Assembly (NCBI GenBank): GCA_024277705.1
Contig: JAJRUQ010000088.1
Coordinates: forward strand, 1 to 40,374
Length of the DNA stretch: 40,374 bases
Direction: 5' to 3'
Source: Gammaproteobacteria bacterium
Lineage (GTDB): Bacteria > Pseudomonadota > Gammaproteobacteria > SZUA-229
In this document: positions 1 to 40,374 of the stretch, piece after piece
How the letters are laid out: the number at the start of each line of letters is the position of its first letter
Numbering within the stretch: position 1 is the stretch's first letter
The notes under the pieces: generated by a model
The model's database searches: none
Told to the model about the DNA's origin: nothing
The model's input: the letters and a program-made list of their open reading frames with translations, nothing else
Program-made: the position numbers and the translations under genes

Positions 1-84
1 AGAAGTTTTAAGTTGTAAGTTTAAAAACATAAATCAAAAGAAGCTTGTTAAACATAAGGTTATCCAGTTTTTGACTTTCTACTT

Positions 85-137
85 ATAACTTAAAACTTTT
101 AACTTACAACTTCTCTTTCTGGCCGATCTGAGACATT
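85..137. repeat. 53-bp dispersed direct repeat, left copy (partner 40295-40347)
   Basis: ataacttaaaacttttaacttacaacttctctttctggccgat[c/g]tgag[a/c]catt; 51/53 identical to the copy near the window's right end. Confidence 0.9.
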
Positions 138-220
138 CTTCCAATCACACAATTATGATTTAAAAGTCAATAAATAGATATTTTATTTATATAATTGATA
201 AAAAAATCAACTATTATAAT

Positions 221-248
221 TTGACTTATTTATCAAATAAGATATTAT
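221..248 (+). promoter_or_regulatory. Candidate hipBA promoter overlapped by a palindromic operator
   Basis: TTGACT - 16 nt - TATTAT, overlapped by palindrome CTTATTT-ATC-AAATAAG (225-241); a second dyad TTGAT-N6-ATCAA lies at 195-210. Confidence 0.5.
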
Positions 249-277
249 TAAAGCTCTAATATGACATTTATATCACA

Positions 278-520
278 ATGAATGAATCCAGCATCATCAA
301 CGACATTATAGAAGCCGCAAAAGCCCGGAATATCAGCCAGGGTGAACTGGCTGCCCGTGCCGGTATTCGCCAGGAAACCCTGTCTCGTGCAAAAAAAAAT
401 GCCAATCTGCGTTTCAGCACGGTTGAACAACTGGCGCAGGTTGCCGGTCTCAAATTAAAACTGATTGCCGACAACCCGGTGGCCGATAAAATACAGGATG
501 GCACCCTGTTCCCGTCATGA
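278..520 (+). CDS. hipB: XRE-family HTH antitoxin, HipB-like
   Basis: 80 aa; HTH pattern ISQGELAARAGIRQETLSRAKKNANLRFSTVEQLAQVAGLKLKL; directly upstream of a HipA-like gene. Confidence 0.8.
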   Translation: MNESSIINDIIEAAKARNISQGELAARAGIRQETLSRAKKNANLRFSTVEQLAQVAGLKLKLIADNPVADKIQDGTLFPS

Positions 521-544
521 GTATCAACAGACAAACACAGGCCA

Positions 545-1924
545 ATGAGTACTGACCGCGAAGCTGTTATCTGGACACGACTCGGTGGCAAACCTAACCG
601 CATGGGACGGCTTTATGTTACCGATAAAGAATGCCGCTTTACCTATGATGACGATTATTTGCAACTGCAGCAGCCGGGTCTGGGTCTGGTGTACGCACCG
701 GAATATTATGGCAACACCACCATCAGCCGCGAACGCAAAAAACCGTTTGATTTATTCCCGCCAATACAGTCATTAATTCCCCCCCGGCAAAATGATAATT
801 TTCAGCGCAACCTGGCACTGAAATACTTGCAGAAAAAACATGGCCAGCAATTTTCCAGCCTTGACATGACCAGCTTTGATGCTGACTGGGAAATATTAAA
901 AGTTTCCGGCCACGGCGGCATCGGCCACCTTGATGTGTTTGAAGATGACCATTGCGCCGACAGCTGGTACAACAATCCGCCAGCGCATGAATTAATGGAA
1001 ATAACAGACGAACTCGGCTTTTCCCTGAAGCAGTTCATGACCTGGTTTGAAGAAGATATTGAAGTCTTCATCCGGACTGTCGGCCCTACCCCCAGTGTTG
1101 GCGGGGCCATTCCCAAATTACTGTTATCCATACCCGAGTCAGGCTGGGATGGTCGCATCGGTTTACCGACCCGGCAGAAAACACCGGGCATTATTGATGT
1201 TGTTTTAAAATTTGAACAAAGCACACGTTATCCCGGCATTATTGAACTGGAAATGCTAACGCTGGAAATACACCGTGAAGCGGGGTTTGATGTGCCACGC
1301 TACTGGCCCTGTTTTTTCAAGGGCATGCCGGCACTGGCAATAGAACGTTTTGATCGCGACCAGAACAATACACCACTGTACTGTGAATCATTGTATTCTA
1401 TTCTTGCTTCCGGTATACCACTGAACAATCATTACGATTACCGCTACGACCTGATTGCGCAGGCACTGGACTTATCTCCGGTGGAAATAGTCAGTCATAT
1501 AGCAGAAGCAAAAGAACATTTATTCCAGCGTTTGCTGATGGCATTATTAACCGGCAACGGTGACCTGCATCTGGAAAATCTGTCTATTACCTGCATACAG
1601 AATAAAAAAACTTTTTCAAAAATATATGACCCGGCACCAATGCGTGCTTATGCACAGCACGATATGTTAAGTGTCATGCCTTTTGGTGATTACGGTGAAA
1701 CCCCGGAGGATGCGGATACCGCAATCAACTTAAAACAGGCAGTTTACCGGTTTGCTAAAAACTGTGGCTTAAACACAGCACTATGCGATAGCCATATTGA
1801 AACAGCGCTTTCACAAACAGCCGACTTCAACCATAGAGTAAAGCAACTGACAACGGTACACGATGAAAATAAGGAACGGTTAATAAAACGAACAGAAAGT
1901 GTACGTCTTAAACTTTCGGCCTGA
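545..1924 (+). CDS. hipA: HipA-family serine/threonine kinase toxin
   Basis: 459 aa; HipA-type catalytic motif LLTGNGDLHLENLSI and YDPAP; follows hipB-like gene by 24 bp. Confidence 0.85.
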   Translation: MSTDREAVIWTRLGGKPNRMGRLYVTDKECRFTYDDDYLQLQQPGLGLVYAPEYYGNTTISRERKKPFDLFPPIQSLIPPRQNDNFQRNLALKYLQKKHGQQFSSLDMTSFDADWEILKVSGHGGIGHLDVFEDDHCADSWYNNPPAHELMEITDELGFSLKQFMTWFEEDIEVFIRTVGPTPSVGGAIPKLLLSIPESGWDGRIGLPTRQKTPGIIDVVLKFEQSTRYPGIIELEMLTLEIHREAGFDVPRYWPCFFKGMPALAIERFDRDQNNTPLYCESLYSILASGIPLNNHYDYRYDLIAQALDLSPVEIVSHIAEAKEHLFQRLLMALLTGNGDLHLENLSITCIQNKKTFSKIYDPAPMRAYAQHDMLSVMPFGDYGETPEDADTAINLKQAVYRFAKNCGLNTALCDSHIETALSQTADFNHRVKQLTTVHDENKERLIKRTESVRLKLSA

Positions 1925-2001
1925 ACACTACGGCCGGATGCTGGACTTTCCGTACATAGCCCGGGTTTAAATATTACCTTCAGCGGGAGATGCAAACACA
2001 A

Positions 2002-3150
2002 TCACTGCTGATCACTATCAGTATGCGGGGCATCACTGAATACAGCATTACGACCGGCATCTTTAGACTGATACATGGCTTTATCAGCCTGCCTGGAAAG
2101 TGTATCGATATCAGACTGTCCTGATGTCACACCAAAACTGGCGGTAAGGGAAAATTCCTGATTATCAAATTTAACCGCCGTATCAGAAATTACCACACGT
2201 AATTCATCTGCCAGCTGAGCTGCATGCTCAGTGGTTGTCGCTGGTAGCAACATGGCAAACTCTTCACCACCAATACGGGCAAACACATCTGACTTCCGTA
2301 GTCGTTGCAACAGAATTTCTCCAATTTTCTGTAGTGCAAAATCACCTGCAGCATGACCAAAACAGTCATTTATCACTTTGAAATTATCGATATCCATCAT
2401 GATCATAGCCAGTGGTTTTTTATTGCGTTGTGCCTGACTGACCAGCACTTTACCAAATTCATAAAATGCCCGACGATTATATAAACCGGTTAACTCATCA
2501 ATACGTGCCAGCTTTTCTGCATTCTCCTTGGATTTTTCAAGTTCGTGCGTCATTAATAAATTTTGATGAAGTGTTGAGCCGATCGCTTTGGTTGCACGTA
2601 TAGAAGAAATAAAAAAGACAATGGCACCAATTGCCAGTCCTGTAAGAACAATATTATTTTGTAAAACAAACCAGAATGTTATTGGTAACAGGAGTGCCGC
2701 AATGGTTGATAATGTCATTATACGGTGGGTTGAATAAACCGAAATAGCACCACCGGACATGCCCATTAAAAAAGAAAAAACAGCTACCTGATATAGCGGA
2801 TAATCCAGCGGCATAATAAGCACACTACCGATACCCCAGGTAAAAGAGGACAGCATCAGTGTTATAAAATAAGGCTTTTCCCAGACCAGCACATCTTCTC
2901 CCTGAGGCAGCAAACGGCGGTAACATGTAAAAATATACAGCCTCGCTATGGCAGTAAGCAAAAGAATAGTAAACCAGCCAAGCAACACCCGGTGATCCTG
3001 AACCGGCCATAATATTACAGACAGCAGCAGAGCATTAAAAACACTGATAAAAATCGCCGGATATGACTGGCGATACAATAACTGCAATTTTTCAGCATGC
3101 ACCAGCCCGGAAAAAGCTGCAGAGGCGTTTATTTTTTCAGAAAGAATCAT
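2002..3150 (-). CDS. Membrane-bound diguanylate cyclase (GGDEF)
   Basis: Several N-terminal hydrophobic segments; DELTGLYNRRAF..., active-site GGEEF with an upstream RKSD (RxxD I-site) five residues before it. Confidence 0.92.
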   Translation of the reverse strand: MILSEKINASAAFSGLVHAEKLQLLYRQSYPAIFISVFNALLLSVILWPVQDHRVLLGWFTILLLTAIARLYIFTCYRRLLPQGEDVLVWEKPYFITLMLSSFTWGIGSVLIMPLDYPLYQVAVFSFLMGMSGGAISVYSTHRIMTLSTIAALLLPITFWFVLQNNIVLTGLAIGAIVFFISSIRATKAIGSTLHQNLLMTHELEKSKENAEKLARIDELTGLYNRRAFYEFGKVLVSQAQRNKKPLAMIMMDIDNFKVINDCFGHAAGDFALQKIGEILLQRLRKSDVFARIGGEEFAMLLPATTTEHAAQLADELRVVISDTAVKFDNQEFSLTASFGVTSGQSDIDTLSRQADKAMYQSKDAGRNAVFSDAPHTDSDQQ

Positions 3151-3274
3151 AAGTTACTGTATTTTATAAATAAAAGCATGCGTAAATAATAGCTGAAGAA
3201 GCACACTAAAGCATATAGAAATTGCGCATACCCTATATTCCCAGAAAAACCACCGGGGTAATAATAAGCAATCG

Positions 3275-3781
3275 CTATAAATGGTTGTGATTGCCATACT
3301 TTTCATTATCACTAACTACCTTATTTATTTTTTTTATCAATGTTTGTATATGACCGGAATTAGCTGAAAAATCAGCCTTGCCTTTCCGTGACTTTGATTT
3401 TATATACAGGGAGGATTTATTATTATCCAGCGCGCTCACATGAACAAACACATCATCCTCAAACAAAAACAGGCGGGTACGCACAATCAGGCTCACATTC
3501 AAACTGTCACTATCATGACTGACAATATTCCAGCCCAGCTCACTAGCCGCCAGTAATACATGTTTAAATAATTGATCTGCATCTATCTGATACACCGGCG
3601 TGCTTAATTCTTTAAACTCATGATCGTCTGCCGTTACCGCAATATTTTTTGTTAAAAAAACAGTTAGCCGTTTACTAAAACCCGGCGCTTCTAACAGGTT
3701 TGCCTGATTAATAAATAACGTAAACGAGATCGCACTAATAATAAAGATAATAATAAATATTACGATTTTTAGAATTGTCAT
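3275..3781 (-). CDS. DUF1499-like membrane-anchored protein
   Basis: N-terminal TM; VYQIDADQLFKHVLLAASELGWNIVSHD...SLYIKSKSRKGKADFSANSGHIQTLIKKI resembles the DUF1499 pattern. Confidence 0.6.
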   Translation of the reverse strand: MTILKIVIFIIIFIISAISFTLFINQANLLEAPGFSKRLTVFLTKNIAVTADDHEFKELSTPVYQIDADQLFKHVLLAASELGWNIVSHDSDSLNVSLIVRTRLFLFEDDVFVHVSALDNNKSSLYIKSKSRKGKADFSANSGHIQTLIKKINKVVSDNEKYGNHNHL

Positions 3782-4188
3782 TTATTTCTTCCCATTTTAT
3801 TTTTTTACCATGCATTATTTCTGCATCTTCAAACTAAACACAGCAAGTAGCTATCATTTATAAACACCTGAAAACAGCGTCTGTCATACACAATGAATTT
3901 AGCGCCAATACATTTAAAACGCAATCATATCTTACTAATCACCATGGTGTTAGCAAACAAGGTTTTTTCCGAAAATTTCTTTTAATAACAACTGCTGCCC
4001 CGTTAACGATGAGTGACATATTAAACCTAACAGTCTTACCGTACACACTTGAACAGTTTCTGTCACCAACAGCACATGCTGAATCAGTTTTGCTCTATTA
4101 AATAAAATCCCGGATTGCAGTTTTATGTTGATTTACTTCCTGCTTTCAAATAAATCATCATTAATCGCTATTCTTTTATAAATATCAT

Positions 4189-4217
4189 TTGACAGCAGGT
4201 GATATTTAAATCACTAT
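4189..4217 (+). promoter_or_regulatory. Candidate sigma70 promoter of the eamA leader
   Basis: TTGACA (4189-4194) - 17 nt - CACTAT (4212-4217). Confidence 0.4.
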
Positions 4218-4239
4218 CAGACGATGAAAAATTCAACAT

Positions 4240-4374
4240 GCCACACTGCAGCGGCTCTTATGGTTGTGCGTATCCTCTGGAAACGCAGTTTGTGGCCTGT
4301 TGTCTATCGATTATAATAATAACTATAAAAATAGATTACCTCAAAGGCCACTGCAAACACAGCGGCCTTTTTTT
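4240..4374 (+). promoter_or_regulatory. Candidate attenuator/riboswitch-like leader upstream of the EamA exporter (or terminated sRNA)
   Basis: Mutually exclusive pairings: 4240-4249 with 4285-4296; 4288-4298 (GTTTGTGGCCT) with 4345-4357 (AGGCCAC-tgc-AAAC); 4343-4353 with 4360-4370 (terminator). Confidence 0.45.
4343..4374 (+). terminator. Rho-independent terminator
   Basis: AAAGGCCaCTG-caaaca-CAGcGGCCTTT followed by TTTT. Confidence 0.8.
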
Positions 4375-4473
4375 ATGTCCATGAATGGACGGTATTGCGC
4401 AAAGAGCCAGGGAGGCGGTGCGCTATGTCCATGGATGGACGGTATTGCGCAAAGAGCCAGGGAGGCGGTGCAC
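4374..4473. repeat. Two tandem copies of a 50-bp repeat
   Basis: tatgtccatg[a/g]atggacggtattgcgcaaagagccagggaggcggtgc[g/a]c at 4374-4423 and 4424-4473; contains the GTCCAT..ATGGAC dyad. Confidence 0.9.
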
Positions 4474-4537
4474 CCGGCCGCGATAGCACCACCTGAATAT
4501 TATAAATACAAACACACACTAACAAAGGAGCAAAAAA

Positions 4538-5443
4538 GTGTCAGTCACCATATCATATCTTACGGTAATACTTATCTGGAGTACTACACCGTTAGCCATT
4601 CAGTGGAGTGGCCATGATGTTGGCTTTCAATTCGGCGTTGCTACACGTATGGCCATCGGTCTGCTGGCCCTGATATTATTGCTGCGTCTGATGAAAATCG
4701 AACTCCCCTGGCACAGAAAAGCCCGCCGTATCTATCTTATAAGCGGAATCAGCCTGTATATTGCAATGAGTTTTGTTTACTGGGCGGCGCAATATATTCC
4801 CAGTGGCTGGATCTCCGTAGTGTTTGGTTTTTCCCCGATACTGACCAGTGTCATGGCCAGCCTGATACTCAAGGATCAGACCTTATCAGGCACCCGCTTG
4901 CTCGGTATGCTGACAGGTTTTAGCGGCCTGATTTTTATCTTTATCGAAGGCTTATCCATATCAACCATGGTTATGTTAGGTATTGCGGCAACCACTATCA
5001 GTGCAGCCACCCAGTCTCTGGGTTCGGTTTTACTGAAACAGCAGCAACCGAATTTTCATCCGATTGCAATTACGGCGGGCAGTCTTGTTATTGCGCTACC
5101 TTTATTTATATTCAATCTGCTACTTGCCGGTGGCCTGCCGGAGACAATACCGGTAAAGTCGGCACTGTCGATATTATATCTTGGCTTGATAGGCTCCGCA
5201 GTTGGCTTTCCACTGTATTTTTATCTGCTGAAAAATCTCAGTCCGGAGCGGGTCGCCATCATTACCCTGATAACCCCGGTAACTGCTTTATTACTGGGCT
5301 CATATTTAAACGATGAATATATCAGCAGTAAAGTCTGGCTGGGCACAGCACTAATCCTGAGCGGACTGGCTGTTTATGAATATGGCAAATATTTACCGCA
5401 TGTAAAAAAGTGGAAAATCCGCTGGTTACAAAAACCATTGTGA
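4538..5443 (+). CDS. EamA/DMT-family exporter
   Basis: 301 aa, about 10 hydrophobic segments, internal two-fold EamA-like pattern (VYWAAQYIPSGWISVVFGFSPILTSVMASLILKDQ; VGFPLYFYLLKNLSPERVAIITLITPVTALLLG). Confidence 0.85.
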   Translation: MSVTISYLTVILIWSTTPLAIQWSGHDVGFQFGVATRMAIGLLALILLLRLMKIELPWHRKARRIYLISGISLYIAMSFVYWAAQYIPSGWISVVFGFSPILTSVMASLILKDQTLSGTRLLGMLTGFSGLIFIFIEGLSISTMVMLGIAATTISAATQSLGSVLLKQQQPNFHPIAITAGSLVIALPLFIFNLLLAGGLPETIPVKSALSILYLGLIGSAVGFPLYFYLLKNLSPERVAIITLITPVTALLLGSYLNDEYISSKVWLGTALILSGLAVYEYGKYLPHVKKWKIRWLQKPL

Positions 5444-5524
5444 AACAGTGAATTTCAGGCCGGATAATAATATTAGCCTTGTATTAGGGCAGGACGCCTA
5501 TAGTGCATATGACTACGGATGGAC

Positions 5525-5553
5525 GGTAACAGGATGATGCAGGAACTGTTACC
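5525..5553. other. Intergenic inverted repeat/hairpin
   Basis: GGTAACAG (5525-5532) / CTGTTACC (5546-5553), no U tract. Confidence 0.5.
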
Positions 5554-5597
5554 GGGCAACGGTTATCGCGTAAATAAAAGCACGAAAAACGTTTTAC

Positions 5598-5623
5598 TTC
5601 GCGCCTTTTGCGTCCTTCGCGGC
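5598..5623. repeat. Dispersed repeat (ttcgcgccttttgcgtccttcgcggc)
   Basis: Reverse complement matches 40148-40173 (gccgcgaaggacgcaaaagacgcaaa) with few mismatches. Confidence 0.75.
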
Positions 5624-5684
5624 TAAAACAGTTTTTAGCTGAAAGTCCGCTGATGACCGTGTTGAGTTATTCACATCAATCGTA

Positions 5685-6599
5685 TCAGGAAGGAAGAAAA
5701 TCGATTGGATAGGTTACCGTAATAACCGGCACGTCTTTACTGGCGAATTTGAATTTTTTAATTTTAGACAGCAATCTTTTTTCCAGTTTTTTATGACCGA
5801 GTTCGCTGGAAACAATAATGCATTTGGTAACGGTTCCATTGGGCGCAATGGTTAGCTCAACAACAATTTTTCCCTGCAGTGATGGATCTTTACGTAGCTC
5901 ACGGTTATAAATACTGAAGATAACCCCTTTGTTTTTCTGGAAAACACGTTCAATTTCTTCCTGATTACGACTGGCCGTGCGTGAAGTCTGCTTTGCAGTT
6001 TTAGCGGCTATCTGGCCACTGCTTTCAATACTACTGGTAACCATGGAGGTTTTTCGCTGAGTCAGTTCACTGCTGCTTATCTTGCGATTAAGTGTATCTG
6101 TTTTGATTCCTTCACTGCCTTTTGATGCTTTCGCCATTAACATATCACTGGTGGAGATAACCGTTTCCGCCTGTTTCCCCGTTTTCACCTGGGTCTGGTC
6201 GGTAATATCTGAAAAATCAAAACTTTCTCTGAGATCGGCCAGTTCATCACTCAAAGCGATCAAGCCTGACTGCTGTGCTGTTTTTTTAGCCGCAGCACGA
6301 CTATCCGCTTTAGCGACCGGCCTGGGTTTCGGTTTTTTTACTGCTTTAGTTTTTACTTCAGGTTTTTTAATGACCTTTTTTAGTGGCGGTGGTGGCGGTA
6401 TTTTTTTCTTTTCCTGAAGCAGTTTAGCAAGACGAGGCGCGACATCAGCCAGTTGTTTTTGCTTCACTTCAGGCAGTGTCATATTATTCAGGATTATACC
6501 CAGCAGTAAAAAAACAGAAATAAATACAATGACCAGGCGTTTAAACAACCGGTCTTCCCTGCCCTCCACCCAGGGTAAATTCATCTCCGTCGTTATCAT
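5685..6599 (-). CDS. TonB-like / AgmX-PglI C-terminal domain protein (energy transducer)
   Basis: Start chosen at MITTEMNLPWVEGRED; single TM, Pro/Lys-rich linker (PPPPPLKKVIKKPEVKTKAVKKPKPRP), C-terminal IYNRELRKDPSLQGKIVVELTIAPNGTVTKCIIVSSELG; downstream of exbD genes. Confidence 0.8.
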   Translation of the reverse strand: MITTEMNLPWVEGREDRLFKRLVIVFISVFLLLGIILNNMTLPEVKQKQLADVAPRLAKLLQEKKKIPPPPPLKKVIKKPEVKTKAVKKPKPRPVAKADSRAAAKKTAQQSGLIALSDELADLRESFDFSDITDQTQVKTGKQAETVISTSDMLMAKASKGSEGIKTDTLNRKISSSELTQRKTSMVTSSIESSGQIAAKTAKQTSRTASRNQEEIERVFQKNKGVIFSIYNRELRKDPSLQGKIVVELTIAPNGTVTKCIIVSSELGHKKLEKRLLSKIKKFKFASKDVPVITVTYPIDFLPS

Positions 6600-6600
6600 A

Positions 6601-7098
6601 TTAACTTTCTGAGGCCGTGGTTTTCTGATTAACAGCAAAGGACAGATTAGTATACTCAGCACCTGCACAGGTCAGCATAATCTTTTTAAGCAGAGCATAG
6701 GAAATATTTCTGTCACCCATGATAGTGACCCCTTTTTTATCGGTAATACCATCATCAGTCAAAGCAAGTTCTTTTAAGGCCGTAAATAATGGTTTAATGG
6801 TTTTTGACTGATTAGCCATGGCGGACTCAACACTGATAACTGTTTTTCCCTGCAAACTGATGTTCTCATTATTCACCGCAATTACCAGATTTCTGGCAGG
6901 AAATTTCTCTGAGCTGGAATCCGGCAGCCTGATATTTTTGGGTGAAGGCAATACTTCAGCATTGGTGGCATTCACCAGTAGGAAAAATACCAGAATGGTA
7001 AAAATGTCCATCAATGAAACCATATTTAATGATGCATTGCGGTCATTTTTACGTGCATGGTGTTGCTGCATTCGTTTAGCGCGGCGTGACATTTTCAT
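6601..7098 (-). CDS. ExbD/TolR-family biopolymer transport protein
   Basis: Short N-terminus, single TM NMVSLMDIFTILVFFLLVNAT; adjacent to TolQ/ExbB-like gene. Confidence 0.85.
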   Translation of the reverse strand: MKMSRRAKRMQQHHARKNDRNASLNMVSLMDIFTILVFFLLVNATNAEVLPSPKNIRLPDSSSEKFPARNLVIAVNNENISLQGKTVISVESAMANQSKTIKPLFTALKELALTDDGITDKKGVTIMGDRNISYALLKKIMLTCAGAEYTNLSFAVNQKTTASES

Positions 7099-7116
7099 AA
7101 TATTGCGGTCCTTGAA

Positions 7117-7611
7117 TTACCGGGGTGCATCACCGATAGAAATATCCGGGAATAATTCTGCATTAACCATTTCACCCTCGTAAAGCGTCTTAAATGAGCG
7201 TGCATTATCCATCACCTGGATCAGGTCATCATAGATGGTGTCCTGCTCAGACAAAATAGTCATATTGGTTTTATCGGGAAACCGAGCCTTCACCTGCTTC
7301 AGGACCTGTTTAAACAGGCCATAGTTGTGACCCGTCTCAAGTTTTTCAATGCGTTTTATCAAGCCACCTTTATTATCAGACAGGATTAATGCATCTTTTC
7401 GAATACTTACCCGTAATTCAAACGGTGGATTTTTTTCATTCTGACTGTTCTGACTACCGGGCTTGGGCAAATTCAGATCCAGTATCGTGATATGGGTAAA
7501 CACTGCGGTCATCAATAAAAACGGCACCAGAACCACCATCAGGTTCATAAATGCGGTGATATTAAGTTCAACTGACGGATGCTTTTTTCGCCCCCGGCTT
7601 CTACTGTGCAT
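7117..7611 (-). CDS. ExbD/TolR-family biopolymer transport protein
   Basis: ELNITAFMNLMVVLVPFLLMTAVFTHITILDLNLP pattern. Confidence 0.85.
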   Translation of the reverse strand: MHSRSRGRKKHPSVELNITAFMNLMVVLVPFLLMTAVFTHITILDLNLPKPGSQNSQNEKNPPFELRVSIRKDALILSDNKGGLIKRIEKLETGHNYGLFKQVLKQVKARFPDKTNMTILSEQDTIYDDLIQVMDNARSFKTLYEGEMVNAELFPDISIGDAPR

Positions 7612-8254
7612 TACCCTGTGGTCCTGAATTTTTGAATTTAGTCAGTTGATTGACAAAACGCACAGTAGCCATTTCAAGACTGTCAATAATTTCTGTGGTT
7701 TTGGTTTGTAACAGGGTATAAAACACCAGCAGAGGTATGGCAACAATCAAACCGAATGCAGTGGTATTCATCGCCACCGAAATACTGGTTGAAAGAATTT
7801 CTGCCTTCATCGAAGGATCCACCTGGGCCACTGCGGTAAATGCTTTTATCAAACCGATAATAGTGCCGAGCAGTCCGAGCAAGGTAGCAATATTGGCAAA
7901 CATGGCAAGATAATGTGTCCGTTTTTCCAGTCGCGGAATAGCTTCCATGATGCTTTCCTCCATAGATGCTTCGATATCTTCCCGGCGTCTGGCCGATTTA
8001 AAATTACCCAGGCCCTGGGCAAGTATTTTACCAACCGTGGCGCTTGATTCTGACGTTATCTGCATAACACCTTTCACTTCGCCTTTTTGCAACATGGGCA
8101 TGATTTTCGCCAGCACCTTGCGGTTTTTATTTTTCGCCGCAGTGAGATAAATGTAACGTTCAACCGTTATGGTCAAACCTATCGCCAGTACCAGCAGAAT
8201 GGGGTACATAAAAGGCCCACCAGACTGGAAAAATCGAATTACGGTATCAAGCAT
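7601..8254 (-). CDS. MotA/TolQ/ExbB proton-channel family protein
   Basis: LEKRTHYLAMFANIATLLGLLGTIIGLIKAFTAVA...AMNTTAFGLIVAIPLLVFYTLL, classical TolQ/ExbB pattern. Confidence 0.93.
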   Translation of the reverse strand: MLDTVIRFFQSGGPFMYPILLVLAIGLTITVERYIYLTAAKNKNRKVLAKIMPMLQKGEVKGVMQITSESSATVGKILAQGLGNFKSARRREDIEASMEESIMEAIPRLEKRTHYLAMFANIATLLGLLGTIIGLIKAFTAVAQVDPSMKAEILSTSISVAMNTTAFGLIVAIPLLVFYTLLQTKTTEIIDSLEMATVRFVNQLTKFKNSGPQGNAQ

Positions 8255-8342
8255 GAGGAGTCACTCCGTGGTTAAAAACGAACCCGTCAAGAGTTCTGTA
8301 AATTATTGCCAAATTAGTAGTCATAAGAATAATCGCCGACTT

Positions 8343-8660
8343 TCAGTTAGGTTTTTTGTCAGGTGAAGCATAGATTTTGTTATAAAACTCAAGTTCACGT
8401 TTAAAAGTGGATCGATCCACCGGTTTAAAAGGGTCATCTAGAACGCTGGTAAAATCAGGGGTACTGAGTGATACCTTTTCGGAAGCTTTCCAGGGCACAA
8501 TGTACAGTACTTTGGGTAATTCCTTATTACCAATAATGGCGGTACCATCCATTTCCAGCCGCTGTTCCGCCAGCACCGGCGAGCACAGGACAAGCATGCT
8601 GATAAACAAGGAACTGCCAATAATGTTTTTCTGGCCAAAAACGGTTTTGAACTCTATCAT
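8343..8660 (-). CDS. Small exported protein of unknown function
   Basis: 105 aa with signal peptide (SSLFISMLVLCSPVLAEQ); lies between TPR and TolQ genes. Confidence 0.7.
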   Translation of the reverse strand: MIEFKTVFGQKNIIGSSLFISMLVLCSPVLAEQRLEMDGTAIIGNKELPKVLYIVPWKASEKVSLSTPDFTSVLDDPFKPVDRSTFKRELEFYNKIYASPDKKPN

Positions 8661-9256
8661 TTAGCGATATCCTTCTGCTTGTCAATTCTACGCTTGATAT
8701 CAATTAACCACTTTTCAACATCTTTATTACTGTTAGCAGTCAACTGCTGATACTTCTCATACTGTGCAAGTGCCTGTGGCAGATCCTGCAGATAAATATC
8801 AAGCAGGATACCAAGGTTTAAATACGCATTGGCATAACCCGGGTCAGCATCAATAGCCTTTTCATAATTCAACTTTGCCTGCTGGAACTGCCCCTGCTGC
8901 CGTTGAATAACTGCAAGATGAGTATAGGCGATGGCATCATTTTTATCCTGTTCTATGGCATTTAAAAATGCCTGTTTTGCCTGCTCGTTATCCTGTTTAC
9001 TCACATACAACAGACCCAGGTTGGTATAAGCGTGTTTAGCAGCAGGATTTTGTTTCAATAACTGCTCAAACTGTTCGATGGCAAGATCTGTCTTACCGGC
9101 TGTTAAAGACTCATTTGCCTGCTTATACAGCTTCAGCTGAGCATCTTCAGCAGCACTGACTGTTTCCGGAACACTCTGACAGGCAGACAGAATACAGGCA
9201 ATCAGTACCAGCACCAGGGCACGAATCAAACCGTTGATAATACTGCTATTGTACAT
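8657..9256 (-). CDS. TPR-repeat lipoprotein
   Basis: Lipobox LSAC; repeated TPR helices (AKHAYTNLGLLYVSKQDNEQAKQAFLNAIEQD, AIAYTHLAVIQRQQGQFQQAKLNYEKAIDADPGYANAYLNLGILL). Confidence 0.88.
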   Translation of the reverse strand: MYNSSIINGLIRALVLVLIACILSACQSVPETVSAAEDAQLKLYKQANESLTAGKTDLAIEQFEQLLKQNPAAKHAYTNLGLLYVSKQDNEQAKQAFLNAIEQDKNDAIAYTHLAVIQRQQGQFQQAKLNYEKAIDADPGYANAYLNLGILLDIYLQDLPQALAQYEKYQQLTANSNKDVEKWLIDIKRRIDKQKDIAK

Positions 9257-12056
9257 AGTTATCGGTCAGCTCACTTTTAGCATAACGAAAAGGCATCATT
9301 CCACCCAATACCGACAGACTGTTTTTAATTGAATCATCAAAACTACCATCAGGTATTCGTGCCACATTAACTTCATGTATTGCAATGGCTTTTTCCTCAA
9401 AAGGATACGCCTGATCTTCCAGCAGATAATTGTATTCCTCCAGCTCTTCTTCGGTTAATTTTTTTGGTCGCTCAGATGCCAGTAATGCACTGGCAAAATC
9501 ACGATAGATTTCAGCAATATTAAAAGTTGCTGCTGTTGTCACTTCTTCAATCTGGTATTTTGCCGCTTTTGTATAGGCTTCAATTGACTGTTTCATTAAA
9601 CGTTTTTTCTTTTTCAGGCTTTTCTTCAGGGGTGTGGTCAGTTTCACCTGTGAATACTGCTCGTGTATCGGTTTAACAAGCTCAAGATTTGCACTGGCAG
9701 CAAGATAACGTGTACGATCAGTTCTTTGCGAGCCACCACTGGCATCGGCTTTGATAATTTCTTTCAACCAGTAATGATAGCGTTTGCTATCCTTTGCGGC
9801 TAAATAATGCAAAGCAATTTTATGACGTAGCTCAATGGTCCTGACCAAAGGTTGTGGATATTTTTTTATGTAAGACTTATAGGTAGCAATGGTCTGCTGT
9901 TGCATGCCAGCCTTGTCGTATAAAACAGCACTTTGCCAAAGCAGATCCTGCTGCTGATCTTTCGGACTTAAACTGATCAGCTTCATCATTTCATCTGCAG
10001 CGTTAGCATAATCCCCGGAGTTGTTATAAGCCAACGCCAGTTTTTGCGTAATGCCCAGCTGCCATTTTTTCTGATCGGGATAGCGTTTTCGAAAATCCTG
10101 CAACAGTTTTATAACTTCCGGCCATTGTTGCAGAGCAAGGTATTCTGTTGCCGCATCATATTCGGCTATAGCACGTATTGATGATGCCGGCACCGCCCTG
10201 GCTACACGTAAAAAATGCATCGCTGCCAATTGATGGTTACCGGCTTCACGTTCCAGCTCTCCCTGTTTGTATATAGAAGAAGCCAGTTGTTCAAGTATAT
10301 TCTTGCGTTTTCTGTCTTTTTCAGACATGCCACTTAATACCTGTAAATAGGCATCTTCAGCAACTGAAAAATTCTTTAATTTAAAGTTTGAGTGCGCGAT
10401 GACAATCCATGCACGATGTTTCAACTTAACATCTAGCTGCGGATTGTTTAATAAACGTTGGACTGCTGTATTTGCCTGGACATATTGTTTTAAATCAAAA
10501 AACTGCTCAGCCGTTTTCAGCAGAACATCAGGCATCCGTTTATCGTCCGGGAAAAAATAACTGAACTTAAGTGAGCTCTGCAGAAGATTATCATTGATTT
10601 TTGTTTTATCTTTTTTACTGCTGCCTGTATACAGTTTATTGTAGGCAATTAGTGCGGCATAAGCGGCTTCTGCACTGTTTTTATGACGCGGATATGAATA
10701 GGCTGTTTTTTCATATTCAACAATAGCCGACGCATATTGCCCGGCATCAAAACGTGACTCCGCCAGCAGAAAATTAATTTCGGCAGCTTTATCATCCCGT
10801 GGAAATGAATCGAGATACTGCTGATACCAGCTCGCTGTCCGCTTAAAATCAGAAGCTTTTTTACTGCTTCTTGCGGTAGCGTGATAATGCATGGCAATAT
10901 CACTCATGTGAGCGGTTAAAACAGGCTGTAACTCAGCCTTTGTTGCCAGGCTCTGCTGTGCCCAGAAAGCAGTACCGACATTATATTTTTCAACAAAACG
11001 TTTTTTTTCCGGCAACAACAGTGAACTGAAAGCTGACTTTTTATATACCGCAATTGCCCTGCCGTGAAATACCGGCGCAAAACGGGAGAACGAATGATTG
11101 TCTCCATATAGTAAATATATATCAGCTGCATCGGTTATGCGCTCCTTGCTCAGATATAATTTCGCAAGTTCTGTATACAATAATGGTTCATAAGGTCTGC
11201 TGCCATTTTTTTTGAAGTAGACTGCGATCGCCTGCTTATTATCCAGATAAGAAAAGGACAGGCTGATAACACGCATTACATCTTCAATCAATTCCTGCTC
11301 ACTACGGCCCAGTGTTTGCGATAGCGAAAGTTCATCAAGCATCTGCTGCTGTTGTTTCAGGTCAAGTAACCGGATAAAACTATGAATTGCCTGCTCGTTT
11401 TTGTTCTGTTTAAACTGTGACCAGCCGAGTTTATATAAAGACTTGTCATAATAAATCGAGTCAGAAAAATGTCTGACAACTGCACCATAGGCCTGTTCTG
11501 CCTTCGCATAAACGCCAGACACAAAATAGTTTTCACCGAGGCGAAATTGCACTTCATCAATATATGCTGACTCCGGAAAACCGCTAACCAGTCGTTCCAT
11601 ATAATATTGCGCTTTTTCAGGATTTGACTCAACCGCATAAGCTCTGGATAACTGATAAAGAATCACATCATTATCTTTTCTCTCAGGATACACCTTCAGA
11701 TATTGTTCATATCGATTAATGGCGGCCAAGATTTGCTGCTCTCCCTGATTAACCGTTTTTTCATTATCCGAAAGTTTATTATCCATACTGGCTTCCAGTT
11801 CCAGATCAGCCAGTCGTTGCATCTCTTTGCCATACTGTTCACCATGTGGAGTAATCAGGACAAGCTGACGATAACTGTCTATCAACTGCTGATGACTAAC
11901 ATCAAAATTGACATAGGGGCTGATGTTCTCTGTTTTGTATTGGAGATCAGCAATGGTTGGTGTGACTTCCCTCCCGCTACCGACACACGACTGCAGCATA
12001 AACGCACTCAGCCATACCAGCAAAAAAGAAAGACTGGAACAAAAAAACGGTTTCAT
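9246..12056 (-). CDS. Large TPR-repeat lipoprotein
   Basis: 936 aa; lipobox LQSC; many TPR-like helical repeats; overlaps neighbouring genes. Confidence 0.85.
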   Translation of the reverse strand: MKPFFCSSLSFLLVWLSAFMLQSCVGSGREVTPTIADLQYKTENISPYVNFDVSHQQLIDSYRQLVLITPHGEQYGKEMQRLADLELEASMDNKLSDNEKTVNQGEQQILAAINRYEQYLKVYPERKDNDVILYQLSRAYAVESNPEKAQYYMERLVSGFPESAYIDEVQFRLGENYFVSGVYAKAEQAYGAVVRHFSDSIYYDKSLYKLGWSQFKQNKNEQAIHSFIRLLDLKQQQQMLDELSLSQTLGRSEQELIEDVMRVISLSFSYLDNKQAIAVYFKKNGSRPYEPLLYTELAKLYLSKERITDAADIYLLYGDNHSFSRFAPVFHGRAIAVYKKSAFSSLLLPEKKRFVEKYNVGTAFWAQQSLATKAELQPVLTAHMSDIAMHYHATARSSKKASDFKRTASWYQQYLDSFPRDDKAAEINFLLAESRFDAGQYASAIVEYEKTAYSYPRHKNSAEAAYAALIAYNKLYTGSSKKDKTKINDNLLQSSLKFSYFFPDDKRMPDVLLKTAEQFFDLKQYVQANTAVQRLLNNPQLDVKLKHRAWIVIAHSNFKLKNFSVAEDAYLQVLSGMSEKDRKRKNILEQLASSIYKQGELEREAGNHQLAAMHFLRVARAVPASSIRAIAEYDAATEYLALQQWPEVIKLLQDFRKRYPDQKKWQLGITQKLALAYNNSGDYANAADEMMKLISLSPKDQQQDLLWQSAVLYDKAGMQQQTIATYKSYIKKYPQPLVRTIELRHKIALHYLAAKDSKRYHYWLKEIIKADASGGSQRTDRTRYLAASANLELVKPIHEQYSQVKLTTPLKKSLKKKKRLMKQSIEAYTKAAKYQIEEVTTAATFNIAEIYRDFASALLASERPKKLTEEELEEYNYLLEDQAYPFEEKAIAIHEVNVARIPDGSFDDSIKNSLSVLGGMMPFRYAKSELTDNYVQ

Positions 12057-13921
12057 TGTGTTTTCCGCTGTTTTGCTATTTCATCATAAACCCGGGTGAG
12101 CGAATAACGTGCATTCAGGCGCAACTGCACAAGCTGCTGCTTGCGGCTTTTTATTGCCTCAATAGCCAGCTGATTAATCAGCTGTTCCTGCTGCTCGATT
12201 AAACCGGATACTTTTGTTTGCTGTTGCTCAATTTCTTTGTTCTGACCGATAATGCGCTGACCAAGGTCAGCCAGTCCTGCTTCATGAATACTGGCTGCCT
12301 GCTGCAGTGAGCGCGCTGACACTTCAGCCTGACTCAATGCACGGTCAAGCAACTGCAACTGATGAAATATTTGCCAGTAGCGCCGCGGAAAATCCGTACT
12401 GATATCCCAGTAAAGCAAACCATAAATTAATCTATATTTTTCTTTTGCTGCTGCCAGATCCTGTTGCACGTCAAGACTGGAAAGCAACAGCTTAACGTCT
12501 TCCAGACGTTCCAGGTAGTCTGCTTCGTCTTCATCAGCCAGTGCCATTATATCCTGAGAATCCTTTACTCGACCGACTTCCTCGGCCAGAGCTGTCCGCT
12601 GTTGCCGTAAATTTTCCAGCTGTTGAAAGTCAGTACTCTGCTCGACCTGCGGGCGTTTATTTTCAAATGAGCTGCTGCGTTCGGCGAGCATTAGTTCAAA
12701 AACCGGCAGATTTTGTTTCCAGCGTGCCAGCGAGTTTTTTATTTCCAGTAACTCCCTATAATTCTGCAATGCATGTTGAAATGATTTGCTGGCAACAAGG
12801 TGCTGTATATAAGGTGTTGCCCGATAGCTCAACACATTGCTTTCCGGTAACTCAGGTGACCCTGTCTGAATCATCGCTTCATTATATAAAGTGTTAATCA
12901 GGTCCATCTGTTTAATACTTTTTATGAAACCATCCATCTCCTGCATATAGCGCTGAAACTGCTTCACCGCACGCTTATAACTTTTTGCGGCCAGCGCGTT
13001 ATTGCCTAATTGTTCATAAGCGTAGGCAGTGGCAAGATATGCCTCCAGTGTTGCATCATCAACCTGCCGCTTTTCCAGCAAAACCTTCCAGTAGATTAAT
13101 GCTTTTTCAGGATCAGCTTTCCGGCTCCAGGCCCAGCCGGTAGCCAGCAGTGCTTTATTACTTAATAAACCGGAAACACGGATAGCGGAAAAATATTCGA
13201 TCGCCTCATCAAACTTGTTTTGCTGCAATAAAGACAGCCCCAGCACCAGCCGTGCTGAATCCTGAAGTGAAAGCAACTCTTCATCCGCTGAGTTTCTTGC
13301 TATCAGTTTTTCCAGCCACTCATGGCCATACTGTGCATTTTGTTTAGTGGTCAGTGCAATACCAAGATTATATTCAGAATACGCACGCCAGACATATTGC
13401 TCATCTATTGCTGCAATGGCCTGCTGCGCACGATCAAAAGACTGTTTCCGAATATTCAGCTCACTCAGAATATACTGTTTCTCAGCCTCTCGCAGTGGTG
13501 TCAGCTGCTTACTAATGCGGTTAAGCAGCACTTCCGCCTGTACAAAATTTGCCGCTTCATACTGTACTCTTGCCAGATTAAACCAGACTCTGTTTTTGAC
13601 CGATGCTGAAATATTTTCATCCAGCAACTGACCGAAAATTGTTTCAGCTTTTTCGGGAAGGCCATAATCAAAATACAGACTGGCCAGTAAAAGCTCGGCA
13701 TTTTCCGGATTGTTATTTAATAAATGCTTTTCTTTGGCAACCGTTAAATCGGTTATGGCCGCAAGTTTTTCATCCTGAAAAAGATGATACAAAGATACAC
13801 CGTATGCCAGATCAGCGACCTTCTGTTCATGCCTGTATTCACTGGCATTTACTGTCAGTGATGCACAGCAGAAAAATATCTGCAGTGAGCGTTTATAATG
13901 AATAAGAGAAAAAAATTTCAT
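12053..13921 (-). CDS. TPR-repeat exported protein with C-terminal coiled coil
   Basis: 622 aa; signal peptide; TPR-like repeats; 4-bp overlap with the downstream gene. Confidence 0.8.
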   Translation of the reverse strand: MKFFSLIHYKRSLQIFFCCASLTVNASEYRHEQKVADLAYGVSLYHLFQDEKLAAITDLTVAKEKHLLNNNPENAELLLASLYFDYGLPEKAETIFGQLLDENISASVKNRVWFNLARVQYEAANFVQAEVLLNRISKQLTPLREAEKQYILSELNIRKQSFDRAQQAIAAIDEQYVWRAYSEYNLGIALTTKQNAQYGHEWLEKLIARNSADEELLSLQDSARLVLGLSLLQQNKFDEAIEYFSAIRVSGLLSNKALLATGWAWSRKADPEKALIYWKVLLEKRQVDDATLEAYLATAYAYEQLGNNALAAKSYKRAVKQFQRYMQEMDGFIKSIKQMDLINTLYNEAMIQTGSPELPESNVLSYRATPYIQHLVASKSFQHALQNYRELLEIKNSLARWKQNLPVFELMLAERSSSFENKRPQVEQSTDFQQLENLRQQRTALAEEVGRVKDSQDIMALADEDEADYLERLEDVKLLLSSLDVQQDLAAAKEKYRLIYGLLYWDISTDFPRRYWQIFHQLQLLDRALSQAEVSARSLQQAASIHEAGLADLGQRIIGQNKEIEQQQTKVSGLIEQQEQLINQLAIEAIKSRKQQLVQLRLNARYSLTRVYDEIAKQRKTQ

Positions 13922-13939
13922 TAAACCAAGACGAGTGTT

Positions 13940-14500
13940 TTATTCCCAGACACGCGTTTTAAAGACCGGCTGCTCTTTTGCAGGATCATCAATAATCTGC
14001 AATTCAATAAACAGAGGGTCACTTGCCTTTTCTATCTTTATAGTCTCACCGCGCCGGTAGTCGCGTTGGCTTGGCCCCTTGCCGGTAAAAATAGCAATAA
14101 CTTCATGCTCACCGGAAGCCAGATTACCAATATAAAGCCGCTGCACACCACCACGTTTTAGCGCAGAAATTTCACGTTCCGTATAAAGATGACTGGCCAG
14201 AACCTTATCATCAATTTTCAGCTGCACAGAATCCAGGGAAAACAACTGCCCTGCATCCATGGAAAGAAAAACACTGAACTGGGTATTCGCCGGGAACAGC
14301 AAATCCTCTTCCAGAATAAACAGATTTCTATTCAGTTTCAGCACATCTTTTTTCAATGCCTGAATGTTTTTCTGTAGCTCGGTTTCTGCTTTGACTTCGG
14401 TTTCGGCAACCTCGGCATAAACCACGGTCGCAGAAAACAATATCTGTAACATGGCCAGGGATAAAATAAAAACGGTGCGAATTGCCTTATTCATAATCAT
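13940..14500 (-). CDS. Exported protein of unknown function
   Basis: Start chosen at MIMNKAIRTVFILSLAML (signal peptide); coiled-coil then beta-rich domain (VQRLYIGNLASGEHEVIAIFTG). The ORF-track start at 14581 is less likely. Confidence 0.65.
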   Translation of the reverse strand: MIMNKAIRTVFILSLAMLQILFSATVVYAEVAETEVKAETELQKNIQALKKDVLKLNRNLFILEEDLLFPANTQFSVFLSMDAGQLFSLDSVQLKIDDKVLASHLYTEREISALKRGGVQRLYIGNLASGEHEVIAIFTGKGPSQRDYRRGETIKIEKASDPLFIELQIIDDPAKEQPVFKTRVWE

Positions 14501-14577
14501 ATTCCAGTTCGTGTTTATTGTGAGCCTGTTATTTTTTATCCGGCAGCCAGGTTTAACACTGTGGCCTGCCATCATAT

Positions 14578-15618
14578 TCATCGGGAATTTTCCGGCTCTT
14601 CCAGACCGGATGAATAATGTACAACACCCGATGCATCGATAACGATGGCATCTATATTTTCCAGTGAGTCAATCAGTTTTATGCCGGCTTCAGCACCTAA
14701 AATAAAAACCGTTGTTGATAACGCATCGCTTGTTGTTGCATCCGGCCCGATGACAGTAGCACTCCATGACTGCGCCGCCGAATGCCCTGTTTCAGGATTA
14801 ATTATATGATGAATTCGTTCATTATTTGCGATAAAAAAACGTTCATAATCACCGGAAGTTGAAATCGCACTATCCGCCAGCGGTATACTTAAAACAATGG
14901 CTTTATCATTGCGTGGATGCTGAATGCCAATCATCCATGGCCGACCATGGCGATCACCAATAATACGGGTATCACCGCCAGCACTGACTAAAGCCTGCTG
15001 AATACCGCATTGCTGTAATATCCGGATTGCCTGGTCAACCGCATGGCCCTTGGCAATCCCACCCAGATCAATACGCATACCGGCACTGGCAAAACGCACT
15101 GACTGTTCGTTAATTATTAGATTTTTATAATTTATCTTATCCAGTTTCTGTTGCACAAGCTGTTCAGACGGCTGCTGCTGCTTGCGATAATCATAAAAGT
15201 AACCGATGGAGGCAAAGGTAACGTCAAACGCACCGGCAGAGAGCTTTGAAAACTCAACAGATTTTTTTAACAGAGAGCTTAATTCAGCACTAACAGGTAC
15301 CGGTTTACTGGCAGCATTTCGGTTGATCGCGGATATTTCACTGCTGTCTTTAAAGGGGCTCATTAATTCATCAATACGAACCATTTCCGCAAAAACCCGG
15401 TCACTGCATAAGCCGGCCTGCGCAGTATTTTCGTACCAGAATTCAAGCTGAATACGGGTGCCCATGACATCCTGTGACTGCTTGAACCAATCAGCACTGA
15501 CCTGACCGGTGATTGCTACAAGTAAAAAAAACAGGCCACAGTTCCGGCCAATCATCCATCGTTTAAACATTGAGCCGTTGACGGGCAACCCGCCTGCAAA
15601 CAACTTAACTCCCATCAA
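14578..15618 (-). CDS. apbE: FAD:protein FMN transferase (ApbE family)
   Basis: MGTRIQLEF..., MRIDLGGIAKGHAVDQA, SAGGDTRIIG, HHIINPETGHSA, DALSTTVFILG are ApbE hallmarks; the start may be internal at MFKRWMIG. Confidence 0.93.
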   Translation of the reverse strand: MMGVKLFAGGLPVNGSMFKRWMIGRNCGLFFLLVAITGQVSADWFKQSQDVMGTRIQLEFWYENTAQAGLCSDRVFAEMVRIDELMSPFKDSSEISAINRNAASKPVPVSAELSSLLKKSVEFSKLSAGAFDVTFASIGYFYDYRKQQQPSEQLVQQKLDKINYKNLIINEQSVRFASAGMRIDLGGIAKGHAVDQAIRILQQCGIQQALVSAGGDTRIIGDRHGRPWMIGIQHPRNDKAIVLSIPLADSAISTSGDYERFFIANNERIHHIINPETGHSAAQSWSATVIGPDATTSDALSTTVFILGAEAGIKLIDSLENIDAIVIDASGVVHYSSGLEEPENSR

Positions 15619-15656
15619 AATCTCGACTTACCTAATCACAATTCAGAGATTATAGA

Positions 15657-17285
15657 TTATAGAGCACCAAATGCAGCATATTGATCATAAGCACCGCCCA
15701 GGCCATGATTACCAAAAGCATTGGCAAACTGGGCAATATCTCCGTTTAATGACATGTAATTCAGTAATACCGTATTCACCAGCAAGTTAACGTTGTTGGC
15801 CGCCGGGCTGGAGGAAGTAACCACCGAACCATCAGCAGAAAAACGACCAATCTGCCGACCGGTGATTATTGGTGTTGGTTTGCCGGCGGGATTAAACACC
15901 AGGAAATAGGAGCAGGCGGTTGAAGAATTATCACCGGTCCATTGCCCTTTACCGCGACCACCAAGAACAGTACCGGCATCAGCGCTATCATCCCTGGCAC
16001 CATTACTGGAAACCGAACCATCACTGTAAACATAAATCATAAGCGGTTTATTCAGTTTGGCGGCATAATTCAGACAGGCACCAATACAGCGTCCTGCCCG
16101 AAGGTCACGGTTCTCACCGGTTCTGCGATCCCCGGTATGATAATCGTAGCCACTCATGGTAATGCAACCACCGGCAGAATAACCGTTAAGTACCATTTTC
16201 ATCACCGAAGCTGTTTTACGGAATTCCGCATCATCATCCAGTTCCTGTGTTGAAAAAATATCCAGGATATCGGTGTCTTTGCTCGGATCCACTTCTTTAC
16301 CGGCAAAACGGTCAGCCAGATCGGCTGCTTTCAGATAACCACAACGTACCAGATCTTTCACCACTTCATCTCTGGTTAAACCGGTATTGACGGTTCCCAG
16401 TTTCAGTTTTTTATGGCTTATCCGCGCCATTGATTCCATAACCGCAGTAACATCGGCCGGATTACTCAGTGTTGCGGTCAGTTCACCGACATCAACCATG
16501 CCGGTAACATCGCTGGGCCGGTCGACCTTGGTCGGACGAAATTCAGGATTAACCATGTCCGCTGGTGCTACTGAATTGCCCCCTGAATCAGAGCTGCGCG
16601 AACCAATCAGGTCAACCACGCTGCCCCTGCCGCCGGCAATTGATATACCATACAGGGGATTATGCGGATTGTTACCGGTATCATTATCCGAACGTGCCGG
16701 TATCACACAGCCATCCACGTTACCGACAGCAAGCCCGGCTTTTTCCAGTATGCCTTTTAACATGGCACTGTCAGCATGAAACTGCAAACCAAGATCACTG
16801 TTGACGAAGTCATTATTTAAACTGGGGCTCAACAAACTGAAATTTGTTGAATCCAGGCCCGGCACCATATCACCGGGGATCCCCATTTTGCTGTAGCCGG
16901 CGGTGGTGATAGTGCCATCATTCTGTCCACCGGCGCCGCCAATCAACACATTTGAGCCCGCCAGATTGGCACCACCAGCCAGGTCAAAACAGATAAAGGG
17001 GACTTTTGCGTCACCGGTAAGTCCGCCCAATGAACAGTTTATATCGCTTGCCAGAGAATCAATATCAGAAGACAGCGCAGCCATCGCCTGATTGGGATTG
17101 GCAAACAGACTGAAAACACCACCGCTCAGTACGGTTGCCGAACCTGCAAGAAACCCCTGACGGATAAAATCACGGCGGCTAACAGGACGGGCATGGTCAT
17201 TATGATAAAGCGGATCGTCAACAGACAATATCTGTTTTTTTGAACGGAGTTTTCGCATAGCTTCACGACTTAATTTACGGATCAT
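15657..17285 (-). CDS. Tat-exported protein of unknown function
   Basis: 542 aa; twin-arginine signal SRRDFIRQGFLAGSATVLSGG; no heme motif seen. Confidence 0.75.
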   Translation of the reverse strand: MIRKLSREAMRKLRSKKQILSVDDPLYHNDHARPVSRRDFIRQGFLAGSATVLSGGVFSLFANPNQAMAALSSDIDSLASDINCSLGGLTGDAKVPFICFDLAGGANLAGSNVLIGGAGGQNDGTITTAGYSKMGIPGDMVPGLDSTNFSLLSPSLNNDFVNSDLGLQFHADSAMLKGILEKAGLAVGNVDGCVIPARSDNDTGNNPHNPLYGISIAGGRGSVVDLIGSRSSDSGGNSVAPADMVNPEFRPTKVDRPSDVTGMVDVGELTATLSNPADVTAVMESMARISHKKLKLGTVNTGLTRDEVVKDLVRCGYLKAADLADRFAGKEVDPSKDTDILDIFSTQELDDDAEFRKTASVMKMVLNGYSAGGCITMSGYDYHTGDRRTGENRDLRAGRCIGACLNYAAKLNKPLMIYVYSDGSVSSNGARDDSADAGTVLGGRGKGQWTGDNSSTACSYFLVFNPAGKPTPIITGRQIGRFSADGSVVTSSSPAANNVNLLVNTVLLNYMSLNGDIAQFANAFGNHGLGGAYDQYAAFGAL

Positions 17286-17294
17286 AATATTTAC

Positions 17295-19949
17295 CTATTG
17301 GATCAGCATGGCGGCACTGCCGACGACTGCTGCGCAAACAGCTTTTGTAATTTGAGCGGTACGTTCAGCAGTATAGATATCGCTGACCAGGTCACAGGGG
17401 AAATCAGCGTTATAGGCCGGATCCACCCCTGCCACAGGACAGGTCGTCATGCGTGATATCAAACTGTTATAGCTGTAACTTCCGGCAACGGTTGTGAGTG
17501 TCTGCGAAGTACTGGCACCCAGTAAATCGGCAATTTCTGTCAGATCCGGCTGTGAGTCAAGGTTCAATGACAATACCGCCGACAATACAGGATCTATAAC
17601 ATAAGCCCGTTTAGCTGGCGTATTAAATGCTGTTTCAGCCGATTCATTAAAGTCCACATTGGTAAACAGATAACGTCCGGTATCACCCGTCGGTAACAGA
17701 CGATCGGCTTCCACCCGTTCACTGCAGGAGGTTAATGCCAGCTGCGCAATCGCCATTTGATGCGAGGAAAGAAACGCATCAATGGTTTCAACAGTGGGCA
17801 ATTGCTGCTTGTATTGCAGAAATAAAGCATCAACCGCGCTATTGGTGATGGGGATTCCGGTTAATTCGGCAATAGTTGCATTAATTTCATCAAAGGTACG
17901 CACCCCGATATCGGCAACCGGATCAGCGTCAGCCGGTGCTGCCGGTGGTGTTGGCAGCGGTTCAACAAAAGCATTACTGTTATTGGCAATCACTTCAAAA
18001 GTCAGGAAAAATTCATCACTTTCCGGCCCTTTCTCCAGCGCAATGACCGCGCCGTTGGCCGACAGTAACTGACCATCAACCGCATTATAGGAGCTGTCAA
18101 CAACGGTATCCATATAAGCAAATGACTGGCCGGCGACCGCCTGTTTGCCGTTAATGCCAATGCGCATTTTTTTGATACCAAAGCCACCGGGCACCCAGTC
18201 GCTGTTCAGGTTAATAAAGGTCGGCTGATCAAACAGATAACTGAAAGCATCAAATTGCGACACTTCAAAGCGGATATAACTTTCCGGAATGCCAACCTGA
18301 TCTGCCACAGAAAATAACAGGAAATATTTCTGGCCGACGCCGGCATCAAAGTTCTGTTTTATCTGGGTATCGGTTAATGCACGATTATGAACCGCCACCA
18401 GACGCAGTTTGCCACTCCAGGGTTTACTGTTGGCGGAACTGTTACCGAGCACGAAAGCAAAGGTATCATCCCAGCCACTTAACGTTGTTGGCTCGGTGAT
18501 CGGATCACTGACATTAATCAGTTCCCCGTTGACATAGATTTTACGGCCTTCAATCGGATCATAACTGGCTACCACGTGTTGTAAACTCGACTGCAGAATT
18601 TCTCCGGCATCCTCTGTTGACAGGAACGGTTCGCCATTATCATCAGAAGCATTACTGCGATTATTGAAATTATAGTTATACAGGGTTTGCGACAATGCCA
18701 TGTTTTTCTGGCTGGAACCGGCATCCAGACTTACTATATTGGCATCTTCCTGAGTCACATTGGCGGGAATCACCCAGGCTTCAATGGAATATTCTCCTGA
18801 TGACTGAATAAAGTCGTGCAGTTTTTTACTGCTGATGGTGTCGGCCCAGGCTTTACCACCGGCAAGATCCAGACCATAAGCGCCTAACCAGCTAACACTG
18901 CCGCTGAGGCTCAAATGCATGAAAGGTTCGATACCACTGGTATCAAAAGCCGTTGATCCGGTACCGGCTTTAAATTCCCAGATAGCAATCAGATTGGATT
19001 CATGGCGATTACCGCCGGAAGCAATAATGCCGTCTTCCAGCAACACCAGCGCCTTGCTGGTTAATAATGACGGGTCGATAACATCCGCGATAATAGCATC
19101 GGCAAACTGCTGAATCGCTGCCAGCATAATCCCGGCATCGCCATCAACATTGCCGCTAACCGGATCGATCTGACCACAGTCAGACCAGCAGTTATGGCCA
19201 TCCAGTAAACGCTGCACCAGACGTGAATTGATCGGTAAATCAATATTAATCTTGGGTTTTGCCGCCTCGTAGGCGGACGTTACATCCGGGTTGGCAAAAA
19301 ACGGTGACTGCTGCTGAATAATCGCTTCTTCATAATGGCAGGATAGACAGTATTGCTGTAACAGCGGGTGTACCGTGTCGGCAAAACTGGCAGGTGAATT
19401 ATCGGTAGCCGCAGCAGGATAGGTTTTACTGTCCCCGGGATTTTTGATCTCAGGGGCGGTCAGTGGAATAACCCGGGCCGTATTAACATCACCGGAGACA
19501 CCCGCCCAGTTGCTGATCATACTCTCAATACTGTCGGCACAAACACTGGCAAACTGCTCCCAGCAATTGTGGCCAGCGGCAACTTTTGTCACCAGTAATG
19601 AGCTCGCCGGATCCTGTAAATCAACCAGAGGAACCGCGAACGAATAAGCAACATTAACATCACCGGGATCAACAAACGTCGGTGACTGCAAACTGCCATG
19701 ACACTGGCCGCAGCGATTTTCCGCTTTCAGGCTGTTCCAGAGATTAACTTCAAATGAACGTACATCCGCGGTCGCTGCCGGTGGACCCTCGTTAACACTG
19801 CCGCCATCATCCTGAATCTGGTTCTGCAGCGTTGCCGGGCCATCACAGGCGATAAGTATCAGCGGCAGGGTAAACAGCAAACCAGCTTTGGCAGCAGGTA
19901 TTATATTGAATAGTTTTTTAACGTTATGATAGGCAGAGATCATCTTCAA
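17295..19949 (-). CDS. LamG-like domain lipoprotein with two cytochrome c-like CxxCH motifs
   Basis: 884 aa; lipobox LIAC; CGQCH and CLSCH; LamG-like segment (YSIEAWVIPANVTQEDANIVSLDAG...YNYNFNNRS...HVVASYDPIEGRKIYVNGELI). Confidence 0.8.
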   Translation of the reverse strand: MKMISAYHNVKKLFNIIPAAKAGLLFTLPLILIACDGPATLQNQIQDDGGSVNEGPPAATADVRSFEVNLWNSLKAENRCGQCHGSLQSPTFVDPGDVNVAYSFAVPLVDLQDPASSLLVTKVAAGHNCWEQFASVCADSIESMISNWAGVSGDVNTARVIPLTAPEIKNPGDSKTYPAAATDNSPASFADTVHPLLQQYCLSCHYEEAIIQQQSPFFANPDVTSAYEAAKPKINIDLPINSRLVQRLLDGHNCWSDCGQIDPVSGNVDGDAGIMLAAIQQFADAIIADVIDPSLLTSKALVLLEDGIIASGGNRHESNLIAIWEFKAGTGSTAFDTSGIEPFMHLSLSGSVSWLGAYGLDLAGGKAWADTISSKKLHDFIQSSGEYSIEAWVIPANVTQEDANIVSLDAGSSQKNMALSQTLYNYNFNNRSNASDDNGEPFLSTEDAGEILQSSLQHVVASYDPIEGRKIYVNGELINVSDPITEPTTLSGWDDTFAFVLGNSSANSKPWSGKLRLVAVHNRALTDTQIKQNFDAGVGQKYFLLFSVADQVGIPESYIRFEVSQFDAFSYLFDQPTFINLNSDWVPGGFGIKKMRIGINGKQAVAGQSFAYMDTVVDSSYNAVDGQLLSANGAVIALEKGPESDEFFLTFEVIANNSNAFVEPLPTPPAAPADADPVADIGVRTFDEINATIAELTGIPITNSAVDALFLQYKQQLPTVETIDAFLSSHQMAIAQLALTSCSERVEADRLLPTGDTGRYLFTNVDFNESAETAFNTPAKRAYVIDPVLSAVLSLNLDSQPDLTEIADLLGASTSQTLTTVAGSYSYNSLISRMTTCPVAGVDPAYNADFPCDLVSDIYTAERTAQITKAVCAAVVGSAAMLIQ

Positions 19950-21172
19950 ATTCCTTTACAATAAGCGGCAACATCTCGAAATACCTGCTTCATTCTATAG
20001 CCGCCAGCCTTGAAATCCGTCACGATACTGTCCACTTCTGTGCGATCAGCACTATTACCCGGTTCGCGCAAACAAACCGTCTGAAAGGCTTTTTTCACCT
20101 GACACTGGGCAAACGCTTCGGTATTTGCCAGTTCCATGCCCAGAGATTTAGCACCGCTGCCAATGGCATGGCCTTTTTCATCCAGTGTTAAACCGGGGTA
20201 GTTATCAGACCAGCCCAGCAAGGCATTTTGACCATTACGCCAGTAGTTAATCCAGCTGTCATCAGTGGTCACATAACCGGGTTTAAAATTATTTTCATTA
20301 TTCAGAAACTTTGCCTGTACCGCATTCGGGGTGTACTCCAGTTGTGCCGTATTCTCAACAACATTACCGTCACTATCAGCTGTGAAAATAAGATTGTAAT
20401 AAGCAAAAGCTCCCATCATGCCATCCATACCTGCATGACAACCGACACAGCTGTTCAGATAAATGCGGCTGTCACCGCCCGGGCTACGCGATACATCCTG
20501 ATGCACCCGGTCTGGTATGCGCGAATTATCTTTCAATGGCTCCAGATCCGTACATAAATGATTCATTAAAGTAAAACGAAACATGGCACGACTGGTACCA
20601 AGATAGAAAAAAGCCCGGGAAGCAGCACGCGTGGTCATAACACCTGCGGTGGCCGTACCGTCAAGGCCGGTAACAGCACTCTGTGTTTGTCGCAGCAAAA
20701 TCGTATTATCCGCCAGATTGCCGGCCACCGGCCCCAGCGCTTCCAGTACTTCATAATGCTGGTTATCAGTATTGGCATATGCCGGTGAATTGTTACCGGT
20801 ATACAGGATATCGCCATAAAGTACTTCACGAAAATCGATATCATCACGAATCATACCAATCACCGTAGCGGTATAATCATTCAGAGGCGTAAAAACAGAT
20901 TGATCTTCGTTCGTCCATGGCGCCACAAAGTTCTTTAAAGTAACATTGTAAAAAGCAGGATTTTCCAGTGCTAAATCAGCAGCCGATTTACCGCCGGAAT
21001 CAGTAAGCAGCAGGGCTTCCATCTCAGAAAGAACTGCTTCACTCGGTGGTATGCCGGTGAGACGATCGTGAATACGTTTCGCCTGACGCCTTTGTTCAGC
21101 ATCAGCTAACACAACCTGGCTGAAAACAAGTGCTGTTGTTAGCGAAGAAAGAAGTAAGAATTTTTTAAGCAT
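19946..21172 (-). CDS. Exported protein with one CxxCH (cytochrome c-like) motif
   Basis: Start chosen at MLKKFLLLSSLTTALVFSQVVLA (signal peptide); CVGCH motif; 4-bp overlap with next gene. Confidence 0.75.
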   Translation of the reverse strand: MLKKFLLLSSLTTALVFSQVVLADAEQRRQAKRIHDRLTGIPPSEAVLSEMEALLLTDSGGKSAADLALENPAFYNVTLKNFVAPWTNEDQSVFTPLNDYTATVIGMIRDDIDFREVLYGDILYTGNNSPAYANTDNQHYEVLEALGPVAGNLADNTILLRQTQSAVTGLDGTATAGVMTTRAASRAFFYLGTSRAMFRFTLMNHLCTDLEPLKDNSRIPDRVHQDVSRSPGGDSRIYLNSCVGCHAGMDGMMGAFAYYNLIFTADSDGNVVENTAQLEYTPNAVQAKFLNNENNFKPGYVTTDDSWINYWRNGQNALLGWSDNYPGLTLDEKGHAIGSGAKSLGMELANTEAFAQCQVKKAFQTVCLREPGNSADRTEVDSIVTDFKAGGYRMKQVFRDVAAYCKGI

Positions 21173-21498
21173 AGCTGAAAGATGTCCCTGAAAAAATAAT
21201 CCACCAATGAATAACTGAATGCTATAAATAGCAACGCAGTACACTAGCATAGCCAACAAGCATGAATAAAGATTTATATTTAGGGATTTAGGGATAGTTT
21301 GCAAAAATAAAATCGGGTATTGGTTTACGCCCACACCTGAATTATCATCATAATTGCATACTCTTTATTGATTCTAGTTGGAAGTAAAAAAATTTGCTTA
21401 CCGTTAAGCGTCGAAATACTGCCACTTATCGGTAACTTCTGACGAAATCTCAACAGGAGGCAATAATAAGCAATATCAGACAACTTTTAAGGATTATT

Positions 21499-24279
21499 AT
21501 GGTGTGCTCACACTTTACCGGAATGGCAACCAGGCTATACGCTATCACGCTTGTGGCTTTTTCCCTGTCCTCCTGTACAGAAACTATCGGCAGTTCCGAA
21601 ATAACCGGAGCCGACCCCGGTGTACTGGAAGCCCCTATCGCTTTTGTGAAACGACCGATTCCGGTCGACGATAATGATAATGAAATGCAGTCTGACCTGC
21701 GTGAGCCCTTGTTTTTTGCTGCTGGCGGCGATATTTATCTACGCAGCAACTCCACGGTAACCGCCACAGAACTGAATATCACCGCTGACATAACCGCAGG
21801 CCAGGGCGATGTGAAAGACTTAAAGCCTTCTTTTGATGGCACCCGCTTATTGTTCAGCCTCCGCCTGTTCGACCCGAACCCCAACGATGATGACACGCCC
21901 AGCTGGAATATTTATGAATATGACCTGGCAGCAAAAACAACACGGCGCATCATCAGCAATGACCTGACCGCTGAACAGGGTGATGATATCGGCCCTGCCT
22001 ACCTGCCGGATGGCCGTATTGTTTTTAGTTCCAACAGACAGCGTCAGTCCGGAGAAATGCTGACCAATGAAGGCAAACCCCGCTTCCGCGCCCTTGATGA
22101 AGACAGAAACACCGTTGCCATGGTATTACATGTAATGGATAGTGACGGCGGTAATCTGCAGCAAATTTCCTTCAATCAAAGCCATGATCTTGATCCACTG
22201 GTATTAAGCAACAGTTACCCCGGTGAAATCGCCTTTACCCGCTGGGATAATACCGCGAGCAACGATGCCATGCATCTGTACAAAATAAACCCCGATGGCA
22301 GTGCTCTGCAGGTATTATACGGTGTCCACAGCCATGACACCGGTACCAATAATGCCGGGACAAATGATTCAACCATCCAGTTTACACAGGCAGAAGAAAT
22401 GCTGGACGGAAGGATAATGGCAATCACCCGGCCATATACCGGAACTTATGGCGGCGGCAACATTGTTATTATCGATATTGAAAATTTTGTCAATCAAACA
22501 CAGCCGGTATTTAACATGACCGGTTTACCGGGCCCGGCACAAACACCGGCAACCATCAATAACGTCAGCACTGCCGCTGACGAAATATCAACAGCCGGCC
22601 GCTACAGCGCCGCCTACCCGTTATGGGACGGCAGTAACCGTATTCTGGTCAGTAAAAGCATCTGCGTGCTGAAACTTGATGGTATCAGTCGCCCCTGCAT
22701 AGAGCCCTATCTGTCAAATGTTGACAGCGTAGAAGTGTCACCGGTTTATGGCATCTGGCTCTATGACGTGAGCAACAATACAGAAAGAATCATCATTCTT
22801 GCCGAACAGGGTATGGTTATTACCGATATTGTGGCGCTGCAATCACGTCCTGCTCCCATGATAAAATCGAACGCTAATATCAATACGCTGTGGGCAGATG
22901 AAGGCATGGCCGCTGTTCATGTGAAAAGTGTTTATGATTTTGGCAATGCCGGCTTTGACGGTTGTTTTCTGTCAGAATGCAGCAGTGCCGCCGGCATAAA
23001 CTCGGTCAATGACCTGGGTGATCCGATGCAGGCCACTGCCGACCAACGCCCTGCCCGTTTTATACGGCTGATAAAAGCGGTAGCACTGCCGGACCGCAAT
23101 GATCCTGATCTGGGCAATGATGCTCCCAACCTTAATCGTGCTGCTTTCGGACCGTCAAGAAATCAGGGCATGCGTGAAATCATAGGTTATGCCCCGGTCG
23201 AACCCGATGGTTCAGTCAAGGTAAAAGTGCCGGCAAACATTCCTCTGGCGATCAATGTACTGGATAAATCCGGCAGACGTATCGGTGCACGACATGAAAA
23301 CTGGTTTCAGTTAAAACCAGGTGAAACCATGACCTGCACCGGCTGCCACACACACAACACTGACAACAATGCGGCCCCGGAAATACACCATCGCCCTGAT
23401 GCGGAAACACCCTCAATCAATACCGGCATACCCGCCAGTGGCATCTTTGAAAACACCCGCATCCCCGGCAGCACCGATGTTTATTTTGGCAATCCAGGGG
23501 AAACCATGGCCGAGGTCCGGTTCAAACTGGCAACCACAGAACCACAGCTCAGTCCGGATCTTTTTTATAGTGATGTCTGGACAAACCCGGATTTACGTGA
23601 CGTGGACGCAGCATTCAGCCTTGAATATGCCAACCTTGCAACACCACCACCCGCCAGCAATAATTGCTTGCGCGATGCCGCTGCCTGGGATTTCAAATGC
23701 CGCATCGTAATTAATTATGAGCAGCACATACATCCGATGTGGTCAGTACCCCGTGGCGTAGATGGTGCCAACACCTGCACTAACTGCCATACCACTTTTG
23801 ATAACACGCTCATGCTGGACAAAGTCGCTGACGGCCAGCTTGATCTGACTGATGGTTTTTCAGATCAGCAAATGGCACGCTTCAAATCATATCGGGAGTT
23901 ATTTTTCAGTGATGCCGGACAGGAGCTGGATGCAACCGGCACACTGGTGAACATCCAGATTGAAGTGCCGATTCTTGATGAAAACGGTGCTCCTGCTGTC
24001 GATCTTAACGGCACTCCATTAACCGAATTTATCGATGACCCGGATGCCAGCACCGCCGCAAGCATGTCAGCAAATGGTGCCAGGAACAGTTATTTTATGG
24101 AAAAAATGACAGAAACCGAACTAATCGCCGGCAGAAGACTATTATCTCCAGGTCAGGCAAATTATCTCAATCATTCCACATTTATGAGTGCCGATGAACT
24201 GCGCCTGATCAGTGAATGGCTGGATATAGGTGCGCAATACTTTAATGACCCATTTGACCCTGATGTGCCGATGAATTAA
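21499..24279 (+). CDS. HzsA-like (hydrazine synthase alpha-related) lipoprotein with PD40/TolB-like propeller repeats and two CxxCH motifs
   Basis: Lipobox LSSC; KDLKPSFDGTRLLFSLR, IGPAYLPDGRIVFSSNRQ propeller repeats; CTGCH and CTNCH. Confidence 0.75.
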   Translation: MVCSHFTGMATRLYAITLVAFSLSSCTETIGSSEITGADPGVLEAPIAFVKRPIPVDDNDNEMQSDLREPLFFAAGGDIYLRSNSTVTATELNITADITAGQGDVKDLKPSFDGTRLLFSLRLFDPNPNDDDTPSWNIYEYDLAAKTTRRIISNDLTAEQGDDIGPAYLPDGRIVFSSNRQRQSGEMLTNEGKPRFRALDEDRNTVAMVLHVMDSDGGNLQQISFNQSHDLDPLVLSNSYPGEIAFTRWDNTASNDAMHLYKINPDGSALQVLYGVHSHDTGTNNAGTNDSTIQFTQAEEMLDGRIMAITRPYTGTYGGGNIVIIDIENFVNQTQPVFNMTGLPGPAQTPATINNVSTAADEISTAGRYSAAYPLWDGSNRILVSKSICVLKLDGISRPCIEPYLSNVDSVEVSPVYGIWLYDVSNNTERIIILAEQGMVITDIVALQSRPAPMIKSNANINTLWADEGMAAVHVKSVYDFGNAGFDGCFLSECSSAAGINSVNDLGDPMQATADQRPARFIRLIKAVALPDRNDPDLGNDAPNLNRAAFGPSRNQGMREIIGYAPVEPDGSVKVKVPANIPLAINVLDKSGRRIGARHENWFQLKPGETMTCTGCHTHNTDNNAAPEIHHRPDAETPSINTGIPASGIFENTRIPGSTDVYFGNPGETMAEVRFKLATTEPQLSPDLFYSDVWTNPDLRDVDAAFSLEYANLATPPPASNNCLRDAAAWDFKCRIVINYEQHIHPMWSVPRGVDGANTCTNCHTTFDNTLMLDKVADGQLDLTDGFSDQQMARFKSYRELFFSDAGQELDATGTLVNIQIEVPILDENGAPAVDLNGTPLTEFIDDPDASTAASMSANGARNSYFMEKMTETELIAGRRLLSPGQANYLNHSTFMSADELRLISEWLDIGAQYFNDPFDPDVPMN

Positions 24280-24444
24280 TGTCGCGTCGGCAATACTAAT
24301 GCTTGCACCGGTCTGCAACAAACTGAGCGATAACCCAGTCATCACCCGCAGCAGCGAGTGCTGATACTAAAACCAGTAAAAAACCAGGGCCGGCACAGGG
24401 ATGACTCTATTAATCATGTATGAATTTGTAAATGTTTGATTAGA

Positions 24445-25233
24445 ATGTATAAAAATTGTAATCAACACCGGTTTTTTTACTGGCCTCTGTACATTTTTTT
24501 GTTGTTAGTTTTTTCAGCAGAAATACAGGCGTCATCAGAGGACACGGTATTACTGACCATCGCTGACCCGTTTATTGAAATGCGCACCGGGCCCGGTGAA
24601 GCTTATCCGGTATTCCATGTGCTTGATCGCGGCCAGCAGTTCAGCATCATAGAACGTAAAACTCTGTGGTATAAGATTCGCTCGCAGAACAAAAAAACCG
24701 GCAACAAAACCGGCTGGGTCAGCAAGCAACAGATGCAGCAGACACTGTTACCTTCGGGACAGTATTTACAGCTTAGTGAGGAAACACAGGAAGATTTTAT
24801 TCAAAGACAGTGGGAGCTGGGAGTCACCTCGGGGCAGTTAGCAAATGCCCCGGTATTATCCGTATATGGCGGTTACCTGTTGACTGAAAATATATCCGCC
24901 GAAATCACCCTGGCGCATTCAGTTGCCAGTGTGTCCAGCAGTAATATGGTCAAATTAAATTTATTAATGCAACCTTTTCCAGAATGGTGGATTTCACCTT
25001 TTTTTACTCTGGGAGCAGGCTCCTTACAGGTGATTCCCAAGGCAACACTAATCGATCCGGCTGATAAACAGAATGCAATAAGTCAGGTTGGACTGGGCAT
25101 AAAAACATATTTAACCCGAAAATTTATTTTACGCTTTGAATATAATCAATATATTATTTTCTCAGCCAATAATGACAAAGATGAAAACGAGGACATAGCT
25201 GAATGGAAACTTGGTTTCGCAATTTTTTTCTGA
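24445..25233 (+). CDS. SH3-domain plus outer-membrane beta-barrel protein
   Basis: Signal peptide; bacterial SH3-like MRTGPGEAYPVFHVLDRGQQFSIIERKTLWYKIR...GWVSKQQM; C-terminal amphipathic strands ending in FF. ATG at 24445 preferred over TTG at 24436. Confidence 0.75.
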   Translation: MYKNCNQHRFFYWPLYIFLLLVFSAEIQASSEDTVLLTIADPFIEMRTGPGEAYPVFHVLDRGQQFSIIERKTLWYKIRSQNKKTGNKTGWVSKQQMQQTLLPSGQYLQLSEETQEDFIQRQWELGVTSGQLANAPVLSVYGGYLLTENISAEITLAHSVASVSSSNMVKLNLLMQPFPEWWISPFFTLGAGSLQVIPKATLIDPADKQNAISQVGLGIKTYLTRKFILRFEYNQYIIFSANNDKDENEDIAEWKLGFAIFF

Positions 25234-25859
25234 TTTCACTGCTAATAAGCAACGTCCTTGTCAGTACCGCTGCATATTCGGCTGATGAGAAAAACATCGA
25301 AGATTCCGTATTGATTCAACCGGAAATACAACGCGTGGATTTTGATGAAGCGAAAATCGACAGTAATGATTTCGAGGTTTCATTATTTGCCGGTTACCTC
25401 AACATTGAAGACTTCGGCGTCAACCCTGTACTTGCTGCCAAACTGAATTATTATGTCAATGAGAATATCTTTGTCCAGTTAACACTGGCCCGCTCCAATG
25501 CCGGTGAAACCAGCTATGAAATTTTAAACGGCGGCGCACCGTTATTACCCGATGAAGAAAGAAAATTGCAATATTACAGTATTGATATTGGTTACAATCT
25601 GCTACCGGGTGAAGCTTTTCTCACTGACGAAACATCTTATAACACCGCCTTTTATATATCAGGCGGCATCGGTAATACCACGTTTGCCGGCAGCGACCGC
25701 TTTACCATTAACTTCGGCACCGGTTATCGCCTATTACTCAATGATTCGTTTTCAGTAACCGTAGATTTTCGTAACCTGGTCTTTGATAACGATGTCTTTG
25801 GTAAAAACAAAGTAACCAACAATTTACAGTTTTTAATTGGCGGCGGCTGGTTCTTCTGA
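25203..25859 (+). CDS. Outer-membrane beta-barrel protein
   Basis: Signal peptide, alternating strands, C-terminal GGGWFF; overlaps preceding gene. Confidence 0.75.
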   Translation: METWFRNFFLISLLISNVLVSTAAYSADEKNIEDSVLIQPEIQRVDFDEAKIDSNDFEVSLFAGYLNIEDFGVNPVLAAKLNYYVNENIFVQLTLARSNAGETSYEILNGGAPLLPDEERKLQYYSIDIGYNLLPGEAFLTDETSYNTAFYISGGIGNTTFAGSDRFTINFGTGYRLLLNDSFSVTVDFRNLVFDNDVFGKNKVTNNLQFLIGGGWFF

Positions 25860-25895
25860 CATTTTTTAAAACGAATATTTTAAACAGGTGACTTC

Positions 25896-26420
25896 ATGAA
25901 TAATTTTATAAAAAAAATAATAACTACTTTTACATATTTTATATTTTCTTTTGCGGTTTTCAGCAGCACCTCCGGTATCGCACTGGCAGCAAAAGAAATG
26001 AATGTCCCGGCACCTGACTTCACCTTAAAAAGCCAGCATGGAAAAAACCTGAAATTAAGCGAGTATGCCGGCAACGTTGTATTATTAAATTTCTGGGCTT
26101 CCTGGTGCGGCCCCTGCCGTCTGGAAATGCCCTACCTCAACGCCCTCAATAACAAGTATCAGGCACTGGGATTTATCGTGCTGGGTGTTAATGTTGAAGA
26201 AAACACAGATAAAGCCAGAAACTACCTGAATGACATCCCCGTTGATTTCCCGATACTGTTTGACGATAAAAACATTGTCAGCAAACGATATGATGTCGTC
26301 GCCATGCCAACCACCGTTATCATCGACAGGAACGGCAACATGCGTTATTTGCACCAGGGTTATAAGCCCGGTGATGAAAAAAAATATAAAAAAATAGTAA
26401 ACAAATTAATTCGTGAATAA
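25896..26420 (+). CDS. TlpA-family thioredoxin-like protein
   Basis: APDFTLKSQHGKNLKLSEYAGNVVLLNFWASWCGPCRLEMPYL (WCGPC). Confidence 0.93.
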   Translation: MNNFIKKIITTFTYFIFSFAVFSSTSGIALAAKEMNVPAPDFTLKSQHGKNLKLSEYAGNVVLLNFWASWCGPCRLEMPYLNALNNKYQALGFIVLGVNVEENTDKARNYLNDIPVDFPILFDDKNIVSKRYDVVAMPTTVIIDRNGNMRYLHQGYKPGDEKKYKKIVNKLIRE

Positions 26421-26437
26421 TTTTTCATTCCCCGATA

Positions 26438-26656
26438 ATGCCTAATAAACTATTATTTTTTATTCTCATACTGATGTTGCAAGGCTGCGGTATCGAACCC
26501 TGGGTTAAACCCTATGAACGGGAAAACATTGCCGACCCGATCATGAATTTTAATCGTGACCCGGTGTCCAGCAATTATATACATCATGTATTTGATGCCC
26601 GTGAAGGCGCCAGAGGTGCGGGTGTTGCCACCGGTGGTGGTTGTGGCTGTAACTAA
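26438..26656 (+). CDS. DUF4266-like small lipoprotein
   Basis: 72 aa; lipobox LQGC; WVKPYERENIADPIM...HHVFDAREGARGAGVATGGGCGCN. Confidence 0.8.
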   Translation: MPNKLLFFILILMLQGCGIEPWVKPYERENIADPIMNFNRDPVSSNYIHHVFDAREGARGAGVATGGGCGCN

Positions 26657-26660
26657 ACCC

Positions 26661-27863
26661 ATGACCATGTCTATGAATTTTCTGCGCACCCGGAAAAACA
26701 GCAAAACGGCAAGCCGGATAAATTTAATCAACGCTGCTCTTTATATTATTTTACTGAGTCTGTTGCTGGCATTAATGCAAAACCTGTCAGCCGAAGTGTT
26801 ACCGGAAGATCGCGCCGATGCGCTCTACCATCAGTACCAGGGTGGCGGTGTTAAAGTCACCGGCCCGTCCCTGCTGGTCAGAAAAAAGTTCAGTGAACAA
26901 TGGTCGGCCAGTGGCAACTATTATGTGGATAATATTTCCAGCGCCTCCATTGATGTGATCACCACCGCCAGCCCCTATACCGAGAATCGCAAAGAAGGCT
27001 CTATCGGTGTCGATTTCCTCAATAAAAAAACCCTGATGAGTCTGGGGGTTACAAAAAGTGTGGAAAGTGATTTTGATGCTTCCACCTTCGGCTTTAATAT
27101 TTCACAAACCGTGTTTGGTGATTTAACCACCCTGAGCCTGGGTTATGCTGAAGGCAACAATATCATCCGCGATAACACAAACCCCGATTTCGAAAAAAAT
27201 GCCAAAGTCCGCAATTATCGTTTATCACTGTCACAGGTCATCAGCAAAGACTTCCTTGTAGCGGTGGCACTGGAAACCATCACCGACCAGGGATTTTTAA
27301 ACAACCCCTACCGCTCGATACGATATCTGGATGACAGTGTCGGCCTTGGTTACAGTTACCAGCTAGAAGTCTACCCCAATACCCGCACCAGTACCGCCAC
27401 CGCCATCCGCGGCCGGTATTTTTTACCCTACCGTTCTGCGCTGCATGCCGGTTATCGTTATTTTAGCGATACCTGGGGCATCAGTGCACATACACTGGAG
27501 CTGGGCTATACTCTGCCCTACCGGGATAACTGGCTGCTGGATTTCAGCTACCGCTTTTACAACCAGTCAAAAGCCGATTTTTACAGCGACCTGTTTAATA
27601 CCAAAGACGAATTTATCTTTCTCGCCAGGGACAAGGAGTTAAGCACCTTCAACTCACAAACACTGGGCCTGGGTGCCAGTTATGAATTCAGCAAAAACGG
27701 CACCGGTTTTATCAAACGCGGCAGTTTGAATGTAAACTATGACTTCATTATGTTTGACTATAAAGACTTCAGGGATTTACGGGTAACCGCTACACCGGGT
27801 ACCGAGCCATTGTATTTTTTCAATGCCAGTGTTATCCGGCTGTTTGTTTCTGTCTGGTTTTAA
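26661..27863 (+). CDS. DUF3570-like outer-membrane beta-barrel protein
   Basis: Start chosen at 26661, after the DUF4266 stop; SASIDVITTASPYTENRKEGSIGVDFLNKKTLMSLG; barrel-like strands to the C-terminus (VIRLFVSVWF). Confidence 0.82.
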   Translation: MTMSMNFLRTRKNSKTASRINLINAALYIILLSLLLALMQNLSAEVLPEDRADALYHQYQGGGVKVTGPSLLVRKKFSEQWSASGNYYVDNISSASIDVITTASPYTENRKEGSIGVDFLNKKTLMSLGVTKSVESDFDASTFGFNISQTVFGDLTTLSLGYAEGNNIIRDNTNPDFEKNAKVRNYRLSLSQVISKDFLVAVALETITDQGFLNNPYRSIRYLDDSVGLGYSYQLEVYPNTRTSTATAIRGRYFLPYRSALHAGYRYFSDTWGISAHTLELGYTLPYRDNWLLDFSYRFYNQSKADFYSDLFNTKDEFIFLARDKELSTFNSQTLGLGASYEFSKNGTGFIKRGSLNVNYDFIMFDYKDFRDLRVTATPGTEPLYFFNASVIRLFVSVWF

Positions 27864-28004
27864 CACACACAGATAAACGCAAACAAAAAACTGTGTTTTT
27901 ATTTTGTGTCATCCTGAACAACAGTAAAAGATCTTACTGAAAATGCTTCGCTACTATTCGAAATAATATTCTCTTCATTGTTTTTTCATGTTCATTTGCG
28001 GACA

Positions 28005-30286
28005 CTATGTTAGCGGATAGTAGCGAGCCAATCCGAGCAAACCGATAACACCGGAACCGAATAACCAGAAGGCGGCTGGCAGTGGCACCGAGGAAACCGA
28101 TAACCTTAGTACATCGGTACTGCCATTCAGATCTTCATATAATGTCAGTTTCCAGAACCGGCCCTGAGCAAGCTCGGGAAAAACCAGACGGGCAAAAGCA
28201 CCGCTGATATTTTCCGCCATAAACAGATCAAAATAATCACCGTCTGCCGGTAAAAAAGTATCAAGCAGATCAATATCCAGCACTCCGGCCAGGCTTAAAT
28301 TGCCATTGGTGTTAAAAGCATCATAGTCACTACCCTGCAGGGTACCTGCCAGTTCCATCATGGAGGTTAAGCCAAAGCCAAGATTCATATCCCCGCCGAC
28401 CGTAATCAGCGCAGTGCTGTTACCCGGCGCTGGTCTGGGTTACCCCGTTATTGATGTAGTCATCATAAAAGGTGGCATTGCCGTTACCGGTAATCACCAC
28501 CGAGCCGGTGTTATTGATATTGCCGGACACATCAGTGGTACCGAATGACAAACCCATACTGCCCCGGTTATCCAGTCCGCCGTTAAAACGCAGCGTGGCA
28601 TCACGTGCAACAATATTGCCGGTACCGCTCTGGTTGAGCAGATTCCGGTCAAACTCGATTTCACCGCCAATCACTTCGATGCGACCGGCATTGGTATTAC
28701 CCGCTGCGGTAAAGCGCATGGATTCCCCATTGGCAACACGTATTTGCCCACCACTGTTATTGCTGGTTTGTGCATCCACCCGGCCATTGCCTTTGAGAAT
28801 GGCGTTATTTTGTAATGTTCCGGCCAGGCGTGATGAGGCACCGGTCAATACAATATCACCCTCATTGATAATTGCCGCTGAAGAAAACGAACCGTTGTTC
28901 AGGGTAAGCACACTGCCACCGGTAATCGTACTGCTATTACTCACATTCACCCGTTGCTCAGCAGACAGCTGCATATCACTGCCGAATAAACCACCACTAC
29001 CAATGGTCAGTGCGGCACTGGTTAGATTAAAGGTGCCGCTATTGAACTGGAAGCTGCCATTATTGGCTAGCGTACCGGCGGAGAAAGTACCGCCATCCAG
29101 CGTTAATACACTGGCGGGATCAATGCTGGCAATACCTGCGACTCCCAGGTTTTGCTGACTGTTCAGGGCATACGATGAACCCAGAGGACCAGCTGCGCCC
29201 AGTACCAGATAAGCCGTAAAATCAAGCGTGCCGGCATTAAAGTTAAACACACCACCGGCAAAGGTCAGGGTTTCGATATTAAGCGTGCCGCCGTTCATAT
29301 TAACCGTTCCCGGACTCCAGAGAATCAGCGCATTGTTGGCATTAACCACTCCGCCAAGAGTTAAATCCATGCTATTGGACCAGGTAGAGCCGGCACCATC
29401 CACATTGACCGTGCCGGTGGAACCGGCGTTACGGGCAATCGATGCATAGGTATTGAAAACCGTCGCACCGTTGCGCACATCCACTATGGCGCTGCCCGCC
29501 TCCCCGATTCGCATCTCACCAGCAACCGACCATGCTGAGTTCATGCCGTCAACCGTCACGGTTCCGCTGGAACCCGCACTATAAGTAATATATCCGTTAT
29601 CACTAACGGTCACTGTGCCGCCATTCAGAATAGTCAGATTACCTGTACTGTTAGTCTCAGAAGCAATAAATTGCGTTTTTGTACTCCAGGATGAGGCTGC
29701 ACCATCGACAGTAGCATTACCGATTGAACCTGACCTCTCACCAAGGATACCACTTCCATTATTGCTTACCATTCCACCATTGAGAATATTAAGGTTAGCC
29801 TCACCGTATTCACCAACAATTAACGCTGCGGTTGATGATAGTATGCCTCCCGAGGTGATGTTCAGTGTGCCTTTGCTGCCCGCCTGCACAGCTATCATGT
29901 TATGCATGGAAGTGACGGTACCGTTGGTAATCGTCAGCTGTCCAGTATCACCAGCAAGCTGACCAACCATCAGGCTGACATCAGGGTAATCAGTAGAGGA
30001 CAATTTATAGGTTTGACTACCCAGGTCAAAAGTCACATTATCATTTCTAATCAATGCCTTTAAATTAACCGGGCTGGTGAAAAAATTGATGGTGTAGTTC
30101 GCGCCCAGGTTATAGAGCGCAACATCGGCACTCCCCGGCACTCCCCGGCACTCCTGCCGACCAGTTGGCCGCATCACCAAACGTTCCGCCAGTATTATTC
30201 GTCCAGTAAAGTGTTCCCGCAGAAGACGACAAAGAAGTCAGCATTAAACAGACACAGATAAAAACCAAATGAATTTTAGCTTTCAT
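28005..30286 (-). pseudogene. Autotransporter-like repeat protein with C-terminal VPLPA/PEP-CTERM signal, disrupted by two frameshifts (pseudogene, phase-variable or sequencing error)
   Basis: Signal peptide MKAKIHLVFICVCLMLTSLSSSAGTLYW at 30286; body in ORF 28420-30180 (repeats such as GSTGTVNVDGAGSTWSN, GGVFNFNAGTLDF); tail in ORF 28005-28388 ending VPLPAAFWLFGSGVIGLLGLAR; frames joined by fixing a 10-bp duplication and one extra G. Confidence 0.8.
30126..30154. repeat. 10-bp tandem repeat (CGGCACTCCC, about 2.9 copies) causing a frameshift
   Basis: cggcactccc cggcactccc cggcactcc; one unit fewer restores the frame ...AGVPGSADVALYNLG. Confidence 0.9.
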
Positions 30287-30489
30287 ATTCTTCTCCCCAC
30301 TATTTATTCATTCGTCATTGCAACGAACGTTTGTTCTACTGCACAGCATTACCTATATAAAGCGTAATGTTAAAAATACCTCTGATTTTTATAAAAAGCA
30401 TTGATTTAAATCGTGATTAAGCAGAAAAATAAACGCCTGTTTCCGTGGGCTCACGGTCACTGCCAGAACGGCAGAGCAGAACAGCAAAT

Positions 30490-32781
30490 TCAAGCTTTCT
30501 TATCGGCAACAATCAGCAATGGCGGCAAAAACAGAAAATCGGTCAGCAGGGCAAACACAATGGCGATGACGGTCAGCACCCCCATGGAAAAGTTGACATA
30601 AAATCCGGAAAACGCCAGCACCGCAAAACCGGCAGCCAGCGCAACAGAGGTAATCACAATAGCCGTACCGACCGTATTAAATGAATATTTCACTGCCTGT
30701 TCCGGACTCATATTTTTTTCTTTTCTGGCGAGCAGATATTTGGTAAGAAAATGCACGGTATCATCAACCACCACACCAATCGAAATGGCTGCCACCACCG
30801 CAACCGCAAGACCGACCTGGGTTTCAATATAACCCCATAAACCAAAAGCAAGAAACGCCGGAAAAAGGTTGGGCACCAGACTTAACAGGCCATATTTAAC
30901 ACTGCCAAGAGCAATAATCAGGATCAGTGAAATCAGTACCAGTGCTATGCTTAGTCCGGTCAGCATAGTATCAATGTTGCGCTTGGAAATATGCGCAAAT
31001 ACTACTGACAAGCCACTGCCATAACTATACATCTGCACCGGCAGATTCTGCTGCATCCATGCCCTTGCCCGCTCATCCAGTTGCCGCAGTTTTTTTGCCG
31101 AGGTTCTTTTCATAATAACCGTCAGCCGGGTTTTGGATTTATCAATATCAATACGGTTATTCAGGTCCAGCCCGTAGGGTAATGACAATTCATATAATAA
31201 TAAATACTGCGCTGCCAGTTCAGCTGAATCCGGTGGTGAATAATACGCCGGGGCATCGCCGTTCATCTTCTGGTTAAGACGTTTCATAATATCGGCAAAG
31301 GTAGCCACGGTCATAACATCACTCTGCTGTTCAAACCACTGGCCGAGACGATCGAGATTGTGCAGATACTGCGGGGTAGTAATACCACCGGATTTCCCCG
31401 AATTAATCGAGTATTCAATAATGTCCATGCCGGTTACCTGTTCACTGGCAATCAGTTCAGTATCACGGCGAATCTGGTAACTTTCATCCAGGTACTCAAT
31501 AAAGTTATCATTCAGTTCAATACGGAACATCCCCAGCATGATAAACAGAATGACCACACTGCTAGCCATTAGCAGTTGCTTTCTGTAATTGATAACAAAA
31601 CCGGCAAAATGCTCGCGTAACGATACTTTATTCTGCACAACCGGTTTAACCCGTATCGGCAATACGGCGATAATCGCTGGTAGTAACACCACAGAAAAGA
31701 TAAATGCGACCAGTACACCCACCGCGACAATATTGCCCAGTTCCCGGAACGGTGGCACGTCACTGCTGTTCATGCTGAGAAAACCAATGGCGGTGGTCAG
31801 GCTGGTGACAAACACAGGCTTTATATTAACGCGCAGTGATTCCAGTATTGCCGCCTTTTTATCCAGGCCACGGCGCATTTCACCGGACATGGTAGAAAGA
31901 ATATGCACACTGTCAGCAATCGCCAGCGTCATAATAATGACCGGCGCGACGGCGGTTGCTGAGGTAATCATAATACCGGCATGCCCCATCGCGCCCATGG
32001 CGACCACTGTCGACAGTCCGATCACCACCAGGGTAACAAAAGACGCTGAAAAAGAGCGCAACAGCAGTCCGACACCGACAATAATAATCAGATACATCAG
32101 CGGCACCAGGGTTGCACTATCATCCTGACTCACCTGGCTGAATGCCTGGTCAAAAGGAACCGAACCGGTCAGATAAAAGTCATGTTGTGGATAGCGGCTT
32201 TTAAACTTTTCAAGCAACTGTTTTACATAAGCAACCGTCTCCGGCACTTCCTGCAGTGACTTACCCGGTTTCAGCAGATTGATATTGATACCGGTAATGG
32301 TACCGGCAGGATTAATCAGATGATGCACCAGCGCATGTTCATGCAACACGATCTCTCTGATGCTACTCATATCCTGAGAGCTTAAGGCCGATACCTCGGT
32401 GACAAGATTATCCACATAAAGATCATCTCCCTGAACCGCCATGTGCTGAAAATTGGTGATTGAGTCGACCCGGCTGGAAAACGGGATCTGCCAGCAGGCT
32501 TTGGTTAATGCTTTAACAATAGCCAGTGTTTTATGGTTAAAAACATCCCCCTGTTGCGGGCGCACTGCAATGTACACGTTTTCATTTTTTACAAAAGTAT
32601 TCTCAATTTCTTCCAGCGCCAGCAGCTGCGGATTCTGACCGCTGAAAAAAACCCGGCTGTCCGGGTTAAAAGCAATATTTTGCAACCCGGTTGCCATGAG
32701 TACCGTAAACAAAACGCTACTAATAATAATTAGCCAGCGAAAACGGATGACCGGATAGAACATGTTTTTATTCGATGCCAT
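30490..32781 (-). CDS. MMPL/RND-family transporter
   Basis: About 760 aa; two-fold arrangement of TM clusters and large extracytoplasmic loops; VVAAISIGVVVDDTVHFLTKYLLARKE and LAIADSVHILSTMSGEMRRG motifs. Confidence 0.88.
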   Translation of the reverse strand: MASNKNMFYPVIRFRWLIIISSVLFTVLMATGLQNIAFNPDSRVFFSGQNPQLLALEEIENTFVKNENVYIAVRPQQGDVFNHKTLAIVKALTKACWQIPFSSRVDSITNFQHMAVQGDDLYVDNLVTEVSALSSQDMSSIREIVLHEHALVHHLINPAGTITGININLLKPGKSLQEVPETVAYVKQLLEKFKSRYPQHDFYLTGSVPFDQAFSQVSQDDSATLVPLMYLIIIVGVGLLLRSFSASFVTLVVIGLSTVVAMGAMGHAGIMITSATAVAPVIIMTLAIADSVHILSTMSGEMRRGLDKKAAILESLRVNIKPVFVTSLTTAIGFLSMNSSDVPPFRELGNIVAVGVLVAFIFSVVLLPAIIAVLPIRVKPVVQNKVSLREHFAGFVINYRKQLLMASSVVILFIMLGMFRIELNDNFIEYLDESYQIRRDTELIASEQVTGMDIIEYSINSGKSGGITTPQYLHNLDRLGQWFEQQSDVMTVATFADIMKRLNQKMNGDAPAYYSPPDSAELAAQYLLLYELSLPYGLDLNNRIDIDKSKTRLTVIMKRTSAKKLRQLDERARAWMQQNLPVQMYSYGSGLSVVFAHISKRNIDTMLTGLSIALVLISLILIIALGSVKYGLLSLVPNLFPAFLAFGLWGYIETQVGLAVAVVAAISIGVVVDDTVHFLTKYLLARKEKNMSPEQAVKYSFNTVGTAIVITSVALAAGFAVLAFSGFYVNFSMGVLTVIAIVFALLTDFLFLPPLLIVADKKA

Positions 32782-32980
32782 AAAAATATTAATGACCAAA
32801 ACACAAAAGAAAACAAAGTATATCTCATCACAAAAACTTGCGCCTGAAAGACAAAATAATTAGTGATCAACACTTGAAATTTCAGCTTATGTAATTATTT
32901 TTTAATCATAAGAGCAACAAGTATGAGGTCCCGAAAATTACTGAAAGATGCGTTAAACCATTAACTCAGGAGTACATGAA

Positions 32981-33727
32981 ATGACAGACACAAATCAGAA
33001 ACAGAGCAAACAAATTCTGTTAACAGGCTTATTGGTATTGCTTGTTATTATCGTTGGCATCCAGGCATGGTATATGGTGGCGATGAAAGAGCAACTGGAT
33101 GTCATCCATAACCAGCAAATATCTGTGCAGCCAGTCACTCACAGCAGTGCCAACAATAACCCGGTCATACAAAACAAAGCCGCATCCCTGCCGGTAACAC
33201 AACAAGCAGCACCGGTTGCAGTAGCACAACAAAACCAGCCGCAAAAACCGCACAGACCGCCATCACTGTTTAATGACCCGTTTTTCAATAGTGCACCTTA
33301 TGATGCACAGACATGGAACCCTTATGAGGAAATCCAGCGTATGCAGCGTGATATGGACAGAATGTTTAACCATACCTTCAGCCGCTTCAATAACAGTCCG
33401 GATTTTCAGCATCTATTCAGGCAGGGTTTTACCACTCCGGAAATGGATGTTCAGGAAGATAGCAAGCAGTATACGGTCATTGTTAACCTTCCCGGAAGCA
33501 GTGAAGAAAATGTTTCGGTAGACCTTGATGGACAGATACTCACGGTGAAAGGCGAGCAGAATTATGAAAAACAGGATAAAGATGATATGGGTAATATTAT
33601 TTTTCAGGAACGCCGCTCCGGTTCATTCCATCGCAGCATTACTTTGCCCGGCCCGGTTAAACAGAGTGGCATGCAAACAACAATTGATAATGGTGTGTTA
33701 ACCATCACTATTCCTAAAGATGTTTAA
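32981..33727 (+). CDS. Membrane-anchored Hsp20/alpha-crystallin family small heat shock protein
   Basis: N-terminal TM (ILLTGLLVLLVIIVGIQAWYMVAM) then Hsp20 domain (PEMDVQEDSKQYTVIVNLPGSSEENVSVDLDGQILTVKGEQ...GSFHRSITLPGPV...TTIDNGVLTITIPK). Confidence 0.9.
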   Translation: MTDTNQKQSKQILLTGLLVLLVIIVGIQAWYMVAMKEQLDVIHNQQISVQPVTHSSANNNPVIQNKAASLPVTQQAAPVAVAQQNQPQKPHRPPSLFNDPFFNSAPYDAQTWNPYEEIQRMQRDMDRMFNHTFSRFNNSPDFQHLFRQGFTTPEMDVQEDSKQYTVIVNLPGSSEENVSVDLDGQILTVKGEQNYEKQDKDDMGNIIFQERRSGSFHRSITLPGPVKQSGMQTTIDNGVLTITIPKDV

Positions 33728-33745
33728 TTACCATCAGGAAAACAA

Positions 33746-33784
33746 GGGCAGAGAGCGCTAACTTCAGAATGATACTCTCTGCCC
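33746..33784. terminator. Candidate bidirectional stem-loop between convergent genes
   Basis: GGGCAGAGAG (33746-33755) / CTCTCTGCCC (33775-33784); no strong U tract. Confidence 0.45.
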
Positions 33785-33806
33785 CGCTTAAGGAACCACT
33801 GATTAA

Positions 33807-36800
33807 CTAAAGTGCCTCATTGTTATCATACGCATCAATACATTCTGTATCGGCAGGGAAATCGATGTTGGTATCACCATCATTATCGACACCGTCTGAA
33901 CACTGCGGATTCACGCCTTCAAACGGGTCAATCGCACTGGAACAACCGGTGTCAGCCAGATCAATAGCACCATCACCGTCATTGTCGAGTCCGTCATTAC
34001 ATTGTGGATCCGGCGCCTCGCTACGGTCATTGGCACTTGAACAGCCGGCATCAGCCAGATCGATATTGCCATCACTATCATTATCCAGACCATCATTACA
34101 TTCTGACAATACAGGTGCGTTATCATCGGACTCATTATTATCCCGCTCATCGTTGCAACCGGGGTCATCAGGATAATCCACAAGACCATCATTATCATTA
34201 TCCAGTGCATCAAAACAATGCGGCTCAGGGAATTCCGTCATATCGGTATCGGAAGAGCAACCCGGATCATCCGGATAGTCAACAAAACCATCACCATCAC
34301 TATCAACCCCGTCACTGCATTCAGCGACACTTTCAAATAAATCGTCTGCACTTAAACAGCCAACATCATCCGGAAAGTCGACAAAACCATCACCGTCATT
34401 ATCGATACCATCAGAACATTCAATATCACTGGCCTGTGAACCGGACTCATCAGTATCCTGCACACTGCTGCAATCAGGATCAGAACCATAATCAATCAGC
34501 CCGTCACCATCATTGTCAAAACCATCACTGCACTGCGGACTGCCTTCACTGGAGTCAGTCAATGAGTAACAACCCAGATCCGCCGGATAATCAATTTTGC
34601 CATCATTGTCATTATCAAAACCATCACTACACTGTGGATTCTGTTCACTGGAATCGGCCAGTGAATAACAGCCAATATCAACCGGGTAATCCGTCTTGCC
34701 ATCGCCGTCATTATCAATACCGTCACTGCATTGCGGATTTTCTTCGGTAGTATCTGTCAGCGAAGAGCAACCCACATCAGCCGGATAATCTGTCTTGCCA
34801 TCACCATCATTATCAAAGCCATCACTGCACTGCTGATTTTCTTCAGTAGAATCTGACGCACTGCCACAACCAATATCTGCCGGATAATCAATTGCGCCAT
34901 CACCGTCATTATCAATACCATCACTGCATTGAGGATTTTCTTCGGTAGTATCGGTTGCACTGCTGCAACCAACGTCTGCCGGATAATCAATAGCGCCGTC
35001 AGCATCATTATCAATACCATCGTTGCATTGGGCATTCACCTCGCTGGTATCGTCTAAACCGTAACAGCCGAGATCCGCCGGGTAGTCAATCTTGCCATCA
35101 CCATCATTATCAAGGCCATCACTACATTGTGCATTAACTTCACTGCTATCGGTCAGTGAATAGCAACCAGTATCCGCAGGGTAATCAATTTTGCCATCTC
35201 CATCATTATCAATACCATCACTGCATTGAGGATTTTCTTCGGTAGTATCGGTTGCACTGCTGCAACCAACGTCTGCCGGATAATCAATAGCGCCGTCACC
35301 GTCATTATCAACACCATCACTGCATTTGGCATTCGCTTCATTGGTATCGACAAAACCATAACATCCAGGGTCAGCCGGGTAATCAATTTTGCCATCGCCA
35401 TCATTATCAACACCATCACTGCATTGAGGATTTTCTTCGGTAGAATCGGTTGCACTGCTGCAACCAACGTCTGCCGGATAATCAATAGCACCATCACCGT
35501 CATTATCAATACCATCACTGCATTTGGCATTCTCTTCGCTGGTATCGTCTAAACCGTAACAACCGAGGTCAGCCGGATAGTCTGTCTTGCCATCATCATC
35601 ATTATCGAGGCCATCACTACATTGTGCATTAACTTCATCGCCATCGGACAATGAAGAGCAGCCGGTATCCGCCGGGTAATCAATTTTGCCATCTCCATCA
35701 TTATCAAGGCCATCACTGCATTGAGGATTTTCTTCGGTAGTATCGGTTGCACTGCTGCAACCAACGTCTGCCGGATAATCAATAGCGCCATCACCGTCAT
35801 TATCAATACCGTCACTGCACTGAGAATTTTCCTCGGTGGTATCGTCTAAACCATAACAGCCGGTATCAGCCGGATAATCAATATTGCCATCACCATCGTT
35901 ATCGATACCATCGTTACATTGTGCGTTGACTTCATCACTATCCGACAACGAATAGCAGCCGACATCTGCCGGATAGTCAATCTTACCGTCAGCGTCATTA
36001 TCAATACCGTCATTGCATTGAGGATTCTCCTCGCTGGTATCGGCTAAACCATAACAACCGGGGTCTGCCGGATAATCAATATCACCATCACCATCGTTAT
36101 CAATGCCATCGTTACATTGTGCGTTAACTTCATTGCTATCTGTCAACGAAATACAGCCAACATCTGCCGGATAATCAATATCCCCGTCACCATCATTATC
36201 AACACCATCACTGCATTGAGGATTTTCTTCGTTAGAATCGGTTGCACTGCTGCAGCCAATGTCAGCGGGATAATCAATCTTGCCATCGCTATCATTATCA
36301 ATACCATCATTGCATTGAGCATTGATTTCATTAGCATCCAGCAAGGAAGTGCAACCGGTATCCGCCGGATAGTCGATTTTTGTATCACCGTCATTATCGA
36401 TACCGTCATTGCACTGCGGATTTTCTTCGGTAGAATCCGTAATACTGGAACAACCGGGGTCTGCAGGAAAATCAATATCCCCGTCACCATCATTATCGAT
36501 ACCATCATTACAAAGAGCGTTGGTTTCACTCGAGTCCTGCAAAGAAGAACAACCGGTATCAGCCGGATAATCAATGTCCCCGTCGCCATCATTATCGATA
36601 CCGTCATTACATTGCGGATTTTCTTCACTGGAATCCTCCGACCCGTAACAACCGGGATCAGCAGGAAAATCCGTCAGCCCGTCACTGTCGTTGTCCAGTC
36701 CATCAGCACAGCGCTGTGCATACTCGGAACTGTCCGTCAGACTGGTACAGTCCGTATCCGCCGGATAATCGACATCCCCGTCACCGTCATTATCAACAGC

Positions 36801-37211
36801 GTCATTACACATGGCATTGTCTTCGGTTGTGTCCATCGGGCTGGAGCAACCGGGGTCAGCAGGGTAATCGGTCAGGCCATCACTATCATTGTCAACGCCA
36901 TCACCGCATTCACGGGGATACTCACTGTTACTGGTAGCGCTGGTGCAGTTAAGATCCTGCGGGAAGTCGGTATTACCGTCACCATCATTATCCACGCCAT
37001 CTGAACACTGCGGTAAAAGATTTTCTGCACTGGATAAAGCATTGTTCAAACAACCCGGATCATCCAGATCGACAAGACCGTCACTATCGTTGTCCTTACC
37101 ATCAGAGCAAACAAAAGCGCTTAATTGCAAACCACTGTTGGTTGTTGTATCACCACAGCCTGCAGTAAACAGCATGGCACCTAGCAGCAGGCCGGTAAGT
37201 ATTGATTTCAT
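33807..37211 (-). CDS. Asp/Cys-rich repeat lipoprotein (33 tandem repeats of about 33 aa)
   Basis: Start chosen at MKSILTGLLLGAMLFTAGC (lipobox-like TAGC); repeats of consensus QCSDGIDNDGDGKIDYPADxGCSSxTDxxEENP with DxDxDG calcium-loop-like cores. Confidence 0.88.
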   Translation of the reverse strand: MKSILTGLLLGAMLFTAGCGDTTTNSGLQLSAFVCSDGKDNDSDGLVDLDDPGCLNNALSSAENLLPQCSDGVDNDGDGNTDFPQDLNCTSATSNSEYPRECGDGVDNDSDGLTDYPADPGCSSPMDTTEDNAMCNDAVDNDGDGDVDYPADTDCTSLTDSSEYAQRCADGLDNDSDGLTDFPADPGCYGSEDSSEENPQCNDGIDNDGDGDIDYPADTGCSSLQDSSETNALCNDGIDNDGDGDIDFPADPGCSSITDSTEENPQCNDGIDNDGDTKIDYPADTGCTSLLDANEINAQCNDGIDNDSDGKIDYPADIGCSSATDSNEENPQCSDGVDNDGDGDIDYPADVGCISLTDSNEVNAQCNDGIDNDGDGDIDYPADPGCYGLADTSEENPQCNDGIDNDADGKIDYPADVGCYSLSDSDEVNAQCNDGIDNDGDGNIDYPADTGCYGLDDTTEENSQCSDGIDNDGDGAIDYPADVGCSSATDTTEENPQCSDGLDNDGDGKIDYPADTGCSSLSDGDEVNAQCSDGLDNDDDGKTDYPADLGCYGLDDTSEENAKCSDGIDNDGDGAIDYPADVGCSSATDSTEENPQCSDGVDNDGDGKIDYPADPGCYGFVDTNEANAKCSDGVDNDGDGAIDYPADVGCSSATDTTEENPQCSDGIDNDGDGKIDYPADTGCYSLTDSSEVNAQCSDGLDNDGDGKIDYPADLGCYGLDDTSEVNAQCNDGIDNDADGAIDYPADVGCSSATDTTEENPQCSDGIDNDGDGAIDYPADIGCGSASDSTEENQQCSDGFDNDGDGKTDYPADVGCSSLTDTTEENPQCSDGIDNDGDGKTDYPVDIGCYSLADSSEQNPQCSDGFDNDNDGKIDYPADLGCYSLTDSSEGSPQCSDGFDNDGDGLIDYGSDPDCSSVQDTDESGSQASDIECSDGIDNDGDGFVDFPDDVGCLSADDLFESVAECSDGVDSDGDGFVDYPDDPGCSSDTDMTEFPEPHCFDALDNDNDGLVDYPDDPGCNDERDNNESDDNAPVLSECNDGLDNDSDGNIDLADAGCSSANDRSEAPDPQCNDGLDNDGDGAIDLADTGCSSAIDPFEGVNPQCSDGVDNDGDTNIDFPADTECIDAYDNNEAL

Positions 37212-37633
37212 GGTACTGCCTGATTTCAAAAAAAATGCAGCTGGTGACATCATCGGTGTGTGAATAACAAATTTAGCCAGATTATATGCCCTAGCATGAT
37301 AAATGAAGGAATCAAGAAAATACAATAACTTAAAGCGTGCAGTAAACGGCAGCTGCAAAAGATGTATACCTGTTTTTTTAATAGAACCCCTGTTAGGGAT
37401 ACAACAATTTCCCCAAAATCGCAGCATGACAATCCCTCACTTTTTATAAGTGAACATCACTTAACATCCATAGTAAGAATTGACCTTAATAAGTCAAGTA
37501 ATAATAATCAATTATTGATCCTGTTTTCGGGCTTCACAGCATTTTCAACCTCAGCCTTTATATTTATAAACGTTTGAGGCAATATGTTTATCTGGAGTCC
37601 TGTAAAATTCACCGACATAAGAGAGGCTATATC

Positions 37634-37945
37634 ATGTACCTGATTAAACAGCAGTATAAAGCATTACTCGTCGTATTATTTTTTGTCCCTGTCAGCGCAC
37701 AGGCGGATGCCTGGAGTTGCAGTCATGGTAATGATGTACGCGAAGTCAGTATCGAGCGCAGTACACCATCTCCGGTACCATGCCATGTGATCTACAAAAA
37801 ACCAACCGAAGGTATCGAAGACCAGGTGCTGTGGGCGGCCAACCACGATGACAGCTACTGCGATGTCAAAGCCAATGGCCTGATTGCAACACTGGAATCT
37901 GCCGGCTGGGTTTGCACAGAAACCATCAGCGATAATACACAGTAA
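37634..37945 (+). CDS. Small exported protein of unknown function
   Basis: Start chosen at MYLIKQQYKALLVVLFFVPVSAQA (signal peptide); four Cys in the mature part. Confidence 0.65.
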   Translation: MYLIKQQYKALLVVLFFVPVSAQADAWSCSHGNDVREVSIERSTPSPVPCHVIYKKPTEGIEDQVLWAANHDDSYCDVKANGLIATLESAGWVCTETISDNTQ

Positions 37946-38208
37946 ACAGGAAATGCTGACCGCCTGATCCGGTATGGCGGGTATCAGCGGTTTTATATAA
38001 ATAGAAACCTGTGATACCCGGCTAACTTCTTTCAGTCGGTCAATTATTATCCTAATCAGCGTAATAACTGTCATTTTTTTTTACACAAAATAATGCAATG
38101 CCTTCTACACTCTTAATAACCAAATAAATAACAACAAGTTACAATAATGGCATGGATGTTGCTTTGTTCAATATAAGATTAATTTAAATGTGTATAGGAG
38201 ATTTAAAA

Positions 38209-38823
38209 ATGAAATACTTAACATTAACAACACTCGCAGCCACGCTGGTCTTGTCCGGCAATGCGAATGCCGTGGTAATGACCTTTGATGATGTGCCAGG
38301 TGGCAGCGTTCAAGGCATTTACGGCGCCATCGGTACCTATCAGGGTTTTAATTTTAGCTGCATTGACTGTAGCAACACAGACAGACTGGACTGGGTAGAT
38401 ACCGGCAGCGCCAATGCACCCTGGCCATATGGCTCTGTTAGCGGTGACTTCACCATGCTGAATAATTACGGTGGCACCGGTATTATTACCGAAGCCAACA
38501 ATGCCGATTTTACCTTTAGCGGCTTATGGGCAAAAGCATGGGCAACAGCACCCGAATCAGGCGGTCCGGATACACTCTTCGGTACCCTGTCCGGTTATAA
38601 TAACGGCTCACTGGTCTGGGAAGTAGCAACCGGATTGAACGGAAGTTTTGAATATTACGATGCCCAGGCGGGTGCTATTGATGAGTTAAGATTAGGCTTT
38701 GGCACCTATTTCCTTGTCGACAATCTTGCTTTGAATGAAGTTCCTGTACCTGCAGCATTCTGGTTGTTTGCTTCCGGCTTGCTTGGTTTGATGGGTGTTG
38801 CAAAACGTAAAACTCGCGCTTAA
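38209..38823 (+). CDS. VPLPA/PEP-CTERM sorting-domain protein
   Basis: aggag upstream of MKYLTLTTLAATLVLSGNANA; C-terminus VPVPAAFWLFASGLLGLMGVAKRKTRA. Confidence 0.88.
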   Translation: MKYLTLTTLAATLVLSGNANAVVMTFDDVPGGSVQGIYGAIGTYQGFNFSCIDCSNTDRLDWVDTGSANAPWPYGSVSGDFTMLNNYGGTGIITEANNADFTFSGLWAKAWATAPESGGPDTLFGTLSGYNNGSLVWEVATGLNGSFEYYDAQAGAIDELRLGFGTYFLVDNLALNEVPVPAAFWLFASGLLGLMGVAKRKTRA

Positions 38824-38855
38824 TCGTTTTTTGTAGTAAAACATTCGTCTTTCAG

Positions 38856-38879
38856 AACCCCGCCCTGCGCGGGGTTTTG
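38856..38879 (+). terminator. Rho-independent terminator of the VPLPA-CTERM gene
   Basis: AACCCCGC-cctgc-GCGGGGTT followed by TT. Confidence 0.8.
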
Positions 38880-39244
38880 TCTGTATGAAATAAATTCGGT
38901 CGCTTGCAACTGATAACACGTCTACTGCCGATAAATTCAAGCCACTCATCACTGGAAACCCTGATTCCAGTATTCACCCGGCCCCCCTTCAGCCGTCACT
39001 AATCATTCAATATCGTTATTTTATAAGAGCATCATAAAATTCAGTTTTCTGTATAACTTTAATATTTCTGACAATATCACTGTTACATAATAAGCTCATT
39101 ACTATATAATAATATACAAATAGCGCTATCCCTTTAAAGATTATGAGCTGCAATTGCCTGCTGTGACCTATGCCACACAGTCGCTGCATTCGAGCGCACA
39201 ACGAAACCCACACAATAATCCCTGAACCCTACCAGGAAACTACC

Positions 39245-40078
39245 ATGCCAGATAAAAAATCAGCAAAAACAAGTCCCGAAAAAACGGTCAGGAAAAAGGC
39301 TGTTAGTAAAAAAACCACGGTAAAAAAGAAAGCCAGCAGTAAGAAAAAATCCGCCGCCCGCCCGGCAGCACAAACCTCTTCCGTGGATACGAATATTCGC
39401 TCTATTATTGAAGAGATGAACCTTCAACGTAAAACCAGAGACAGTCAACTATCGGCATTAATCGAGGATGTTCGTCAAGGTTTCAGCACCTTATCCAGCA
39501 GCAGCATAAAGCAGGACGAAGAACACAAAAAAGAAATGACCGGACTGTACCAGTCACTGAAAAATGCCTTTACACAAATTAAAGACAGCAGCACTGATAA
39601 CGAAAAACTCAATCTGGAGGTATTCAAAAGCCTGTCTGACTCAATGATGAATGACCATGAACAGACCCTGAAAGAAATAAAAGAACAGGGGAAGGTTCAG
39701 GACAAAAAAATTGAACACATGGCAAAAATACTGGAACAGCGCACCGGTCGAAACCGTTTAATTGCCATTCCCGGTGTGATCATTGCCATCACCGGTATTG
39801 TCTATATGTTTTATGTGGTTAGCATAATGGAAACCGCGATGACTAATATGTCAGCCAATATGCAACTTATGCAACAGGATGTCGGCAGCATGTCAGGCAG
39901 TGTAGGTAATATGTCCGGCAATATCGCCAGCATAACCCAGGACACCAATGCCATGAGCGGCAACATGGAAAAACTTAATGGCAATGTGGGTGACATGAGC
40001 AATGATTTAAATGTCTTGACTCACAATGTCGCCCCCGCCATGAAAGGCATGCGCGACATGATGCCCTGGGCACCCTGA
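39245..40078 (+). CDS. Lys-rich N-terminus, coiled-coil, single-TM protein of unknown function
   Basis: Start chosen at MPDKKSAKTSPEKTVRKKAVSKKTTVKKK; TM LIAIPGVIIAITGIVYMFYVV; Met/Asn/Gly-rich heptad-like tail (MSGSVGNMSGNIASITQDTNAMSGNMEKLNGNVGDMSNDL). Confidence 0.65.
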   Translation: MPDKKSAKTSPEKTVRKKAVSKKTTVKKKASSKKKSAARPAAQTSSVDTNIRSIIEEMNLQRKTRDSQLSALIEDVRQGFSTLSSSSIKQDEEHKKEMTGLYQSLKNAFTQIKDSSTDNEKLNLEVFKSLSDSMMNDHEQTLKEIKEQGKVQDKKIEHMAKILEQRTGRNRLIAIPGVIIAITGIVYMFYVVSIMETAMTNMSANMQLMQQDVGSMSGSVGNMSGNIASITQDTNAMSGNMEKLNGNVGDMSNDLNVLTHNVAPAMKGMRDMMPWAP

Positions 40079-40147
40079 ACCAGCCTAATAACGGTATCAA
40101 CTTCTGCTATTGAGTCTTAGCTGACGTTTAAAAGATTAGAAACTTTT

Positions 40148-40207
40148 GCCGCGAAGGACGCAAAAGACGCAAACAAAAATGCTTTTCTTCGCGCTCTTTG
40201 CGTCCTT
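40148..40207. repeat. Dispersed/inverted repeat related to 5598-5623
   Basis: gccgcgaaggacgcaaaagacgcaaa (40148-40173) and cttcgcgctctttgcgtcctt (40187-40207) form an imperfect inverted pair. Confidence 0.7.
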
Positions 40208-40217
40208 AAATATTCAG

Positions 40218-40285
40218 GGGTCGGAGTCATTTTAGTAACCAACACAGCATAACAACTGGTAAGTAGTTAAAAATGACTCCGACCC
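40218..40285. repeat. MITE-like inverted repeat
   Basis: GGGTCGGAGTCATTTT (40218-40233) and AAAATGACTCCGACCC (40270-40285), perfect 16-bp arms with 36-nt spacer. Confidence 0.85.
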
Positions 40286-40294
40286 AGGTTGCTG

Positions 40295-40347
40295 ATAACT
40301 TAAAACTTTTAACTTACAACTTCTCTTTCTGGCCGATGTGAGCCATT
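40295..40347. repeat. 53-bp dispersed direct repeat, right copy (partner 85-137)
   Basis: 51/53 identity to 85-137. Confidence 0.9.
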
Positions 40348-40374
40348 ACACCTTATTCATTGTCCTGGCTCTTG

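Follow-up and report, generated by a model that had tools for sequence, protein, structure and literature searches.

The locus examined here raises the question of why the gene for a transporter of the EamA family should be preceded by a short transcribed leader with alternative structures, which signal such a leader would read, and in which direction the transporter would then work. The window, by which we mean the whole stretch of 40,374 nucleotides that was analysed, carries the leader and the transporter gene on its forward strand, with the following features.

4189..4194, forward strand: -35 box TTGACA, read from the sequence, with TTGAC unchanged in all 41 aligned leaders of the family
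4212..4217, forward strand: -10 box CACTAT after a spacer of 17 nt, read from the sequence, with identical spacing in the family
4224..4316, forward strand: leader peptide ORF of 30 aa plus stop, predicted to be leaderless, with an in-frame ORF equally placed in relatives
4240..4245, forward strand: segment 1 (GCCACA), which pairs with 4291-4296 in the MFE fold when no ribosome covers segment 1
4278..4280, forward strand: control Trp codon (codon 19), with the highest in-frame excess of the 64 codons
4292..4298, forward strand: segment 2 (GTGGCCT), 5' arm of the antiterminator, which pairs with 4345-4351 and co-varies with segment 3
4343..4353, forward strand: segment 3, common to antiterminator and terminator
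4343..4374, forward strand: intrinsic terminator, segment 3 paired with segment 4 and followed by T7 (RNAalifold consensus)
~4376..4475, forward strand: two 50-bp direct repeats, outside the switch, between the terminator and the EamA gene
4538..5443, forward strand: EamA-family (DMT) transporter, the gene under predicted control (Pfam PF00892, E 2.6e-31), whose orthologs follow the leader class-wide

The promoter TTGACA-N17-CACTAT that the first-pass annotation had read at this site is borne out at 4189-4194 and 4212-4217, and the -10 A and the ATG of the leader ORF are also invariant in the 41 aligned family leaders. The same annotation had placed a short ORF at 4260-4316, of which the stop stands; position 4260 is an in-frame internal Met, and a start there was dropped for the ATG at 4224, the start kept in relatives. 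The ORF from ATG 4224 to the stop at 4314-4316 encodes MKNSTCHTAAALMVVRILWKRSLWPVVYRL*. In relatives the ATG lies mostly 35-37 nt, and in the family 35-36 nt, from the first T of TTGACA, and leader peptides of ~26-36 codons, following TTGAC(A) and a -10 box, are found in nearly all upstream regions of the family. The lack of a clear Shine-Dalgarno sequence, recorded earlier, is real and has a simple explanation, because the ATG is located ~6 nt past the -10 box and the RNA is expected to start at or near it. The window RNA is hence probably leaderless, with transcription starting at ATG 4224 or within a base or two, the position of the RNA 5' end at the leader AUG, as in trpL-type leaders, being predicted from promoter spacing.

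The terminator in the window is not adjacent to the EamA gene, as a tandem pair of the 50-bp repeat (TGTCCATGGATGGACGGTATTGCGCAAAGAGCC...GGCGGTGC) intervenes; the genome contains 22 or more copies of this repeat, most of them paired at a distance of 50-52 bp, and the repeat is also found between terminator and EamA in the sister species and is absent there outside the genus. Upstream, in the same orientation as the leader, are the genes for an HTH regulator and a HipA-like kinase (278-1924), and a DUF1499 gene (3275-3781, minus strand) neighbours the leader; hipA and the DUF1499 gene remain beside the leader in the sister species. Elsewhere in the window, at 33807-37427 on the minus strand, is the gene for a 1206-aa protein with many near-identical CNDGIDNDGDGxIDYPAD... 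repeats.

Relatives of the leader were first found by DNA search, after which EamA orthologs were collected from the genus and the family and their upstream regions read. Nearly every family genome shows the order promoter, ATG, peptide, terminator and EamA gene, which recurs across dozens of genera in the class and also in a second class. A covariance model built from 41 leaders (R1) gave, in the family, one full-length match in nearly each genome having an EamA ortholog, and these matches were upstream of EamA wherever checked (new loci with enough downstream sequence). Class-wide, R1 had matches at E<=1e-6 in 57 of 369 genomes, many of the genomes compared being incomplete assemblies, and the same EamA protein (MSVPAAYxGVILIWSTTPLAIKWS) is encoded downstream in 51 of the 56 loci fetched, counts that overstate the independent events because related sequences are not independent. 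In most genomes other than that of the window the terminator stops 13-60 nt upstream of EamA, and at the fetched loci the EamA gene lies mostly 13-85 nt downstream of the leader match. Since R1 itself contains TGG, a second set was chosen by protein alone; it comprises another 27 EamA orthologs, almost all of them in genomes where R1 had no match at this locus, and 23 scorable leaders. In a second class, a class-wide covariance model (R2) retrieved the same EamA together with its leader, and each of the 15 leaders there contains W. EamA paralogs or orthologs that have no leader are present at L118, L119 and L113 (genomes G028, G036 and G035), and G028 and G036 each have one EamA copy with the leader and one without.

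The feature of the leader peptide that these comparisons single out is one codon. TGG is found in the leader frame in 106 of 116 leaders, versus 38 and 3 in the other two frames, which is the largest in-frame excess among all 64 codons in this set; in the protein-selected set an in-frame TGG is at the expected place in 21 of the 23 scorable leaders. Insertions and deletions between the ATG and the Trp codon in the family leaders are multiples of three. Because the peptide residues flanking W are variable across leaders, it is the codon and not a peptide motif that is conserved. Of the two Trp codons that the first-pass annotation had pointed out, the first (4278-4280) is the conserved one; the second (4293-4295) is ruled out as a sensor, as it sits in segment 2 and is unconserved, and it exists because segment 2 has to read GUGGCC. 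In textbook trp leaders at least two Trp codons follow one another, and a run of control codons is a feature of most amino-acid attenuators, albeit no strict requirement; the leaders described here have a single conserved Trp codon in place of a run of two or more, and a single codon may sense weakly. The codon is missing in a few leaders (those of G336, G137, G079, G066 and G069). Two of these family leaders, L095 (G069) and L125 (G066), have lost the Trp codon and kept the terminator and are natural tests of decay; in L095 the leader ATG has also changed to CTG.

The three RNA pairings first described for this leader are all found in the window. The terminator at 4343-4374 is present, with arms AAAGGCCACTG/CAGCGGCCTTT and T7, as is the pairing of segments 2 and 3, where 4292-4298 (GTGGCCT) and 4345-4351 (AGGCCAC) form a duplex of -14.1 kcal/mol. 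The window leader folds better than its dinucleotide shuffles (z -3.45, with 1 of 200 equally good). Among 42 sequences the RNAalifold consensus of the terminator has 10 pairs, 5 of them with changes on both sides, and over all 42 family leaders RNAalifold found no shared structure beyond the terminator, because segments 1 and 2 slide against each other. Segment pairing was scored instead by per-sequence duplex energies and permutation tests. For 99 distinct sequences the energy of segment 2 with its cognate segment 3 is -14.4 kcal/mol, versus -12.35 +- 0.20 with permuted partners (0/5000), and this excess holds although segment 3 pairs with segment 4 as well. The pairing of segments 1 and 2, claimed in the first reading, is present in the window (4240-4245, GCCACA, with 4291-4296, TGTGGC) and is only slightly above the shuffled level elsewhere: segment 2 is paired upstream at 0.59-0.71 across leaders, versus 0.51-0.59 with shuffled upstream sequence, so that the 1:2 stem is weakly supported as a feature common to the leaders. 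When covariation and conservation of segments 1 and 2 were checked across relatives, as the first-pass annotation had proposed, segment 2 held up clearly and segment 1 weakly.

The spacing of these elements is of importance for how they could work. From the first base of TGG to the start of segment 2 the median distance is 15 nt; from the end of segment 2 to the stop codon it is again 15 nt, and from the stop to segment 3 it is 28 nt. A ribosome whose A site holds TGG covers ~12-13 nt downstream, and segment 2 is thus expected to be free when the ribosome stalls at this codon and covered when it reaches the stop. In folding with a stalled ribosome masked, 2:3 pairing is favoured before segment 4 is made; with a ribosome masked at the stop, 3:4 pairing remains. 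When the stalled ribosome is masked and all of the RNA is available, the minimum in the window is still 3:4, and the switch must therefore act during transcription, as known attenuators do. The locus in this way combines a leader ORF between promoter and terminator, an in-frame control codon placed to leave segment 2 free on stalling, and 2:3 and 3:4 stems that exclude each other and show co-variation.

These features very probably identify the leader as a ribosome-mediated transcription attenuator that reads the charging of tRNA-Trp and controls the EamA transporter. We infer the start site, the stalling, the read-through and the role of EamA in the supply of Trp (or a Trp-related compound) from sequence, and the proposed course of events is as follows. 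RNA polymerase would start at or beside ATG 4224 and a ribosome would initiate on the leaderless RNA. When charged tRNA-Trp is scarce, the ribosome would stall with TGG 4278 in its A site, covering segment 1 and leaving segment 2 (from 4292) just past its front edge, so that segment 2 would capture segment 3 on its emergence, no terminator would form and eamA would be transcribed. When Trp is plentiful, the ribosome would reach the stop at 4314 and hide segment 2, and 3:4 pairing would lead to termination at ~4374; if there is no translation, the 1:2 stem would form and termination would be expected too. The first-pass annotation had left the control of read-through to either a ligand or translation. 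The ORF, its frame, the Trp codon, the 2:3/3:4 co-variation and the spacing speak for translation; a ligand finds no counterpart in the form of a conserved aptamer.

The codons of related leaders bear upon the signal that is read. In several proteobacterial groups model R2 also retrieves leaderless leaders ahead of leuA, argD, thrA and asd (L278, L285, L330-L349, L205 and others), the identities of thrA, leuA and argD being confirmed by NCBIfam and that of asd being recognised by sequence only. They resemble the EamA leader in the distance from promoter to ATG, in the length of the peptide and in the layout of the terminator, and differ in their control codons, which fit the pathway in each case (runs of Leu for leuA, Arg for argD, Ile/Thr for thrA and Thr/Lys for asd) and are not Trp. 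As the codons of these sister leaders name the pathway, the EamA leader is taken to read Trp. The leuA, argD, thrA and asd leaders look like a common, little-described class of leaderless attenuators. In the genus of the window, trpE (L300-L310) has its own leader peptide, ending in HWRW, ~110-150 nt upstream and probably leaderless, and no intrinsic terminator was seen in this leader; because TCCAGACA can pair with TGTCTGGA immediately before the trpE start codon and a terminator is lacking, translational attenuation is suggested for trpE. Leaders of the same type as that of EamA, with the peptides MWHRTYLC and MWRHTYLC, are also found at L191 (G287) and L204 (G172) before a small secreted-looking protein family (IDYTxRNYT...), one member of which had no NCBIfam match.

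The direction of transport is the less certain part of this account. The annotation of the gene as an EamA exporter is right as regards EamA (Pfam PF00892); export is not established by it, since EamA proteins transport in either direction and the logic of the leader fits uptake better. The protein reaches the cut-off of no NCBIfam equivalog, that of the aromatic amino acid exporter YddG included, and a PDB sequence search with it gave no match. A parallel is offered by Bacillus subtilis, in which ycbK encodes an EamA-like protein. TRAP represses trpP and ycbK there at high Trp (PMC13170310). The window gene would be switched on by low Trp, in parallel to TRAP control of these genes, and EamA would then most likely take up Trp or a precursor; induction of a Trp exporter by low Trp would be odd.

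The explanation that survives best beside Trp uptake shares its sensing mechanism, and with it all of the evidence for sensing, and differs in the role of the transporter: EamA would export TrpRS inhibitors or toxic Trp analogues, and the leader would sense the resulting failure of tRNA-Trp charging. Many characterised EamA/DMT proteins are exporters, and the best-scoring NCBIfam relatives include the exporters YedA and YddG, all under cut-off. The spread of leader and transporter over two classes suggests instead a housekeeping role, and the logic parallels that of Trp supply genes such as the TRAP-controlled trpP and ycbK, making this explanation unlikely, if a serious one. It is improbable that the leader senses ribosome-blocking antibiotics, a slowed ribosome freeing segment 2 and turning on EamA as an efflux pump. 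The stall-to-ON logic would be identical, the gene is of an exporter type, RLR-like stretches precede the Trp codon in some leaders of the genus, and the bmrB leader of BmrCD in B. subtilis is a precedent (PMC4191407); yet what is conserved is a single codon, kept at constant spacing among freely varying neighbours, and no peptide motif, and the sister leuA, argD and thrA leaders have pathway codons. More improbable still is that the attenuated transcript acts mainly in trans, as a small RNA or leader peptide: a discrete RNA of ~150 nt, closed by a strong terminator, is expected, and rnTrpL and peTrpL of Sinorhizobium meliloti are leaderless attenuator products that act in trans (PMC7298713), but a cis role is favoured by the 2:3 antiterminator and by the almost constant association with EamA, and the peptide is unconserved save for W; the RNA or peptide may act in trans in addition. 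A riboswitch in which a small molecule shifts 2:3 versus 3:4 pairing independently of translation has the mutually exclusive stems in its favour and is the least probable explanation, since the leader has no Rfam match, the Rfam search and leader alignments revealed no conserved ligand-binding fold, no aptamer-like block is conserved besides ATG, TGG and terminator, and ATG-TGG indels keep the frame.

The mechanism proposed here for the EamA gene is of a known kind, represented by trp attenuation, leaderless trpL and the attenuation of a transporter by bmrB. At gathering thresholds Rfam gave no match for the window leader, which scores 17.7 bits against Trp_leader (RF00513; gathering score 41), and the reading as a known Rfam riboswitch or leader was rejected for lack of a match. 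The E. coli trp operon leader (RF00513) shares the 1:2 / 2:3 / 3:4 logic and a stall codon upstream of segment 2, whereas the EamA leader lacks an SD-led start and tandem Trp codons and belongs to a different gene. The S. meliloti trpL leader (rnTrpL/peTrpL), which is leaderless, has 14 aa and precedes trpE(G) (PMC7298713), shares the leaderless ORF, Trp control and mutually exclusive antiterminator and terminator, while the leader described here has ~30 aa, one conserved Trp at ~codon 19 and an EamA transporter gene. The bmrB leader of B. subtilis bmrCD likewise places a transporter gene under ribosome-mediated transcription attenuation but differs in the ABC transporter, the antibiotic signal and codons that are not amino-acid specific (PMC4191407), and B. 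subtilis ycbK under TRAP is likewise a transporter-like gene lowered at high Trp but by protein-mediated translational repression and in a different phylum (PMC13170310). The literature searched, outside of which most subscription papers lie, gave no description of this leader, of a leader-peptide attenuator before an EamA gene, or of control of such a gene by Trp attenuation.

We tentatively propose, with somewhat less than even confidence, that these leaders belong to a class of leaderless leader-peptide attenuators that is widespread in Pseudomonadota and apparently not yet described, the Trp branch of which marks an orphan EamA family as an uptake system for tryptophan (or a Trp precursor) switched by a single Trp codon. 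Leaderless attenuation is known from a few cases, among them S. meliloti trpL and actinobacterial leaders. Ribosome-mediated attenuation on leaderless RNA would then be a broad pattern in proteobacteria, whose Leu, Arg, Thr and Trp versions are reached by one covariance model, and the mechanistic question would arise of whether a lone Trp codon on such an RNA can give useful control. For an uncharacterised EamA family in dozens of genera, the leader makes tryptophan limitation the likely signal and thereby points to a likely class of substrate; if the proposal is true, this family would be a dedicated amino-acid importer under attenuation.
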